A stretch of 64,000 bases of DNA. Source: Paenibacillus sp. DCT19 (GTDB lineage Bacteria > Bacillota > Bacilli > Paenibacillales > Paenibacillaceae). The stretch lies in assembly GCF_003268635.1 (NCBI RefSeq), contig NZ_CP029639.1:4289501-4353500 (forward strand), given 5' to 3'. Of this stretch, positions 1 through 64,000 are shown piece by piece. Position numbers and translations under genes: made by a program. Position 1 is the stretch's first letter, and every line of letters starts with the position of its first letter. The notes below the pieces were generated by a model. That model had not been told where the DNA came from, did no database searches, and saw nothing but the letters and a program-made list of their open reading frames with translations.

Positions 1-2
1 AA

Positions 3-1307
3 TCGAAAATGGCTCATATCTGTCTGAGTGCCACATTTCCTCTATTATTGCTAGGTGGCGGATCAGTTGGTGCTGCGGAAGTGCTAGAGAATAGCTCATC
101 TATCTCTTCTGAATCGGCTGTGGCTAATTCCAATATCACACTTGCTGCTGGGGATCTATATGTGTCACCTAACGGCTCAGCGAACAATCCGGGAACGATC
201 AACAGTCCGACTTCACTGGCTAACGCGCTAACCCAGATCGCTCCAGGCAAAACGATCTATTTGCGTGGAGGCACATACAGCTTCTCGGAAACCATTACCA
301 TTGAACGTGGTAATAACGGTACATCCTCCCAACGTAAAAATCTGGTGGCATATGGTTCAGAAAAACCTGTTTTTGATTTCTCCGCACAATCGTTTGCCTC
401 AACGAATCGAGGATTACAAATGTTCGGCGACTATTGGTTCGTAAAAGGGCTGGAGGTTAAAGGTGCTGGAGATAACGGCATTTTCATCGGGGGCAGCTAC
501 AATCGTTTAGAACAAATCGAGGCTCACCATAACAGGGATACAGGTATCCAGATTGGTCGTTATGCTTCGACTGCAGCCAAAAGCGAATGGCCTTCTTATA
601 ACGAAGTCATCCGTTCCTATTCCCATAATAACTACGATCCAGATGATGGTGAAGATGCCGATGGTTTTGCCGCAAAATTAACAGTTGGTCCGGGTAACGT
701 ATTCGATGGCTGTATCGCCGCCTATAACGTAGACGATGGTTGGGATCTGTATAGCAAATCGGATACTGGCGCCATCGGTGTGGTCACGATCCGTAATAGT
801 ATCGCTTTCGCGAATGGAGCAACCGCAGATGGCACTTCAACCTCCAACAGCGATGGCAACGGCTTCAAACTCGGCGGTGAGAAGATCTCCGTAAACCACA
901 TTGTCGAGAATAGCATTGCCTTTAATAACAAGAAGCATGGCTTCACGTATAACAGCAATCCTGGTTCAATCCAGATGAAAAATAACACGTCATGGAACAA
1001 TGGACAGAGCAACTTCGCCTTCGATAAAGGCACCCACATCTTTACGAACAACCTATCCTTCCAAGGCGGCGCAAGCGACAAAACAAGCGGAACCGACGTC
1101 AGCAGCACCAATGTCTGGTGGAAAAACAAAAAAAGCGTTAATGACAAAGGTCTTCTCGCCAGCGCAGCCGATTTTGTCTCCCTCGTACCTTCAGTGACAC
1201 GTAGTGCGGATGGTACACCTATCTTGGGTGATTTCCTGAGGCTTGCGAATGGCAGTGATCTGATTGGTTCGGGCACACCTTCTGGTACGAATGTGGGAGC
1301 GAGGTAA
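3..1307 (+). CDS. Pectate lyase-like right-handed beta-helix protein (PL9-like), 5' end outside window
   Basis: Secreted polysaccharide lyase, expected to cleave polygalacturonate by beta-elimination outside the cell. The first ATG is at 9, but the frame is open to the window edge. The N-terminus (SATFPLLLLGGGSVGAA) looks like the hydrophobic core and cleavage site of a signal peptide lacking its positive n-region, so the true start is probably upstream. The mature part opens with the motif DLYVSPNGSANNPGT typical of these beta-helix enzymes. A run of Asn-rich coils follows, with the acidic motif DDGEDADGFAAKL near residues 212-224 and DDGWDLYSK further on. In PL9 enzymes the Asp cluster binds Ca2+ and the Lys of the FAAK segment is the catalytic base; that assignment is from family knowledge. 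A terminator hairpin follows directly. Family assignment is by motif recall, not a search. Confidence 0.85.
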   Translation, partial: SKMAHICLSATFPLLLLGGGSVGAAEVLENSSSISSESAVANSNITLAAGDLYVSPNGSANNPGTINSPTSLANALTQIAPGKTIYLRGGTYSFSETITIERGNNGTSSQRKNLVAYGSEKPVFDFSAQSFASTNRGLQMFGDYWFVKGLEVKGAGDNGIFIGGSYNRLEQIEAHHNRDTGIQIGRYASTAAKSEWPSYNEVIRSYSHNNYDPDDGEDADGFAAKLTVGPGNVFDGCIAAYNVDDGWDLYSKSDTGAIGVVTIRNSIAFANGATADGTSTSNSDGNGFKLGGEKISVNHIVENSIAFNNKKHGFTYNSNPGSIQMKNNTSWNNGQSNFAFDKGTHIFTNNLSFQGGASDKTSGTDVSSTNVWWKNKKSVNDKGLLASAADFVSLVPSVTRSADGTPILGDFLRLANGSDLIGSGTPSGTNVGAR

Positions 1308-1334
1308 GTTTAATTTGGGTTGAGTTTGAATAGC

Positions 1335-1387
1335 AAATCCCCTTCGTCAAACCAGTTTGTAGCATGTTTATGACCAAGGGGATTTTT
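1335..1387 (+). terminator. Rho-independent terminator after the pectate lyase gene
   Basis: A 10-bp perfect stem, AAATCCCCTT (1335-1344) with AAGGGGATTT (1376-1385), a 31-nt loop and a T-rich 3' side. It lies 28 nt after the lyase stop codon. Confidence 0.75.
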
Positions 1388-1427
1388 GTTATGTATGTTA
1401 TAGAGATTTTACAACAATCCACAGACT

Positions 1428-1883
1428 CTATCTAAACTCTAACTCATGCACCTCGATACATTTTTTATTGATCCAGTCTATTGCTAAATCTGCTTCATCT
1501 TTTAGTATAACGCCTCGCTTGCACTTATACTGAAAATTCTCTTTTGCCCATAAGAGTATGATTTTTGTGAATTCTAAAGTCTCAAGTTTACATGTACTGT
1601 CCTCTTCATCATCTTCAGCAAAGATGTCATCAATGGTTGTAAAAATTTTATCAGATCTAATTATGTTCACATTTCCCCCACCCTCGTATAAAGTTGACTT
1701 TCCTGCTATTAAATCAAGTAATTTTTCGATTTCTTCCTTTACAGTAGCAAAATCGCTAAAAATATCCGAACCCAGTGAATCACTAATGGAGTAGCCATTC
1801 TTTAAAGATGTATCCATACTGAAATCCAAAATAACTTCATTAAAATCTTCATTATATTCAGTTGTATACGTATATCTAATCAT
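1428..1883 (-). CDS. Hypothetical acidic protein, probable orphan immunity protein
   Basis: Unrecognised protein of about 151 residues. The ATG at 1883 is chosen because GGAGA lies 6 nt upstream; the open frame continues further 5' without a ribosome site. It is small, acidic (IFAEDDEEDS stretch), Leu/Ile-rich, without signal peptide or membrane segment, so probably cytoplasmic. It ends with a helix-forming, Lys/Glu-rich C-terminus. It is the last in a train of short AT-rich genes all pointing left, downstream of a WXG-type polymorphic toxin, where immunity genes typically accumulate. Function as an immunity protein is inferred from position, size and charge only. Confidence 0.6.
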   Translation of the reverse strand: MIRYTYTTEYNEDFNEVILDFSMDTSLKNGYSISDSLGSDIFSDFATVKEEIEKLLDLIAGKSTLYEGGGNVNIIRSDKIFTTIDDIFAEDDEEDSTCKLETLEFTKIILLWAKENFQYKCKRGVILKDEADLAIDWINKKCIEVHELEFR

Positions 1884-2089
1884 GTCGTTATCTCCATTCT
1901 TCTTAATACAATGGGTATGCTGATATGATGTGATTTCCCTATTCTTTGTATACATCAAAATACTTCCCACCTAGACAGCAAGCTCTTTCATCCATTGCCA
2001 TTCTAGCGCTCATTGCTCTATATTCCTTAATAGATCGCATACTCTGGCTTATTAAAAACATCTTGTTTTGCTTTGTTCAAAGTGATACT

Positions 2090-2350
2090 TCTTAAGCAGT
2101 ATCATTAAAACCAAAACAGTAAGTCATTCAGGTCTCTCTTATGTTGCAACAAGCGAAAATAAAGACACCAAAAAAACAGGTTAATTAAGGTAGTGTCTGA
2201 CCATAATTAACCTGCTTGATGTATCGGTAGAGCGTTATTTCGGCTATAAAATTAAATCATTTTATATGCTTACACCCGCGTTGACGAAATCTTTATACGG
2301 ATATTACATGCGTTAATTGTGTTATTGGTTGAATGATGGATTCATTCGGC
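2090..2350. repeat. Imperfect direct repeat, copy 1 (second copy 4303-4540)
   Basis: About 240-260 bp shared with 4303-4540 in the same orientation, with substitutions and small indels. Shared landmarks in order: ACTTAAGC near the start, an A-run, a hairpin formed by CAGGTTAATTA (2177-2187) and TAATTAACCTG (2203-2213), then GATGTATCGGTA and TTGACGAAATCTTT. The part after the hairpin is partly open on the + strand in both copies and conserves a similar peptide (for example VERYFGYKIKSFY here), so the repeat may derive from an old gene fragment. The rest of the gene-free stretch 1971-2384 shows nothing recognisable. Confidence 0.7.
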
Positions 2351-2509
2351 GCCAGATGTTTTTTTATGGAGATCCGTCACAAAATTAATCAATATCTCCA
2401 TTATCAAGTGCATCTAAAGTTTCATCGCTTATATCAAGTGGCTCCCTTTCAACTCGATTTGCAAGCGAAAGAAGATCAGTAGAACCAGCTACATTTAAAT
2501 AGCCAGACC

Positions 2510-2881
2510 TTATAAAGAAATGCCCCCTCTTTCATATAGCTTTATTGCTGGCTCAAACAAATCTTTATTATCAATAGCAATTTGATTACCTTCATCAATG
2601 AGTGCGTTTAACTCTAAATAACTTTTTGCAATATCTCTAACATAACTATTGTCAATCTCCTTTAGTGTTTGTAAATCATCAACACTCGCTTGTGACTTAG
2701 TTATCGAATTTGAAATGATAATAAAAGGGTACCTACAGGGACCAGGATAACATTGGAGGAATATTGATGATCTTCTTAAGTATTCTTTACTCAAATGAAC
2801 ATGTGATCTTGCTTGTTTGTTTCCAATACAACTCCAATCTATTGCAGAGATACGCTTAACTGCCTGATTAAAATTTTCCAT
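2510..2881 (-). CDS. Hypothetical protein, C-terminus apparently frameshifted (restored frame would end at 2385)
   Basis: Unrecognised cytoplasmic protein of 123 residues as written. ATG at 2881 is preferred because GGAGCGG lies upstream at good spacing; a TTG 39 nt earlier has no ribosome site. The frame stops at 2510 just after LYERGG. If one more base is added to the C-run at 2523-2527, the frame continues through a plausible acidic tail (GYLNVAGSTDLLSLANRV, then a DALDNGDID ending) to a stop at 2385, giving about 165 residues. An Asp-rich end is common in immunity proteins. The gene lies in the orphan immunity train below the toxin locus. Either a homopolymer error or a genuine truncation is possible. 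Confidence 0.55.
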   Translation of the reverse strand: MENFNQAVKRISAIDWSCIGNKQARSHVHLSKEYLRRSSIFLQCYPGPCRYPFIIISNSITKSQASVDDLQTLKEIDNSYVRDIAKSYLELNALIDEGNQIAIDNKDLFEPAIKLYERGGISL

Positions 2882-3001
2882 GAAGTATTCCGCTCCATCT
2901 TTAAGATTTTCATGGATCAAATATTATTTGGAAAAATAATTACAATGTTACTATATAATCTTTCATTTCAATCCCCTTGAGGGTTTAATTTGGACAATGT
3001 A

Positions 3002-3589
3002 TTACATCAATTTGACCCGTTCTAGATTCGCTAAAAGTCTTCTGTCAATATATGACTCTGTTATCACTGAGAAGTCGTCAGAATTGTTGTGAAGCCCGTG
3101 GGACAGTATAAATTTTTCTCCATTATCCATAACCAGCTCGACACCAACTTCATTCTGTAATTCAGCAAGCAATGCATTCTGTGGGTCTCGCTTGATAATG
3201 TTTATCATCTTTATATTCTGCCCTACTATTTTATTCCAGTAAGAATTGCTGTATTGATTATCCAAAGCGCTAATTGTATAGAGATCAGTATCATTTTCGA
3301 TAGGCTCTTCAGTTACATATCCTGTATCATCTCTTTCAACCCATATAACAACAGAATTCTGTGCTGGGTCACTCGCTGCTCCTACTACTAACCCTGATTG
3401 AAAATATAATAATACTGGCCCCGCAGTTAATGAGAAGACGTCTTCATGTGCTATCTCACATTGCTCCATTGCTTCACTACTTTCCCACCAGCTAAATCTT
3501 GTCAACTTGCTGAGTGTCTGATTCTTTAAAACTTCAAATAATTTAACTTTATCAGATGGGGTAGAACTTTTTTTATCGTCTGCATTCAT
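3002..3589 (-). CDS. Hypothetical protein, probable orphan immunity protein
   Basis: Unrecognised protein of about 195 residues. ATG at 3589 is preferred: AGGAAA lies 6 nt upstream, while an earlier ATG at 3604 has no visible ribosome site. It has no signal peptide or membrane segment. The middle is rich in aromatic and acidic residues (FSWWESSEAMEQCEIAHEDV, then VVIWVERDDTG) and the C-terminus is basic. It sits immediately after a broken toxin tail (3650-3990), the position expected for the cognate immunity gene of that toxin. The role is inferred from context; no family was recognised. Confidence 0.6.
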   Translation of the reverse strand: MNADDKKSSTPSDKVKLFEVLKNQTLSKLTRFSWWESSEAMEQCEIAHEDVFSLTAGPVLLYFQSGLVVGAASDPAQNSVVIWVERDDTGYVTEEPIENDTDLYTISALDNQYSNSYWNKIVGQNIKMINIIKRDPQNALLAELQNEVGVELVMDNGEKFILSHGLHNNSDDFSVITESYIDRRLLANLERVKLM

Positions 3590-3649
3590 CAAGAGTTTCC
3601 TCATTTCAATCTATTTTTTTCGCAGCCTTAATAAGTAGATCTATCATTC

Positions 3650-3990
3650 TTATATTTGTTTTTTAGCAATTAGGTCATTAATACTTTGTTGGTTTAATAA
3701 AGGCGACTCCCCAACTATTCTTATTTTACCATTCTGTAACCTTACTATGTCCTTGGAACCTTGAGCAAATCTGTCGAATAAAATTCCTGGGTTGTTCTCA
3801 ACATCTACTGAAAGCTCATTAACGGTTGGAAAGCCTAGTTCATCTAATGACCATCCATTTTGCATAATTCTCTGAAACAGGTTTACCCGAAAATGGATTA
3901 ATGCCGAGCTCAAACGCCTTAATGTGAAGTGCAGACTCCGTAAATGTCAGGGTTGGAGAATCGCTCACGAATCTCCTATTCAGAGGAACT
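3650..3990 (-). pseudogene. Orphan toxin remnant: pre-toxin linker fused out of frame to a foreign C-terminal tail
   Basis: From about 3990 to 3855 the minus strand encodes [20 protein letters not shown] and then a short KWMV segment. This closely copies the pre-toxin region of the full-length toxin at 5126-6265 ([18 protein letters not shown]). Right after the shared DNA string AAATGGATGGT the sequence diverges from the toxin gene, and this frame stops a few codons later. A second frame, open down to 3650, then encodes a 65-residue tail beginning SLDELGFPTVNEL and ending in DLIAKKQI. The picture is of a silent toxin C-terminal cassette joined to a pre-toxin stub by recombination, then decayed. 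No start codon or ribosome site supports independent expression. Confidence 0.65.
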
Positions 3991-4224
3991 GTCGCACTTG
4001 GCTTGACAATCCGTCAATTTGTTTTGTTCATCAAACACATAAATAGTTTCGCAACTAGGACAACGCCATATATTATTTCTTGGGTTAGGTAAGTCAACAA
4101 TATCTGTAAGGTCTGTTATAATCTCATCCCACTCACGATCAGTGTAAGCCCAAATTGTTACATCATCTAGTGCTTGGCTATTTGAAAGTGTATATCCACA
4201 TTAGAAATGATGCCATTTAACTCC
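3976..4224 (-). pseudogene. Orphan small Zn-ribbon-like protein gene with an in-frame stop
   Basis: One frame reads KWHHF, then a TAA at 4201-4203, then CGYTLSNSQALDDVTIWAY, TDREWDEII and, near the end, WRCPSCETIYVFDE, to a stop at 3976. The CPSC pair with the earlier Cys could form a small metal-binding or structural knuckle. A ribosome site (GGGAGATGGAG) precedes an ATG that is out of frame with the main body. The conserved-looking core with both a frame shift and a stop near its start marks it as decayed. It lies in the orphan immunity train between the intact immunity gene (4613-5110) and the toxin remnant. Identity as an immunity gene is inference. Confidence 0.5.
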
Positions 4225-4302
4225 ATCTCCCTTTATTTTTAATAATAGAGCCATCATTCTGATAAATTTTTGGTGCATGGTGCCTTAGAGAAAACTTGTA
4301 AA

Positions 4303-4540
4303 ACAACTTAAGCCACTATCACTGAATAAGTTGCGATTCTAAAAGCAAAAACAAAGATACAAAAAAACAGGTCAATTACGGTGGCATCTGACCATAATCA
4401 ACCTGTTTGATGTATCGGTAAAGCGTTACTTAGGTTATAGAATTAAATCATTCTATGTGCCGTACATTCGTATTGACGAAATCTTTTTACAGGTATTACA
4501 TTGGTTAGTTGTGTTATGGCTAAATGATGAATTTATTCGG
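4303..4540. repeat. Imperfect direct repeat, copy 2 (first copy 2090-2350)
   Basis: Same orientation and landmarks as the copy at 2090-2350, including the hairpin arms around CTGACCATAATCAACCTG and the run GATGTATCGGTAAAGCG. Here the + frame after the hairpin stays open for about 55 codons (VKRYLGYRIKSFYVPYIRID, then a hydrophobic segment), while copy 1 has shifts and stops in it. The two copies bracket the cassette holding the genes between 2385 and 4224. The flanking gene-free DNA of 4225-4612 holds nothing else I can identify. Confidence 0.7.
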
Positions 4541-4612
4541 GTCTGGGTAGCCCTTCCGACCTGTTCAGTGTGGTGAACGAGGTTTTATTCGTAGAAGCAA
4601 CAATCCCTTCTT

Positions 4613-5110
4613 CTAAGTCCTTCCTTTTATCAACCGGAATATCATAGAATATATATCCACAATCTCATCACCCTTATTTAATAGTAACTCAATATTTGGT
4701 AAAACTAATCTTTGCGTAATTTGTTCGATGCGTTCTAGCAGAAGAAATAGCTTATTATCACCATACATGACTTTAAAATCATCTTTTGAGTCTATGATCT
4801 TTTTACCGTTCCATATATCAACATCAATTATTGGATTTCCAACAGATTTAGGTATATCACTAACATTTGTTAGTTCTTTTGAAGAATATTCAATATCGTT
4901 GATAGATACTACTGTAATAGAAAATATTTTATTTGACTCGCTGTTCACTTTAACTTCAATGAAAGATGATTTGTTATTAAGTACCCTGTAATAAAATAAC
5001 TCCTTTGATGAAATATCATTTAAAGGAAACTCAACGGTTATTGGTACGTAAAAGTCTGTCTCCAAATAAGATTTCATCTCATCTTGTGATATTCCTTGTA
5101 ATTTCAGCAT
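4613..5110 (-). CDS. Probable cognate immunity protein of the adjacent polymorphic toxin
   Basis: A 165-residue acidic cytoplasmic protein, not recognised by family. The start at 5110 has an excellent ribosome site (GGGAGG, 6 nt from ATG). It begins 15 nt after the stop of the toxin gene in the same direction, the standard arrangement that lets an immunity protein be made with its toxin. The predicted fold is mixed beta (FYVPITVEFPLND; FIEVKVNSESNK) followed by helices near the C-terminus. There is no signal or membrane segment, consistent with neutralising a cytoplasmic nuclease-like toxin. The pairing is inferred from coupling and spacing. Confidence 0.75.
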   Translation of the reverse strand: MLKLQGISQDEMKSYLETDFYVPITVEFPLNDISSKELFYYRVLNNKSSFIEVKVNSESNKIFSITVVSINDIEYSSKELTNVSDIPKSVGNPIIDVDIWNGKKIIDSKDDFKVMYGDNKLFLLLERIEQITQRLVLPNIELLLNKGDEIVDIYSMIFRLIKGRT

Positions 5111-5125
5111 CTTCTTCCTCCCTGT

Positions 5126-6265
5126 TTAAGGTATATAAAGGGCATGTTTAATGACTGGTAATTGCCCAGCTTCCCTAGATGGACTAAATATTAATTCCCA
5201 ATTGCTAACTACTATTGGTTCATTAAACTTGTATCCCTTTCTAGTAGCTTCTTTTACAGATGATTGAAAACTAGTTAATAATTGTTGTTCAGTTAACTTT
5301 TGTCCATGCGATATAGTTCTGGTTGAATACTCTACCATATGTTTAGTAGCATTTGGATTTACCCAATACTTTTCTCCATTCACTGATACTTCAAATGATT
5401 TAGGAATGTTTGTACCTGGATTATTAGGTTGTGTTCCTTTGATATTATCCCAAACGGTCCCAGTTTCACCATTCCCGCCATTAGCCGACCCTGCTTTTTC
5501 TGAACTCTTTCTCTTCGCCTTTTCGGCCTCCTCAATATATCCTTTCATCTTCTTTACGGAGGAATGGGAAGATGGCAAACGGAGAGGCCCTTGGCGGCCA
5601 GGTATGCTCCCACGAATCATTTGAAATCCCATAAAAATCTGTCCAGCCTTCAGACTTATAACCATCCATTTTGCATAATCCTCTGAAACAGGTCTACCCG
5701 AAAATGGATCAATACCGAGCTCAAATGCCTTAATCTGGAGTGCAAATATGTCCTCTCCAGGAGGTTCGACATTCACAGCTTGCATTTTATTAAAATCCAG
5801 ATGTCCTTGATCCTTCTCATAAGCTTGTAGAGAGGCCTGATCCGCAACACCATTCTCATTGACAGGCAGCCACATCCACCTACCATAAAAATTAACATGA
5901 GCCATCCGGTAGCCTTTATCACCTGAGCCAGTACCACTTGAATTGGTCATCATAGCTGCTGCGCCAACAGCTCCAGCTGCACCACCGAGACTTACACTCT
6001 GAGCATCTGCATCCTCGAAACGTGTGGCGATGACCTTTAATTCCTTAGAGGTGTTGACCATACTCTCTAACGCCTTATCAAGTATAGGACCTGATCGCTC
6101 AAATTCATAGAAAAACCGCTCTTGTGTTGCCCCCGTCCACATCATTCGGACAAACATGATCTGCCTTGTTAGTTCACCACGTATCTGTTCTAACTGTTGT
6201 CTCGCCTGCTCCACCTGAGTCGATACGTGATGTAGCTGTTCAGGGGTGATTTTAATTGTACTCAT
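5126..6265 (-). CDS. WXG-type polymorphic toxin with pre-toxin linker and C-terminal toxin domain
   Basis: A 379-residue effector of the type exported by type VII (Esx/Yuk) secretion. Residues 1-90 form the paired-helix N-domain with the W-T-G turn at 43-45 and an FFYEFE segment at 51-56. Residues 90-125 are Gly/Ala/Ser-rich. Residues about 171-220 ([20 protein letters not shown] onward) resemble the pre-toxin (PT-TG-like) linker seen in Bacillus LXG/WXG toxins. A low-complexity Lys/Gly hinge at 236-270 leads to the C-terminal domain, about 287-379. This has [18 protein letters not shown], a conserved-looking WELIFSP and a final His (IKHALYIP), and is probably nuclease-like by analogy; the activity is not identified. 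The likely immunity gene follows after 15 nt. No secretion machinery genes are in the window. The linker is duplicated in the remnant at 3850-3990. Confidence 0.8.
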
Positions 6266-6634
6266 ACGATTCTCAACTCATTCAAAATAGGATTATCCCA
6301 TGTTAGCAGAAGCTTGATCTTGTTTCATCCAGCATAACTCCTAAATTTATCCACCAAAAACTTATACTGAAGTCCTAGTACGAATCCCCCTTCATCCTAT
6401 GTAGTTAAATTTTGAATTGTACGTGTCTAAAATACCGACGTTTAGACCTAGTTCTTTATATCCAGTTGCTCTTAATACTTGCTAGTATGATCTTATCTGA
6501 AGTTGAGTCGTTCTTCTCACTGAAGAAACGATTGCGGAGCCTATATCGCTCGTTATCCATCTTAACACTAAGGAGTTATAATCATTGAATTTAAACCTTA
6601 TCAGGAATAGTTTAATGTTATGGCGCTACAGCTC

Positions 6635-6677
6635 AAACTCCACTTGCTTTTCATTTTACAAGTGGAGTTTATTTTTT
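6635..6677 (+). terminator. Terminator-like hairpin in the gene-free stretch 6266-6848
   Basis: A perfect 11-bp stem, AAACTCCACTT (6635-6645) with AAGTGGAGTTT (6660-6670), followed by ATTTTTT on the + strand. No + gene precedes it; only a gene stub with a ribosome site near 6571-6580 and an open frame of a few codons was seen. It may be left from a deleted gene. The rest of 6266-6848 holds nothing recognisable. Confidence 0.6.
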
Positions 6678-6848
6678 ACCACATTTAATTAGTGAGAAAG
6701 TTGAATCAATTTCTTAACTCATTAAAACGATTTTTTATGTGACTAGATATAGACAAATCAAACCGTTTTGATCTGTATCTAACCTTGATTTAAGCAGCTA
6801 AAGGTATTATGAAATGGATTCAGTTATACATTTATTTCAAACCACAAA

Positions 6849-7727
6849 TTAAGGAGCTACATTCCCCGTGTTGCTATTCTGTTCTACTTTAGTACCCGGT
6901 AACTGAATCATTGGCGTATTAGATCCACTTACATATGGTAGAGCCCCATCCCATTTCTTAATGGTTTCATATTCAACGAGTTGACTTGATAATGATTGTT
7001 GAAGTTCTTTATTTGCTTTGGCTTGACCTTCCGCTTCGATCAATAATTTATCTGCATTACCTTGTGCCTCGACGCGCTTGCGCTCTGCTTCTTTCTTCGC
7101 AATCTCAAGTTCAGTTGTCTTACGTTCCAGTTCTTGAGAAGCCTCGACACGCTTATCAATGGCTTCCTGAGTTTTCGCATCAGGTTGAGGAACACCTACG
7201 GTAACGTTTGATACAATAAAGCCTAATTCTTTTACATCATCAGAAAAACGCTGTTGCACGTCTACGCCTGCCTCGGATGACTTTTCACCATACACATCAA
7301 TGACAGTAAACTTGGAAATACCTTTACGGGCTGCGTCACGGAAACGTGTTTTGAGATATGTATCCTCAATTTCTTGAATGCTTATGGGTCCAAATGTGTT
7401 GAAAATAGAAGATACTTTACTTGGTTCTACCTGGTAGTTGTAAGCAAAATCGATTGTGATGTTTTTCCCGTCAGAAGTAGCAATCTGGATATCTCTGTAT
7501 TCAACCGTTTGAATTCGAATCGGATATTTCGTCACTTTATCAAACGCTCCAACGAGTTTCCATCCTTGACTCAGTGTACTATCTTTTACCCCTCCGTTTG
7601 GTGAATACACGACCCCAACATAACCATTCGGAATTCGTGTGACAAAGAAGGTTACCAGCAATACGCCCACAATAATAACTAGTGCAACCGCAATGGCCCC
7701 TGCTCTAAACGTCTTTGAATTTTTCAT
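6849..7727 (-). CDS. SPFH/prohibitin-family membrane protein
   Basis: A membrane-anchored scaffold protein of the stomatin/prohibitin/flotillin superfamily, about 292 residues. The second ATG (7727) is preferred because GAGGAG lies 7 nt before it, whereas the first ATG almost touches it. Residues about 9-31 are one strong transmembrane segment with a short positive N-tail. About 33-200 is the SPFH domain (opening IPNGYVGVVYSPNGG). From about 185 to 250 it is a long Glu/Lys/Ala coiled coil. The C-terminus is short and polar. Such proteins organise membrane microdomains or hold proteases; the specific role here is unknown. The gene overlaps the 3' end of a small membrane-protein gene by 23 nt, so the two are probably translationally coupled. 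Confidence 0.88.
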   Translation of the reverse strand: MKNSKTFRAGAIAVALVIIVGVLLVTFFVTRIPNGYVGVVYSPNGGVKDSTLSQGWKLVGAFDKVTKYPIRIQTVEYRDIQIATSDGKNITIDFAYNYQVEPSKVSSIFNTFGPISIQEIEDTYLKTRFRDAARKGISKFTVIDVYGEKSSEAGVDVQQRFSDDVKELGFIVSNVTVGVPQPDAKTQEAIDKRVEASQELERKTTELEIAKKEAERKRVEAQGNADKLLIEAEGQAKANKELQQSLSSQLVEYETIKKWDGALPYVSGSNTPMIQLPGTKVEQNSNTGNVAP

Positions 7728-7862
7728 CTGCATTCTCCTCTTGTTTGAATTTATCGTACTTTTTCAGAATTCTACTACCTATTTTATTGAATAACGGGAT
7801 CATTAATGCCCATAGAATAAATGCTAGGATTATTATTAAAATGATTCCCCAATAAATGGCAT
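7705..7862 (-). CDS. Small single-span membrane protein, start region probably frameshifted
   Basis: About 50 residues: a strongly hydrophobic helix (IYWGIILIIILAFILWALMI) followed by a basic, polar tail ending in DEKFKDV. The start is a puzzle. A perfect AGGAGG lies 6 nt before an ATG at 7862, but that ATG reads only eight codons (MPFIGESF) before a stop. The hydrophobic frame is one base away. Adding one C after ATGCC would give M-P-I-Y-W-G and join start and body. Otherwise the only in-frame initiator is a TTG at 7893 without a good ribosome site. It overlaps the SPFH gene by 23 nt, suggesting a coupled pair. The function is unknown. Confidence 0.6.
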
Positions 7863-8174
7863 GATTGTCCTCCTCTCTTTGTATCCGGCGCAAACCTGAT
7901 CTGTACGAAGAAACCCCATAGTTAAATTCATCTGCGCTTCATCTACATTCATTAAACACATCCATTTATATGTTACTTCCCCGTACATCTAATTAATAAC
8001 TATAAGTTATATCCTTATTTATATATACTTTGTAAATACGTATTCGGTTTCACAATATCTAGCACTTCTTGTAGCTTTAGAACATTGAATAGGATTCGAT
8101 CCAACTTATTTTAAGGCTTGTTAGCATCCATAATTGAACTATTTTAGGCACATCAGCTTAAAAAATGGGGTCAC

Positions 8175-8203
8175 AAAAAGAGCCATCCGTTTGATGGCAT
8201 CTT
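8175..8203 (-). terminator. Terminator of the yaaA transcript
   Basis: On the minus strand GCCATC/GATGGC arms (8182-8187, 8193-8198), extended by AGAT/CTCT-type pairs, are followed by TTTTTGTG. It lies about 90 nt after the yaaA stop. The surrounding gene-free DNA of 7894-8289 shows no other signal. Confidence 0.6.
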
Positions 8204-8289
8204 CTAATACGAATCCTTTTTTTCAATTTTACCCAAACTCAATAACAGAAGCCTCACCATATGTAAAGGAAACGAACATGTATTTTAGT

Positions 8290-9045
8290 CTAATTTCTCT
8301 CTACGTGTAAGAATATATAAGTTCTCTCATCCGATAACGCTTCGGAAAAACTAAAGTCTAACCGATCAAAACTTCTAACGTCCTTTATGTCTGTAATCTT
8401 ATGCTCCGCCATATAACGCACCATCTCACCTCTGGCCATCTTGGCACGCGTTGCCTTCTCAACAAGCTTCCCTTCGACCATCTGTCCAAATACACATGTG
8501 ATGAACTCTGTTTCCTCGCTCAGAAAAGGCGTGATGTTCTTGCTGTACTCTTTGGAAGCTAGATTTAGGATGCAATTACTTTCCGCTTGAAGCTGATCTG
8601 CCAATTTGCTTCCCCAGAATTGATAGAGCGACTTGAATCCTGGTCCCTGCAACTTGCCCTGCATTTCCAAGCGATATGGAGTGACACCATCCAAAGGCCG
8701 TAACATACCATAGAAGCCGGATAAAATGCGTAAATGCTTCTCCAGATACGCCAGTTCCTCCTGTTGAAAAACACCAGGCGCCATATACTGATACTGAATT
8801 CCTTCATAGGCATAGATGGCTGGCGTAAGATTTGTCTTCAGATTCATATTCTGAATTCGCTCCACATTCTGCTCGGCGATGGCATCGTTACACTTCCACA
8901 TTGATTTAAGTTCGTCGTAGGTTAATTTCTGAAGCAAACTCAGGAGTTGCTCAGTTTCGTTTATAAATTGGGGTAACTGCTTAGATGCCATCAGATCGGT
9001 ATCGACCTTCATCTTTTTGGCTGGTGAAATAATCATTCGTATCAT
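8290..9045 (-). CDS. yaaA: YaaA family (UPF0246) peroxide-stress protein
   Basis: A cytoplasmic DUF328/UPF0246 protein of about 251 residues, the usual family length of 240-260. In E. coli YaaA lowers free iron and DNA damage during H2O2 stress; that role is from family knowledge. The family opening ISPAKKMK is at residues 6-13 of the chosen start. Later landmarks are AIYAYEGIQY, LSGFYGMLRPLDGV, YRLEMQ and ILNLASKEYSK. The start at 9045 is preferred because AAGG lies 9 nt upstream; ATGs at 9054 and 9036 are also in frame. It is monocistronic, with its own terminator and a divergent neighbour (amine oxidase). Confidence 0.9.
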   Translation of the reverse strand: MIRMIISPAKKMKVDTDLMASKQLPQFINETEQLLSLLQKLTYDELKSMWKCNDAIAEQNVERIQNMNLKTNLTPAIYAYEGIQYQYMAPGVFQQEELAYLEKHLRILSGFYGMLRPLDGVTPYRLEMQGKLQGPGFKSLYQFWGSKLADQLQAESNCILNLASKEYSKNITPFLSEETEFITCVFGQMVEGKLVEKATRAKMARGEMVRYMAEHKITDIKDVRSFDRLDFSFSEALSDERTYIFLHVERN

Positions 9046-9230
9046 GGTGATCATCCTTAATCTACTGTTGTTTTGTCGTTATTCATTGTACAGGATTGGC
9101 CAGATGAATCCAATGATGAGGCAGATTAACTTTTACCCAGGTCTTCCTGCCCCTTGACCAAACTGGCTTTTAAGTCTACATTATCCTGAAGAATATTCGA
9201 TTCTGATCAATCCGCGAAGGAGGAGCTCTT

Positions 9231-10376
9231 ATCATACAATCCTATGACGTCATTATCGTTGGAGCAGGCTCCATGGGGATGAGTGCAGGTTATTATCTGG
9301 CACGAAGCGGGCTTAAAACCCTGATGATTGATGCTTTTGATCCCCCACATACCGAAGGAAGCCATCATGGAGAGTCCCGATTAATTCGCCATGTTTACAG
9401 CGGAGGGCCTGATTACATCGCGTTGGCACTTCTTGCCCAGAATTTATGGCAAGAGCTAGAGGATGCAACGGGCAACAATCTGCTTGTTCGTTCAGGGGTT
9501 ATCAACCTGGTTAATCCAGAATTCCATTCGTTTCGCGACCGGTTGACTCATGCTGATGATGCCGGAGTCCGATATGAAATGCTGCGTGCAAATGAAGTGA
9601 TGAAGCGCTGGTCAGGGATTACAATTCCTGAACATTATGAAGGCATGTATGAACCGGATGCTGGTTATCTGTTCAGTGAACGCTGCGTTCAGACTTATCG
9701 GCAAGCCGCAGAACAAGCAGGTGCCACCCTGCTAACGCATACCCTTGTGGAACATGTGGAATGCGGAGCTCAATCCGTATCCGTAAAAACCGCTGGAGGA
9801 GATACATATCACGCTAGTAAGCTCATACTTAGCACAGGTGCCTGGTTTCAGACATTGAAACCGTTTGTGAATCTTCCGATTCGAGCCGTTCGCAAAACGG
9901 TAGGATGGTTTGATGCGCCGGAAGCATTGTTCGGGGAAGAACATTTTCCTGGTTTCACTATATCCGAACAGGCTGGTGTCTATTATGGATTTCCCAGTAT
10001 CGGCGGGGCTGGAGTGAAGATCGGCCGTCATGATACGGGACCTACATGGACGCCAGGAGAGCAACAGACACCATTCGGAGCGGAAGAAACAGACGAGGGT
10101 GAACTCCGGAGGCTGCTTGAGCTTCGAATGCCACTAGCGGCTGGCCAATTGAAGCGTGGCAGTGTATGCAAATACGAAATGACACCCGACGAGGACTTTA
10201 TTATTGATCATCATCCGATGCATGAGCATGTTTGGCTTGCAGGCGGCTTCTCGGGTCACGGCTTCAAATTTGCAAGCGCAGTTGGCAAGATCCTGTCCGA
10301 CTTAGTCCAGACAGGGCATACGGATCAGGATATTAGCAGGTTTGCCCTGTCCCGATTCTCCAAGACCGGCATCTAA
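9231..10376 (+). CDS. solA: SolA-type FAD-dependent oxidase (N-methyl-L-tryptophan/sarcosine oxidase family)
   Basis: A flavoenzyme of the monomeric sarcosine / N-methyltryptophan oxidase family: oxidative demethylation of N-methyl amino acids giving formaldehyde and H2O2. About 381 residues if read from 9231; E. coli SolA has 372. The FAD-binding beta-alpha-beta motif is complete only when upstream codons are included (YDVIIVGAGSMGMSAGYYLA). The covalent-flavin Cys is in GSVCKYEMTPDE near the C-terminus, followed by WLAGGFSGHGFK. The ATG at 9273 would cut through the FAD motif. Between the upstream stop (9204) and 9273 there is no ATG, GTG or TTG. A strong AAGGAGG (9217-9223) sits 7 nt before ATC (9231) and 10 nt before ATA (9234), so initiation is probably at a non-canonical codon, or the ATG was lost. 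A terminator follows. Confidence 0.85.
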   Translation: MIQSYDVIIVGAGSMGMSAGYYLARSGLKTLMIDAFDPPHTEGSHHGESRLIRHVYSGGPDYIALALLAQNLWQELEDATGNNLLVRSGVINLVNPEFHSFRDRLTHADDAGVRYEMLRANEVMKRWSGITIPEHYEGMYEPDAGYLFSERCVQTYRQAAEQAGATLLTHTLVEHVECGAQSVSVKTAGGDTYHASKLILSTGAWFQTLKPFVNLPIRAVRKTVGWFDAPEALFGEEHFPGFTISEQAGVYYGFPSIGGAGVKIGRHDTGPTWTPGEQQTPFGAEETDEGELRRLLELRMPLAAGQLKRGSVCKYEMTPDEDFIIDHHPMHEHVWLAGGFSGHGFKFASAVGKILSDLVQTGHTDQDISRFALSRFSKTGI

Positions 10377-10395
10377 TCATAACTATAAATCCAAA

Positions 10396-10449
10396 AGACG
10401 TGCACGGACATCATCAATCATTATCGATTGGCGTCCTTGCACGTCTGTT
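10396..10449 (+). terminator. Terminator after the SolA gene
   Basis: Arms AGACGTGCA (10396-10404) and TGCACGTCT (10438-10446), with additional inner pairs GGAC/GTCC and a following GTTT. It is 20 nt after the stop codon and also lies convergent to the SleB-like gene. Confidence 0.7.
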
Positions 10450-10496
10450 TCATGAACACTTTTAATATCAAAAATTGATTTTAGTAATACTCACTC

Positions 10497-11282
10497 TCAC
10501 CTTGTAAAGTCATGCTGCCCAATGGTCAGCAGTGTTGGTCTGCTCTTACTCCACAGCGAGGTGGCAATCTTCGGATTGTAATAATAGAGTGCACCATGCG
10601 TTGGATCAGCGCCGTTCAAGGCTTTACGTGCTGCTTTGTACGAGGTTGCCGTCGGCTTCTGATTGAACTGCCCATCGTCTACTGCTGTAAACTGACCTTT
10701 CTGGAATATAACCTTCGGAATCGACGAAGGGAATTCTCCCGAGTGTACCCGATTTAACACCACAGCTCCGACAGCTACCTGTCCTTCAAACGATTCCCCT
10801 CGCGCTTCCCCATGAATTAGCTTGGCGAGCTGGCGCAGTGTATTGCCTTCGGCTTTGACCTTATGGTTCAGTCTGTTCAGCGTTTTCGGGCCTGCCACAC
10901 CATCGGCGCTCAGTCCTTGCGCCTGTTGGAATTCGCGGACAGCACTCTTCGTAATGGCACCGTAATACCCCGTCATTCCTGCGTCAAAGTAACCCAGATC
11001 GCTTAATTGCTCCTGCAATTGCAGCACATGTTCACTACGAACACCTTGTTCCAGTTTCTGCGCTCCCGCAGAAGGGGCTGCCACTGTAAGACCGAGAGCC
11101 ATCGCGCAAGTACCGAGGAGCATACCAACCTTTCCTGCTCGTTTGTTCGTTTTTCTTCCCCTTTGATGGGTTACTTTGCGACTCACGGTTATAGAACCTC
11201 CACTCACGCTATGCTGTTGATTTATCATATTCTTTTCATTCATTTCACTCGTATGGTTCTTTTCAAAATTACGCTTTATCAT
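10497..11282 (-). CDS. SleB/CwlJ-type cell wall hydrolase with peptidoglycan-binding domain
   Basis: A secreted muralytic enzyme of the SleB/CwlJ hydrolase family, known for spore cortex lytic transglycosylase activity. About 261 residues from ATG 11282, chosen because GGAGG precedes it; the frame extends 19 codons further without support. After a basic N-tail, about residues 52-75 (VGMLLGTCAMALGLTVAAPS) form a signal segment ending ASAGAQ-like. About 82-145 is a peptidoglycan-binding-1 domain (LGYFDAGMTGYYGAITKSAV). About 150-261 is the catalytic domain, with Glu residues in KLIHGEARGESFEGQVAV and the conserved VVLNRVHSGEFPS. It is monocistronic. Whether it acts in germination or vegetative wall turnover cannot be told. 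No YpeB gene is adjacent. Confidence 0.9.
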   Translation of the reverse strand: MIKRNFEKNHTSEMNEKNMINQQHSVSGGSITVSRKVTHQRGRKTNKRAGKVGMLLGTCAMALGLTVAAPSAGAQKLEQGVRSEHVLQLQEQLSDLGYFDAGMTGYYGAITKSAVREFQQAQGLSADGVAGPKTLNRLNHKVKAEGNTLRQLAKLIHGEARGESFEGQVAVGAVVLNRVHSGEFPSSIPKVIFQKGQFTAVDDGQFNQKPTATSYKAARKALNGADPTHGALYYYNPKIATSLWSKSRPTLLTIGQHDFTR

Positions 11283-11430
11283 GTCATTACCCTCCATTTT
11301 TCTGAATCCAGATCCCACTTCTTTCCCCTGAATCCTCACGGTTCGACATCCCGAGTGTCATTATAGGATATCACCCAAGGGGCGTCTATCGGACCGATGG
11401 AGCATGAAAAAATGAGTCTCGAACATAACA

Positions 11431-11475
11431 AAAAGAGGCATGAGCCCATGGTCGTATCAGGGTCACACCTCTTCT
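11431..11475 (-). terminator. Possible terminator between the NiaP-like and SleB-like genes
   Basis: Arms AAGAGGCATGA (11433-11443) and TCACACCTCTT (11463-11473) pair with a few mismatches; the minus-strand 3' side is TTTTGTT. The remaining gene-free stretch 11340-11721 shows no gene I can support. Confidence 0.45.
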
Positions 11476-11721
11476 TGTATCAACCTTGTACCGCTTGTCC
11501 AGCCTGCATTTCCGTAGGCAGACAGACCCGCACAAAAGTTGCGCTTGAATTTAGGACGTTTCTCAAAACTCGCTGAAGTGCATCTTTTACCCCCTTTTCG
11601 CCCCCTCCTGCGTCAATTTCCCTTGACGTGCCCCGGCACGCCTGCTGAAAATTTCCTTGTTTGGAACGAAAATTCGGCAAAATCTAATCCTTCGGAGTTT
11701 TAAGACACGCCCTAATACAAT

Positions 11722-12939
11722 TTACTCAGCCAGCTCTTGTCCCTTCGTTTCCCGACCCCAGAACAGCACAGCCGCTGCACCAATGAGGATGGTTACGAAG
11801 AAAATGGTGAAGATCAGGCTGATTGGAACTGCTCGCTGAACCAGCATACCGACCATGAATGGTGCAATGACGCCGCCAATCCGGCCTACCGATGTAGCTA
11901 GTCCAACGCCTGTTGAACGAACCGAAGTGGGGTACAATTCCGGGCTGTATGCGTACAGTCCGCCCCAAGCTCCCAAATTGAAGAATGACAGACAGATTCC
12001 TGCAGCCAGGATCGTTGCTTCCGTCGTTGCTAGTCCAAACGCAATAGCACTAATCGCGGTCAAGGTAAGATACACGACAAGCACGAATTTGCGACCATAA
12101 CGTTCAATGAAGTACGCCGCGGTAAAGTATCCTGGCAACTGTGCAATCGTCATGATCAGCACGTACTGGAAGCTTTTCACGAGCGTAAACCCTTTAGCCA
12201 TAACTACCGAAGGTAGCCACAAGAACATGCCATAATAGGAGAAAATCACGGTAAACCACAAGACCCACAGCATCAACGTTGTACGGCGATGAGGTGCTGA
12301 CCAGACTGTAGCCACTTTTTCGCGGAACGTGATTTTATGCAGCTTAGTATGATTCTTGTACCGCGGTGGGTCTTGAATGGCACGGCGCAGATACAATGCA
12401 TAGAACGCCGGAAGTGCTCCGATGGCAAAGGCAATTCGCCAGCCGTACTCTGGGATAACAAAGTTAGCAATGAGTGCCGATACAATCCAGCCTCCTGCCC
12501 AGAAGCTCTCCAATAATACAACCGCACGCCCACGTTCTGCCGTCGGCATGGATTCCGATACCAATGTAGAAGCTACAGGCAGTTCTCCTCCAAGTCCAAT
12601 CCCTGCAACCAGACGCAGTGCACACAGGACTGCAAATCCGGTAGCCAGGGCAGATAGACCGCTTGCAATTGTGAAGATTAATAACGTCCACATCAGAATA
12701 GCCTTACGTCCGAAACGGTCTGCAAGCGCACCTGCAAGCAGGGCACCTAATGCCATACCGATAGAGTTAATACTTGTTAACACGCCGACTTGTCCAGGGC
12801 TGAGGCTCCATTCCTTGGCAAGTGCAGCCACGATGAAGGAGATCATGCCGACCTCCATCGCATCAAACAGCCAGCTCATGCCGGCGCTGAACAGCAGCTT
12901 GCGCTGCTTGGGATTCCGCAATACTTCCAGTTTGCTCAT
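11722..12939 (-). CDS. niaP: MFS transporter, NiaP/YceI-like
   Basis: A twelve-span major facilitator of about 405 residues in the cytoplasmic membrane. It closely recalls B. subtilis YceI/NiaP, a nicotinate/nicotinamide importer: WLFDAMEVGMISFIVAAL at the first helix, GLGGELPVASTLVSE in helix 4, SYYGMFLWLPSVV in helix 7 and SFFNLGAWGGLYAYSPELYP near helix 10. The MFS loop signatures GALADRFGRK and ERYGRK are present. GGGAG lies 9 nt upstream of ATG 12939. Related proteins also move aromatic acids, so the substrate is not certain. It is in the same direction as the ABC genes to its right but separated by about 110 nt, and no NAD salvage gene is adjacent. Confidence 0.85.
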   Translation of the reverse strand: MSKLEVLRNPKQRKLLFSAGMSWLFDAMEVGMISFIVAALAKEWSLSPGQVGVLTSINSIGMALGALLAGALADRFGRKAILMWTLLIFTIASGLSALATGFAVLCALRLVAGIGLGGELPVASTLVSESMPTAERGRAVVLLESFWAGGWIVSALIANFVIPEYGWRIAFAIGALPAFYALYLRRAIQDPPRYKNHTKLHKITFREKVATVWSAPHRRTTLMLWVLWFTVIFSYYGMFLWLPSVVMAKGFTLVKSFQYVLIMTIAQLPGYFTAAYFIERYGRKFVLVVYLTLTAISAIAFGLATTEATILAAGICLSFFNLGAWGGLYAYSPELYPTSVRSTGVGLATSVGRIGGVIAPFMVGMLVQRAVPISLIFTIFFVTILIGAAAVLFWGRETKGQELAE

Positions 12940-13055
12940 CACTTATAGCTCCCTTGATCTCTATGTAATCATTCTGACACACTAAACCATTATTATGCAG
13001 AATGATGCAGAAATCAATGCAAAATACGCAGATACGTTGATCTGTTCCTATAACC

Positions 13056-13871
13056 TTACCCTTTGAGTGAACCTGCTGTCAGACCTGCAACAAAATAACG
13101 CTGGAGCAGAAGGAACAACACAATCATCGGAATAGCTGTAATCATCACACCCGTGAGCATCATCGGATAATTGGTCACGTATTCGCCTCGGAACTGCATA
13201 AGCGCGAGCGGTAACGTTAGCTTGGATTTACTTGTAAGCATGAGCATTGGAATCAGCAGGTCATTCCACACCATAACGAGTAGGAATGTTGCTGTTGCCG
13301 CGAGCGATGGTGCAGCAAGTGGTAACGCAATTTTGGTGTAAAGCCTCCACTCACTGGCTCCGTCCATACTGCCTGCTTCCAAGATCTCTGTGTTAAGCAT
13401 ACGCATGAAACCGGTCAACATAAATACCGAGACAGGCATCAGCATTGCAGCGGACACAATGATTAGCCCAGTCAGACTGTCCGACCATCCCAGTGTACGT
13501 GTTAGGGAATAAATCGGAAGCATACTCACCTGAGAAGGAACGATCAGACCTGCTACGAACAGAGCAAATACGATTTTGCCTACACTCCCGCCCCAGCGCA
13601 CAATCGCGTATGCAATCATACTGCTTAGCAACAACTCAATTGCAACCGTACCTAACGTCACGACCAAGCTGTTTCCAAAATATTGCCACATCGGCTGGTT
13701 ACGAAACATGCCAATGACGTTGTCCCACGTAAATGGATCAGGCCAGCTAAATGGACTGGTGAAAAAATTACTGCTTGTTTTGAACGAGGACACAAATACA
13801 AAGTACAGCGGCACAATGATGAGTAACGCGTACACCAATAGAATTAGTCGATTGAACCATTTTAAAACCAT
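13056..13871 (-). CDS. Sugar ABC transporter permease, MalG type
   Basis: Inner-membrane permease of a CUT1 carbohydrate importer, 271 residues, six predicted spans. The EAA loop that docks on the ATPase is visible as EAGSMDGASEWRLYTKIALP at about 166-185. The protein begins with a basic residue and a long hydrophobic helix (LILLVYALLIIVPLYFVFV), usual for MalG-like subunits. It follows the MalF-type gene by about 34 nt and is the last gene of the importer operon. No ATP-binding subunit is encoded nearby; in Firmicutes a shared MsmX-type ATPase often serves such importers (family knowledge). The substrate is unknown. Confidence 0.92.
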   Translation of the reverse strand: MVLKWFNRLILLVYALLIIVPLYFVFVSSFKTSSNFFTSPFSWPDPFTWDNVIGMFRNQPMWQYFGNSLVVTLGTVAIELLLSSMIAYAIVRWGGSVGKIVFALFVAGLIVPSQVSMLPIYSLTRTLGWSDSLTGLIIVSAAMLMPVSVFMLTGFMRMLNTEILEAGSMDGASEWRLYTKIALPLAAPSLAATATFLLVMVWNDLLIPMLMLTSKSKLTLPLALMQFRGEYVTNYPMMLTGVMITAIPMIVLFLLLQRYFVAGLTAGSLKG

Positions 13872-13905
13872 ACGAACTCCCTTCTGCCTTAGATCTGCTT
13901 CAATC

Positions 13906-14778
13906 TCAATAGCTTACCCTGTCGGCGCGCAGTGCCTTGAACTGCAACAGCGTCAAAAGCGCGAGCAATACGAGGAAGATCATCGAACCGGCAGAAGCCA
14001 GACCAAATGAATAGCTGCCAAAGGCGGTATGATAGATATATGTCGTCAAAATTTCAGTTGCATAGTTCGGACCGCCGTCCGTCATTGTAAAAATGAGGTC
14101 AAACGCCTTAAACGATTGAATGGTGGTATATGCCACAACAATGGTTGCTGAAGGCGCAAGCAAAGGCCAAGTCACCGTGCGGAATACCTGCCACTTGCTG
14201 CCTCCATCCATTCGAGCAGCTTCGTACAATTCTGCTGGAATGCCCTGTAGACCTGCGATGAACACAATCATCATCTGTCCGGCATGAGCCCAGACCTGTA
14301 CTGCGGCGATAGAATAGATCGCAATCTTGGGATCACCGATCCAGTTACGAGCTATACTGCTCATACCCGCCTCATTCAAGCCGTAGTTGATCAATCCAAT
14401 AGATGGATCATACATAAATGCCCATATTAGTCCGACCGATACAGAGGACAGAATGGTAGGCAGGAAATACAACGCCCGAAGCACAATACGTGTCTTTGTA
14501 TTACGAACCAAGAGCAAGGCAAGTACAAGTGAAATAAACGTTTGAGCGATAACTACCGTTAACATGAATTCAACGTTGTTGCCAAAGGCTTTGCGAAATA
14601 CGATGCTGCTGAGACTGTCCTTATAATTATCCAGCCCTACAAATGCATACGACGGGGATACCCCGTCCCAATCCGTAAAGGAGTAGAACAGCCCCGTCAA
14701 TGTAGGAAATACGAACAATCCAACGTACAGCAGCAACCCAGGTAATAGAAACAGGGATAGCTGAATACGATTTTTCAT
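13906..14778 (-). CDS. Sugar ABC transporter permease, MalF type
   Basis: Inner-membrane permease of a CUT1 importer, 290 residues, six predicted spans. The EAA loop reads ELYEAARMDGGSKWQVFRTV near residues 190-210. The N-terminal FYSFTDWDGVSPSYAFVGLD and the TMTDGGPNYATE loop are typical of MalF/UgpA-like subunits. The gene begins 3 nt after the stop of the binding-protein gene and is followed closely by the MalG-type gene, so the three form one transcription unit. Confidence 0.92.
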   Translation of the reverse strand: MKNRIQLSLFLLPGLLLYVGLFVFPTLTGLFYSFTDWDGVSPSYAFVGLDNYKDSLSSIVFRKAFGNNVEFMLTVVIAQTFISLVLALLLVRNTKTRIVLRALYFLPTILSSVSVGLIWAFMYDPSIGLINYGLNEAGMSSIARNWIGDPKIAIYSIAAVQVWAHAGQMMIVFIAGLQGIPAELYEAARMDGGSKWQVFRTVTWPLLAPSATIVVAYTTIQSFKAFDLIFTMTDGGPNYATEILTTYIYHTAFGSYSFGLASAGSMIFLVLLALLTLLQFKALRADRVSY

Positions 14779-14781
14779 CGT

Positions 14782-16062
14782 TTATTTCCCGATATGCTGA
14801 TCAATGATCGCCTGTGCCTGCTGCGCTGCTTCTTCTGGCGAAGTACCGCTTAGCACAGCCTGGATGGAGTTCGTAACAGCCTTTTGGTTATCTCCATTCA
14901 GGATGGTGAACCGTGGCTGGAACACGGTCTTTTTGCTTGCCCATTCTCCGGCAACTTGAAGCTCAGGTGTATCGTATTTCACATCATTAACCGTTACATT
15001 CTGTCCGGTCTGATTAGCATACTCGCTAGCTACTTCCGGTTTGCTCAAGAACTCAATGAACTTCTTCGCTTCTTCCGGATGCTTCGACTTGCTATTCACC
15101 GCAAGCATAAATGTGGTGGTGTGCACCCCTTCATACTTCGCCTGATCGGCACTTACTGTAATTGGTGCGAGCAATTTTTGCTCCAGATTCGGGTTTTGCA
15201 GCTTGTTCTGAGCAAGTTGATATGATCCACTTGCGAGCATTGCTGCTTTTTCCTGAATAAACAACGCTCCTGCCGCAGGGTCTTTCGTACCCAGTGCATC
15301 CTGCTGGAAGTATCCTTTATCGTTCAGCTCTTTGATCTGAGTCAACGTTTTCACCCAGAACTCATCCGTCAGTTTAGCTTCGCCTGCTTCTACTTTGGTA
15401 AAAATGTCGTCACTCGGCGCATTGTTCATGACCATCGTGTTCATGAATTGGCCTGGGCCAATGTCCGCTCCGGCAAAAGCAATTGGAATGATGCCATTGT
15501 CTTTCAGCTTCTGGCACAGTGCCAGGAAACCTTCCCAATCCGTCGGTGGCGTCAGACCATACTGTTCAAACAGCTTCACATTATAGATGGGATCGTTATA
15601 TACAAGTTGATACGGAACTGCATATTGCTTGCCATCATGTTGCCCTGCTTCTATCAGTTTCGAATTAAAAGCAGACAAGAATGATGATCCCGTCAGGTCT
15701 GTGAACAATCCAGCTTTGGTGAAGGCTTCGAATTGTGCACCTGGGAAGGATGCAAAGACATCCCCGACCGAACCATCACTGATTTTGGATTGTACGGTGG
15801 ATTGATACTGATCCGAAGGCAATGTCTGCATTTCTACCTCGATGTTTGGATTTTCCTTTTCAAACGCGTCGATGGTCTTATTCAATGCTTCTACATCTTC
15901 TCCACGCCAGTGGATGAAGCTGATTTTCACTTTCCCTGAACCTGAACCCGAGGAATCATTCTCTCCGGATGCTGCGTTATCTCCGCCGCCGCAAGCCGAC
16001 AGCAGGATGGACATGACCAGCATACTGATAAGGGGCAGGATATACTTTTTCTTATTTTTCAT
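14782..16062 (-). CDS. Extracellular sugar-binding lipoprotein of the ABC importer
   Basis: Solute-binding protein, family 1, 426 residues. A lipoprotein signal peptide is clear: basic MKNKKK, hydrophobic stretch, then lipobox LLSAC with Cys at about residue 24, followed by a Gly/Asn/Ser linker. The mature protein has ITFIHWRGE-like opening strands (VKISFIHWRGEDVEALNKTI) and a C-terminal domain typical of CUT1 binding proteins. It captures the sugar and feeds the two permeases encoded immediately downstream. A dispersed repeat fills the gap to the monooxygenase gene upstream. The substrate cannot be read from sequence. Confidence 0.92.
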   Translation of the reverse strand: MKNKKKYILPLISMLVMSILLSACGGGDNAASGENDSSGSGSGKVKISFIHWRGEDVEALNKTIDAFEKENPNIEVEMQTLPSDQYQSTVQSKISDGSVGDVFASFPGAQFEAFTKAGLFTDLTGSSFLSAFNSKLIEAGQHDGKQYAVPYQLVYNDPIYNVKLFEQYGLTPPTDWEGFLALCQKLKDNGIIPIAFAGADIGPGQFMNTMVMNNAPSDDIFTKVEAGEAKLTDEFWVKTLTQIKELNDKGYFQQDALGTKDPAAGALFIQEKAAMLASGSYQLAQNKLQNPNLEQKLLAPITVSADQAKYEGVHTTTFMLAVNSKSKHPEEAKKFIEFLSKPEVASEYANQTGQNVTVNDVKYDTPELQVAGEWASKKTVFQPRFTILNGDNQKAVTNSIQAVLSGTSPEEAAQQAQAIIDQHIGK

Positions 16063-16089
16063 TAAATACGACCTCCTGAAGGATGATTA

Positions 16090-16270
16090 ATGTAAGTTCT
16101 ACGAATGTTTCACACTGGGCACTCCGAGTGCAGTACCATCTTCCGATCGCTGTTATCCCCAGATTTCTCTGAATCATTTCTTTTAATGGTTAAAATCCGG
16201 GGATAAAGGCGAGCGCTAGGCTTCTTCAGATCGGTTCTGCCCTCTCCGTTAAAGTGTAAAAAAGTTAACT
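16090..16270. repeat. Dispersed element, family 1, copy A
   Basis: Shares the core CCGATCGCTGTTATCCCC with 48710-48728, and a diverged form with 17565-17585. A hairpin follows in which ATCCCCAGATTT pairs with AAAATCCGGGGAT, then GGCGAGCGC, CTTCTTCAGATCGGTT and CCTCTCCGTT. The ends (TGTAAGTTCT...CACACT and AGTGTAAA...AACTTA) are weakly inverted. No coding potential. Confidence 0.75.
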
Positions 16271-16273
16271 TAC

Positions 16274-17485
16274 TTAGTTGGTAGTAACGGAGTGCTGCTT
16301 TTGTCTTGTTTTCCATTGGTCTCGAATGATTGGCATAACTGTCCGCCCGAAGATTTCGGCTTCTTCCAGATGTGGATACCCGGAAAGAATAAAGGTAGTC
16401 ACACCTATATCTCCATATTCCATCAAGCGTTCTGCAACCTGTTCAGCTGTGCCCACGATAAGGATTGCACCGCCGGAGCGTACGACAGACAAGCCCGTCC
16501 ACAGGTTAGGACCCACAACAAATTGTTGTTTCTCCGATAGTTCCCGCAGCTCATTTTGTCTACGCTGGTTGGTAGCATCCGTCTCGGCAAAGGCTGCTTT
16601 GGCCTTCTCGATTGCCTCTGGCGGTACTTTACTAATAATCTCCCAAGCGGCGGCCCATGCTTCTTCTTCCGTATCCCGAATGAGCACTTGCGCACGCATG
16701 CCGTAACGCATCTGACGATCTTGTCCTGTTTCCGCTTTAACCTGCTCACGAATGACCTCGATCTCTTCGATCTGCTCTTGGATCCAGTCATGGGGTTCGC
16801 CCCACATGAGGAATGTATCCGCATGCTCCACAGCAACTCGCTTCGCAATCGGGGAGCTTCCTCCCAAATAGAATGGTGGATGAGGTTTCTGTACCGTTTC
16901 TGGCATGCCTACTGGACCTTTGAAGGTATAGTGTTGCCCGTTAAACGCTGGATATGGATCACTGGACGCATCCGCATTCGATTGTGCGCCGCTGCCTGCG
17001 AATTCAGTCAGATTGAGTCCTGTGGACTGGGTCCACGAACGCTTCATGACTTCCATATACTCGCTTGCGCGTACATACCGCTCATCATGTGCATGTGCCA
17101 GCGGATCACCCAGCTCTTCCAAATCTCGAACCGAGCTACCTGTAACCACATTCATCATGGCGCGGCCTCCAGAGAGCTGATCCAGCGCCGCACCCATGCG
17201 TGCAGCAAGAACCGGTGTAACCAGGCCCGGGCGAATAGCGACAAGGGGACGCAATGTCTTGGTATGGCTCATCACAGCCGAGCCGACAACCCACGCATCC
17301 AGACAGGCTCCCCCTGTTGGAATAAGCACGAATTCGAACCCTGCCGTCTCCGCCGTCTGTGCTACCTGAACCAGATAATCCAGACTCGGCGCTCGCTCTG
17401 GTTCAACTCCTACATACTTACCATCCCCTGCTGTTGGCAAAAACCATCCAAACTTCATCTCTTCCTGTTCGCTCACCAAAGTCAT
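16274..17485 (-). CDS. LLM-class FMNH2-dependent monooxygenase, SsuD-like
   Basis: A bacterial luciferase-like TIM-barrel enzyme of about 403 residues, closest in feel to alkanesulfonate monooxygenase SsuD: MKFGWFLPTAGDGKYVG at the start, RPGLVTPVLAARMGAALDQL, SGGRAMMNVVTG, and HPPFYLGGSSPIAKRVA mid-protein. It would need reduced FMN from a separate reductase, which is not in this window. The start is ambiguous: the ATG at 17485 nearly touches its AAGGG, and TTG (17479), GTG (17476) or ATG (17458) in frame have better spacing. Copies of the family-1 dispersed repeat lie on both sides of the gene. The sugar importer genes follow, and a divergent AraC regulator lies upstream. The substrate could be a sulfonate or another small organic compound. 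Confidence 0.85.
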   Translation of the reverse strand: MTLVSEQEEMKFGWFLPTAGDGKYVGVEPERAPSLDYLVQVAQTAETAGFEFVLIPTGGACLDAWVVGSAVMSHTKTLRPLVAIRPGLVTPVLAARMGAALDQLSGGRAMMNVVTGSSVRDLEELGDPLAHAHDERYVRASEYMEVMKRSWTQSTGLNLTEFAGSGAQSNADASSDPYPAFNGQHYTFKGPVGMPETVQKPHPPFYLGGSSPIAKRVAVEHADTFLMWGEPHDWIQEQIEEIEVIREQVKAETGQDRQMRYGMRAQVLIRDTEEEAWAAAWEIISKVPPEAIEKAKAAFAETDATNQRRQNELRELSEKQQFVVGPNLWTGLSVVRSGGAILIVGTAEQVAERLMEYGDIGVTTFILSGYPHLEEAEIFGRTVMPIIRDQWKTRQKQHSVTTN

Positions 17486-17539
17486 TCCCTTCTATGAATA
17501 AATAAAGTCTCATGTTAAAAAAAGTTACCGTTGTGCTTC

Positions 17540-17700
17540 CTTGACGTTCCGCGTACGAATCGTTCTTTCGATCACTGTTATCCCAGATTTTTTTTAATTT
17601 CCCTTTTCCAAAGGGAAAATCCGGAGATAAAGGTGAACGCGTTGCTTCTGCAGAATCGATTTCGTCCCCTCCACTACGTTGGCACCTCTTGAAACTTATT
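17540..17700. repeat. Dispersed element, family 1, copy B
   Basis: More diverged copy: TCGATCACTGTTATCCCAG, then a hairpin whose inner arms are TTTCCCTTT / AAAGGGAAA and outer arms ATCCCAGATTTT / AAAATCCGGAGAT, then GGTGAACGCGTTGCTTCTGC and GTCCCCTCC. It lies in the 17486-17972 gap between the monooxygenase gene and the divergent AraC gene. The rest of that gap is AT-rich and must hold both promoters, but I cannot assign them confidently. Confidence 0.7.
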
Positions 17701-17972
17701 TTTAAAGTGCGCCTAATTTCTGTTCATTTTATTAGTACATAAGCTCCAAATACCGATTAATTAACTTGGTTTAATAGGTATGGACATCATATCAATTGAT
17801 TTGTCTGTGATCAATGTCATTTCGCGGCAATTTTATTTTGTCATTTTGTGGTCTTTTCTCAGAATTAGGTCTTGTTGATCTTGAATATGTATAAAACCCA
17901 CCTGTATAATAGGTTATAAGTGAACCTTTTCGATCGTATCTACAATACTTATATATTAAAGAGGTGTTCCCG

Positions 17973-18845
17973 ATGACCGAGAGCATGAAGGAGGACCACC
18001 ACGAGTTTTTGGATATTATTTTTTTCACTCCATCTGAATTCGAGAAAGCCGGTGGCGCCTGGCCGATTCGTATCGGCCGCAATCTAGCCAAGAGCAACTA
18101 TCATATTGGCCCTCGCACCACACCTTATCATTATTTGCTGTTTGTGTTAGAGGGGGAAGGTACGTTTATTCAGAATGGGCAACATCATGCCTTGCGAGCA
18201 CGAGATGCGTTCTGTCTATTTCCGCATGTCACTCACGAGTACTGGACCACCCCTGAGAACACATTGCAGAAAATATTTATCGCCTTTGACGGCTCACATG
18301 CGGCTGAACTGCTCTCCCGGATCGGTCTGACTCCAGACTCGCCTTATCGTTCAGGTGTGTTAACACCAGAGACAGCTAGTGCAATGCGTGCATTTATGGA
18401 GGATGTTCGCAAACCGCAGGATGGAGCAAGTGATCTAGGGCGACTTACTCGATTTCTAAGCCTATTTGACCGAATTGCACGTTCTCCGGCGACCAAAGGA
18501 TTACAGCCAGACTCAGCCACTCCCTGGCTCCAGAAGGGCAAGGAGTATATGGATATCCATTTTGCTGGCGGCATTACAGTTGAAGGCGTGTCCGCTCATG
18601 CCGGTGTGGATCGAACCCATTTTGCCAAACAGTTCCGCAGAGCGTACGGTCTCTCTCCCGTCCAGTATATTCAGCAATTAAAAATGGATCAGGCTAAGCG
18701 TTTACTTGTGCAGACCCCGCTAAGCTTAACTGAAGTGGCTCATTCCGTCGGTTACCCCGACTTGTTCTCCTTCTCCAAAGCGTTCAAAAAACAGGTCGGT
18801 CTGCCCCCCAACCGCTATCGGACAACGGAGAGCAGCAAAGAATAA
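17973..18845 (+). CDS. AraC-family transcriptional regulator with cupin sensor domain
   Basis: DNA-binding regulator of about 290 residues. Start at ATG 17973 because AGAGGTG lies 6 nt before it. Residues about 35-130 form a cupin-like sugar/ligand-binding domain (TPYHYLLFVLEGEGTFIQNG, then AFCLFPHVTHEYW). About 185-285 is the double helix-turn-helix AraC domain: ITVEGVSAHAGVDRTHFAKQ for the first HTH, LSLTEVAHSVGYPDLFSFSK for the second, with the family ending VGLPPNRYR. It is divergent from the monooxygenase and sugar ABC genes, the usual place for a local activator responding to the imported compound. That link is inferred. A bidirectional terminator follows. Confidence 0.9.
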   Translation: MTESMKEDHHEFLDIIFFTPSEFEKAGGAWPIRIGRNLAKSNYHIGPRTTPYHYLLFVLEGEGTFIQNGQHHALRARDAFCLFPHVTHEYWTTPENTLQKIFIAFDGSHAAELLSRIGLTPDSPYRSGVLTPETASAMRAFMEDVRKPQDGASDLGRLTRFLSLFDRIARSPATKGLQPDSATPWLQKGKEYMDIHFAGGITVEGVSAHAGVDRTHFAKQFRRAYGLSPVQYIQQLKMDQAKRLLVQTPLSLTEVAHSVGYPDLFSFSKAFKKQVGLPPNRYRTTESSKE

Positions 18846-18988
18846 ATAGGAGCACATTCCACCTTACGTTTCAAGCCGCCTATGCTATGATGCCGATCTC
18901 TTCGTCTTCGCTAAGCCAGCTTAACGGCTAGGAATGAACTCTTGACCATCTATGGCATCTGTTGCGATTATTTTTTACCATTCATAAC

Positions 18989-19035
18989 AACAAGAAAGGC
19001 AAGTCCCCTTCATTCCAGGACTTGCCTTTCTTGTT
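18989..19035. terminator. Strong bidirectional terminator
   Basis: A perfect 18-bp stem: 18989-19006 pairs with 19018-19035, 11-nt loop, A-run on one side and T-rich on both outer flanks. It separates the convergent AraC gene (+) and the six-gene polysaccharide operon (-). Confidence 0.9.
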
Positions 19036-19110
19036 CACTTCACTTGTTCATTTCATATCTTCTGCGCGTTGTAAGGTTACACTGACTCTCGATCCTCATA
19101 ACGGTCATTC

Positions 19111-20034
19111 CTATTTCCGCTCATCATCCTTACGCGCAAGCGGAATGCCGTTCTTCTTCGCATACCATGCTTCATAATGATGCACGGCAACACCTGCAAA
19201 GGAAGAATGAGCGGAGCCAAGTTTGAACACCTTCTCAATTTCCTCATCCATATTGCTGATTGGTTTACGGAAAAAGGTCAGGTGATCGCCCTCATGCGTA
19301 TCGGCCAACTCTGCTCCGATCCAGACTTTCTTGCCTAGGTCGTCCGCTTCGTCCAGTTCCTCCTTGGACAGATCGTACATCTGCTGCCCACTGTCACGGT
19401 ACGCCATGATAGCTACGGCATCGAAGTGGGAGATGACCCAGTGGCTGAACGTGCCTTCATTCCCGGACGACTGACGGGCATCCAGCCAGAACGGAATGGC
19501 AGCGCTCATGTACAATCCTGCATCCTCTCCCGCGTCCGTCCAGGCCTTCATGTTATCTTGCCACTCTGCAATGACACGGCTCTCCTCATTCTCCCACCGT
19601 TTCAGTTGATACGGCTCTACATCCAGTTGGATACCTTCAAAACGTTCATTCTTGGCGGAAGCTGCATTATATGCTCGCACTCGCTCAATAAAAGCCAGTC
19701 CTTCTTCCCGTTTCTCCGTATACGCCCAATCCGCATGACCGTTCAGAGCGTGTACCTCAATCTCCGCCACCTTCGCAGCAGCGATAAATTTGCGGTACGT
19801 ATCATCGGATACTTCATCCTGTATTTGCAGGAAGATCACATTCACGCCCTGCTCTTTGGAAAATGAGATAACTTCCGGTGTCTGCTCTGCAATAATAGAA
19901 GCGTCCCACAGCCAAGTCGCTTTACGTTCCTCATGAGAGAACCACTTGAGCAGCCAGGGCAGAAGCAGAAGGCAAAATATTAGCGCCAGAAGTACCCATT
20001 TTGCCTTCACCGGAACCTGCCTCCATCGTTTCAT
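19111..20034 (-). CDS. Membrane-anchored TIM-barrel-like protein (putative glycosidase-like), polysaccharide operon
   Basis: A 307-residue protein with a basic N-tail and one hydrophobic segment at about 13-31 (WVLLALIFCLLLLPWLLKW), so anchored with the body outside the cell. The rest reads like an (alpha/beta)8 barrel: VNVIFLQIQDEVSD, VHALNGHADWAY, FEGIQLDVEPYQL, GLYMSAAIPFWLD, FDAVAIMAYRDSG. Acidic residues at strand ends (LDVEPY, AIMAYRD) suggest glycoside hydrolase ancestry similar to chitinase-like barrels, but no family was firmly recognised. It is the last gene of the operon, 8 nt after the nucleotide-sugar dehydrogenase gene. A role in trimming or releasing the surface polymer is inferred. 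Confidence 0.7.
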   Translation of the reverse strand: MKRWRQVPVKAKWVLLALIFCLLLLPWLLKWFSHEERKATWLWDASIIAEQTPEVISFSKEQGVNVIFLQIQDEVSDDTYRKFIAAAKVAEIEVHALNGHADWAYTEKREEGLAFIERVRAYNAASAKNERFEGIQLDVEPYQLKRWENEESRVIAEWQDNMKAWTDAGEDAGLYMSAAIPFWLDARQSSGNEGTFSHWVISHFDAVAIMAYRDSGQQMYDLSKEELDEADDLGKKVWIGAELADTHEGDHLTFFRKPISNMDEEIEKVFKLGSAHSSFAGVAVHHYEAWYAKKNGIPLARKDDERK

Positions 20035-20042
20035 TGGATTCC

Positions 20043-21410
20043 TCAGACGAGCAACGCTTCACTTGGTTCAAGCACGGGGTGTTGTACCGAGTGACCAATC
20101 TTATAAATATGAGGCTGCGTATATGTGCGGAATGCATTACGTGTATCAAGAATTGGTACACCGAGCTCCGAAATTTCACGATATGGAAGATCCTTATGAT
20201 TGGTAATCAGCACGATGCAATCGTATGATTTGAACTGTTCCAGATTGAATGCTTCGCTGTGTACAGTCTCGCCATGTTTGTCTAAGAATGAATCAGCATA
20301 TGGATCGTAGTAGCTTACATTGGCTCCACTTTCCTTGAACAATTCGTATACTTCCAGTCCTGGGGACTCACGCAGATCCGCAATATTCGGCTTGTAGGAC
20401 ATACCAAGCAGCAATATATTGGAATTGCGAACAGACTTGGCGTATTCGTTCAGAATCGTTGACGTTTTATTCAGAACATAATATGGCATATTGTCATTCG
20501 TCGATTGTGCCAACTCAATGAATTTGCTGTAGAAACGGAAACCTTTTGCTTTCCATGACAGATACATTGGATCCAGCGGAATGCAGTGACCACCGATGCC
20601 TGGACCCGGATAGAATGGCATGAAGCCAAACGGTTTCGTTGCAGCTGCATCAATGACTTCCCAGATGTCGATGCCCATGCGATCACACATCATCGCCATT
20701 TCATTCACGAAGGCGATATTCACGCTGCGGAATGTATTTTCAAGCAGTTTGGACATCTCCGCTACTTTTGGTGAAGATACAGGTACAACCGTTTGCACAT
20801 ATTTACCATACAACGCCGTTCCTAGCTTAAGGCAAGCTTCGGTGGTGCCTCCAATAACCTTAGGCGTATTAAACGTAGTGAATCGTCCGTTGGACGGGTC
20901 AACCCGCTCTGGCGAGAAGCAGAGGAAGTAGTCTTTGCCTGCTTCATGTCCGATTTTGTCCAGCTTCTGTTGAATCAGTTCTTCCGTAGTTCCCGGATAG
21001 GTTGTGCTTTCCAGCGTAATCAGCATACCTGGTTTCATGTGCAGTTTAATCTGATCAACTACCGTCTCAATGTACGATGTATCCGGATCTTGGTTCTCGC
21101 TCAGCGGTGTTGGCACACAGATGCTCAACGCATCGATGACACGCAGCATACTATAATCTGTCGTTGGTTGGAAACGACCCGTCTCCATCACTTTTTTCAA
21201 TTCCTCAGAGGAAATGTCATGAATATATGAATCCCCATGATAGATACTCTCTACCTTAGAAGCATCGAGATCAATTCCGATGACCGTGAAGCCTTGATTG
21301 ACCATTTCTACAGCAAGTGGAAGCCCTACATAACCGAGCCCAACTACGCCGAGTACCGCTTCTTTATTTTCAATCGCATTTAATAATGAGTGGAAATGTT
21401 GATTATGCAT
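20043..21410 (-). CDS. Nucleotide-sugar 6-dehydrogenase (UDP-GlcNAc/ManNAc dehydrogenase type)
   Basis: Cytoplasmic NAD-dependent enzyme oxidising C6 of a UDP-sugar to the uronic acid, supplying an acidic sugar for polymer synthesis. About 455 residues from ATG 21410, which has GGAGGG 6 nt upstream. The Rossmann motif is VLGVVGLGYVGLPLAVEMV at about 18-36. The substrate segment SPERVDPSN is mid-protein. The catalytic Cys lies in PGPGIGGHCIPLDPMYLSWK, and the C-terminal domain has LLLGMSYKPNIADLRESP. The PGPGIGGHCIPLDP form resembles WbpA/WecC-type UDP-GlcNAc or UDP-ManNAc dehydrogenases more than UDP-glucose dehydrogenases; exact substrate not provable here. It is the fifth gene of the operon. 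Confidence 0.9.
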   Translation of the reverse strand: MHNQHFHSLLNAIENKEAVLGVVGLGYVGLPLAVEMVNQGFTVIGIDLDASKVESIYHGDSYIHDISSEELKKVMETGRFQPTTDYSMLRVIDALSICVPTPLSENQDPDTSYIETVVDQIKLHMKPGMLITLESTTYPGTTEELIQQKLDKIGHEAGKDYFLCFSPERVDPSNGRFTTFNTPKVIGGTTEACLKLGTALYGKYVQTVVPVSSPKVAEMSKLLENTFRSVNIAFVNEMAMMCDRMGIDIWEVIDAAATKPFGFMPFYPGPGIGGHCIPLDPMYLSWKAKGFRFYSKFIELAQSTNDNMPYYVLNKTSTILNEYAKSVRNSNILLLGMSYKPNIADLRESPGLEVYELFKESGANVSYYDPYADSFLDKHGETVHSEAFNLEQFKSYDCIVLITNHKDLPYREISELGVPILDTRNAFRTYTQPHIYKIGHSVQHPVLEPSEALLV

Positions 21411-21503
21411 GATAGTCCCTCCAACAATGATTTTGATTTTGTGTGATATTTGTTCTTTTTGTCTATCGTTATCTCTTTGGCATTTGCATAAATTCACAAC
21501 TAT

Positions 21504-22319
21504 TTAGTGCAGGCACCGCCGAATACGAGCATCCAGCTCTACAGGTGAGAACGGTTTGGTCATATAATCATCAACCCCGCTACGGAAGCATTGGCTGATC
21601 GTTTGCTCCACACGCTGCTCCGTCAGAACGACGATTTTGGGCGGCTGCTCTATCTCTAACTTCTGGATATGATGGATGAACGGCAAGCCGTCAATGCCAT
21701 ACAGGTTCAATTCAGTCAGTACCAGATCCGGTGTCACTTTCTCGATAAGCTCCAGTGCAGCCAGACCATCTACAGCTTCATACGTTTCGTAGCCTTGCAT
21801 CTTCAATCGCAATTGCAGAAACTCACGCACGGTTGGATCATTATCTACAATCAAAATACGTTCCGGATCTGTTGATGTCTTGTCCAGCGTATAGATATGA
21901 ATCTCAGATGAATCTACCAGCTTCGAGGATTCAGCCATATGCTGAATGGTCGCCTGCGAAGGACGATCCTTATCCGTGAAGCTAGCCAGTGTAATCTGTG
22001 GATCGGCACCAGGTACCGTTTCCTGCAGCTCATGCTTGATCCGAAGTCCTGCATAGTGAATCTCATCCAAGGTTAATCTCGGCAATAGAACCGCAATCGT
22101 CTGCGTAGCTCCATCCTTCCACAACTGAAAATCATAATCATGCGTCTGTTCCAAATGTGTTCGGATCTGCTGCTCTGGCTGAATATTCCCTGCACAGTGG
22201 ATGAACATTAAACCGCATGTTCCGGCACCCGTTTCCTTCAACCCTTGCTCTACACTTCGATACACATTGACCGCAGTCTCACGCTGCAATGTTGCCGTAT
22301 TTGGCATGTTCTTTTCCAC
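21504..22319 (-). CDS. Degenerate GGDEF-like domain fused to a pseudo-receiver domain
   Basis: A 271-residue cytoplasmic signalling protein. Residues about 15-135 have the strand/helix pattern of a GGDEF domain, but the signature position before AVLLP reads KDGATQTI (68-75), so cyclase activity is not expected. Residues 155-271 are a response-regulator receiver: ILIVDNDPTVREF supplies acidic D159/D161, T233 and K255 (MTKPF) are in place, but the phospho-acceptor position is Glu (LVLTELNLYGIDG, E203) instead of Asp. Glu there often mimics phosphorylation. There is no DNA-binding domain. The gene lies between the GT2 synthase and the sugar dehydrogenase, so it may switch polysaccharide synthesis by binding protein or nucleotide. 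An upstream GTG and an ATG at 22307 are both possible starts. Confidence 0.75.
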   Translation of the reverse strand: MEKNMPNTATLQRETAVNVYRSVEQGLKETGAGTCGLMFIHCAGNIQPEQQIRTHLEQTHDYDFQLWKDGATQTIAVLLPRLTLDEIHYAGLRIKHELQETVPGADPQITLASFTDKDRPSQATIQHMAESSKLVDSSEIHIYTLDKTSTDPERILIVDNDPTVREFLQLRLKMQGYETYEAVDGLAALELIEKVTPDLVLTELNLYGIDGLPFIHHIQKLEIEQPPKIVVLTEQRVEQTISQCFRSGVDDYMTKPFSPVELDARIRRCLH

Positions 22320-22338
22320 CCTTCTCCTTCAGTTATGA

Positions 22339-23739
22339 TCAAGCAGCTTCGCTTGTACCCTTTTCTTCTTCTGACCAGCTCTGGCGTGTCATCGTGCCCC
22401 ATGAATTGTTGTTTTGCATAAACTGAACGTGACCCTGCAATCTCCAGAGCACACCGAGCTGATGGTAACCTACAAATTTCAAGGCAGAGAATACCAGCAT
22501 TTTGACCAAATCAGATAGCTTGTTGTAACGCTTAAATGCAATTTCCTCCAGCACTAGCGCGCCTACACTCAGCAGATAACCACTCACAAAGTTCAACAAT
22601 CCGAACAACACGAGAATCGGCCACTGCGTCATATCCATCAGCACGTATCCGGCGAGTGCCAGAAGTCCGGTAATCCGGAAATACGGGTTGAGTGCTTCAA
22701 AAATGACATTGTATGGCATCGTCACCATGCCCATTACTTTGTATTTCGGGTTGAACAGCATGCCACGGTTCTCGAGCATGTTCTTCAGATTTCCCCGTCC
22801 CCAACGCTTGCGCTGACTGGACAAGATCCGGTAGGAATCGGGAGCTTGTGTCCAACATACCGCTTCAGGACAGAAGGCCACGCGATACTTCAATTTATTT
22901 TCCAGCATATAGCGGTGAAGCTTGATAATAATGTTCATGTCCTCCCCAGGATAACCGTCCCGGTAGCCTCCGACAGCAATAACTGCATCCTTACGGAACA
23001 TACCGAAAGCACCTGATACGATAATCAAACCATTCATGTGGCTCCAGCCAATTCGTCCGCCGAGAAAGGCTTTGAGGTACTCAATAGACTGGAACATTGG
23101 CCACATTTTGCGAGGAAGCGATACATCCTGCACGGCTCCGTTTTCGATCTTACAGCCATTGGCTATACGAACATCGCCACCAATCGCTACCGTCTCTTCC
23201 GGGTTCTCCATGTACATGCGTGCCATACGGATCAAGGCATCTTTCTCCAGAAGCGAATCGGCATCGATCGAAGAAATAAGAGGGTAGTGAGACAGATTAA
23301 TACCTGCATTAAGTGAATCCGCCTTACCACCGTTCTCCTTATCGATCAAATACAGATCCGGGAATTCTGGATTATGATAAATGCCCCGTATGTTTTTACA
23401 TGCAATTTTGCCATGCATTTTCGTATTGGTCATGGGCTTAAGATTGTACTCTTGCAGCAACACCTTCAACGTGTTGTCACTGGAACCATCGTTAACCACG
23501 ATAACCTCATACGTTGGATAATTCAGCGTCATGAGACAGTTTACATTTTCAATAATCGTCAGTTCCTCATTGTATGCCGGTACCAGCAAGGAGACCGAGG
23601 GCACCAGTTCCGAGCCTGACAACGTATTGTATTTGGAATAGTGCGAACGCCGGAATATCGTCCATATGTTGCGGAATGAAAGGGCTAAGATGGAGAAATA
23701 TAGTGTGTTAACAAAAACCACATAATATATAGCCACCAT
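22339..23739 (-). CDS. Family 2 processive glycosyltransferase, membrane polysaccharide synthase
   Basis: A 466-residue GT-A fold synthase resembling PgaC/IcaA, cellulose and hyaluronan synthases. One N-terminal span (about 5-25), then the catalytic domain: SLLVPAYNEELTIIENV, VIVVNDGSSDNT (UDP binding), SSIDADSLL (DxD), GYPGEDMNI (TED-like base) and the processivity motif SSQRKRWGRGNL. Several C-terminal spans (about 330-420) would form the export channel. It is expected to polymerise a UDP-activated sugar and push it across the membrane. It is the third gene of the operon, 19-22 nt from neighbours on both sides. The sugar is unknown; the neighbouring dehydrogenase suggests a uronic or aminouronic acid component. 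Confidence 0.9.
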   Translation of the reverse strand: MVAIYYVVFVNTLYFSILALSFRNIWTIFRRSHYSKYNTLSGSELVPSVSLLVPAYNEELTIIENVNCLMTLNYPTYEVIVVNDGSSDNTLKVLLQEYNLKPMTNTKMHGKIACKNIRGIYHNPEFPDLYLIDKENGGKADSLNAGINLSHYPLISSIDADSLLEKDALIRMARMYMENPEETVAIGGDVRIANGCKIENGAVQDVSLPRKMWPMFQSIEYLKAFLGGRIGWSHMNGLIIVSGAFGMFRKDAVIAVGGYRDGYPGEDMNIIIKLHRYMLENKLKYRVAFCPEAVCWTQAPDSYRILSSQRKRWGRGNLKNMLENRGMLFNPKYKVMGMVTMPYNVIFEALNPYFRITGLLALAGYVLMDMTQWPILVLFGLLNFVSGYLLSVGALVLEEIAFKRYNKLSDLVKMLVFSALKFVGYHQLGVLWRLQGHVQFMQNNNSWGTMTRQSWSEEEKGTSEAA

Positions 23740-23761
23740 ACCGTAGATTAATAATAGATCT

Positions 23762-24970
23762 CTAAGCAGTGTAATCCCCTCCTACCGTTGCCACACCTGT
23801 ACGTTTCTTGCTTGTGCGATGGTCTATTGGTGAGCCAAAATACCGATCATAGAGCAGCCTTTTTTTGTTATGTGCGATCATCTGTTCAACAGCTTTATGA
23901 TCTGTTCCCGTGTGTTGCATCGTGCTCTCAATCTGCTGCATCGCGATTTCACGCTCAACATTTGTACCCTGTACAGCAGCTTGGCACAATGCTTCGAATC
24001 CAGGCTCGCCCAGCTTCGCCAGACTTTCGGCACTGTTATATCGCACTCCCCAATCTTCATCTCGCAGCGCTTTGCGAAGTAACGGGATACTGCCTGATGC
24101 ATGCTTGGAGCCCAGCGCTTGTGCGACTTCGGCACGTACCTCGGGATCTGCATCCTGCATTAATTTCAAAATCGTCTCATCTCGTAGTGCAGGACTTGCA
24201 CTAAGGTACAGCTTCACTGCCTCAGCACGCACATCCTGCTGCTCTGCGCCTACCAGTCTGTGAAGAGCAGGCATCACTTCTGGAACAGCCTGTCCCCACA
24301 TGGCTACAAGTCCTACTTTTACAAAATCGGGATTACGGTCCTCCAATAATTCAATCAACAGCTTACTCGTATCCATGCTTGTTTCAAGCAGAATATCTGC
24401 GGCTAGGTGATGAATGGATTTGCCTTTGGTTAACAACACCTCAAGCATTTCCTTTAACTCCCCTTGACGAACCGTGCTTCTCGCAATCGAGCGAGCAATC
24501 ATGATGGCCATCGGACCAGGCTTCTCATCCTTCAGCAATTCCATCAGCCCCGGAACAGCCTCTGGACAACGCATGCCCCCTAAGCGATACGCCGCATCGA
24601 TCTGACGACCGTAACGCAATCTGCCCAGTTCTTTCAGATCATGCTCTACAAACCCTGACTCACGGCACAAGGCAATTAATTTGTCGCGGTACTCTCCCTT
24701 GAACTGATCGATCCATTCAATCAACTTATTCTGGATGACTCTGCGCTCTAACGGAGCAAGCTTGCCTGGTGGCAGCTTCAGTTCACGATTCTCCGTCAGT
24801 GCAGTTTGCAAGTACGTAAAGTAGTCCCGCTGTTTGGATTCGTACCACTCCATCTTGCGCTGTTTGCCATTGTGGGACATTTTCATGGCAAACAGCAGGA
24901 TTACGCCCACAACAACAAGCGCTATACAGATATATAGAAATAGATAAGCCAGTGCCAAATTGGGAAACAT
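23762..24970 (-). CDS. Membrane-anchored HEAT-repeat protein, polysaccharide operon
   Basis: A 402-residue protein with one N-terminal span (about 6-28: LFLYICIALVVVGVILLFAM) and a basic juxtamembrane stretch, then alpha-helical repeats. HEAT/PBS-lyase-like repeats are visible from about 130 to 345: LGGMRCPEAVPGLMELLKDE, DPEVRAEVAQALGSKHASGS and DEDWGVRYNSAESLAKLGEP. Such solenoids are docking scaffolds. The location, just before and in step with the GT2 synthase gene, suggests it assembles the synthase complex at the membrane. That role is inferred; the family is not named. It is the second gene of the operon, separated from the first by a 180-bp dispersed element. Confidence 0.75.
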   Translation of the reverse strand: MFPNLALAYLFLYICIALVVVGVILLFAMKMSHNGKQRKMEWYESKQRDYFTYLQTALTENRELKLPPGKLAPLERRVIQNKLIEWIDQFKGEYRDKLIALCRESGFVEHDLKELGRLRYGRQIDAAYRLGGMRCPEAVPGLMELLKDEKPGPMAIMIARSIARSTVRQGELKEMLEVLLTKGKSIHHLAADILLETSMDTSKLLIELLEDRNPDFVKVGLVAMWGQAVPEVMPALHRLVGAEQQDVRAEAVKLYLSASPALRDETILKLMQDADPEVRAEVAQALGSKHASGSIPLLRKALRDEDWGVRYNSAESLAKLGEPGFEALCQAAVQGTNVEREIAMQQIESTMQHTGTDHKAVEQMIAHNKKRLLYDRYFGSPIDHRTSKKRTGVATVGGDYTA

Positions 24971-24990
24971 GTGAAAAAGTCCTCCTTATA

Positions 24991-25170
24991 GTGCGTGTTC
25001 AAAAAGGTCGGTTTTCAGTACCAAGAAGATGGGATGAAGATAGAAATGGAGTAGCAGAGCGTAGATTAAGCTACGTGAGCAACGGACATTTCGGCTGAAT
25101 CCCATATTCGATGCTGAGATGCCGCTTACGCATCCTTCGTAATCAAAAGCGGACTTTTTGAACAACCTCC
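24991..25170. repeat. Dispersed MITE-like element, family 2, copy 1
   Basis: About 180 bp with inverted ends GTTCAAAAAGGTCGG...GCGGACTTTTTGAAC. Internal core GAGCAACGGACATTTCGGCT is shared with the copy at 36425-36617, and with the copy at 56131-56308 in reverse. The 10-bp string CCTCCTTATA occurs on both sides (24981-24990 and 25166-25175), so target duplication is possible. It sits inside the polysaccharide operon between its first and second genes. Confidence 0.8.
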
Positions 25171-25180
25171 TTATATTGAT

Positions 25181-27406
25181 TTATTCGGTCTGAAAACTAG
25201 GTATTAGTTCAAAACGTTTCTTCATTTCCTCATAACTTAGCTTCAAACGTTCGCTGTACTCTACCTGCTCCCAAGGCTGCCACTTGTACATAGGCAATGT
25301 CTTCAAGTCCAGTGTGTTCGCTTCGCCTCCTGGCCATGATACCTTACCAGTAGATCGCTCCATCAACCAAGGAACCAGTGTAACGCCCTCTACGGTTTCA
25401 GTTTGGAACTGTCGTCCTTCCTGAAGTGCTCCATAGCTGATGACCTGTAGTGAGCTTGGATCACCGAACCCAAGTAACATCCAAGGGATTCGCATCTCCA
25501 CCTGATTTCCGTTATACTGCCAGGCTGTTAACGAATCTGTATCAGACTGCCCTGCCGCTGTAGTTCCTCGCTTCAGCGCCCCCACCTTTTCGTTCATAAA
25601 TGGGTGAGCCGATCTGGTATCCGGCGGTGTCATCCTCAGGCTTACCGCCAGGTTCCACGGCTGGAATGGATTAGCTGAATCCGCTGAATCCTCAGGCAAC
25701 ATATCATAGCCATCCTTGCCATACAAACGACGATTAAAATCGTAATCCTTGGCGATCTCCACTTGAGATTCAGCATCCTGCCCCAACGTGATTACCGTTT
25801 CGAGTCCATCACTGATCGTTCGATCAGGAAGTCGCTCGCCAGGCTGATTACCTCCTGCAAGTGTATCTGTACCAATGTGCAGCACCGTCTGATCCGGGTC
25901 AAATGGCTGATCTAAGGTCATGCCGATGTACAGGTAAGCTTCGTCATGCGTCAGCTTCATCTCCTGAATGCCCTCCACTTTCCCCTGCCAGACCGTTACC
26001 TCATCATCCTTCAGCTGCTCCCAATCATCCAAGCTGCCATCAATGGTCAACTGCTCCTGTTTCCCAGGATCCATCGCGAGCAAACCAAACATCTTCTCGT
26101 TGGTCAGCACGTTTAACCAATACGCACGTCGGTCTGCTGGAATTTCGAGTGGCATCGTGTTCCAGGTTTTCTTGAACCATTCGTCCTGCCACATGAACAA
26201 GATCGCTCCTGCATACCCTTCATCGTAGATATCTTGAGTCAGGGAAGCGTCGATCTCACCTTGCTCTGCCTCGTTATGCCCTCCCTGATTCCTTCCTCCC
26301 ATGCCCAGATGAGAAATACCAAGCGAGGAAGGTACACCGTACTCTGTAATCATTACAGGCATATCGGAAAACTCGGCTTTGAGCTTGCGTAGGTAGCTTT
26401 TGTACGTGTTGTACTCTCCATTGGCATCCTTGATCGTTTGAAGCGTCTTATCGATGTGGAACAAGTCAGGATAATAAGGATACACATGATACGCTGCAAA
26501 ATATCCTCCTTGCCAGTCCTTAGACTCAATATGACGGGCATCCACACTGACCAGATCCTCTTCATACAATGGTTCACCTGGATGGTCGAGTACATCGGTC
26601 GTCACCCAATTCGTAAACGTCATTGGATGCTCCCAACCGTACTCTTTCTCTAATACAGCGGTGTAGTCCAGCAATTCGGCCAACCAATTCTCAAATGGTG
26701 AAGCATCTGGGGTTCCCGAAAAATGAACTCCCTTGTACTGCGGCACATCAGGATGTGTCTTATTCGTGTTATCCACCATCATAGGATCCCACTCGGTTCC
26801 TACATGCCACGCCATCAGATATTTCCCTGCATTCGCCTTATACTTCCCGCTAGAAGCTCCCGGTTTATCAGGAATGTCTGCATCCCCATAGACAGCAGAT
26901 ACTGCTTTTTCAATTTCCTGTTTAAACGTTTGTTCGATATGGTCGAGATAAGCATCCTGCTTCTCAATCAACTCTTCCTCAGGCGACCATATCCCCTGTA
27001 TAAAATATAAGGGCTGCTGCCTACCGCGATTATAATCGACCAAGGCTGTGTAAAAAATCGGTTCGTGAACCGTATATACCCGGATTACATTAGCGCCCAG
27101 ATCCTGAATCTGCTGGAACCACCTCTGATAGTCCTCTTTAGTCAGCGGGAATTCTCCTGGGTAGTGTCCTGGTGACGTTGCGCCCAGATTGACGCCTTTG
27201 ACGAACATCTCCTTCCACGTACCGTCCGATCCGTACTCCATGAACCGGTCTCCCTCTGTTTTAAACTTCATTTCTGTACCATTCTGCGCTGTATAGGTGA
27301 CCAGTTTGGGCTGCATATAGTACATGCCGGCAAAAATCCCTCCGGTCAATACTACGGCTCCAGCCAGCACCGTTAGCATCCAGCGTTTTCGTCTTCGTCT
27401 ACTCAT
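25181..27406 (-). CDS. Membrane-anchored glycoside hydrolase-like protein with CBM9-like C-terminus
   Basis: A 741-residue extracytoplasmic protein. N-terminus RRRRKRW followed by a hydrophobic anchor (about 9-29). From about 45 to 450 it is a TIM-barrel of clan-A glycosidase type: MFVKGVNLGATSPGHYPGEF, ANVIRVYTVHEPIFY, LMAWHVGTEWDP (putative acid/base Glu region), FAAYHVYPYYPD and VMITEYGVPSS (putative nucleophile Glu), then AGAILFMWQDEWFK. Residues about 460-700 look like a carbohydrate-binding DOMON/CBM9-type beta sandwich (LTIDGSLDDWEQLKDDEV, AYLYIGMTLDQPFD). It probably binds and trims the surface polysaccharide, as hydrolases in other exopolysaccharide operons do. It is the first gene of the six-gene operon. 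The specificity is unknown. Confidence 0.8.
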   Translation of the reverse strand: MSRRRRKRWMLTVLAGAVVLTGGIFAGMYYMQPKLVTYTAQNGTEMKFKTEGDRFMEYGSDGTWKEMFVKGVNLGATSPGHYPGEFPLTKEDYQRWFQQIQDLGANVIRVYTVHEPIFYTALVDYNRGRQQPLYFIQGIWSPEEELIEKQDAYLDHIEQTFKQEIEKAVSAVYGDADIPDKPGASSGKYKANAGKYLMAWHVGTEWDPMMVDNTNKTHPDVPQYKGVHFSGTPDASPFENWLAELLDYTAVLEKEYGWEHPMTFTNWVTTDVLDHPGEPLYEEDLVSVDARHIESKDWQGGYFAAYHVYPYYPDLFHIDKTLQTIKDANGEYNTYKSYLRKLKAEFSDMPVMITEYGVPSSLGISHLGMGGRNQGGHNEAEQGEIDASLTQDIYDEGYAGAILFMWQDEWFKKTWNTMPLEIPADRRAYWLNVLTNEKMFGLLAMDPGKQEQLTIDGSLDDWEQLKDDEVTVWQGKVEGIQEMKLTHDEAYLYIGMTLDQPFDPDQTVLHIGTDTLAGGNQPGERLPDRTISDGLETVITLGQDAESQVEIAKDYDFNRRLYGKDGYDMLPEDSADSANPFQPWNLAVSLRMTPPDTRSAHPFMNEKVGALKRGTTAAGQSDTDSLTAWQYNGNQVEMRIPWMLLGFGDPSSLQVISYGALQEGRQFQTETVEGVTLVPWLMERSTGKVSWPGGEANTLDLKTLPMYKWQPWEQVEYSERLKLSYEEMKKRFELIPSFQTE

Positions 27407-27928
27407 GCTCTCGATTGCTCACCTCTCTAGTATGCATCCCGTCTTATGCCTGTGTTATGGATCAAAACAGGAAGACACGCGGTATATTCCGCATGGGATG
27501 ACCGCAATGGATAGAGCTGTCAGCGGTGTAGTTCTCACTATAGCGCTAAGCGTCTGCATTTGTAACTAGGCTGATGGGAGCAAACATAAACTGCAACATT
27601 CTGCCCATTATTCGTAAAATGCACCATCAACTAGTACACCGTCCCTCGGAACTTCATCCTCTGCTCACCGTTGTATCTTCCCCCTGTAAACGGAGGATTT
27701 ACGTTCCATTCCTCTACGGACGTATATGCCTGTTATTGTTATATGCAACGCGGATTACAGCCTCTGAGTGTGCTTGGACACTTATCCCATTAAACGCAGG
27801 TTGTTTTTTAAAGTTGCGGCCTTTTTTACAGTATTAACCATAAAGATTACAAAATTGATACTATAGTCCGATAACGCATCAGTGAAAATCCGCGTCCTAT
27901 CAAGCTTTTCTGAAAAATGCAGAAAATC

Positions 27929-27961
27929 AAAAAAGGACATCAGTCCTGCACTGTAGGACTG
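27929..27961 (-). terminator. Terminator-like hairpin in the long leader of the polysaccharide operon
   Basis: On the minus strand CAGTCCT/AGGACTG arms (27955-27961 and 27941-27947, 7-nt loop) are followed by ATGTCC and a T-run (27929-27935). No minus-strand gene lies immediately upstream, so it may end a small RNA or act as an attenuator 520 nt before the operon's first gene. Nothing else is recognisable in 27407-28140. Confidence 0.45.
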
Positions 27962-28163
27962 TGCCCATTTATATCCCTTTTACAAATCATCGAATGAACA
28001 GGGGGTCATCGCCCAGAGGTCACAGATCTCTAACATTAAATGTAAAAATCCACATCTTATTTCCTACAATCTGCTCTTCACCAAGCTATTTCGTATTTGT
28101 GTCCAATTTGCAAAATAATTCCGCTTGCCGCATTTTAAATTGTCAGATATGCTTATAAAACAA

Positions 28164-28199
28164 GAACACATGTTCCATACTGTAAATAAACTGTAAAAT
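28164..28199 (+). promoter_or_regulatory. LexA (SOS) operator overlapping the uvrX promoter
   Basis: The palindrome GAACACATGTTC (28164-28175) matches the Gram-positive LexA core GAAC-N4-GTTC. It overlaps a likely -35 (TGTTCC, 28171-28176), 17 nt before a -10 of TAAAAT (28194-28199). The ribosome site AAGGAGAG is 6 nt before the uvrX ATG at 28266. UvrX-type polymerases are LexA-controlled in B. subtilis. Confidence 0.8.
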
Positions 28200-28265
28200 A
28201 ATCAATCAGAATGAACCTATTTTGATTCAAACCCTATGGATTGAGAAGTCAAAGGAGAGACTGTT

Positions 28266-29508
28266 ATGCCCCGCAAAGCCACACGCGTCATTATGCTAGC
28301 CGATTGCCAGTCGTTCTATGCCAGCGTAGAGAAATCTGCACACCCTGAATACAAGGATCGTCCACTCGTTGTAGCCGGAGATCCGCACGCCGTTCGGGTA
28401 TTATTCTGGCAGCCTGCCCTTTGGCCAAATCCTATGGCATTACGACTGCTGAGCGACTAGGCGAAGCCTTAGCGAAATGTCCGGACGTTGTTGTCATTCG
28501 CCCAAGAATGGCGGAGTACATTCGGGTCTCCCTGCACATTACGAGCATTCTACAGACGTATACCGATCTTGTTGAACCCTATAGCATCGATGAGCAGTTT
28601 CTGGATGTCACCGGAAGTCTTGATCTGTTCGGCAGTCCGGAAATGATCGCTAAGAGCATTCAATCCAGAGTCATGGACGAGACTGGCATATACATCCGTA
28701 TTGGTATTAGCGACACGAAGGTCGTCAGCAAAATGGCTTGTGATCTATATGCCAAAAAAGTCCCTGGAGGCATCTACACGATCCCCGTAAGGACGTACAG
28801 ACAACATTATGGCGGAAACCAGTCAGAGATATGTTTATGGTTGGTTCTCGGATGGCGAATCATCTCTATAAGATGGGCATTCACACGATTGGTGAGTTGG
28901 CTCAGACTCCGCTCTCCCGACTTCGAGATCGTTGGGGCGTAAACGGTGAGGTGTTGTGGCGAATTGCTCGTGGCATAGACGATTCTCCGGTGAAGCCGGG
29001 AACATATGCCCACCAGCAAAAGGGGATCGGGCATCAGATGACTTTGCCTCGGGACTATGAGTCCTGGGAGGACATCAAGGTTGTGTTGCTTGAACTAGCC
29101 GAGCTGGTTAGCCGGCGTGCACGGGACAAATCACTGATGGGCAATGTCGTATCTGTCGGATGTCGTGGACAGGATTATGATCGTCCTACTGGCTTTTCGC
29201 GCCAAATGAAAGTGAATGAACCTACGAACATTACGGATGAGGTATACGATGCTGCAGCCGCCCTCTTCTTACGCCATTGGGACGGATTACCCATCCGTCG
29301 AATCAGCGTATCCTTAACCGGACTGGTCGCTGATTCCGACATACAGCTATCCTGGTTCGACGATCGTGAACGAAAAAGAGAACTGGAACGCGCCACAGAT
29401 GATATCAAACGCAAATTCGGAGATACCGCGATTATGCGGGCCTCTTCCCTATGCTCATCTGCCCAAGCACAGGATCGTTCTCATAAAATTGGAGGTCATT
29501 ACAAATGA
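28266..29508 (+). pseudogene. uvrX: UvrX-type Y-family DNA polymerase, two frameshifts
   Basis: An error-prone polymerase of the YqjW/UvrX group, used in SOS mutagenesis. Three reading frames must be joined. Frame one (MPRKATRVIMLADCQSFYAS to VVAGDP) shifts at about 28388, where one missing base before CACGCC breaks GDP-A-RRSG. Frame two (SGIILAACPLAKSYGIT, PYSIDEQFLDVTGSLDLFGS with the catalytic SIDE) shifts at the C4 run 28783-28786. Frame three (RDMFMVGSRMANHLYKMGIH, little-finger domain) runs to 29508. With one base restored at each point the protein is full length, about 414 residues. Both lesions can be explained as single-base deletions, so sequencing error is as likely as decay. It overlaps the yolD-like gene by 4 nt. 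Confidence 0.88.
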
Positions 29509-29846
29509 GTAAAAAATTGCAGCAAAACGGACTCTTTGAATCTTCTCGCATGATGCTTCCTGAACACCGGGAAGCTTATATTCTTCATCAAGAGCAATTG
29601 GCTCCACGCACTCGTCCTTCTCTGGATAGTCAAGCGGCAGAGGAAATGTCTCGTTTACTCAGCGATTCGATGGTGTTAGGAGATATCATTACCATTACGC
29701 TGTTCCACGAATATGACGATATTCGTATCACCGGGCAGGTGCTGCGAATGAACCGTCCCGCCCGCACCCTTAAGCTACTTACGGATAACGGGACTCGGGA
29801 CATTCAGATGAATCTGATCACAGATGTCACTCTAGCCAGTGACTAA
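29505..29846 (+). CDS. YolD-like protein, partner of UvrX
   Basis: A 113-residue cytoplasmic protein of the YolD-like family, opening with the family element NGLFESSRMMLPEHREAY and containing a beta-rich C-terminal half (ITITLFHEYDDIRITGQVL). In Bacillus such genes always travel with UvrX-type polymerase genes (yqjW-yqjX, uvrX-yolD); the molecular role is not well known. GGAGG lies 7-8 nt upstream of the ATG inside the polymerase gene, and the ATGA overlap indicates coupling to uvrX and shared LexA control. Confidence 0.85.
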   Translation: MSKKLQQNGLFESSRMMLPEHREAYILHQEQLAPRTRPSLDSQAAEEMSRLLSDSMVLGDIITITLFHEYDDIRITGQVLRMNRPARTLKLLTDNGTRDIQMNLITDVTLASD

Positions 29847-30090
29847 TACATCTCCCACATACACATGTCTATATCCTCAATAGGAACTATTCACTCGCAA
29901 AGTCAGGTTTGCGAATCTGCGGGGATAGTTGCAGCTAAATTAAATGGGACAGGACTGCTTTCCTACATGGAATGGACTCAATTCATGTGTTAAGAATAAC
30001 GATACCGACGGCAGCACCTCTCATACTAAAGAAGCAAAAGGAGCTAGAAGTGATTCAAAAGATCATTTTAAGGGTATGTCTCGCATTTTT

Positions 30091-30125
30091 AGTGCGTGTT
30101 CAAAAAGATCGGTTTTGAACAACCT
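30091..30125. repeat. Minimal deletion derivative of the family-2 element, copy 4
   Basis: Contains only the two termini of the element, AGTGCGTGTTCAAAAAG and GGTTTTGAACAACCT, joined through ATC with the whole interior missing. The arms GTTCAAAA/TTTTGAAC form a hairpin immediately after the glutaminase stop codon. Confidence 0.7.
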
Positions 30126-30127
30126 CT

Positions 30128-31069
30128 TTAGAAGAAGCTCCAGTCGAATTCCTTAGAGAGACGCTCAAGCAAATGCACCCCGGCTATACTGTTTCCTTTA
30201 CGATTCAAAGCCGGCCCCACCAGTCCTATACCGAATTGACCTGGCACAAGCGTCAAAATCCCTCCAGATACACCGCTCTTCGCAGGCAGTCCAACCTGGA
30301 TAGCAAATTCACCGGATGCATTGTACATTCCGCAGGTGGTCATAAATGTTTTGGCAATCTGTACATAACGACGTGGAATTAACTCTTCTCCGGTGATTGG
30401 GTCTGTCCCATTGTAAGCAAGCACCAATGACATACGTGCGAGATCCGCACAGGTTACCTCAATCGAGCAATGACGGAAATACACCGCAAGTACATCTTCG
30501 ACATCATCCTTGAGCACCCCGTTGTGCTTGAGGAAATATCCAAGTGATCGGTTTAGATGACCGCTCTCGGACTCAGACTGAAATACGGCCTCATTATAGT
30601 TTAGTCGTTCATTGTTTGCCAGCTTACGGAAAAACTCTAGGATACGTCGAGATTTTTCTTCCTTACAATCGCCTGCAATTAGGGAGGATACGGTGATTGC
30701 ACCAGCGTTAATCAGTGGATTAAATGGAATACCTGGTTCAACCAATTCGAGCTTGATCATGGAGTCATAATCGTCGCCGGTCGGTTCTTTTCCTACATTA
30801 AAGAATACAGCTTCTTCTCCATGATCCATCAAAGCGAGAATTAAGGTGAACACTTTAGAAATACTCTGCATCGTAAAAGGTACACCACAATCGCCAGCTG
30901 ATACATGGTTACCCTCCGCGTCCATGATATGTATGCCAAGCGCATCCTGCGAAGCTTTGACCAGCTCCGGAATATAGGAAGCCACCTTACCTTGCCCTGT
31001 ATGCAAACGGCTCGTTTCCAACCATTCGGGCAGTAGTGAGTTTAGTCGCTCCATCGTAGAATTGCTCAT
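30128..31069 (-). CDS. glsA: Glutaminase A
   Basis: Serine-dependent beta-lactamase-fold glutaminase converting glutamine to glutamate and ammonia in the cytoplasm. About 313 residues from ATG 31069, favoured by GAGGAG 6 nt before it; an in-frame ATG at 31084 lacks a site. The catalytic S-x-x-K is in FTMQSISKVFTLIL, and GAITVSSLIAGD, YNEAVFQSE and SGEFAIQVGLPAKSGVSGGI are family landmarks with the conserved Tyr/Lys/Ser residues. It is the usual length for bacterial GlsA. It stands alone, with hairpins on both sides. Confidence 0.95.
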   Translation of the reverse strand: MSNSTMERLNSLLPEWLETSRLHTGQGKVASYIPELVKASQDALGIHIMDAEGNHVSAGDCGVPFTMQSISKVFTLILALMDHGEEAVFFNVGKEPTGDDYDSMIKLELVEPGIPFNPLINAGAITVSSLIAGDCKEEKSRRILEFFRKLANNERLNYNEAVFQSESESGHLNRSLGYFLKHNGVLKDDVEDVLAVYFRHCSIEVTCADLARMSLVLAYNGTDPITGEELIPRRYVQIAKTFMTTCGMYNASGEFAIQVGLPAKSGVSGGILTLVPGQFGIGLVGPALNRKGNSIAGVHLLERLSKEFDWSFF

Positions 31070-31112
31070 CTCCATCTCCTCCATCTCTCTGCTTATTATC
31101 TTACGGTATTAG

Positions 31113-31141
31113 AAAGGATTACCCGGAGTGGGTAATCCTTT
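31113..31141. terminator. Hairpin between the GNAT and glutaminase genes
   Basis: A perfect 12-bp stem AAAGGATTACCC (31113-31124) with GGGTAATCCTTT (31130-31141), 5-nt loop. It probably ends the GNAT gene transcript reading left. The T-tract is short. Confidence 0.65.
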
Positions 31142-31158
31142 ACCATATTATCGTCGTC

Positions 31159-31641
31159 TTAGCGTTTCGCTCGTAAGTTCAGTTCGAGTATCTCTCCGGG
31201 TAACCCGTCATAATCGCCTACCCAAGTGGAAACAAAGTTCTGTCTAAGCAGTATTTGACGTGAAGCTGCATTCGTGGGATCAATTACGGCGTAGAGCTTA
31301 CTAATGCCTGCAGCCTGTGCCTTTATAATTAACCGAGCGGCAATGGAAGTCCCATGACCTTGTCCCCAATGTTCAGGCAGTATCATATATCCGATCTCCG
31401 CTCGATCTGGATTAGCCTCATCTGGAATTAGTTTGGCGTAAGCTATGCCGTTTCCCTCCTTGCCAGAGACCCGATAGAATCCGGTATCATTGTTGAGGTT
31501 GTAGTCCAGCATGCTTCCGAATTCTTCTCTTGCTTCCTGTTCAGGAAATGCACGTTCGGTAATCTGTTTCATCACTTCACTATTGGAGACAAGCGCATAA
31601 TAATCTGCAAAATCAGGCTCTGTGTATTTCATAAAATTCAT
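31159..31641 (-). CDS. GNAT-family N-acetyltransferase (RimJ/RimL-like)
   Basis: A 160-residue acetyl-CoA-dependent acetyltransferase. The acetyl-CoA loop is GYMILPEHWGQGHGTSIAAR (Q-x-x-G-x-G type) at about 89-108, followed by the standard ASRQILLRQNFV motif B helix/strand near 136-147. No substrate clue. RimJ/L-like members acetylate ribosomal proteins or small molecules. The gene is monocistronic between hairpins. Confidence 0.85.
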   Translation of the reverse strand: MNFMKYTEPDFADYYALVSNSEVMKQITERAFPEQEAREEFGSMLDYNLNNDTGFYRVSGKEGNGIAYAKLIPDEANPDRAEIGYMILPEHWGQGHGTSIAARLIIKAQAAGISKLYAVIDPTNAASRQILLRQNFVSTWVGDYDGLPGEILELNLRAKR

Positions 31642-31755
31642 TATATTCGTACCTCCTCTGAATTAACATCAGGGCTTGCCCTTTTGATTTCCCCTAGAGT
31701 ATACCAGAAGCAAAGTATGCAATGCACATCCCCCATACCTTCAGGTTCGAACCGC

Positions 31756-31783
31756 AAAAAAAAAGCGACCTTTTAGAGGTCGC
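31756..31783 (-). terminator. Terminator of the YhjX-like transporter gene
   Basis: GCGACCT (31765-31771) pairs with AGGTCGC (31777-31783), loop TTTAG; on the minus strand the stem is followed by nine T. It is 40 nt after the transporter stop codon. Confidence 0.9.
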
Positions 31784-31824
31784 TCAGGCTCATTACATAT
31801 TCCAATATATATGTCCGTTCTAGA

Positions 31825-33120
31825 TTAGCTTGCCCGGGATGAAGGATGAAGACTCAGCTTTCCTTCACGCTGACGTGTACGACGTTGTTGCCCCGGAGGT
31901 GTAATGATACATGCAAGCAACAAGGAGATCGTACAGAGAACGGCAATCACGATGAAGGTAAGATGGAACCCGCCCAGCAATGCGCTGATAAATGATCCGG
32001 CAAGTGCACCAAAACCAAACCCTTGATAAATGACACCATAGTTTTTGCTCTGATTTTTCAATCCAAAATAGTCGGCCACAATGGCTGGAAATACTGTGAT
32101 ATTCCCGCCAAAACAAAAAGCAATGGCTGCCACACAGGCGAAGAACACTCCAAAACTTAGCGGCACCAAACTCAGTGTCATCACGGCTACTGCCGTCACC
32201 AGCAACGCTCCAGCGATGACCTTCATCCGTCCTACTTTATCCGACAATGCACCTAGGATGATGCGGCCAGCCGTATTAAATATGGCAACCATAGCAACCG
32301 CGTTAGCAGCCGTGGCTACATTTAGACCCGCGAGCTGAACACCGATGTCTTTCACAATTCCGATAAGGTACAAACCACTCATACATGCCGTGAAGAAAAT
32401 AACAAATAACATGTAGGCTTCTTTTGTACGCAGCATCTCTTTGACCGTATAATCCTGGCGTACATTCGATGGTTGGTCTCCCTCTTTTTTGCCGGCTGCA
32501 GCTTGATTACGAACAACTGCTTCACGGATCAAGAACGAGCCTGCCACAATCAGAACGAGTACGATGATTCCCCAGTACATAAATGCCTGAGCAGGACCTA
32601 CCGAACTAATAAGTGCGGAATTCACATATTTGAACAGAAGACTGCCTGTACCAAAAGCTCCGACCGAAATACCTGAGATCAGACCTTTGCGCTCGGGAAA
32701 CCACTTAATCAGATTAGACAATGAAGTGATATAAGCAGTACCGTCTGCAAATCCAACCACAAATCCAGCCAGAAGATAGAGCAGTGTTAACGAAGTAACT
32801 TGAGAACTAAGAACAAGTCCAAGCCCAAGCAGAATTCCTGCAATACGGATCAGGCGCTGAAGACCCCATCGTTCCTGCAAACGTCCTGCAAACAATGTAG
32901 CAAATGCTAATGCAAAACTCGTTATTGAAAAAGTAATCGCAACAGAGCTAACATCCCATCCGAATCGATCGGAGAGCGGTTGGTTGAACAAGCTCCATGT
33001 GTAAATTGTACCTAGACCCATCTGTACAATAATAGTGCCAAGTACAATAAGCCAGCGATTAATGGATGTAGATTCAGTAGATGATGCCATATTAGGTGCT
33101 GATGAAATGTTTGCTTTCAT
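31825..33120 (-). CDS. OFA-family MFS transporter, YhjX-like
   Basis: A twelve-span major facilitator of 431 residues, oxalate/formate antiporter family. It closely recalls E. coli YhjX from end to end: LGTIIVQMGLGTIYTWSLFN in helix 1, GRLQERWGLQ in loop 2-3, LIKWFPERKGLISGISVGAF, FFTACMSGLYLIGIVKDIG, AGRIILGALSDKVGR and SKNYGVIYQGFGFGALAGS. YhjX is linked to pyruvate response in E. coli (family knowledge). Just upstream lies a LytTR-type direct repeat and the genes of a LytS/LytTR system in the same direction, pointing to induction by that system. It has its own strong terminator. Substrate suggestion (pyruvate, formate or related acid) is inference. Confidence 0.9.
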   Translation of the reverse strand: MKANISSAPNMASSTESTSINRWLIVLGTIIVQMGLGTIYTWSLFNQPLSDRFGWDVSSVAITFSITSFALAFATLFAGRLQERWGLQRLIRIAGILLGLGLVLSSQVTSLTLLYLLAGFVVGFADGTAYITSLSNLIKWFPERKGLISGISVGAFGTGSLLFKYVNSALISSVGPAQAFMYWGIIVLVLIVAGSFLIREAVVRNQAAAGKKEGDQPSNVRQDYTVKEMLRTKEAYMLFVIFFTACMSGLYLIGIVKDIGVQLAGLNVATAANAVAMVAIFNTAGRIILGALSDKVGRMKVIAGALLVTAVAVMTLSLVPLSFGVFFACVAAIAFCFGGNITVFPAIVADYFGLKNQSKNYGVIYQGFGFGALAGSFISALLGGFHLTFIVIAVLCTISLLLACIITPPGQQRRTRQREGKLSLHPSSRAS

Positions 33121-33208
33121 CGTGATCTCCCCTTTGCCGATGTCAGATGCATGAATGCGTTCACAAGCTAATCATACATGAAAGGGGATTCATTACACCG
33201 ATTTTGGC

Positions 33209-33239
33209 ATGAGTTGCATCAGAGCGGGAATGAAATGCC
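33209..33239 (-). promoter_or_regulatory. LytTR-type direct repeat upstream of the YhjX-like gene
   Basis: On the minus strand GGCATTTCAT (33239-33230), an 11-nt spacer, then TGCAACTCAT (33218-33209; 7 of 10 identical). From memory, E. coli YpdB binds two GGCATTTCAT repeats with an 11-bp spacer before yhjX. A likely -10, TATGAT, lies further downstream with a poor -35, as expected for an activated promoter. Confidence 0.65.
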
Positions 33240-33240
33240 T

Positions 33241-34068
33241 CTAAATGCGCATGAGCTGCCTGAACTCTTTTACCTTTCCACGACTTACAGGCACTTCTGC
33301 CTCCAGATCACGCAGGCGTAGCAGATACGTATTGTTAAACCAAGGCACAATTTCACGAATTTGGGCTAGATTCACCAAGTATGAACGGTGGCAGCGGAAG
33401 AAGGTTTCTTGTGGTAAACGTCCATGGAAATCCGTAATACTAACGGGCATCGTAAATTCACCATTTTTCGTGTACACCTTGGTTACCTTTTCCTGTGCTT
33501 CCGCATAATAAATATCCGTAGTATCCGTCACAATGATGTTGTCGTTCCGTAACAGGTTAATCCGCCTCACATCATGGCTGTTCGCTTCCTTCACCTGTTG
33601 CGTTCCAGATGCCGAGCTTGATACAGACGAATCGTCATGAACAAGAGCCGTATGCAGAATGGATCTATCGTTCATGCCACGTTCATGCTCACCCTGCTCC
33701 TGATCCCGGCGGAATGTCGATTCCAGCTTGTGCAGCATGGCTGCAATGCGTTTCTCGTCATACGGCTTCAATATATAGTCCAACGCTTCCAACTCAAATG
33801 CCTCTGCTGCATGTTCTTTGTACGCTGTCGTAAATACGATGTAAGGCTTACGGGCAAATTTTCCAATATGATGCGCCAGCGTCATACCGTCTAACGAAGG
33901 AATATTAATATCCAGAAAAATAACGTCAACTTCCTGCTCTTGCAGAAACTTCAGCACATCCAGTCCATCTTCAAGGCAAGCAACGACTTCAATCTGGCTG
34001 TGCTCCTGAATTAAATAATTCAATTCCTCACTCGCGAGGATCTCATCTTCAACAATAAGGGCTCTCAT
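33241..34068 (-). CDS. LytTR-family response regulator
   Basis: A 275-residue two-component regulator. Receiver domain at about 1-120: MRALIVEDE acidic residues, phospho-acceptor Asp in VIFLDINIPSLDG, Thr in VFTTAYKEHA and Lys in YILKPYD, all intact. A Ser-rich linker follows (about 125-170). The LytTR DNA-binding domain is at about 172-270: NIIVTDTTDIYYAEAQ, then FFRCHRSYLVNLAQIREIVP. It should be phosphorylated by the sensor kinase encoded directly upstream (15 nt gap) and bind paired direct repeats; such a repeat lies just after this gene, before the YhjX-like transporter gene. Confidence 0.92.
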   Translation of the reverse strand: MRALIVEDEILASEELNYLIQEHSQIEVVACLEDGLDVLKFLQEQEVDVIFLDINIPSLDGMTLAHHIGKFARKPYIVFTTAYKEHAAEAFELEALDYILKPYDEKRIAAMLHKLESTFRRDQEQGEHERGMNDRSILHTALVHDDSSVSSSASGTQQVKEANSHDVRRINLLRNDNIIVTDTTDIYYAEAQEKVTKVYTKNGEFTMPVSITDFHGRLPQETFFRCHRSYLVNLAQIREIVPWFNNTYLLRLRDLEAEVPVSRGKVKEFRQLMRI

Positions 34069-34083
34069 CGACCAATCACCTTG

Positions 34084-35760
34084 TTATGCATCTCCTTTGG
34101 GCACATCAAATAAAATATCTGTTCCTTGTTCCAGCCGAGTAATGGTTAAGCCTTGTCCATAAATAAGCTTCACACGGCGGTGTACGTTATATAATCCGAT
34201 CTGATTCCCGGGCATTCGATCATGGTACACCTTCTCAATAATATCTGGACGGATACCTGCCCCTGTATCGCTGACACCCACTCGCACAAAATCAGGATAA
34301 TCCTGTACTCGAATACGAACCGTCCCCGGGCCTTTCCCTTTAAGAATGCCGTGGATAATGGCATTTTCAACAAGCGGCTGAATCACCAGACTTGGAATAT
34401 GCACAGCGACCTCATCAATCTCATAGATCACTTGCAGCCTACTACCGAAGCGGGCCTTTTCGATTTCCACATAATTACGAACCTGCTCTAGTTCCTTATG
34501 AATATCGATCAGTTCGTCTGACAGCTCCAGATTATAGCGCATATATCCTGACAAATTCACAATTAACTCTCTTGCTCGATCAGGCTTGGTACGAATGGAG
34601 GAGGCAATAGCATTTAACGCATTAAACAGAAAATGAGGATGGATGGTCGTCTGCAGAGCTCTAAGCTCTGCTTTGTTCGCAGCAGCCTTAATCTCCTCAA
34701 CACGGGATACCTCCATCTGCGTGGAAATAATCTGTGATAGCCCTACCGCCATCGTTTGCAAAGGATACGTAATCTTGTACGCTTTTCGATAATAAATTTT
34801 GAGCGCACCTGTCACTTCGCCCCGCTCTTCTAGCGGAATAATGAGCAGGGAGTGAATATCTGGCGTTTTCTCATCGATCACATCATTACTAATGGTAATC
34901 TCACCGCTGGAGATCGTTTTCTTCGTCATCTCACTAATAATCTCATTTCCGATATGATACCGTTCTTCACCAAATCCCACATAAGCGAGTACATTTCGTG
35001 TATCGGTAATGGCTACTGCATCTGCCTGGATATCCTCCTGAATAATTCGGCAGATGGTACGAAGAGAATCTTCGTCAATGGAACGGAAATACGGCAGCGT
35101 TTTGTTGGCAATATCTAATGCGAGCTTCGCCTGACGAGCTGCGATCATTTCTTTTTCCCCTTCAACACTCTGCACCAGAAGCACAATCAACCCGATATTC
35201 ATCTCACCTAAAATCATCGGCAGTGCAATCTGAGAAACGATATCTGCCCCCAGTGGGTCTGGATAGGAGTACAACAAAATAAGTAACATCGTAAGTGCTT
35301 CACAGATCATTCCAGCGGCGATCCCGATAATCCAGCGTTTGGACTTAGGGGTGTACTTGTGAATGTAACCAGATACGAGACCTGCGATAATACTTGTGAT
35401 GAGACAAGGAACAGCCGTTACTCCGTCCATATCAATCAAATAACGGTGTACTCCAGATACAATCCCCGTAATGATCCCCACAGGTGCGCCAAACAAAATA
35501 CCACCAGATAACACAGCGATGATTCGTACATTGACAAGAGAACCCTCTACATTAATTCCCGTATATGTCCCGAAGATAGCAAAAGCACAGAACAGTAGTG
35601 TAACTGCTACATATTCCTGCCACCTTAATTTGCCCTTCTGCAGGATCTGCCTAAACCGGGGAACTCTGGACAAAAAGAATAAAAAGATAATTAACAATGC
35701 CGCCCGTTCAAACAAACCAAGCAACATAATAAACATTTCAGACAATCGAACTTCCTCCAT
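34084..35760 (-). CDS. LytS-family sensor histidine kinase
   Basis: A 558-residue membrane kinase. Residues about 10-200 hold the 5TMR-LYT sensor module with about six spans ([39 protein letters not shown]). A GAF-like domain follows at about 220-350. The phospho-acceptor His is in [17 protein letters not shown] at about 375, the hallmark of LytS/YpdA kinases. The ATPase domain has [13 protein letters not shown] (N box), GVSDTGAGI (G1) and [11 protein letters not shown]. It would sense a small metabolite or membrane state and phosphorylate the LytTR regulator encoded next. Relatives BtsS and YpdA in E. coli respond to pyruvate. Confidence 0.92.
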
Positions 35761-35944
35761 ATCTGTTAGACATTAGCGTAACTCTGTTAGTTCAAGCTCC
35801 ACTGTGTAGAACCTGCTCACCATGCTCGTATGCAACAGTTTACCGCTACCCCCACAGGAAAGCAAAGTCATCCCTAAAAAACACCAGATAGATTCACTTA
35901 GACATAAAAAGTAAATATGATTACATCTCTGGTTGTCCTAATAA

Positions 35945-35995
35945 TACGAAAGGGCTGTCCCTCGTCATGTTCATGACAAATAGGACAACCCCTCA
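35945..35995 (-). terminator. Terminator-like hairpin after the SpoVIF-like gene
   Basis: AGGGCTGTCC (35951-35960) pairs with GGACAACCCCT (35983-35993) with one mismatch, and an inner GTCATG/CATGAC hairpin. The minus-strand 3' side is TTTCGTATT, a weak T-tract. It is 50 nt after the stop of the gene at 36044. Confidence 0.5.
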
Positions 35996-36043
35996 ATACT
36001 CATCATCGTCCGATGTGATAAACCCAACATCGCATCGAATACC

Positions 36044-36331
36044 TCACCTAAACATTCCCCATAGCTTAATCAGATGGAACGTATTATTCGGGTCAATCTT
36101 CTGCGCGATCACAAAGGCTACAAATTGCTCCTCTTGAGCAGGCGAAAAGCTCTCATTCATAATGACTGCTGAAGATTTCACAAGTCTTCTCACCTTTGCA
36201 CGATCCTGGAGATCCGACTTTGTTACACCATCGATTAGTTTTTTGATACGCTCTTTTACAGCAGGATTTTTCATCTTTTTTTTGATCCGCTCCACTAACT
36301 GCGGACTAATTCCATATTGTTGATAACCCAA
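36044..36331 (-). CDS. SpoVIF-like (stage VI sporulation protein F) small protein
   Basis: A 95-residue basic helical protein without signal or membrane segment. The pattern of a KERIKKLIDGVTKSDLQD helix, then AKVRRLVKSSAVIMNESFSP and a final EEQFVAFVIAQK helix resembles the stage VI sporulation protein F family, which affects coat or spore maturation. The resemblance is from memory and moderate. The start is uncertain: AGGAGG lies 11 nt before a TTG at 36331; a GTG at 36343 overlaps the ribosome site. Confidence 0.55.
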   Translation of the reverse strand: MGYQQYGISPQLVERIKKKMKNPAVKERIKKLIDGVTKSDLQDRAKVRRLVKSSAVIMNESFSPAQEEQFVAFVIAQKIDPNNTFHLIKLWGMFR

Positions 36332-36424
36332 CGGACTTAGCACCTCCTGAATAATGAACTCACTTCTTATTCATATGACAGGAGGGCTTGTACACTTGAC
36401 CTTTTTCCTAAGGAAATACGAAAA

Positions 36425-36617
36425 CCGGACTTTATCATCTATTCGATAAAGTCCGCTTTTCAGTACCAAGAAGATGGGACGAAGCTAGAAATGGAGTAGC
36501 GGAGCGTAGATCAAGCTACGTGAGCAACGGACATTTCGGCTGAGTCCCATCTTCGCCGCTGATGATGCCGCTTGGCATCTATCGTAATCAAAAACGGACT
36601 TTTTGAACATCCTCTAA
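36425..36617. repeat. Dispersed MITE-like element, family 2, copy 2
   Basis: Same orientation as the copy at 24991-25170 and carries the same core GAGCAACGGACATTTCGGCT. The right end is ACGGACTTTTTGAAC. The left terminus is replaced by a hairpin CCGGACTTTATC/GATAAAGTCCG, so this copy lacks a normal left inverted end. It fills the gap between recG and the SpoVIF-like gene. Confidence 0.75.
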
Positions 36618-36618
36618 G

Positions 36619-38664
36619 TTAATCGATGAGGTCGCCTTGAAACACTTGCTGCCCCTGTAAATACTCACGCAGTGGTGCGTAGTCGATGGATGTCCAGAAG
36701 TTTGCGTCTGTAATTAAACTGGAGACGTCATCTCTGGCCTGCTCCAATACTGCAAAGTCAGCAACCATATCGGCCAATCGAAACTCGGGCAAGCCACTCT
36801 GCTTGGTGCCGAAGAAATCACCAGGACCGCGCAGATCTAAGTCACGCCTGGAAACCTCAAAACCGTCATCTGTTTCCGTCATAACCTTCATGCGTTCTTG
36901 TCCAACTTCTGATTTTGGATCAGCAATAAGCACACAGTAGGAAGCATGCGCCCCGCGGCCAACCCGGCCCCGAAGCTGGTGGAGCTGTGACAATCCAAAA
37001 CGATCCGCATCCATGATCACCATAAGCGTAGCGTTAGGTACGTCCACCCCTACCTCGATGACCGTCGTGGAAACGAGAAGCTGAATATCGTTACTGTAGA
37101 AGTCACGCATCATTTCTTCTTTTTCCGTCGCCGTCATTCGTCCATGAAGCAAGCCCACACGATAGTTCGGGAAATTCTGCTGCATCTGCACATGCAGATC
37201 AATCGCATTCTGAACGTCCAGTTTTTCCGACTCTTCAATGAGTGGACAGATCAGATAGGCTTGCCGCCCTTGATCCACTTCTCGGGATATAAAGCCCAGT
37301 ACCCGCTCCATCTTGTCATGCTTCACCCAGTAGGTGGAGATCGGGATACGCCCTTTAGGTCGTTCTGAGATCGTAGATACTTCAATATCTCCAAAAGCTG
37401 TAATCGCCAGTGTCCTAGGAATCGGCGTAGCTGTCATCGTCAACACATCCGGGTTATACCCTTTACGACGGAGAACACTACGCTGATTCACACCGAAACG
37501 ATGCTGCTCATCGGTAACCACAAGTCCTAAATCACGGAAGAATACATCCTCCTGAATCAGAGCATGCGTCCCTACTACAATATCAATCATGCCCATTTGT
37601 AAGGAAGCAATCAGATCTTTACGTTTGCGGCCGTTCACACTACCTGTCAGAAGGCCAACGGTCACACCGAATGGTTCGAACAGCTTTTGCAATGATCTCA
37701 TATGCTGCTCTGCCAGAATCTCTGTAGGCACCATTAGAGCCCCCTGAAACCCAGAGCGCACCGTAGTATAGAGAGCAATCGCCGCAATGACAGTTTTGCC
37801 TGAACCTACATCTCCCTGAAGCAGGCGGTTCATCGAATAAGGCGAGCGCATATCATGCAAAATTTCAAGCTCTACCTTCTTCTGAGCATCTGTCAGTTCA
37901 AACGGCAAACTGCGTACAAATTCACGAATCGTCGTATTATCCGTCGTATGCACGACCCCATCCATGCGATCTCGATTAAGGGCTCGATAGGCCTGCATTT
38001 TAAGTTGGAATAAAAAAAGTTCCTCATACACCATCCGTTGTCTGGCCTGCTGGCCTTCCTGGTTATCCTGGGGATGATGAATTCCAGCAATCGCTTGTTT
38101 ACGAGGCATGAGACTATATTTATTTAACAAGCTCCGCGGCAAAATTTCAGGAACTAACTCACCAAATTGCACGAGCCCTTGCTGAATGGTTTTGCGCATC
38201 CACGATTGTGTGATCTTACCTGTTACTGAATATACAGGCTGAAGTGTACCTGAACGTCCTCCCCCTTTATCGGGAAATTCGGAATCGGATACCGTCATCT
38301 GCATGCGCTTTTGTTCCCATTTGCCAGTGATGACAATCTCACGGTTAGGCGTTAGCTGATCTTTCAGGAAATGTCGATTAAACCACGTAGCTGTAATCAT
38401 CCACTCCTCGGTCATTACCTTACACGTAAGCCGTGATTTCTTACCGTATCTTTGTAACACAGGAATGCCCATAATTTGGCCCTGAACCGTGATCTTGTCT
38501 CCATCCTTCACTTCACTGAGAGAACGCAGACGATAATCCTCGTATCTGAACGGATAATATTCTAATAAATCTTTTACAGTAGAGATGCCAAAGGCGTGAA
38601 GCTCTCCCTCTTTGAGAGCACTCACGCCGTTGATTTGTTTTACGGATATTTCATCCCATTTCAT
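36619..38664 (-). CDS. recG: ATP-dependent DNA helicase RecG
   Basis: Replication-fork reversal and branch-migrating helicase, about 681 residues from ATG 38664. That start has GAGGG 7 nt upstream and lies just after the degV stop; the open frame extends 14 codons into degV without support. N-terminal wedge/OB domain (YYPFRYEDYR; ITVQGQIMGIPVLQRYGKKS). Helicase motifs: GDVGSGKTVIAAIAL (Walker A), VTDEQHRFGVNQR (DEQH), MTATPIPRTLAITAFGDIE, TTVIEVGVDVPNATLMVI and QLRGRVGRGAHASYCVL. Length and motifs are standard. Same position and order as in B. subtilis after fakA/degV-type genes. Confidence 0.97.
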   Translation of the reverse strand: MKWDEISVKQINGVSALKEGELHAFGISTVKDLLEYYPFRYEDYRLRSLSEVKDGDKITVQGQIMGIPVLQRYGKKSRLTCKVMTEEWMITATWFNRHFLKDQLTPNREIVITGKWEQKRMQMTVSDSEFPDKGGGRSGTLQPVYSVTGKITQSWMRKTIQQGLVQFGELVPEILPRSLLNKYSLMPRKQAIAGIHHPQDNQEGQQARQRMVYEELFLFQLKMQAYRALNRDRMDGVVHTTDNTTIREFVRSLPFELTDAQKKVELEILHDMRSPYSMNRLLQGDVGSGKTVIAAIALYTTVRSGFQGALMVPTEILAEQHMRSLQKLFEPFGVTVGLLTGSVNGRKRKDLIASLQMGMIDIVVGTHALIQEDVFFRDLGLVVTDEQHRFGVNQRSVLRRKGYNPDVLTMTATPIPRTLAITAFGDIEVSTISERPKGRIPISTYWVKHDKMERVLGFISREVDQGRQAYLICPLIEESEKLDVQNAIDLHVQMQQNFPNYRVGLLHGRMTATEKEEMMRDFYSNDIQLLVSTTVIEVGVDVPNATLMVIMDADRFGLSQLHQLRGRVGRGAHASYCVLIADPKSEVGQERMKVMTETDDGFEVSRRDLDLRGPGDFFGTKQSGLPEFRLADMVADFAVLEQARDDVSSLITDANFWTSIDYAPLREYLQGQQVFQGDLID

Positions 38665-38674
38665 GTCTAATCCC

Positions 38675-39538
38675 TCATTCCGGAACAGGCCACATAAAGA
38701 TCGCAATTACACCAGGACCGACATGGCTACCGATGACAGCGCCAATGTTGGTATACACTACCTCATTCAGTGTAAAATGCCCACGTAACTGCTCTGCACA
38801 AGCAATAGCTGATCCGGGATCTGCGGTGTGGCCGATTGCCACATTCACGCGTTTACCCGCGAAATCCTGCTGAAACAGCTCAATGATGCGAGCCATGGCC
38901 TTTTTTTGACCTCTAACCTTCTCTACGGCATAGATAATGCCTTCTTCATCAATAGATAGAATCGGCTTAATATTCAAAAGGGTTCCAAAAATCGCTGCCG
39001 CTTTGCCAATCCGACCGCCTTTCTGTAGATACTCCAGCGTATCCACAAGAAAGAACAGCTTACGCGTTCGGTGCATACCTTCTACAGCACTAGCGATGTC
39101 GGATGCCGACTTGCCTTGTAAGGCTAGTTCAGCGGCCTGCACCACCAGCAACCCATATCCATAAGATGCCGACTTGGAGTCCAGCACCGTAATGTCACCT
39201 TCACGCTCTAACAAAGACTTGCCAAGCAGAGCTGATTGATAAGTGCCACTCATGCCAGACGACAAGTGAATGGATACGATGGCACGTTCCGGATCCTCAT
39301 CCAGCAATGACTGATATACGTTCATGAACTCGGTTGGAGAAGGTTGTGACGTCGTTGGCAATGTCGCAGCCTTTCCAAGTTTCGTATAAAACTCCTCTGG
39401 GGTCAGTTCAACTCCGTCAGCATACGTTTCTTCACCAAACAATACACGCAACGGCACAACATGAATCCCATACTTGCGAATAAGTTCTTCCGGTATATCT
39501 GCTGTACTATCCGTTACGATCGCAACCTTGTGGCTCAC
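38675..39538 (-). CDS. DegV-family fatty acid-binding protein (FakB-like)
   Basis: A 287-residue DegV protein that binds a fatty acid and presents it to the kinase FakA, which is encoded immediately upstream (30 nt). Landmarks: IVTDSTADIPEELI at the N-terminus, LPTTSQPSPTEF and VSIHLSSGMSGTYQSALL, the Ser/Thr-rich fatty-acid/phosphate pocket, and GHTADPGSAIACAEQL. The adjacency to the DAK-type kinase gene strongly supports the FakAB role in incorporating exogenous fatty acids into phospholipid. Confidence 0.92.
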   Translation of the reverse strand: MSHKVAIVTDSTADIPEELIRKYGIHVVPLRVLFGEETYADGVELTPEEFYTKLGKAATLPTTSQPSPTEFMNVYQSLLDEDPERAIVSIHLSSGMSGTYQSALLGKSLLEREGDITVLDSKSASYGYGLLVVQAAELALQGKSASDIASAVEGMHRTRKLFFLVDTLEYLQKGGRIGKAAAIFGTLLNIKPILSIDEEGIIYAVEKVRGQKKAMARIIELFQQDFAGKRVNVAIGHTADPGSAIACAEQLRGHFTLNEVVYTNIGAVIGSHVGPGVIAIFMWPVPE

Positions 39539-39568
39539 TAGATCCCCTCCTTCTTGGCTAGGTGAACA

Positions 39569-41377
39569 CTAAGACTCTACAGAGAACAAGTAATAATAAA
39601 CTGGCTGTCCTCCAGCATGTACCTCTACTTCAGCATCTGGATACTGCTCTTCGAGCCATGCAACCAGCGCAGTTGTAACCTCAGAAGACGCCTCTTCCCC
39701 TTCGAGCAGGGTAACAACCTCGTCTCCACTCTCTAACATGCGTGCAAGCAAACCTTGGCATGCCTGCAACAGATCTTCGTCCGTAGCCACAATTTTGGAG
39801 TTGTGAATCCCGATATAATGACCTTCCTTAATATCCAGTTCATCATATTGGGTATCTCTCACCGCATGGGTCACTTGGCCCGATTGCACTCGTGCCAGAG
39901 CATCCAGCATCTGATCCCGGTTCACCTCTGCCGATTCATCTTCCTGGAACGCAAAAGCAGCCGCCATGCCTTGTGGAATGGTCTTACTTGGAATTACAGT
40001 AATACGGCGTTCGTCCTCCAGCAATTCACGTGCCTGCTCTGCAGCAAGTACGATATTAGAATTGTTCGGCAAAATAAAAATCTGTTCCGCTGCGATTGAA
40101 CGCACCGCTTTCACAAAATCCTCCGTGCTCGGATTCATTGTCTGACCACCAGACAACACGACATCCACACCAAGGCTACGGAAAATCTCAGCAATACCTT
40201 CACCTGAAGATACAGCGATAAATCCATATGGTGCCATCTCATCCGCAGGTGGTACAGCTTCCTCGAGACCACGCGACGCTTCTGGTGGAATCTCCGCAAA
40301 CAGTTCAGGCGAAGGCGCGATATCCATACCTGCAGTAAGCAGATCTCTATGCTGCTCACGCATGTTCAGAATGTGAATCTGCGTAATTTCACCATAGCGT
40401 AGAGCCAGGTTCAGTACATCGCCAGGCGTCTTGGAATGCACATGCACTTTGATGACTTCATCATCGGCAATAATGATAATGGAATCTCCGTTCACTGATA
40501 ACGCTTTCTCGAAAACTTCCTCATCGAATGTGACTCCTGCGTTGTCGCCAAGCTGACGGTTAATGAAAAATTCCATATCGTACAGGAATTCAATATCTTC
40601 CGTAACAAGTCTTGCTTGTGCCGATAAAGGCATCTCTGGCGCGATAACCTGTTGTATAGGCTTCGCAGGTGTTACTTCCGGCTTCGCAGCAGGTTTGAGA
40701 GCAGAAGACGCCACCGAAGGTGAAACTTCTTTTGGCAAAGTCGTCAGACTTCCTCCATCTTGCTGCAACAGAACTTCCATGAAGCCTTCGTAAATATATA
40801 CAAGCCCCTGACCACCTGAATCCACAACCCCTACCTGTTTCAGTACAGGCAGCAATTCTGGAGTCATCGCCAGTGCTTCTTTTGCTTTTAACAATACTTC
40901 ATTCATTAATTCAGTGATATCATTCGTCCGTCTAGCGTAATAGTTCGCATGCTTAGCAGCTTCCTTAGCTACGGTCAGAATGGTGCCTTCTACAGGCTTT
41001 ACCACTGCTTTGTATGCTGCATCCACACCATTCTGGAGGGCTGCCGCAAATTGGATTGTATTCAGTTCCTCATAAGGCGCAGCAGAACGGCTGAATCCTC
41101 GGAACAATTGCGATAAAATAACTCCGGAATTGCCGCGAGCACCCATAAGCAGGCCTTTCGATAAAATACCAGCAGCTTCTCCGATTGAGGCGGAGCTCTT
41201 GCGTTTAATCTCAGCGACTCCTGCACTCATTGTCAAATTCATGTTCGTTCCCGTGTCGCCATCTGGCACAGGGAACACATTCAGGGAATTGACGTGCTCT
41301 GCATGCTGCCCAAGTTGTTCCGCTCCGGCAAGTACCATTGCGGTGAAATCTGTTCCATTTAAAGAACGTATACTCAA
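39569..41377 (-). CDS. fakA: Fatty acid kinase FakA (DAK phosphatase / YloV family)
   Basis: Cytoplasmic kinase phosphorylating fatty acids held by DegV/FakB proteins. About 602 residues from TTG 41377, chosen because GGAAGGGG precedes it at good spacing and the protein then begins SIRSLNGTDFTAMVLAG. The N-terminal DAK2-like nucleotide domain has NVFPVPDGDTGTNMNLTMSA, the Asp residues that bind Mg-ATP, and MGARGNSGVILSQLFRGFS. A Pro/Ala/Lys-rich linker at about 225-255 precedes the middle and C-terminal domains. Same neighbourhood as yloV of B. subtilis, but the usual upstream Asp23-family gene is missing. Confidence 0.94.
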   Translation of the reverse strand: MSIRSLNGTDFTAMVLAGAEQLGQHAEHVNSLNVFPVPDGDTGTNMNLTMSAGVAEIKRKSSASIGEAAGILSKGLLMGARGNSGVILSQLFRGFSRSAAPYEELNTIQFAAALQNGVDAAYKAVVKPVEGTILTVAKEAAKHANYYARRTNDITELMNEVLLKAKEALAMTPELLPVLKQVGVVDSGGQGLVYIYEGFMEVLLQQDGGSLTTLPKEVSPSVASSALKPAAKPEVTPAKPIQQVIAPEMPLSAQARLVTEDIEFLYDMEFFINRQLGDNAGVTFDEEVFEKALSVNGDSIIIIADDEVIKVHVHSKTPGDVLNLALRYGEITQIHILNMREQHRDLLTAGMDIAPSPELFAEIPPEASRGLEEAVPPADEMAPYGFIAVSSGEGIAEIFRSLGVDVVLSGGQTMNPSTEDFVKAVRSIAAEQIFILPNNSNIVLAAEQARELLEDERRITVIPSKTIPQGMAAAFAFQEDESAEVNRDQMLDALARVQSGQVTHAVRDTQYDELDIKEGHYIGIHNSKIVATDEDLLQACQGLLARMLESGDEVVTLLEGEEASSEVTTALVAWLEEQYPDAEVEVHAGGQPVYYYLFSVES

Positions 41378-41413
41378 GTGAGAATTCCCCTTCCTAGCTT
41401 GATACACGAACAT

Positions 41414-41808
41414 CTTGCACCAAGATGTTATCTGGTCTGTTCATGCGTTAACGCTATCGCGTTATTCTTCGTCCATACCTTGTCCGGCATAGGCATATAA
41501 TACAACATGTCAGCCGGGTTTAACGGTCTGGGCGGCCTGACCACCGATATCCTGCAACCAATTACAGCCCCAAGTTCGGGGCATACGGATATGCACCGGT
41601 ATCGAGAGCCGGCATGAATGCCGCATGGAGACTGGTGCCAATGATGGAATGCCGCAGCGCGCAGCGTTGCCAAAAAGCAGACCCCCGACCTTTAAGGCCG
41701 GTCTTTTCTCCGGCTTCCCCGCGGCAAAAGCCTGTTCACCGCTGTATTATGGACTATTCAACATTGTACTATATTAGACAGGAGAAATAAATAAAGTTTT
41801 TGGATCAG
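41414..41808. other. GC-rich gene-free stretch between fakA and rpmB
   Basis: No credible gene. The minus-strand frame at 41428-41673 has Cys/His/Pro-rich, improbable composition. The stretch is markedly GC-richer than neighbours around 41520-41730 and contains self-complementary pieces, for example GACCTTTAAGGCCGGTC and GGCGGCCTGACCACC. This suggests a structured leader RNA of fakA or a small RNA. I recognise no known riboswitch. Confidence 0.4.
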
Positions 41809-41838
41809 TTGACGAAGCTTTTTTCAATATGATATTAT
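41809..41838 (+). promoter_or_regulatory. SigA-type promoter of rpmB
   Basis: -35 TTGACG (41809-41814) and -10 TATTAT (41833-41838) with an 18-nt spacer. It predicts a leader of about 170 nt before rpmB, which includes a CTGACTTTTTCTAGTCAG hairpin around 41922-41939 and the ribosome site AGGAGGTG. Confidence 0.65.
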
Positions 41839-42015
41839 ATTCAAGTATTGTTTTAGGCAGGTTTAGTAATGGAAATGATCCGGCGATGCTGGCTTGAACA
41901 ACCCATTAGCTACTGGAAACTGACTTTTTCTAGTCAGGTAGAACAATTTAGTCCTTGTGGAATGACTTTCGTCTCTCCGAAGGCACTGGTTATTTTAGGA
42001 TAGGAGGTGTAATCT

Positions 42016-42204
42016 ATGTCTCGCAAATGTTATGTGACAGGTAAGAAACCGGGCACCGGTAACCACGTATCCCACGCTAACAACCGTAACCGTCGTTCTT
42101 GGGGCGTAAACGTTCAGAAGGTCCGCATTCTCGTGAACGGCAAACCGAAACGTGTATACGTAAGCACCCGTGCACTGAAAGCCGGTAAAGTGACTCGCGT
42201 ATAA
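42016..42204 (+). CDS. rpmB: 50S ribosomal protein L28
   Basis: A 62-residue basic protein of the large ribosomal subunit. The diagnostic start is [20 protein letters not shown], followed by [16 protein letters not shown] and the C-terminal [13 protein letters not shown]. Strong ribosome site AGGAGGTG before the ATG. It carries a single Cys near the N-terminus instead of the two CxxC pairs of zinc-binding L28 forms. It is transcribed opposite to its neighbours, as in B. subtilis. Confidence 0.97.
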
Positions 42205-42234
42205 TCACGCAAAGCTACTATAAATCGGATAAGC

Positions 42235-42266
42235 AAAAAGCACCTTGTCTATTGCAGGTGCTTTTT
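42235..42266. terminator. Bidirectional terminator between rpmB and spoVM
   Basis: AAAAAGCACCT (42235-42245) pairs with AGGTGCTTTTTT (42256-42267), 10-nt loop, with A-run and T-run on the two sides. It serves rpmB (+) and spoVM (-). Confidence 0.92.
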
Positions 42267-42396
42267 TGGTATTTAAACATGAAAGCCCCCACCTTAAACA
42301 CCATAGACATGTGAATGGCCGCCGCATCGTGCTTCGAAAGCTACTTTCCAGATCGCTCTGAAGCCAACAAAGCGGCGGTATTCGCATTGTAATGGA

Positions 42397-42477
42397 TCAG
42401 TTCTTTTGAAACGTATTAAGAATCGCCTTCACAAACCCTCCCAAAAACTTCGGCAGTTTGAACGTGTAAAATTTCAT
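42397..42477 (-). CDS. spoVM: Stage V sporulation protein SpoVM, 26 residues
   Basis: A tiny amphipathic-helix protein that marks the curved forespore membrane, anchors SpoIVA and is needed for coat assembly. Translation gives MKFYTFKLPKFLGGFVKAIL followed by NTFQKN, which aligns throughout with B. subtilis SpoVM (which opens MKFYTIKLPKFLGG). The helix-breaking Pro9 and the Gly pair are kept. GGAGG lies 7 nt before the ATG. It sits between rpe and rpmB in the conserved place. It is far below usual gene-finder length cut-offs, so it is easily missed. Confidence 0.96.
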   Translation of the reverse strand: MKFYTFKLPKFLGGFVKAILNTFQKN

Positions 42478-42550
42478 ACTTCACCCTCCCCATCATGCTC
42501 ATACATCCGCCGTATCCTATGCTCCATGCCTTCTCCACCGCAAACACGAC

Positions 42551-42585
42551 AAAAAAGGCTACATGAGAAACCTGCTCATGTAACC
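42551..42585 (-). terminator. Terminator ending the prpC-prkC-rsgA-rpe transcript
   Basis: GGCTACATGAG (42557-42567) pairs with CTCATGTAACC (42575-42585), one mismatch; the minus strand continues with six T. It isolates spoVM from the upstream operon. Confidence 0.88.
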
Positions 42586-42642
42586 ATATTTATGCGGAAC
42601 TACCTGTCCCTATTCCATAATGACGAGCCTGAAACACGGCAT

Positions 42643-42894
42643 TTACATCTGAGTCGGAACAAATTGATAGACAGCGATCATGAATACACTCATTAAGTAG
42701 TAGAGTATGCTAAAAATGACAAATGTAACCCGAAGTCTCGTTCGGTCAAATTTACGGAAGTACAAAATGACAATTCCAACCCCAAGTAAAGAGGTAAATG
42801 CATTAAATGGAGATTGTACTACCGCAAATAAAGCAAGCACTAATCCTGTAACGAGACTTGCAGCCATGGTCCACAGCGTCTCCTTCAGATTCAT
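42643..42894 (-). CDS. Small membrane protein of unknown function after rpe
   Basis: An 83-residue protein with about three hydrophobic segments: LWTMAASLVTGLVLALFAVV, then TSLLGVGIVILYF, and TFVIFSILYYLMSVFMIAVY. A basic stretch, RKFDRTRLR, lies between the second and third. It starts 2 nt after the rpe stop, so it is probably coupled to rpe. I do not recognise the family. It is the last gene before a strong terminator. Confidence 0.75.
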   Translation of the reverse strand: MNLKETLWTMAASLVTGLVLALFAVVQSPFNAFTSLLGVGIVILYFRKFDRTRLRVTFVIFSILYYLMSVFMIAVYQFVPTQM

Positions 42895-42896
42895 GT

Positions 42897-43556
42897 TTAT
42901 CCCCCGTAGCTGTTGCGAATTTCAGTAATTGCTGCTGCACGATCTTCACGTCCAAATACTGCACTTCCTGCAACGAGTACATCCGCGCCAGCTTCCACCA
43001 CGAGTGGAGCCGTATCGGCAGCAATCCCGCCATCGACTTCAATATGAACGTCATGACGACCTTTTTCATTCAGCCAACTGCGAATCTGCTTGATTTTGTT
43101 CATTGTTCCAGAGATGAAGGCTTGTCCACCAAACCCTGGGTTAACCGTCATGACCAGCACCAAGTCGACATCATCAAGAACTTCCTGAATCGCACTAGCA
43201 GGTGTACCCGGATTCAAAGCAACGCCCGCTTTTACACCCTGTTCTTTGATCAAGTGAATAACACGGTGAAGGTGCACACAAGCTTCAGCATGAACGGTAA
43301 TGACCGCAGCGCCAGCTTTGGCAAACTCCTCAACATACCGCTCAGGGTTCTCAATCATCAAATGCACATCAAGTGGCAAGCTTGTATGAGGCGCAATGGC
43401 TTTTACAATTGCAGGGCCTAGCGTAATATTAGGGACAAAGTGACCGTCCATGACATCAACATGAATCCAGTCTCCACCTGCGGTTTGAGCTTCCGCTACC
43501 TCTGCACCAAGACGGGCAAAATCAGCAGATAAAATGGATGGGGCAATTTTAATCAT
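42897..43556 (-). CDS. rpe: Ribulose-phosphate 3-epimerase
   Basis: Pentose-phosphate pathway enzyme interconverting ribulose-5-P and xylulose-5-P; 219-residue TIM barrel, standard length. Landmarks: [35 protein letters not shown] (metal His/Asp), [34 protein letters not shown] and [11 protein letters not shown] (second metal Asp). It starts right after rsgA (about 1 nt gap), as in B. subtilis. Confidence 0.97.
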
Positions 43557-43557
43557 G

Positions 43558-44475
43558 TTAGTACCTCCGCTTCTTGTCTTTCATTTCTGTTAGAAACAAC
43601 ACATAGTGCCGGTACCGGCTTTCTGCGATTAGTCCTTCTTCCTTAGCTTCAAGTACCTTGCATGATGGTTCATGGGTATGTGTACAGCCTCGGAATTTGC
43701 ACTGCTCTGCATACTGGGCAAATTCACGGAAACAGGTGGAAAGCTCCTCTACACCAATCTCTAGAAAGTCCAGCTGGCTGAATCCAGGCGTATCAGCAAC
43801 AAAGCCGCCATTATCCAGTGGAATCAACTCCACGTGCCTAGTGGTATGTCTGCCTCGTCCTAGACGCATGCTAATCTCACTCGTTTCCAGCGTAAGACCT
43901 GGCATCAAGGCATTCAGCATAGAAGACTTCCCTACCCCGGATTGACCTGCAAATACGCTAATCTGACCTGCAAGACGTTCCTTCAGCAGTTCACTACCTT
44001 CCCCGGTTCGCGAACTGGTCGAGATGACCTCGTAACCAATCTGTTCGTAGAGCGCCTTCACTTCAGCAACAGTATCTTTATCATCTGCTCCGGGGTCAGC
44101 TAGATCTTGCTTCGTTACCACGATTAGCGCATCCAGTCCTGCCTGTTCAATATGAACAAGGAACTTGTCCAGCAGATTCAGATTCATATCCGGTTCCTTG
44201 ACGGAGAACAGGAGAACAGCGAGATTTACATTAGCCACAGGCGGACGGATCAGTTCCGTCTCACGCTGTTTAATTTCATCTACTGTCCCTTCCCCATTCT
44301 CAGTCAACATGTAGCTAACACGGTCACCCACAAGCGGTGAAGTGCCTCGCTTTCTAAAAATGCCTCTAGCTCGACATTGAACGGCAGAGCCTTCAACCGA
44401 AGGCACCCCGTTATCTTCCAGTGGCATGACATAGTAGTAACCGCTTAGCGCTTTAACGATGATACCTTCAGGCAT
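43558..44475 (-). CDS. rsgA: Ribosome small-subunit-dependent GTPase RsgA (YloQ/CpgA)
   Basis: Circularly permuted GTPase that helps mature the 30S subunit. About 305 residues from ATG 44475 ([16 protein letters not shown]). N-terminal OB fold, then VTKQDLAD (G4), [17 protein letters not shown] (G1), [10 protein letters not shown] (G3) and the C-terminal zinc knuckle [16 protein letters not shown]. The ribosome site GGAGG is about 11 nt upstream. CpgA of B. subtilis is phosphorylated by PrkC, whose gene lies directly upstream here (family knowledge). Confidence 0.96.
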
Positions 44476-44579
44476 AGCTCCGTCGCCCTCCTTTGAATTG
44501 GCAATACGATTGTACAAGTTCCAGACATACGATCTTCAGTCAACTTTTAAGACCTTTAATTCGGCTAAACGTCAGCAAT

Positions 44580-44602
44580 AAGCCGTCCTTTAAGGACGGC
44601 TT
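44580..44602. other. Perfect hairpin over the prkC stop codon
   Basis: AAGCCGTCCTT (44580-44590) pairs with AAGGACGGCTT (44592-44602) around the prkC stop codon TAA. No T-tract follows, so it is more likely a processing or partial-termination structure between prkC and rsgA than a full terminator. Confidence 0.5.
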
Positions 44603-46806
44603 GATGCATTAACAACTTCCTTGGCTCTACCCTTAGCCTTACCATTTCCATTGCCATTGCCTGGATTCATCGCAGAGGTATCTCCCTCTTCGTTGTCACT
44701 TTCACCATCCGCAGGTGTTGACTCAGGTTCACCTTCCTGGTTGGTTTCCGTACTATCCTCTTCCACATTTCCTGGGTCCGGCTGTTGCTCATCCGGTGGT
44801 GGTTGCAAGCCCCCCTCAGGCTCAATGGAAGGCACCGTAACGGTTCCATTCTTGGCATCGATGTAGCTAACAAGGTACGTATCAAGGAATTTCCCATCCC
44901 GATAGACGGACACAGCGCCATTCTCATTTGGTGCAAGTACCAGTGGGATCGTCAACGCTTGATTAGACTTGTTAATGGTACGCGTTCCCCACTCTTGGTT
45001 TTTGCCACGTGCATCTTCAAATGTAATTCGAATACTGCTGTTTTTGCCCTCTTCTTTTGGTGAGACATTAATATTAAATGAGTACTCTAACGCTTCTGGT
45101 GGATATCCTGTACTAATGTAAATGGTAATATTGTCACCAGGATTAACCTCTGCACCCGCTTCGTAAGGCCATTGTTGCGTTACTTTACCGCGGTCAATGG
45201 TATAACTCGATTCCTCTTGAACCTGTGCCAGTGTTAATCCAGCGGATTTGAGCAGCCGCTCCGCTTCACTGCGGGTTTGATTTTTGAGATCAGGCATTTT
45301 AACCGTTTCAGCGCCTTTACTTACGGTTAAAACAATTTGAACCTCTTCCGGATCAAAATCTTCATTAACTCCAGGTGTCTGGGAGATTACGTTTCCAGAT
45401 TGGACTTCATTGGAGTGTTCATCTTTACGCTGGATCTGATCCTCCTTGATTCCTAAAGCGGTCAGACTCTTCACAGCAGCATCATAGGAGGAGCCCTTGA
45501 CATCAATCATTTTGGCTTGCTCTTTCTCTATGCTGACACTGAGCTGAATCTCAGAGCCCTCTTTGACGACATCGCCTTCTTTTCTACTCTGATCAAAGAC
45601 AATACCTGGATCAAAACCTTCTTCATGGACGCGAATGACCTCATTACTTACGACAAGTCCACTATCTTCCAAGATCTTGCGGGCATTTTCTTCAGTCTCG
45701 TTAATGACACTAGGCACCGTTATTTCAGGTACAACGAGCATGCCCTTGACGTACCACACCACGCCGACCATAGCTATCAGAATTAGAAGTGTCAACGAAA
45801 TAAGCAGCGTTGGCTTTTTCCAATTCTTTGTTTTGCCCTTCTCTTTGCCTTCCTCAGCGTCAGATTCCATAACAGGAACTGCACCCGTTGAAGTTACACC
45901 ACGCGGTTCAGGCTTGATTGCAGGCATGACACGTGTTTGATCAATATCATCCTCATCCGGAAAATCAATCTTCGTTTCATTGCGACGCTCGGGCATCAAA
46001 CAAGTTTCCAGATCGGTCTGCATTTCTTTTGCCGATTGATACCGCTCGTGCGGGTTTTTACGCATCGATTTCAGAATTACATTTTCCACACTTTGCGGAA
46101 TCAATGGATTGAATTTGCGTGGTTCATCGAATTCTTCCTGCAGATGCTTCAACGCGACGCTAATTGGACTCTCTCCCAAAAACGGAAGCTGCCCAGTCAG
46201 CATTTGATAGAGTACGATGCCAAGAGAATATAAGTCCGATTTTTCACCTGTTACGATGCCTTTGGCATGCTCAGGCGAGAAATAATGAACAGAACCGATC
46301 ACAGAACCCGTCTGGGTAATTGTCGTTGAGGTTACGGCACGAGCAATTCCGAAATCCGTCACCTTCACACGCCCATTACGTCCAATCAATATGTTATGCG
46401 GTTTAATATCCCGATGAATAATTTGATTATGATGTGCATGATCCAGGGCATCTGCAATCTGGGAAGCAATACGAACTGCTTCATCGACTTGCAGAGGCGC
46501 CCTTTCCTTTATAATTTCATTCAGGTTTTTGCCTTCGACGTATTCCATAACAATGTAATGCACATCATCTTCTTGCCCTACATCATAGATACTCACTACG
46601 TTAGGGTGAGACAATGATGCAGCAGACTGTGCTTCTCTACGGAAACGTCGAATAAACTCTTCGTCATGGACGAATTGCTGTCTCAACACTTTGATCGCGA
46701 CATTTCGATTCAGCAGAAGATCCTGTGCTTTATATACAAGCGCCATGCCGCCACCACCGACACGCTCAATCACTTCATAGCGTCCGCCTAACTGGTGCCC
46801 AATCAT
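44590..46806 (-). CDS. prkC: Membrane Ser/Thr protein kinase PrkC with three PASTA domains
   Basis: Hanks-type kinase sensing cell-wall fragments, about 738 residues. Kinase domain at about 8-270: VGGGGMALVYKA P-loop, IKVL Lys, IIHRDIKPHNILIG catalytic loop, VTDFGIA with TITQTGSVIGSVHYFSPE activation loop (several Thr). A Lys-rich juxtamembrane stretch and one span at about 335-355 (LLISLTLLILIAMVGVVWYV) follow. Three PASTA repeats run from about 360 to 570, each with the DAGL/SAGL-type turn. A beta-rich domain and a long acidic, Pro/Gly/Asn-rich tail end in GNGNGKAKGRAKE. The start ATG overlaps the prpC stop (ATGA). Confidence 0.96.
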   Translation of the reverse strand: MIGHQLGGRYEVIERVGGGGMALVYKAQDLLLNRNVAIKVLRQQFVHDEEFIRRFRREAQSAASLSHPNVVSIYDVGQEDDVHYIVMEYVEGKNLNEIIKERAPLQVDEAVRIASQIADALDHAHHNQIIHRDIKPHNILIGRNGRVKVTDFGIARAVTSTTITQTGSVIGSVHYFSPEHAKGIVTGEKSDLYSLGIVLYQMLTGQLPFLGESPISVALKHLQEEFDEPRKFNPLIPQSVENVILKSMRKNPHERYQSAKEMQTDLETCLMPERRNETKIDFPDEDDIDQTRVMPAIKPEPRGVTSTGAVPVMESDAEEGKEKGKTKNWKKPTLLISLTLLILIAMVGVVWYVKGMLVVPEITVPSVINETEENARKILEDSGLVVSNEVIRVHEEGFDPGIVFDQSRKEGDVVKEGSEIQLSVSIEKEQAKMIDVKGSSYDAAVKSLTALGIKEDQIQRKDEHSNEVQSGNVISQTPGVNEDFDPEEVQIVLTVSKGAETVKMPDLKNQTRSEAERLLKSAGLTLAQVQEESSYTIDRGKVTQQWPYEAGAEVNPGDNITIYISTGYPPEALEYSFNINVSPKEEGKNSSIRITFEDARGKNQEWGTRTINKSNQALTIPLVLAPNENGAVSVYRDGKFLDTYLVSYIDAKNGTVTVPSIEPEGGLQPPPDEQQPDPGNVEEDSTETNQEGEPESTPADGESDNEEGDTSAMNPGNGNGNGKAKGRAKEVVNASSRP

Positions 46807-47579
46807 GACTCGCACCCCGTTTCAGCAACTACGGAATTATCCTCTTGAATCTCGAACAACGCAACCGTGATGTTATCATCTCCACCAGCAAGCAGTGCAA
46901 GCTGAAGTAGACGATCCGCTCGTTCCTCCAGAGGAAGATCCAGATTGCCAGCAACTTGAATGAGCTGCTCATTGCTGACCAGGTTGCTTAACCCATCACT
47001 GCATAACAACAGGACTTCGCCCTCTTCCAGCTTAACAGGATCTAAATCTACCTTTACCTCAGCATCTGTGCCAAGTGCACGAGTCAGTACGTTACGACGT
47101 GGATGGTGCGTAGCGTCTTCCTTCTTAATGATCCCGTTCTTCAACAGGTCATTGACCAGCGTGTGATCTTCTGTCAACTGGGTCAATGATTTGTTGGCAA
47201 TTTTGTAAGCGCGGCTATCACCGATATGACCGATAACACCCTCAGCATCATTTAATAAGGCGGCAACAACTGTCGTCCCCATGTTATGGTACTTTTCATC
47301 TGCAGATGCTGTACGGAATATAACCTCATTGGCATGCAGAATCGCGTCGCTGAGAGCAGCAGACAAAGAGGCATGCGACAATCCCGGTTCTAATGTCCCC
47401 AGATCGTTCACGAGTGTCTCCACCGCAAGACGACTTGCGGTATCTCCCGCAAGATGTCCGCCCATGCCATCGGCAACAATCCCTAAGATATAACCTGTTT
47501 CCAAATTGCGAATCCAAGCTGAATCTTCATTAACCGAACGTACACGTCCGATATGGCTCACCTGAACTGTTTTGATCAA
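46803..47579 (-). CDS. prpC: PP2C-type protein phosphatase PrpC (Stp)
   Basis: Mn2+-dependent Ser/Thr phosphatase that reverses PrkC phosphorylation; 258 residues. Metal-binding motifs VRSVNEDSAWI, GIVADGMGGHLAGD, GHIGDSRAYKI, LTEDHTLVND and LLCSDGLSNLV, GGDDNITVALFEI. It follows rlmN by 7 nt and overlaps prkC by 4 nt, so phosphatase and kinase are made together. Confidence 0.96.
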   Translation of the reverse strand: MIKTVQVSHIGRVRSVNEDSAWIRNLETGYILGIVADGMGGHLAGDTASRLAVETLVNDLGTLEPGLSHASLSAALSDAILHANEVIFRTASADEKYHNMGTTVVAALLNDAEGVIGHIGDSRAYKIANKSLTQLTEDHTLVNDLLKNGIIKKEDATHHPRRNVLTRALGTDAEVKVDLDPVKLEEGEVLLLCSDGLSNLVSNEQLIQVAGNLDLPLEERADRLLQLALLAGGDDNITVALFEIQEDNSVVAETGCES

Positions 47580-47586
47580 AACGTTC

Positions 47587-48627
47587 TCACCTCAACTCCA
47601 TATGCTTGGCACGAAGCTGACCGCAAGCGGCAGCAATATCATGTCCCTGTTCACGACGAATCGTTACATTGACGCCTTGCTCCGAGAGGATTCTCTGGAA
47701 GTTAAATATATCGCTTCGTGATGTTCTTACGTATTTGCGCTCAGGTACGTGGTTGACCGGAATCAAGTTAACATGACACAGCATGTTCTTGAGCACACCC
47801 GCTAGTTCAGCAGCATGTTCAGGCTGATCATTAACTCCGCCAATCAGGGCGTACTCAAACGTGATTCTACGACCTGTTTTGGCCAGATAATAACGCAAGG
47901 ATTCCATTACGTCTTCAAACGGGAAACGACGGTTGACCGGCATCAATTTGGAACGAAGCGCATCATTCGGTGCGTGAATGGAGATCGCCAGGTTGATCTG
48001 TGTATCTTCATCCGCAAACTTGTAGATGTTCGGTACGATTCCGCTCGTAGATACGGTAATGTGACGTTGACCGATATTCAATCCTTTTTCATGAATCATT
48101 GTGCGCAGGAAGGTCATCGTAGCTTCATAGTTTTCAAATGGTTCACCTGAACCCATAATAACAATGCTGCTGACACGCTCGCCACGTTCATCCAAGATTT
48201 TCTGTGCCTGTACCACTTGAGCAGTAATCTCTCCAGCCGTAAGGTTACGTTTGAGACCACCCAGAGTAGATGCACAGAAGGTACAACCAATTCGGCAACC
48301 GACCTGTGTCGTTACACAGATGCTGTTTCCATAGTTGTGCTTCATAATAACTGTTTCAATGGCATGATCATCATGCAGACCGAACAGGAACTTAACCGTT
48401 CCATCCTTGGATTCAAATTTCGTAATTTCTGTGAGCGTTACAAATTCGAATTGTTCTGTCAATTTTTCACGTAGTGCCTTCGGTAAGTTACTCATTTCAT
48501 TGAAATCATTCACACGTTTCACGTAGATCCAGTCAAAAATCTGACCCCCACGAAACGCAGGCTCCCCGTTATTAACAGCCCACTGCTGCAGCTCTTCTAG
48601 GGAATAATCATATATAAAAGGTTTCAT
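47587..48627 (-). CDS. rlmN: 23S rRNA (A2503-C2)/tRNA methyltransferase RlmN
   Basis: Radical-SAM dual-specificity methyltransferase, 346 residues. The 4Fe-4S motif is [20 protein letters not shown] (CxxxCxxC). Others: [67 protein letters not shown] and the C-terminal [18 protein letters not shown] with the mechanistic Cys. A family-1 dispersed element lies just upstream (48663-48860), so its promoter is in or beyond that element. Confidence 0.96.
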
Positions 48628-48662
48628 TTTGTTTTCAACACCTATTCCTTCTTTTCATTTAG

Positions 48663-48860
48663 ATTGAACTATAAATATTTACACTTCCACTTCGATAACA
48701 GAATAACCTTCCGATCGCTGTTATCCCCAGATTTTTTGAACTCTCTTTTGCAAAGAGAAAATCCGGTGATAGCTTATGCTTTCGACGTAGCTTTCTTTCA
48801 GGCGAACGCTTCGCTTCTTCACGTTATTTCTGTCCTCTCCGTTCTCGTGTAAATGTCTAA
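48663..48860. repeat. Dispersed element, family 1, copy C
   Basis: Contains the core CCGATCGCTGTTATCCCC, a hairpin with inner arms TCTCTTTTG/CAAAGAGA and outer ATCCCCAGATTTT/AAAATCCGGTGAT, then GGCGAACGCTTCGCTTCTTC and TGTCCTCTCCGTTC. Ends are imperfect inverted repeats: AGATTGAACT...ATTTACAC left and GTGTAAAT...ATTTCAATC right. The rest of 48861-49098 shows nothing. Confidence 0.75.
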
Positions 48861-49098
48861 TTTCAATCTATATAGCTTTCTGCTTATCGTTCCATTCGTC
48901 CTATTCTATCATAAAGACCACTTTACATCCATGTATACCCTCGAAGCACACACTTCATGCATTATAACACCTCTATGCGTCCCTCGCACCCTAACATCGT
49001 TCGTCTATCACGAAAATTATCCACTTCTACCGCTGAATCATGCGATTTTGGATTGATCATATTTTCATTATCACCCCATAAAAAAGACATGCTTCTCA

Positions 49099-49130
49099 CA
49101 AAGAAATCCGCCGAAGTTTCCCTCGGCGGC
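49099..49130 (-). terminator. Terminator after rsmB
   Basis: CCGCCGA (49108-49114) pairs with TCGGCGG (49123-49129), 8-nt loop; minus-strand 3' side ATTTCTTTGTG. It lies 14 nt after the rsmB stop codon. Confidence 0.75.
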
Positions 49131-49143
49131 TCTTGCTCAAGCG

Positions 49144-50670
49144 CTATACAATTGATCCATTCGCTGTACGAATTAAACGGGCAATGTAAAAACCGTCGCT
49201 GTGCGCATATTGCGGCAAAATCTGCACACCTCCATTTACGGATTTCCATTCAGCCAATGACGTATCAGACCATGTCGAACCAGCTGCTTCGAATTCTGGG
49301 TGACGTTGCAAGAAGTCAGACACCATCATTTCATTCTCCGCTGGTTCAATCGTACATGTGCTGTATACCAGCACCCCTCCTGGCTTCAAAAGTGGAGCTA
49401 CACGATCCAGCAACTCACGCTGTAGACCCGAAATATCTTCGATATCTTCAGGAGACTTGGTCCATTTGACATCTGGCTTACGACGGATAACACCAAGACC
49501 CGAGCATGGCGCATCCAGCAAAATCCGATCAAATGAAGCTTCAGCATAGCGTTCATTCAGATCAAGTGCATCACCGGTAACGGCATCAATACAGCCCAAT
49601 CCCAGACGATCCGCCTGATCCATAATCAATTGACGTTTATGCGCATGCAGATCATTCGCTATAATTCGTCCACGATCCTGCATTTTCTCAGCCATATGTG
49701 CTGTCTTGCCACCAGGAGCCGCACAGCAATCGAGTACGGTTTGTCCTTCTTCGGGTGCGACCGCTTCAGCCACCAGCATGGAACTCTCATCCTGCACAGA
49801 TAACAGACCATCCCGATACCAGGATGTAAGAGCCATATTGCCTCCGCTAAGCACCAGAATACCATCAGGACTTAATCGGGAAGGCTCTACGTTAGCTCCT
49901 GTGTTCTCCATTTCACGCATCAGCTTCTCTCGCGTTGTCATCGTTGTATTCACACGAACACTGACAGCAGGAGGTTCATTATTGGCACGGCAGATGGCCT
50001 CTGCTGTCTCTTCACCATATTGAGCGATCCAGCGCTCTACCATCCAGAGCGGATGTGAGTGCTCCAGCGTAATCCGCTCAGCAGCAGGTAGATGTTCCGG
50101 TATTCGAAGCTCATCACGATTACGAATCATATTCCGCAAAACGCCATTCACCATACCAGATATACCTTGGTGACCCAGCTTTTTCGCCAGATTCACCGCT
50201 TCACTGACAACTGCATGCTCAGGAATTCGATCCAGATATAACATCTGATACACACTAATCCGTAACAAGCTTCTTACCCACGGCTGTAACTTAGACACAC
50301 CTTTGGCTACGTAACGTTCCAAATAATAATCCAGTGTGTTCAGCCTTGCGATTGTTCCATAGACTAATTCGGTCGCCAGACCTACATCTGCTGGGCTTAA
50401 ATCGGCTTCTTTTAATCGGCGATTCAACTCTAAATTGCTGTATGCTCCGTCCTGTTCAACTGCACTAAGCACCTTTACGGCAACGTTACGGGCAGATGTT
50501 TTGGGAGCGGACGAACGTTCAGTCCCTCGTGAAGCAGGCCTAGCAGCATTTCTATTTTGAGTATGCGCAGGTTTACCGCTGTTTTGGCTTTTCTTAGAGT
50601 GGGTACGAGTCGTTGAATTTTGCGTTTGTTTCCCCTGACCTGAGGCACGACCTGATGTATTTCCGTTCAT
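49144..50670 (-). CDS. rsmB: 16S rRNA (cytosine-967 C5)-methyltransferase RsmB
   Basis: SAM-dependent rRNA methyltransferase, 508 residues, longer than the usual ~450 because of a Ser/Thr/Gln/Arg-rich, low-complexity N-terminal extension of about 60 residues. A NusB-like RNA-binding domain follows (NVAVKVLSAVEQDGAYSN). The catalytic domain has VLDCCAAPGGKTAHMAEKM, LLDAPCSGLGVIRRKPDVKW (catalytic Cys) and VYSTCTIEPAENEMMVSDFL (second Cys). Its ATG overlaps the fmt stop by 4 nt. The alternative start inside the extension cannot be excluded. Confidence 0.95.
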   Translation of the reverse strand: MNGNTSGRASGQGKQTQNSTTRTHSKKSQNSGKPAHTQNRNAARPASRGTERSSAPKTSARNVAVKVLSAVEQDGAYSNLELNRRLKEADLSPADVGLATELVYGTIARLNTLDYYLERYVAKGVSKLQPWVRSLLRISVYQMLYLDRIPEHAVVSEAVNLAKKLGHQGISGMVNGVLRNMIRNRDELRIPEHLPAAERITLEHSHPLWMVERWIAQYGEETAEAICRANNEPPAVSVRVNTTMTTREKLMREMENTGANVEPSRLSPDGILVLSGGNMALTSWYRDGLLSVQDESSMLVAEAVAPEEGQTVLDCCAAPGGKTAHMAEKMQDRGRIIANDLHAHKRQLIMDQADRLGLGCIDAVTGDALDLNERYAEASFDRILLDAPCSGLGVIRRKPDVKWTKSPEDIEDISGLQRELLDRVAPLLKPGGVLVYSTCTIEPAENEMMVSDFLQRHPEFEAAGSTWSDTSLAEWKSVNGGVQILPQYAHSDGFYIARLIRTANGSIV

Positions 50671-51629
50671 CGTAGCACCGTGCCTGGTTTCAAGGTACCA
50701 CCACGACCAAAGTCTGCAGCTTTCATCACTTTTTTACCTGCTGGCTGAACTTCGGTTAACCAGAGTGAACCGCTGCCTGTTGACACCTCGATACCATTAG
50801 CACCCAGTTGCAGAACAGTTCCTGGTTCAGTCTGACCCGTTTGAGCAGTTCCCTGCGCATCTGAATGATTCGGATTCGTCGCTGCCCAGACTTTGAAGAC
50901 TTGATCATCCCACATGGTGAATGCTCCAGAGAACGGCACCAGACCACGGATCTGATTAAACAGCTCTCGCGAGGAGCGATTCCAGTCTAGTTTCTCATCT
51001 TCCCGAGTCAGATTGCGGGCATACGAAGCTTCGGCATCATCCTGAGGGACAGCCGTTGTTTCCCCTGCAATTAATCTAGGCATTTCTTCCTGCAGCAGTT
51101 TGGATCCTGCGTCACTTAGCTTGATAAACATCGAGCCTGATGTATCTTCATCCGTGATCGGCACCTCCACGCGTGAGATCATGTCTCCGGTGTCCAGTCC
51201 TTCTGCCATATACATGAGCGTTACTCCAGTAACCGATTCCCCATTGATGATGGAGCGTTGAATCGGAGCACCTCCGCGATATTTAGGCAAAAGTGATCCA
51301 TGTATGTTCACACAACCGCGAACAGGCATGTCCAACACGGCTTTGGGCAGAATCTGCCCAAATGCTGCGGTAACAATGAGATCAGGCTTCCACTCAGCAA
51401 GCCGAGCCACTGCTTCTGGATCACGAAGTTTTATCGGTTGAAATACAGGCAGGCCATGACGCTCGGCTGCAGCTTTCACAGGTGTTGGTGTAAGTACTTT
51501 TTTGCGGCCTTGTGGTTTATCCGGCTGTGTTACGACACCGACCACGTTGTACCCTTCCGCAATCAGCATATCTAGAGAAGGAACAGCAAAATCTGGAGTT
51601 CCCATAAAAACAATATTCAAATCCATCAC
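50667..51629 (-). CDS. fmt: Methionyl-tRNA formyltransferase
   Basis: Formylates initiator Met-tRNA using 10-formyl-THF; about 320 residues. Landmarks: NIVFMGTPDFAVPSLDML, TQPDKPQGRKKVLTPTPVKA, VNIHGSLLPKYRGGAPIQRS (catalytic His), TGVTLMYMAEGLDTGDMI (catalytic Asp). AAGGAG precedes a cluster of possible starts: ATG 51626 is very close to it, while TTG 51620 gives MNIVFMG with normal spacing. It lies between def and rsmB, the common def-fmt pairing. Confidence 0.96.
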   Translation of the reverse strand: MMDLNIVFMGTPDFAVPSLDMLIAEGYNVVGVVTQPDKPQGRKKVLTPTPVKAAAERHGLPVFQPIKLRDPEAVARLAEWKPDLIVTAAFGQILPKAVLDMPVRGCVNIHGSLLPKYRGGAPIQRSIINGESVTGVTLMYMAEGLDTGDMISRVEVPITDEDTSGSMFIKLSDAGSKLLQEEMPRLIAGETTAVPQDDAEASYARNLTREDEKLDWNRSSRELFNQIRGLVPFSGAFTMWDDQVFKVWAATNPNHSDAQGTAQTGQTEPGTVLQLGANGIEVSTGSGSLWLTEVQPAGKKVMKAADFGRGGTLKPGTVLR

Positions 51630-51632
51630 TCC

Positions 51633-52121
51633 TTAATTACGTCGAGGTCCTGTCTGATCTGCAGAAATTTCGTACACTTTCTCGGCAATATCAGTAAAGA
51701 GCACTCCATCCAAATGATCAATTTCATGTTGGAATGCGCGGGACAACAAGCCGCTGCCCGTAATAATCAGTTCATTACCTTCACGATCCAGTCCTTTAAC
51801 GGTCACCGTCTCAAAGCGACGCACATCCCCATTAATTCCAGGAATACTCAGGCAACCTTCTGGTCCAAACTGCTCACCTTCACTTGAGATAATTTCAGGA
51901 TTAATCATTTTGATCAACCCCTGCTCATCTCCAGCATCAATAACAATCAAACGTTTCAGAATACCTACTTGTGGCGCCGCAAGCCCTACACCCTCAGCGT
52001 CGTACATCGTATCTGCCATATCATCCAGCAGCTTTTGTACATTCGGTGTTACCTTCGTTACTTCCTTAGCTCTTTTGTGTAGCACTTCATCCGGTTCTTT
52101 CACGATAATGCGAATCGACAT
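51633..52121 (-). CDS. def: Peptide deformylase
   Basis: Metalloenzyme removing the N-formyl group from nascent proteins; 162 residues. All three signatures are present: GVGLAAPQVGI, GPEGCLSIPG (metal Cys) and FQHEIDHLDGVLF (HExxH). It starts MSIRIIVKEPDEVLHKRAKE. It is followed after 3 nt by fmt, the enzyme that adds the formyl group. Confidence 0.97.
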   Translation of the reverse strand: MSIRIIVKEPDEVLHKRAKEVTKVTPNVQKLLDDMADTMYDAEGVGLAAPQVGILKRLIVIDAGDEQGLIKMINPEIISSEGEQFGPEGCLSIPGINGDVRRFETVTVKGLDREGNELIITGSGLLSRAFQHEIDHLDGVLFTDIAEKVYEISADQTGPRRN

Positions 52122-52229
52122 GTTGTAAGCACCTTCCTAATCCTCATCATAATTTCAAGACATCAGGCTATGTAGTCAAACATCCAGCCATGATGCATGT
52201 TTTTACTATTCTATGTTTATACCGCCTGT

Positions 52230-54779
52230 TTACATTAACATTTGCGGGTCTACATCAAGACTAATTAGCAACTTCTGCGCTTGCACATCATCGTCCATAC
52301 GCCGAGCTGTCGCTAGAGCGAGCCCAATAGCGTCTACATCCCCACGCCATTTTATCATACATTGGAATCTGTATCTATTCTTGATCCGCGGAATCGGGGA
52401 GGCTACAGGTCCGAGTACGTCAAAGGCTTCGTTGCTAAACCGATCTAGACTCCCTAACCAGCCTGCTGCGTTTGCGCGTTCTTTTAACATTCGAGTATAG
52501 TTTTCGGCTAGTCGAATAAGTACAGGTAGCTGCTCATGTGAAAAAGTAACCAGAATAAGCCGACAATACGGCGGATATTGAAGATTACGTCGATGTAGCA
52601 ATTCTTCACGAACAAACGATATATAATCGTGCTGGCTAGCATGACCGATTGAGTAATGCTCCGGCGTATAAGATTGCACAAAAACTTCACCTGGAAGCTG
52701 ATGTCGTCCTGCCCTGCCGGCAACTTGCGTTAGCAGTTGGAATGTTTTCTCCGCAGCTCGGAAATCAGGCAAATTCAATGCCGAATCTGCTGTAATGACC
52801 CCTACCAGCGTCACATCTGGGAAGTCGAGTCCTTTAGCGACCATCTGTGTACCCAGCAGGACATCGGCCTTTTTCTCCCGAAACTGTTTCAGCAGCTTCT
52901 CGTGTGAACCCTTCTCAGTTGTTGTATCCACATCCATCCGAATGACGCGAATACCAGGGAATAACTTCGCGAGCTCTTCCTCTACACGTTGGGTTCCTGT
53001 TCCGAAATATCGAATGTGCTCACTACCACAATCCGGGCACACTTCCGGAGCCGCTTCCGCATAACCACAATAGTGACAACGAAGATTATTGGAGCGTTGG
53101 TGATACGTCAGGGAAATATCGCACTCCGGGCAACCGGCTACATATCCACAGCTTCGGCACATCACAAAAGTAGAGTATCCGCGGCGGTTTAGAAGCAAAA
53201 CGGTTTGTTCTCCACGTTCCAAGCGTTCCTCTATACCTTTGTGCAGTGCACGGCTGAACATCGAACGATTGCCATCCTTGAGTTCCTCACGCATATCAAC
53301 AATGCGCACGTCAGGCAGGTTATTACCAAGCGCCCGCGTTGGCATCTCCAGCAGGAGAGGTGCGAATTCATCATTACTTTGAGAACGAGCAGCATAATAA
53401 CTTTCCAGCGAGGGCGTAGCAGAACCTAGAACCACAACGGCCTGGTGCTGCTGAGCTCTTTTCACCGCAACATCACGGGCATGATATTTGGGCGTTTCCT
53501 CTTGTTTGTAGGAGGTCTCATGCTCCTCGTCCATAATAATCAATCCAAGGCGACTGAACGGTGCGAACACCGCAGATCGGGCACCAATCGCCACCTTGAC
53601 CTGACCCTCTCTAATTTTACGCCACTCATCGTAACGTTCCCCACCCGACAGACGACTGTGCATGACCGCAACTTGGTTACCAAAGCGCCCTTTGAAACGC
53701 TCAACCATCTGAGGAGTCAAGGCAATTTCAGGTACAAGCACGATGGCCTGCCGATCCTGATCAATGCACTGCTGTATCGTTTGCAGATAGACTTCCGTTT
53801 TGCCACTTCCCGTAACACCATGAAGCAAAAAGACGCCGTGGCGCCTCTCCATTAATCTACCATTGATGCTATCATACACATGTTGCTGTTCTGGCGTGAG
53901 CGAGAGCGGTTCGGTCGCCCGAAACTTCCTGCCCTGATAAGGATCACGAAAAACTTCAACGTCCTCTGTTATGAGTAATCCTTTCTCTTCCAGTCCTTTG
54001 ACAGTGGCCGCAGATACCTGAAGTGTTGACAACAATTCTTTCATGGGCATAGGCAGCAGTTCTTTCATCTCAAGCAAAAAGGACAATACTTCCTTCTGAC
54101 GCTGAGCCTTCGCCGGGAATGCATCAAGCGCTTCTTGTGCTGCCATCGCATCAACCGCAAGATCCACCGATTTCATCGTTTTTTTGCCCATTTTGTCCTT
54201 GATGGCCTGGCTTTCCAGCAACACGCCACCTAGAAGCAGTTTTTTGATCAAGGACGCATGATTTGGGTACTTTCGACTAAGCTGTTGAAGGGGGACTTGT
54301 CCACGACTCTGTACGAACCGAATGATGTCCTGCTGTACCTTTTCTGTGGTCGATTCTTCTCCCCACACAAAAAGAACCTCTTCATTCGGCGACGAACTCG
54401 CCGACGCAGCATCCAGTCCATCTCCAATGGAGATATAACGCTCCGCTTTCCCCTTTAAAGCTGTAGGTACCATCACCTGTAATGATAAAATGCGATTGCT
54501 CGCATAACGCTCACTCATCCAGTCCGCGAGTTCCACCAGATCTTTGGATAAGGGCGGAACAAGATCCAGCAGCTCCTGAACGGGCTTAAGCTTGAATGTC
54601 TCATTACCGGTGCGAGGTACAAGATCAACGACGAATCCTTGCACCGTTCGATGTCCAAAAGGTACCCCAACCCGACTGCCAATTTCGATCCATTCACGCA
54701 TTGATTCTGGCACAAGATAATCAAAAGGTCGGTCGGTTTCCTTCACAGGAACATCGACAATCACCTTGGCGATTTCCAT
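52230..54779 (-). CDS. priA: Primosomal protein N' (PriA helicase)
   Basis: Replication-restart helicase, about 849 residues from ATG 54779, which sits 1 nt after the coaBC stop. The N-terminal DNA-binding domain opens AKVIVDVPVKETDRPFDYLV. Helicase motifs: LLHGVTGSGKTEVYLQTIQ, VPEIALTPQM, GLIIMDEEHETSYKQEE and VAVKRAQ. The zinc-binding insertion has eight Cys: CRSCGYVAGCPECD and CHYCGYAEAAPEVCPDCGS. ILLGTQMVAKGLDFPDVTLV and QVAGRAGRHQLPGEV complete it. Confidence 0.97.
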   Translation of the reverse strand: MEIAKVIVDVPVKETDRPFDYLVPESMREWIEIGSRVGVPFGHRTVQGFVVDLVPRTGNETFKLKPVQELLDLVPPLSKDLVELADWMSERYASNRILSLQVMVPTALKGKAERYISIGDGLDAASASSSPNEEVLFVWGEESTTEKVQQDIIRFVQSRGQVPLQQLSRKYPNHASLIKKLLLGGVLLESQAIKDKMGKKTMKSVDLAVDAMAAQEALDAFPAKAQRQKEVLSFLLEMKELLPMPMKELLSTLQVSAATVKGLEEKGLLITEDVEVFRDPYQGRKFRATEPLSLTPEQQHVYDSINGRLMERRHGVFLLHGVTGSGKTEVYLQTIQQCIDQDRQAIVLVPEIALTPQMVERFKGRFGNQVAVMHSRLSGGERYDEWRKIREGQVKVAIGARSAVFAPFSRLGLIIMDEEHETSYKQEETPKYHARDVAVKRAQQHQAVVVLGSATPSLESYYAARSQSNDEFAPLLLEMPTRALGNNLPDVRIVDMREELKDGNRSMFSRALHKGIEERLERGEQTVLLLNRRGYSTFVMCRSCGYVAGCPECDISLTYHQRSNNLRCHYCGYAEAAPEVCPDCGSEHIRYFGTGTQRVEEELAKLFPGIRVIRMDVDTTTEKGSHEKLLKQFREKKADVLLGTQMVAKGLDFPDVTLVGVITADSALNLPDFRAAEKTFQLLTQVAGRAGRHQLPGEVFVQSYTPEHYSIGHASQHDYISFVREELLHRRNLQYPPYCRLILVTFSHEQLPVLIRLAENYTRMLKERANAAGWLGSLDRFSNEAFDVLGPVASPIPRIKNRYRFQCMIKWRGDVDAIGLALATARRMDDDVQAQKLLISLDVDPQMLM

Positions 54780-54780
54780 A

Positions 54781-56067
54781 TTAATTCCCCCCGGCAATGC
54801 GCTCCGCCGCAATTGAAAGCAACTGGCGTGCCACGTCTTCCTTGGCCACCACCTGAAGCTCTTCTACCAAACCCTCACGGTCATAAATATTCACCGCATT
54901 GGTGTCTGTTCCAAATCCTACACCTGCACGGGTGACATCATTGGCTACGATCAGATCACAGTTTTTCCGTTCCAGTTTTTCTCGTGCATACCGTTCAATA
55001 TCATTCGTCTCTGCTGCAAAACCGATCAAAAATTGATGGGTCTTCTGCTTCCCTAATGTTTCGAGAATATCTATATTTTTAATAAGTTCAAGCGATAATG
55101 TATCACCTGTTTTCTTCATCTTTTCCTTATAAACTTCCTTTGGACGATAATCAGCCACCGCCGCTGCCTTAACTACAATATCGGCGTCATCCCACTGTCG
55201 TAGGACAGCAGCATACATTTCATCAGCAGACTGTACCTGTATCACCTGCACATTCGCGGGCGGGCTAACCTGTGTATTGCCCATGATTAGCGTGACTTCA
55301 GCTCCAAGCTCCTGCGCAACTGCCGCAATCGCAAAGCCCATCTTGCCTGAAGAGTCATTCGTAATGTAGCGAACAGGGTCAATACGTTCAATGGTTCCTC
55401 CCGCTGTGACAACCACTTTTTTCCCTGTTAATTGCTGTGGTTCTATAGCAGTTTGTGTGGCCGTTTGCTTAGTTGCTGGTGCCGAAACGAAGGAGACCTG
55501 TCCAGCAATGTCACCACTCGCTTTGTTAGCAAAGAATTGTTCAACCACATCAACGATTGTATCTGGTTCCTCCAGCCTTCCTTTGCCTACATAACCACAC
55601 GCTAATTGCCCTTCGCTTGGCTCAATCATTAACGTTCCACGCTGGACTAGTAAATTCATGTTATGTTGCACAGCCGGGTGGTCATACATATGAACATTCA
55701 TAGCTGGTGCAATCATTACTGGAGCAGTGGTAGCTAGGAGCGTGGTTGATAACATATCATCCGCCATACCATGTGCCATCTTTGCAATCACATTGGCGGT
55801 AGCTGGAGCCACCAATACGAGATCTGCCAGATCAGCTAAATGGATATGTGAAACAACCGATGGTTCACGCTCATCAAACGTATCGCTATAAACAACATTA
55901 CGCGTCAACGTTTGCAGCGTTAGCTCCGTAATAAACTGTTTGGCAGACTCCGTCATGATGACATGGACATCCGCCCCTCTTTGCACAAGTCTACTGCATA
56001 GCGTTGCTGCTTTGTAAGCTGCGATTCCTCCTGTAACTCCAAGCACGATCTTTTTGCCGTTCAACAT
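54781..56067 (-). CDS. coaBC: Bifunctional phosphopantothenoylcysteine decarboxylase/synthase CoaBC
   Basis: Two steps of coenzyme A synthesis in one 428-residue protein. The N-terminal flavoprotein decarboxylase (about 1-180) has LGVTGGIAAYKAATLCSRLV, VAPATANVIAKMAHGMADDM, PAMNVHMYDHPAVQ and ACGYVGKGRLEEP (catalytic Cys). An Ala/Thr/Gln-rich linker (about 190-215) leads to the CTP-dependent ligase (from about 218: VVVTAGGTIERIDPVRYITN). It is in the conserved rpoZ-coaBC-priA order, with a family-2 dispersed element inserted between rpoZ and coaBC. Confidence 0.96.
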   Translation of the reverse strand: MLNGKKIVLGVTGGIAAYKAATLCSRLVQRGADVHVIMTESAKQFITELTLQTLTRNVVYSDTFDEREPSVVSHIHLADLADLVLVAPATANVIAKMAHGMADDMLSTTLLATTAPVMIAPAMNVHMYDHPAVQHNMNLLVQRGTLMIEPSEGQLACGYVGKGRLEEPDTIVDVVEQFFANKASGDIAGQVSFVSAPATKQTATQTAIEPQQLTGKKVVVTAGGTIERIDPVRYITNDSSGKMGFAIAAVAQELGAEVTLIMGNTQVSPPANVQVIQVQSADEMYAAVLRQWDDADIVVKAAAVADYRPKEVYKEKMKKTGDTLSLELIKNIDILETLGKQKTHQFLIGFAAETNDIERYAREKLERKNCDLIVANDVTRAGVGFGTDTNAVNIYDREGLVEELQVVAKEDVARQLLSIAAERIAGGN

Positions 56068-56130
56068 GTTATTTCCCCCAGTCTATGCGACATATAAACA
56101 ATGAATAGGAATCTATCTCGTAATCCCTTT

Positions 56131-56308
56131 AGAGGTTGTTCAAAAAGTCCGCTTTTGATTACGAAGGATGCCTGGAGGCATCTCAGCGTCGAAGATGGGA
56201 TTCAGCCGAAATGTCCGTTGCTCACGTAGTTTTGCCTACGCTCCGCTACTCCATTTCTACCTTCATCCCATCTTCTCGGTACTGAAAACCGACCTTTTTG
56301 AACACGTA
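56131..56308. repeat. Dispersed MITE-like element, family 2, copy 3 (reverse orientation)
   Basis: Reverse complement of the elements at 24991 and 36425. Ends: AGAGGTTGTTCAAAAAGTCC and GACCTTTTTGAACACGTA. Core AGCCGAAATGTCCGTTGCTC. The string CCTTTAG occurs just left of the element and again right of it, a possible target duplication. It separates coaBC from rpoZ. Confidence 0.8.
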
Positions 56309-56417
56309 CCTTTAGTTCGTTATGAAAAGAATCCAATAGAGAAAAAAATAACAACCTCGCGGTTGTCAAATAAATCCGGCTTACGCCGTATGCAGTTGAA
56401 GAGCAGCCGCTAACGGC

Positions 56418-56633
56418 TTACTCTTCCTCTTCTTCGTCCTGTCCTTTGATGACAACGAGCAAGTCACCATAAATCTCTTCAAGCGCAACGCCAACCTGCT
56501 TATTAGATTTTGCATTTCTCAGATCGGATTTTTCGCCTTCGCGAAGTTGTCTAGCCCGGCGAGAAGCAGCAACAACAAGAGAATACTTGCTGTCGACTTT
56601 GTTCATCATTTCATCAATAGAAGGATACAGCAT
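56418..56633 (-). CDS. rpoZ: RNA polymerase omega subunit
   Basis: A 71-residue omega subunit aiding RNA polymerase assembly. The start MLYPSIDEMMNKVDSKYSLV at 56633 is chosen over a longer open frame because it is the family N-terminus, and AGAGGTG precedes it. SRRARQLREGE is the conserved core that contacts beta-prime. The end is a run of acidic residues, frequent in Firmicute omega. Gene order gmk-rpoZ is conserved. Confidence 0.95.
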   Translation of the reverse strand: MLYPSIDEMMNKVDSKYSLVVAASRRARQLREGEKSDLRNAKSNKQVGVALEEIYGDLLVVIKGQDEEEEE

Positions 56634-56823
56634 AGTTACAAAACACCTCTTTACATTAGTATAATCACCTTTCACCGCCAGACTGAACTTCATGAGGTTG
56701 TTCCTATCTGAACACACACCTACACAGTCCAGTCTGTATGCGTCATCCACACCAACACGTTCTTCTCTATATATCCTATGACTTTAGTCGTGTGGAATAT
56801 CGCATGCTGCTGCGGTAAAGAGA

Positions 56824-57396
56824 TTATTTATTGATCTTACAATGTTCGGCGATAATGATGCTTTCTATTCGTTTACACGCCATATCAATTTCATCATTAA
56901 CAACTGCGTAATCATACTGCTCCAACAAGCTGATCTCATCCACAGCAACGGACATCCGGTGATCAATTGTTGCCTGACTTTCCGTACCACGGCCTTGAAT
57001 ACGATCTTTAAGCTCGTCCAAAGATGGAGGAAGTAGAAACACAAAGATCCCTTCCGGGAACTTTTCTTTCACTTTTAGTGCACCTTGGACTTCAATCTCA
57101 AGAATGATATCCCGGCCTTCGTTAATCGTTTTCTCCACAAAATCACGCGGAGTTCCATAATAGTTGCCAACATACTCTGCATGTTCCAGCAGTTGATCTT
57201 CGGCAATCATACTCAGAAACTCATCATGCGAATGGAAGAAGTAGTTGACTCCATGCTCTTCACCCAGACGAGGCTGGCGGGTTGTTGCCGATACGGAATA
57301 AGTCAAATTCGGCACCCGTTTGCGCAATGCGCTGCATACTGTACCCTTCCCGACCCCTGATGGGCCGGACAACACTATCAGTAATCCCTTAGACAT
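56824..57396 (-). CDS. gmk: Guanylate kinase
   Basis: Converts GMP to GDP with ATP; 190 residues from ATG 57396 with GGAG 6 nt upstream. P-loop [19 protein letters not shown]-binding [20 protein letters not shown], and [20 protein letters not shown]. The longer open frame upstream overlaps remA and is not supported. It lies in the remA-gmk-rpoZ order of B. subtilis. Confidence 0.97.
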
Positions 57397-57409
57397 ATTA
57401 CACTCCATT

Positions 57410-57670
57410 TTATTCGTCGTTATCATCATCTTTCGAAGAAAGACGATGGGCAACCGTTTCTGGCTGTACTGCAGACAGAATGACATGATCACTATCCGTA
57501 ATAATTACGGCACGAGTACGTCTTCCATACGTTGCATCAATTAGCATATGACGGTCTCTTGCCTCTTGTATAATTCTCTTGATCGGCGCCGATTCCGGAC
57601 TTACGATGGATATAATCCGGTTGGCCGATACGATGTTACCGAATCCAATGTTAATGAGTTTGATTGCCAT
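57410..57670 (-). CDS. remA: Extracellular matrix regulator RemA
   Basis: An 86-residue DNA-binding protein that activates matrix and osmoprotection genes in B. subtilis. The protein starts [20 protein letters not shown], with the well conserved [17 protein letters not shown] and [20 protein letters not shown]. The start at 57670 is chosen for the family N-terminus. The acidic C-terminal tail (DDDNDE) is usual. It lies directly between yicC and gmk. A link to the polysaccharide operon at 19-27 kb is conceivable but not shown. Confidence 0.95.
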
Positions 57671-57721
57671 AATCAGGTTCTTCCCCCTATACATGCGACT
57701 CTTCTGCCGAAATATGACCGT

Positions 57722-58627
57722 TCATTCGATATTCGCTGCTTGCTCGCGAATCTTCTCCAGTTCCGCCTTCATCTCGACAACACGGTTCACTAGAGCCAAA
57801 TGGTTGGCTTTTGATCCAATCGTGTTAACTTCACGATTCATCTCTTGAATTAGAAAGTCCAGCTTGCGTCCCACAGGTTCCTCACTCTTCAGCAGTTCCC
57901 TGCTCTGTCCGAAGTGACTGAGTAAACGCGTAAGCTCTTCTTCTATGTTAGAACGATCGGCAAACACAGCAATTTCCATACCCAATTTATGCTCATCAAA
58001 AGGGAAAGAGCCTTCCTCCTGCATTTCCGTAAGCCTTTGTCTTAGCTTGTTGCGGTAATCACTTACCACAGTAGGTGCAAGAGTAAGCATCTCGGTATGC
58101 AGTGACTCCAGTCGACTTATCCGTCGTTCCAGGTCACTGGCCAGATGAAGACCCTCGCGAGCGCGCATCTGTTCCAGACCGGACAGAGCTTCTTCAAGCC
58201 CCTCCTGCAGAACACGTTCCCATTCGTCCTTCTGTTCTTCCGTCAGGAGATTAACCCCTTCTGAATGAACCATGACATCTGGCAACGAAAGTATGTCCAT
58301 AATGGTCGGCTTGCCCTGCATCCCATACCGGGTCTCCAGCTGCTCTGCAGCCTGCAGATAGGCTCTAACCGCCTGCTCATTGAGCACGGCAGGCAGAGCC
58401 TGGTCTTCATCTTTTTCTTTCATTACATAAACATCAATCCGCCCGCGTTTCAAGCGGCTCTGTACCATTTTCCTCAATCCGTCTTCATAACATGTCCACT
58501 CTTTCGGTAGACGCATCATCACTTCACAATAACGATGATTGACCGATTTGACTTCCAACTGTACCTTATAGCCTCCAAAATGAAAGGCGGATTGACCGTA
58601 TCCGGTCATACTGAATGACATCGGCAT
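57722..58627 (-). CDS. YicC/YloC family endoribonuclease
   Basis: A protein of about 301 residues of the YicC family, recently linked to RNA cleavage and sRNA decay. N-terminal signature SMTGYGQSAFHFGGYKVQLE with VKSVNHRYCEVMMRLPKEW, and C-terminal GRKLDFLIQEMNREVNTIGS, the metal-binding acidic region. Possible starts are ATGs at 58627 and 58621; upstream codons overlap yitJ. It precedes remA as in B. subtilis (yloC). Confidence 0.93.
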   Translation of the reverse strand: MPMSFSMTGYGQSAFHFGGYKVQLEVKSVNHRYCEVMMRLPKEWTCYEDGLRKMVQSRLKRGRIDVYVMKEKDEDQALPAVLNEQAVRAYLQAAEQLETRYGMQGKPTIMDILSLPDVMVHSEGVNLLTEEQKDEWERVLQEGLEEALSGLEQMRAREGLHLASDLERRISRLESLHTEMLTLAPTVVSDYRNKLRQRLTEMQEEGSFPFDEHKLGMEIAVFADRSNIEEELTRLLSHFGQSRELLKSEEPVGRKLDFLIQEMNREVNTIGSKANHLALVNRVVEMKAELEKIREQAANIE

Positions 58628-58640
58628 CACATCCGTTACA

Positions 58641-60530
58641 CTATTGTAATTGATTATTAGGGTTGAAACAAGTAGGACATTGGTGCTCTGACTTCTCCCA
58701 CACATATTGTGTAAGTTCCGCCGTCATGTTGTAGAACATAAATGGCGTCATCAGATAGATGCCTTTAAAATACGTGGTGGCTACATCCAATAGTTCCTTG
58801 GCGATTTTCACGCCCATCGCGCGGCCTTCTTCGCCTTCCAGACCAGCCATACGTGACCGAACCTCATCCGACAGCTGAATTCCCGGCACCTCATTATGGA
58901 GATATTCCGCATTTCGTCCACTTGCAAGCGGCATTACACCAACGAAAATAGGGATTTCCAGATGTTTGGTCGCTTCATGCATTGCCACAATTAATTGTGG
59001 ATCGTAAATCGGCTGGGTCATGATGTAATCGGCGCCGGAGGCGATCTTTTTCTCCAAACGTTGGACGGCTTTGTCCAGATGCTTCACGTTCGGATTGAAT
59101 GCAGCTCCAATAACGAATCCGGCTTTTTGCTTAAGTGGTTTACCTGAGAAGGCTACACCATCGTTCAGTTGCTTGATCATCCGAATAATTTCGAAAGAGG
59201 TTAGATCATATACCGAGCTTGAACCCGGGAGGTCACCGAAACGGGCTGGATCTCCAGTTACTGCGAGCACATGATTAATTCCCAGCGCATCAAAGCCCAT
59301 CATGTGGGATTGTGTACCGATGAGGTTACGATCCCGGCATGCAATATGCACAAGCGGACGCAATCCCGTGCGATCTTGAACGAGATGTCCCAGAGCCATA
59401 TTACTCATCCGGGTAACTGCAAGCGAGTTGTCAGCGAGTGTTAGTGCGTCAGCTCCTGCTGCTTTGAGTATCTCGGCACCTTTCATGAATTTGGCGATAT
59501 CCAGATCACGTGGCGGGTCAAGTTCAACGATAACCGTATGACGTTCCTTCACCAGATCTACAATTGTAGGTTGTCCACCACGACCTGCACGTTCATCTAC
59601 ATTTTCATGTAGAACAATACGTGGTTTGGAATCCGTTAGGTCAGGCTGGACAATTGGAGCAGCTTGATAGTCGGTCAAGGCTCCAGCCATAGCAGCGATA
59701 TGATCCGGCGTTGTTCCGCAGCAACCACCGATAATTCGAGCACCCAGATCGGCAAACTGCACTGCTGTCTGACCGAAGTACTCTGGAGTTGCACCATAAC
59801 GGAATTCACCATCTACGTAATCTGCTGCTCCTGCATTAGGATAGACGGACATTGGAATACCGATCTGCCCAGATACCGTTTCCATCGCACGCATGATACC
59901 GTTAGGACCTGTTCGACAGTTGAAGCCAATCACATCGGCACCTTGTTCACGCATAATTCGGAACGCCTCAGGCATTGTATATCCATCCAATGTATGACCA
60001 ACATGCTCTACAGCAAATTGTCCAATCACAGGTAGGTCACTCAGCTTGCGAGTCTGCAGAAGGGCAATGTCCATCTCCTCAATATCATAGAAGGTTTCAA
60101 GTAGAATACCGTCTACCCCTTCGTCAAGAAGTGCAAAAATCTGTTGCTCGTAAAAGCGTTTCAGCTCACTTGTAGATACATTCGTGCGTTTCCCCCCGCG
60201 AATTGAACCTACAGCACCAAGTACATAACCTTGGCTACCTGCCACTTCCTTGGCGATGCGTACACCAGCCCGGTTCACACTCTCAACCTTAGATTCCAGG
60301 CCAAACTTGGACAACTTATCATAATTGGCAGAGTAAGTGTTCGTCTCGAATACTTCTGTACCTGCATCTCGATAACGACGATGTACATCAGCCACCACTT
60401 CAGGTGAAATTAAATTCAACTCTTCATATGAAATGCCTACCGGGAATCCCATTTGATAAAGGAATGTTCCCATCGCCCCGTCTCCCACGAGAACCCGCTC
60501 CTGCATTACGCTCCGTAAATCCGCCTTCAT
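58641..60530 (-). CDS. yitJ: Bifunctional homocysteine S-methyltransferase / methylenetetrahydrofolate reductase (YitJ)
   Basis: A 629-residue fusion enzyme of methionine synthesis. Residues about 1-290: Zn-dependent homocysteine methyltransferase, with VLVGDGAMGTFLYQMGFPVG, VIGFNCRTGPNG (Cys ligand) and IIGGCCGTTPDHIAAM (Cys pair). Residues about 335-620: FAD-dependent MTHFR, with VIVELDPPRDLDIAKFMKGA, ADALTLADNSLAVTRMSNMA, HIACRDRNLIGTQSHMMG and YIMTQPIYDPQ. GGAGG is 7 nt before the ATG. B. subtilis yitJ has an S-box riboswitch; the 217-nt gap upstream here shows none. Confidence 0.95.
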   Translation of the reverse strand: MKADLRSVMQERVLVGDGAMGTFLYQMGFPVGISYEELNLISPEVVADVHRRYRDAGTEVFETNTYSANYDKLSKFGLESKVESVNRAGVRIAKEVAGSQGYVLGAVGSIRGGKRTNVSTSELKRFYEQQIFALLDEGVDGILLETFYDIEEMDIALLQTRKLSDLPVIGQFAVEHVGHTLDGYTMPEAFRIMREQGADVIGFNCRTGPNGIMRAMETVSGQIGIPMSVYPNAGAADYVDGEFRYGATPEYFGQTAVQFADLGARIIGGCCGTTPDHIAAMAGALTDYQAAPIVQPDLTDSKPRIVLHENVDERAGRGGQPTIVDLVKERHTVIVELDPPRDLDIAKFMKGAEILKAAGADALTLADNSLAVTRMSNMALGHLVQDRTGLRPLVHIACRDRNLIGTQSHMMGFDALGINHVLAVTGDPARFGDLPGSSSVYDLTSFEIIRMIKQLNDGVAFSGKPLKQKAGFVIGAAFNPNVKHLDKAVQRLEKKIASGADYIMTQPIYDPQLIVAMHEATKHLEIPIFVGVMPLASGRNAEYLHNEVPGIQLSDEVRSRMAGLEGEEGRAMGVKIAKELLDVATTYFKGIYLMTPFMFYNMTAELTQYVWEKSEHQCPTCFNPNNQLQ

Positions 60531-60700
60531 CCCATTTCCTCCCGCCTGGCTGTGATCAATTTCATACTAATGTAACACAAAAAACGCTAAAAAACGAAGG
60601 AAAACACAGGTTTTTTCCCGAATCATGATGATATATGTTCTGTCCTGCATGTTCTCATGTAATGTATGGCTGAACATATATACCCAAATTCTACTTCTGT

Positions 60701-60735
60701 AACTAAAAAAGAGAGGCTCACAGGCCTCTCTTGAC
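60701..60735 (-). terminator. Terminator of dapF
   Basis: AGAGAGGC (60710-60717) pairs with GCCTCTCT (60724-60731); six T follow on the minus strand. It is 18 nt after the dapF stop, and isolates yitJ from dapF. Confidence 0.9.
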
Positions 60736-60748
60736 TTAAATCTCCGTT

Positions 60749-61582
60749 TTACGAGGTGATCCCTTTGAAAACAACTTCTGCAGGCCCCGTCATATAAACG
60801 TGGTTATCTGTTTCATTCCACTCAATGTGCAAATCTCCACCTTTGAGGCTAACGACAGCTGTACGGTCGGTGTGTCCGTTCAGAACAGACGATACGAGTG
60901 TTGCACAGGCTCCTGTTCCACAGGCCAGCGTTGGACCCGCTCCACGTTCCCACACACGCATATCTACATAACCGCGGTCATGCACAGTTGCGAATTCCAC
61001 ATTAATTTTTTTGGGGAACATCGGATGTACCTCCAGTAGAGGTCCCCATGTCGAGAGATCAAAATTCACAGCATCTTCTACATAAATAACAGCGTGTGGG
61101 TTCCCCATGGATACGGCGGTAAACTTGAATTGTTGACCATTCGCTTCAATGGAATGATTAACCACAGGGTTTGCATCCACGGTCGTTGGAACTTTAAGCC
61201 CGTCCAGAATCGGCTCACCCATATCCACACGAACCGTCTCTACCTTACCATCACGAATGTTAAGATTAACCGGCTGTACGCCAGCACCAATCGTTTCAAT
61301 TGTAATATTCTCTCCGGATACATGACCGTGATCATACACATATTTTGCAACACATCGAATGGCATTACCACATTGCTCCGCTTCGGAACCGTCTGAATTC
61401 ATGATGCGCATCTGAAAATCTGCTTTCTCGGAAGGCAGTATATAGACGAGCCCATCCGCACCAATTCCGAAGAATCGGTTACACCATTTCACAGCCAATT
61501 CTGGCGCATCTGCGGGAAGCTTCTCTTCTCCAAATACAACGATAAAGTCGTTGCCTAGTCCGTGCATTTTTGTAAATTCCAT
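60749..61582 (-). CDS. dapF: Diaminopimelate epimerase
   Basis: Converts LL- to meso-diaminopimelate for lysine and peptidoglycan; 277 residues from ATG 61582. Opening MEFTKMHGLGNDFIVV. The two catalytic Cys are in EQCGNAIRCVAKYVYDHG and ACGTGACATLVSSVL. FRIMNSDGSE-type substrate loop (QMRIMNSDGSEAEQCGN) is present. It is flanked by terminators on both sides, so it is transcribed alone. Confidence 0.96.
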   Translation of the reverse strand: MEFTKMHGLGNDFIVVFGEEKLPADAPELAVKWCNRFFGIGADGLVYILPSEKADFQMRIMNSDGSEAEQCGNAIRCVAKYVYDHGHVSGENITIETIGAGVQPVNLNIRDGKVETVRVDMGEPILDGLKVPTTVDANPVVNHSIEANGQQFKFTAVSMGNPHAVIYVEDAVNFDLSTWGPLLEVHPMFPKKINVEFATVHDRGYVDMRVWERGAGPTLACGTGACATLVSSVLNGHTDRTAVVSLKGGDLHIEWNETDNHVYMTGPAEVVFKGITS

Positions 61583-61696
61583 ATGATCTTCCCACTCCTT
61601 TTGGCAGTCTGCTGCCAAAGCGTTTATTCATTTCAAGTTATGTTTTTTGAAAAGTCAGGCTCTCATGACTGGAAGAAGAGATGAAGCTCCGCTTCC

Positions 61697-61756
61697 AAAA
61701 AAAAGCTATCCTGCAAAATGGCGAAGCCGTTCGCTTCGACGCATTTTGAGGATAGC
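61697..61756 (-). terminator. Strong terminator of the calcium ATPase gene
   Basis: A long hairpin of about 22 bp with small bulges: GCTATCCT (61705-61712) with AGGATAGC (61749-61756) as base and GCAAAATG.CGAAGC with GCTTCG.CGCATTTTG inside, then eight T on the minus strand (61697-61704). Confidence 0.92.
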
Positions 61757-61788
61757 ATAACGAAATTGGGAAGTAAAAGGTATTGATT

Positions 61789-64000
61789 TTATGCAGAAAA
61801 CTTTGTACTTTTCGGAACGAAGCCACCAGGTCCAATACGGCGACGGTTGCGACGGCCTCCCCACACGCTGCCTGCTCCCATAAGGAACGTAGGAATTCCA
61901 GCAGCAACGATACAGATCGCCCATTCACGCAAGCCAAGTGGTACCGTTTTGAAGATCGGTTGCAACGGCTCTACGTACATCACAACAAGCATCAGCACGA
62001 CAGATGAAATGACGGCAAGAACCAAATATTTGTTTTGGAGCGGATTCCGATGAAAAATGGAACGTGAGCTTCGGCAGTCAAAGACATGGATCAGTTGAGC
62101 CAGAACCAACGTCGCAAAGGCAACAGACTGTGCCTTAATCAGTTGACCCGGATGATCCGGAGCAGCTTGTAATGTGAGCCAGAAGGCTCCAAGAGTACAT
62201 AAACCGATCAGGACACCACGACTTATAATTTTCCAGCCCAATCTACGGGCAAAAATATTTTCCTTCGCACCACGTGGCTTGTGCTCCATGAGATCCTTTT
62301 CTGGCTGATCCACACCCAGTGCCATAGCTGGCAGACCATCCGTCACAAGATTGACCCATAAAATCTGAATGGGTACAAGCGGTAAAGGTAGCCCCATCAT
62401 CATGGCGAAGAACATGGTCAATATCTCACCCACATTGGAGGCAAGCAAGTAACGAATAAATTTACGAATGTTCTCATAGATGTTACGCCCCTCTTCAATA
62501 GCAGCTACAATGGTTGAGAAGTTATCGTCACTCAATATCAGGGCAGAAGCTTCTTTGGTTACATCGGTGCCGGTAATACCCATCGCGATACCGATATCTG
62601 CCGCTTTGATCGCTGGAGCGTCATTAACGCCATCCCCTGTCATCGCAACGACATGTCCTCTCCTTTGTAGTGATTTGACGATGCGTAATTTATGCTCAGG
62701 AGATACTCTGGAGAAGACATAAATGCCCTCAACGTGTTTGTCCAGTTCGTCATCCGTCATGCCCGCCAGCTGAAGACCACTTAATGACTTTCCTCCTCGC
62801 GGAAGAATGCCGAGTTGTTGTGCGATTGCTTCAGCGGTTGTACCATGATCCCCCGTGATCATCACCGTTCGTATGCCCGCTCTGCGGCAGGTGGCAATAG
62901 CATCCCTCACTTCACGGCGCGGTGGATCAATCATGCCTGCTAACCCTACGAATACAAGCTGGCTCTCCGCAGCGTTCTCATCTTCGACCCTTTCTTCTGG
63001 TCGTACTTCACGATAAGCCATGCCAAGCACTCGAAGTGCGGAAGCAGCCATATTTTCGTTCGCAGCCATGACCTTCTGCCGTAAGGTTCCTGTGAAGGGC
63101 ACTACTTTGCCCTCCCAGAGGATGTAATTACATTGTCCAATTAGGACATCAGGCGCACCCTTGGTGTAGATCATTCGTCCGCCCTGATGATGAACAAGAA
63201 CTGACATACGCTTCCGATCAGAATCGAAAGGAAACTCTTGCTGACGTGCGTATAATTCTTTGAGCCCGTTAGGTGTTAGTCCCATTTTAGAAGCCAGTGT
63301 AACTAGTGCGCCCTCTGTTGGGTCACCTTTCAGTTCCCAGACTACACTTTGGTCAGTGACGGTATCTTTCTTCGTTTCTTTGCCTTTTTTCTTATTGCGA
63401 AGCTCGTCTCCTCTATTCTCAACAATACTTGCGTTATTACAGAGAGCGCTAATCTGCAACAGGCGTCGCAACGTCTGGTCACTCTTCAGATCAACAGGAC
63501 GCCCATTCTCAAGCATCTGTCCTTCTGGAGAATATCCATCCCGGTCACCTTAATCCCGCGACCCTCTAACCAGACATCTGTCACCGTCATTTTGTTTTGG
63601 GTGAGCGTACCTGTCTTATCTGAACATATGACTGATGCACAGCCTAACGTTTCAACAGAGGGCAATTTGCGAACGATGGCTTTTCGCTTGATCATACGCT
63701 GCACACCTAACGCCAGAGCAATGGTAACAATCGCGGGTAATCCTTCTGGAATTGCGGCAACCGCAAGGCTGACGCCAGCGAGAAACATACCTACAGCCGG
63801 TTGCCCATGAAGAATACCTGCAACGACAACCATGACGGTGAGCCCAAGTGCGACGAAAATTAGTATTTTTCCCAACTGTTCAAGCCTGTGTTGTAGTGGT
63901 GTTTCCTGTTCATCGGTATTCTGGATCAGATCAGCAATTTTGCCCATCTCGGTATCCATACCCGTACGAATAACAACCCCTCGTGCTGTTCCGCGTGTAA
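61789..64000 (-). CDS. yloB: P-type Ca2+-transporting ATPase (YloB/PacL type), frameshifted and cut by the window edge
   Basis: SERCA-like cation pump, C-terminal three-quarters or so visible; the N-terminus lies beyond 64000. From the edge: VVIRTGMDTEMGKIADLI, a span pair, AAIPEGLPAIVTIALALG (M4 ion site), VICSDKTGTLTQNKMT (phosphorylated Asp), then the nucleotide domain (FPFDSDRKRMSVLV, YTKGAPDVLIGQC), MTGDGVNDAPAIKAADIG and the C-terminal spans with LVTDGLPAMALG. The frame breaks after KVTG at the CCC run 63540-63542. One extra base restores DGYSPEGQMLENG and joins the two open frames (63486-64000 and 61789-63516). It lies next to yicC-side genes as in B. subtilis, but dapF and yitJ intervene. 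Confidence 0.92.

Follow-up and report, generated by a model that had tools for sequence, protein, structure and literature searches.

The window, i.e., the whole stretch of 64,000 nucleotides analysed from Paenibacillus sp. DCT19, contains on its minus strand the genes of a LytS-type kinase, a LytTR regulator and a YhjX-like transporter, in that order, with a repeat between the regulator and the transporter. The features are the following:

34084..35760, minus strand: sensor kinase, orthologue of YpdA/PyrS (558 aa; Pfam domains 5TMR-LYT, GAF (weak), His_kinase and HATPase_c)
33241..34068, minus strand: response regulator, orthologue of YpdB/PyrR (275 aa; Pfam domains receiver and LytTR)
33251..33260, minus strand: proposed half-site A0, GGCAGCTCAT, within AGG CAG CTC ATG (Arg-Gln-Leu-Met), near the C-terminus of the regulator
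33230..33239, minus strand: half-site A, GGCATTTCAT, followed by TCC; starts one base past the regulator stop and is identical to E. coli site A
33209..33218, minus strand: half-site B, TGCAACTCAT; 7 of 10 positions as in E. coli site B
33171..33176, minus strand: TATGAT, a predicted -10 box that begins 33 bp past site B and has no -35 consensus
31825..33120, minus strand: YhjX-like MFS transporter of the OFA/MCT family (431 aa)
31763..31785, minus strand: terminator-like hairpin 3' of the transporter, 9 pairs then a T run (the terminator scan being overall close to the chance level, 5 found vs. 3.6)

Over 552 residues the kinase is 61% identical to E. coli YpdA, vs. 30% to BtsS. The regulator has 55% identity to E. 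coli YpdB over its full length vs. 30% to BtsR, and the C-terminal end of the LytTR domain is strongly alike. The transporter has 47% identity to E. coli YhjX. These three values can be compared with those of RecG (39%) and Gmk (46%), which are two yardstick proteins only. In the kinase tree, one clade is obtained with YpdA (support 100/100), the LytS and BtsS rows being outside. A kinase of LytS/YpdA layout, a «strikingly YhjX-like» transporter and a LytTR protein had been proposed in the initial annotation; all three assignments agree with these identities and, for the kinase and the regulator, with the Pfam domains.

The repeat GGCATTTCAT-N11-TGCAACTCAT (33209-33239, minus strand) occurs once in the window and in 0 of 100 shuffles. 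When up to 3 mismatches are allowed, two places are found in the whole genome, with 0 mismatches at the locus and 3 at the other. Upstream of yhjX, E. coli MG1655 has GGCATTTCAT-N11-GGCATTTCAT, and YpdB is described as binding the GGCATTTCAT motif in vitro (PMC4847170). The two repeats share 17 of the 20 half-site bases and an equal spacing; several relatives reach 19/20. The match to the YpdB site at yhjX, which had been claimed for both sequence and spacing, is thus exact for the spacing and for site A, while site B differs at 3 of 10 positions. The half-site extends beyond 10 bases to NGCATTTCATTCC. This extension, A0 and the -10 box are additions to the initial annotation.

The locus and its operator recur throughout the genus and the family, and also in Proteobacteria at a YhjX-like gene. 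The kinase is present in 73 of 75 genomes of the genus and both half-sites are kept in 69 of the 73 loci; site B is degenerate in four (L153, L299, L300 and L304). Sites A and B are found in all 53 genus loci first examined and in 16 of 19 further ones. An apparent absence of the system from 22/75 genus genomes (regulator search, E ≤ 1e-60) was rejected as a threshold effect. Three other families of Bacilli (L164, L165, L166) have a weak or incomplete operator. Site A has the same one-base offset from the regulator stop in 87 of 101 Bacilli loci.

The operator was also searched as a 20-base pattern across genome contigs. Among the 88 loci that matched, 85 are upstream of a YhjX homologue, i.e., 69 in Enterobacterales, 13 in Paenibacillus (12 of which are not independent of genomes already in the genus and family counts) and 3 in Chromobacterium. 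Of the proteobacterial genomes with the operator, 14 were tested (11 of the 69 Enterobacterales and 3/3 Chromobacterium); all have a YpdA, and none of the 3 genomes with off-target matches does. The operator is absent before five out of five Bacilli YhjX-like transporters that have no adjoining YpdAB; this control was taken from the class Bacilli, no such case being available within the genus because of the kinase in 73/75 genomes. It should be noted that the sequences in all these conservation tests are related to one another. A motif scan before orthologous transporters had been suggested earlier, and its result supports the claim that the operator is kept across phyla. Genus-wide recurrence and the identities given above likewise sustain the view that the circuit forms one compact locus in this Gram-positive lineage.

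The distance from the operator to the -10 box is nearly constant in both phyla. With ties shared between positions, 92.0 of 101 Bacilli loci and 57.0 of 62 Enterobacterales have their best -10-like hexamer at +33 or +34; in shuffles the mean is 5.7 and the largest value 12.4 for the former, vs. 3.7 and 9.2 for the latter. A consensus promoter scan gives no minus-strand -35/-10 pair at the operator of the window (overall, 9 found vs. 8.9 expected). A CcpA (cre) site between site B and the -10 box was considered and rejected: it is likely-looking in several lineages, and in the window TGAATCCCCTTTCA agrees at 9/11 positions, the central CG being missing. The cre scan was not even: besides 66 distinct spacers, two typed pieces were scored.

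A known circuit is thus found in a new phylum, with its gene order, three orthologous proteins, conserved operator, 21-bp phase and promoter distance. We estimate at about 0.87 the probability that this single Paenibacillus locus holds a YpdA-YpdB-YhjX (PyrS-PyrR-YhjX) circuit, the signal, binding, activation and substrate being inferred. The membrane part of the kinase would sense external pyruvate, and the kinase, judging from its family, would phosphorylate the LytTR regulator. The latter may then bind direct half-sites (consensus NGCATTTCATTCC) that follow one another every 21 bp: A0 in the final codons of the regulator gene, A one base past the stop, then B. Bound beside the -35 region of a -10-only promoter, it would activate the gene of the YhjX-like monocarboxylate transporter. 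The well-studied E. coli pyruvate switch and its DNA control site are in this way placed in a Gram-positive phylum, in one short locus. In the open-licence literature, no paper was found on YpdA/YpdB in Paenibacillus, nor on a YpdB LytTR binding site in Firmicutes.

A0 is exactly 21 bp upstream of A; A0, A and B share the 21-bp phase. An A0 is found in 68 of 69 Enterobacterales promoters (62/62 with a search pattern defined post hoc, plus 6/7, the exception being one letter off). In these pattern matches ypdB was not found in the locus, and the A0 of E. coli falls in the yhjY-yhjX gap. Among the 42 six-fold codon columns in 47 regulators of the window's clade, synonymous change is absent from just two, those of Arg AGG and Leu CTC, and the intervening Gln codon varies (CAG 25/47, CAA 22/47). 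The chance of exactly those two codons being frozen is 1 in 861, which is a guide and not a probability because the sequences are related. On such comparative grounds the operator is probably three-part, with A0 as a putative binding site beside A and B, and this third half-site, in addition to the two described ones, is probably new.

Alternatively, A0 could be unbound: constraints on the protein or the mRNA would keep its codons, and the -21 element of E. coli would belong to another factor. The RQLM residues are conserved in the regulator protein itself, and A0 is looser across the family (e.g., GGCAGTTGAT, GGCAAATTAT) and unclear in 2 of 3 Chromobacterium loci. In a subgroup with the operator 30-43 bp past the stop codon, only a weak TTC/CTC core is left at the -21 position, and G-ending Arg codons occur at the regulator end there as well. 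A change in site A is described as abolishing in vitro binding despite intact A0 and B (PMC4847170). However, this alternative appears rather unlikely: the element is kept in Enterobacterales, where ypdB was not found in the locus, its phase is exact, and the two frozen codons flank one that flips between CAG and CAA. With A0 as a candidate third site, a YpdB half-site exactly at -21 from site A is predicted for E. coli itself; it falls within the published footprint fragment, and the accessible passages do not call it a site.

A wider proposal is favoured with moderate confidence. YpdB-type LytTR regulators may use three or more sites in a phased array, and not just the A and B sites of the «AB-BA» model; in the compact cassette the first site would be in the last codons of the regulator gene. 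Since this site is inside those codons, the regulator gene, the operator and the transporter would be one portable unit. Such a unit may have crossed between Bacilli and Proteobacteria, and in Enterobacterales (e.g., E. coli) the transporter would later have become separated, with the array retained. In the tree, proteobacterial kinases form one clade; Bacilli as one clade is also not rejected (p-AU 0.363). Searched against plasmids, the operator DNA gave no matches and the kinase 64 records, some of chromosome size.

As to the signal, the kinase keeps residues matching R72, R99 and C110 of BtsS, and S113 is replaced by T as in YpdA (the pyruvate-binding residues of BtsS are taken from PMC10653868). 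These residues are compatible with pyruvate. The same genes and operator logic could nevertheless serve L-lactate or another monocarboxylate (e.g., formate) as signal or cargo, and not pyruvate. The transporter passes the NCBIfam model SfMCT, «L-lactate MFS transporter» (415.9 vs. a cut-off of 320), and its PDB relatives are the L-lactate transporter 6g9x (the closest) and the oxalate:formate antiporter 8hpj; SfMCT is described as not transporting pyruvate (PMC6573034). However, the SfMCT label cannot separate the transporter of the window from YhjX because YhjX passes the model too (342.1 vs. 320). Moreover, the proton-site His250 of SfMCT is not conserved in the transporter, and three of the four BtsS pyruvate residues are kept by the kinase. 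A signal or cargo other than pyruvate is thus considered improbable. The transporter is below the cut-off of TIGR00890 (oxalate/formate subfamily; 321.6 vs. 374.85), as are the Aeromonas and Serratia members of the family, whereas YhjX passes with 478.5. The substrate of YhjX is described as elusive (PMC7730263, PMC9765748).

It is very unlikely that the 31-bp likeness is a generic LytTR code of many LytS systems and no mark of YpdAB-YhjX: the B. subtilis LytT boxes (13 nt, 8 apart) were already called similar to YpdB sites in 2017 (PMC5626966), and among 24 more distant Bacillota LytS loci two (L126, L135) have such a 21-bp repeat, reached by 0/100 shuffles, and a third (L134) has it at p 0.05, but nothing clear is found in the other 21 and the strict operator pattern is upstream of YhjX homologues in 85/88 loci. 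The operator code is probably shared in part with LytT, which does not explain the full likeness.

Compared with the E. coli YpdA/YpdB (PyrS/PyrR)-yhjX system, the window has the three orthologous proteins, an identical site A, the 21-bp phase and a similar -10 distance. It differs by its Gram-positive host, by site B (TGCAACTCAT), by A0 within the regulator gene and by the transporter directly behind the regulator, yhjX being far from ypdAB in E. coli. B. subtilis LytST-pftAB, likened here by description and not by sequences, is also a pyruvate-induced LytS/LytTR system beside transporter genes, with 8 nt between its two 13-nt boxes (PMC5626966), but its transporter is PftAB, whereas the adjacent gene in the window encodes an MFS carrier and not a PftAB/LrgAB-type protein. 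E. coli BtsS/BtsR-btsT is a LytS/LytTR pyruvate system with common pyruvate-binding residues, but with only 30% identity and a CstA-type transporter.

A similar arrangement is that of gamma-proteobacterial YpdAB with an adjoining transporter (Serratia, Plesiomonas, Aeromonas caviae and Salinivibrio were examined), where the order kinase-regulator-transporter is the same and the phylum differs. For Yersinia and Aeromonas, an earlier table lists target genes beside YpdAB (PMC5552118). Site A begins one base past the regulator stop in Aeromonas and Plesiomonas, as in the window. Unlike the window, the Serratia locus has a reverse-strand gene in between, and the phase of the Salinivibrio operator reads 20 bp and not 21 bp. 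The variant half-sites of A. caviae and S. proteamaculans suggest a possible reason for the motifs called «unidentified» in A. hydrophila and S. marcescens in 2017. The half-site B form TGCAACTCAT recurs in a Serratia plasmid locus as TGCAACTCATTCC.

The three genes and their operator are arranged on the same strand of the window as follows.

34084-35760 (-), kinase, 558 aa, first in transcription order
33241-34068 (-), receiver-LytTR regulator, 275 aa, starting 15 bp past the kinase
33209-33239 (-), operator GGCATTTCATTCCCGCTCTGATGCAACTCAT, at the gap start, one base past the regulator stop codon
31825-33120 (-), MFS transporter, 431 aa, separated from the regulator by a 120-bp gap

A terminator-like hairpin lies 3' of the transporter gene. 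The E. coli MG1655 counterpart of the operator, 5' of yhjX, is GGCATTTCATTCCGTTCTGATGGCATTTCAT. Identity to the E. coli proteins is 61% for the kinase (YpdA, over 552 residues), 55% for the regulator (YpdB) and 47% for the transporter (YhjX). The same search gives 30% for BtsS, 30% for BtsR, 39% for RecG and 46% for Gmk: notably, the kinase is nearer across phyla than these last two housekeeping proteins, which are two yardsticks only. The initial annotation had proposed that the YpdAB-YhjX circuit exists as one compact locus in this Gram-positive lineage, and this is borne out as far as can be judged from sequence. No report of such a circuit in this Gram-positive phylum was found in the open-licence literature; within that literature, it is apparently a known type of circuit, new for the phylum.

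In the first 53 genus loci, the three genes are always on the same strand (53/53) and NGCANTTCATTCC-N9-GCANNTCAT is matched once per locus (53/53). The operator scores at least 19/22 in 16/19 further genus loci. Since B (33209-33218) is degenerate in four loci (L299, L300, L304 and L153, where A0, the proposed third half-site at 33251-33260, and A, at 33230-33239, are retained), A and B are kept in 69/73 genus loci, i.e., the motif is conserved in relatives, a point that the initial annotation had left to be checked. The score is at least 16/22 in 43/44 family loci; in the remaining one (L155) the regulator frame is interrupted and the site scores 15/20. An E. coli-like form, GCATTTCATTCC...GCATTTCAT, characterises the subgroup L058-L063, L063 differing from it by one letter. 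A weaker operator is found in three other Bacilli families: 16/22 in L166, 15/20 5' of the transporter in L165 (G368, order transporter-kinase-regulator) and one half-site only in L164. As a negative control, nothing above 13/22 precedes five Bacilli YhjX-like transporters without adjacent YpdAB (65, 64, 43, 40 and 40% identity). A kinase match at 1e-100 is absent from 4/5 of these genomes; the fifth has only a 39% LytS, on a separate contig.

Genome contigs were scanned with GCATTTCATTCC-N10-CATTTCAT (20 fixed bases), a pattern that excludes the window's own site B and therefore favours E. coli-like operators. Among the 88 stretches obtained, 85 (77/80 + 8/8) have a YhjX homologue downstream on the same strand: 69 in Enterobacterales, 13 in Paenibacillus (12 from genomes already in the genus and family counts) and 3 in Chromobacterium, a betaproteobacterial genus where the regulator sits 5' of the operator. 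That the operator is kept across phyla, as had been proposed, is supported. The three other stretches (Kaistella, a Eubacterium MAG and a Syntrophobacteraceae MAG) have no YhjX within the surrounding 7.6-8 kb and no YpdA at 1e-60 in their genomes; YpdA is present in 14/14 operator-bearing proteobacterial genomes tested. With up to 3 mismatches, the own genome contains no second operator apart from one poor site, which fits a one-target regulator; one target is also stated for YpdB in passages of PMC4847170. An own-genome search also gave a receiver-domain match with one internal TAA at about 21495-21854 (-) of the window, possibly a decayed response regulator.

The kinase is found in 73/75 genus genomes and the transporter in 72/75. 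G042 and G074 have neither, and in G018 the transporter gene is truncated by the contig end (L062). In the family sample the kinase is present in 67/197 genomes, 23 of these 67 belonging to the genus. Beyond the family, matches of at least 60% are limited to G514, G368 and G388 in the class sample (398 genomes), and the other matches at 1e-100 in the phylum sample (398 genomes) are at 35-40% identity, with one at 46%. A 60-kinase tree places the 41 YpdA-type rows together in a clade of their own (100/100), apart from LytS and BtsS rows, with the Bacillota kinase L167 as the next branch outside. The proteobacterial kinases form a single clade. Bacilli and Proteobacteria are split in 97% of bootstrap trees (39-row tree, three outgroup rows left out), and Bacilli monophyly is not rejected in the 39-row tree (p-AU 0.363). 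The preferred reading is that the system would have passed between Bacilli and Proteobacteria, in either direction.

The more novel part of the findings is a probable third site, A0. The half-site recurs exactly 21 bp 5' of A. In Enterobacterales promoters chosen only by A and B,.G.[CT].TTCAT.CC is found at this place in 62/62, then in 6/7 further ones (Mangrovibacter plantisponsor alone departs from it, by one letter). Over 58 distinct Enterobacterales promoters, information content is 1.1 to 2.0 bits at each of positions -20 to -9, and well under 1 bit in the spacer (-8 to -2) and 5' of -21. The E. coli A0 falls in the yhjY-yhjX gap; that of the window's clade lies within the last regulator codons (AGG CAG CTC ATG). 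Of the 42 conserved six-fold codon columns in 47 regulators, 40 show synonymous variation; the two exceptions are the Arg and Leu of A0, and the intervening Gln codon is split between CAG (25 regulators) and CAA (22). Across genus and family, 93/95 regulators use AGG or CGG for this Arg, and the Leu/Ile codon varies more freely. One subgroup has its operator displaced and shows a weak -21 element; A0 is unclear in 2/3 Chromobacterium loci. The E. coli SPR fragment, described in passages of PMC4847170 as resembling the full set of DNase I-protected nucleotides, starts there at CGCGTCATTCATTCC after the clamp and therefore contains the A0 element; the sites named in those passages are A and B only. 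A must remain the anchor, since altering it abolished binding in E. coli (same passages). It must be added that L290 (G009) has an extra 21-bp unit 5' of the transporter, GTTATTTCATTCC being duplicated to give four phased half-sites, against three in its relatives L294 and L301.

With ties shared, 92.0/101 Bacilli loci (62.0/71 distinct; shuffles: mean 5.7, largest 12.4) have their best -10-like hexamer beginning 33 or 34 bp past B, as do 57.0/62 Enterobacterales loci (52.0/56 distinct; shuffles: mean 3.7, largest 9.2). TATAGT is at 34 in 3/3 Chromobacterium loci. A consensus scan of the window gave no -35 at the transporter promoter. An activator sitting next to the -35 region would require such a fixed distance without a -35. 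A cre-like (CcpA) sequence with the central CG missing, TGAATCCCCTTTCA, is at 33179-33192; others, patchy across relatives, lie between B and the -10 in several family lineages.

With regard to the signal, R72, R99 and C110 of BtsS are needed for pyruvate sensing according to passages of PMC10653868. Their equivalents are retained in the window kinase, and S113 is replaced by T, as in YpdA. When the transporter is aligned with SfMCT, an L-lactate transporter of known structure, N276, R280 and Y119 are retained and H250 is not; a monocarboxylate cargo is therefore likely, these residues not separating lactate from pyruvate. The NCBIfam lactate label of the transporter also takes in YhjX.

Targets adjoining YpdAB were already reported for Yersinia and Aeromonas in passages of PMC5552118, where motifs were not found for A. 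hydrophila and S. marcescens; variant half-sites of the kinds seen here may be the reason. Among gammaproteobacterial loci, a Serratia proteamaculans plasmid (L344) carries the kinase and regulator together with the transporter, a reverse-strand DUF2502 gene lying between regulator and transporter; the half-sites GGCAACTCAT / TGCATTTCATTCC / TGCAACTCATTCC are close to A0-A-B of the window. In Plesiomonas and Aeromonas caviae, A is one base past the regulator stop, like in Paenibacillus. The kinase, regulator and transporter of Plesiomonas shigelloides (L346) are on a plasmid record. The 21-bp scan gives no match before the transporter of Salinivibrio proteolyticus (L347), where three half-sites read as 20 bp apart. 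Lastly, 3/24 LytS loci scanned (L126, L134 and L135, more distant Bacillota) carry a similar half-site repeated at 21 bp past the regulator, which suggests an older shared LytTR code.
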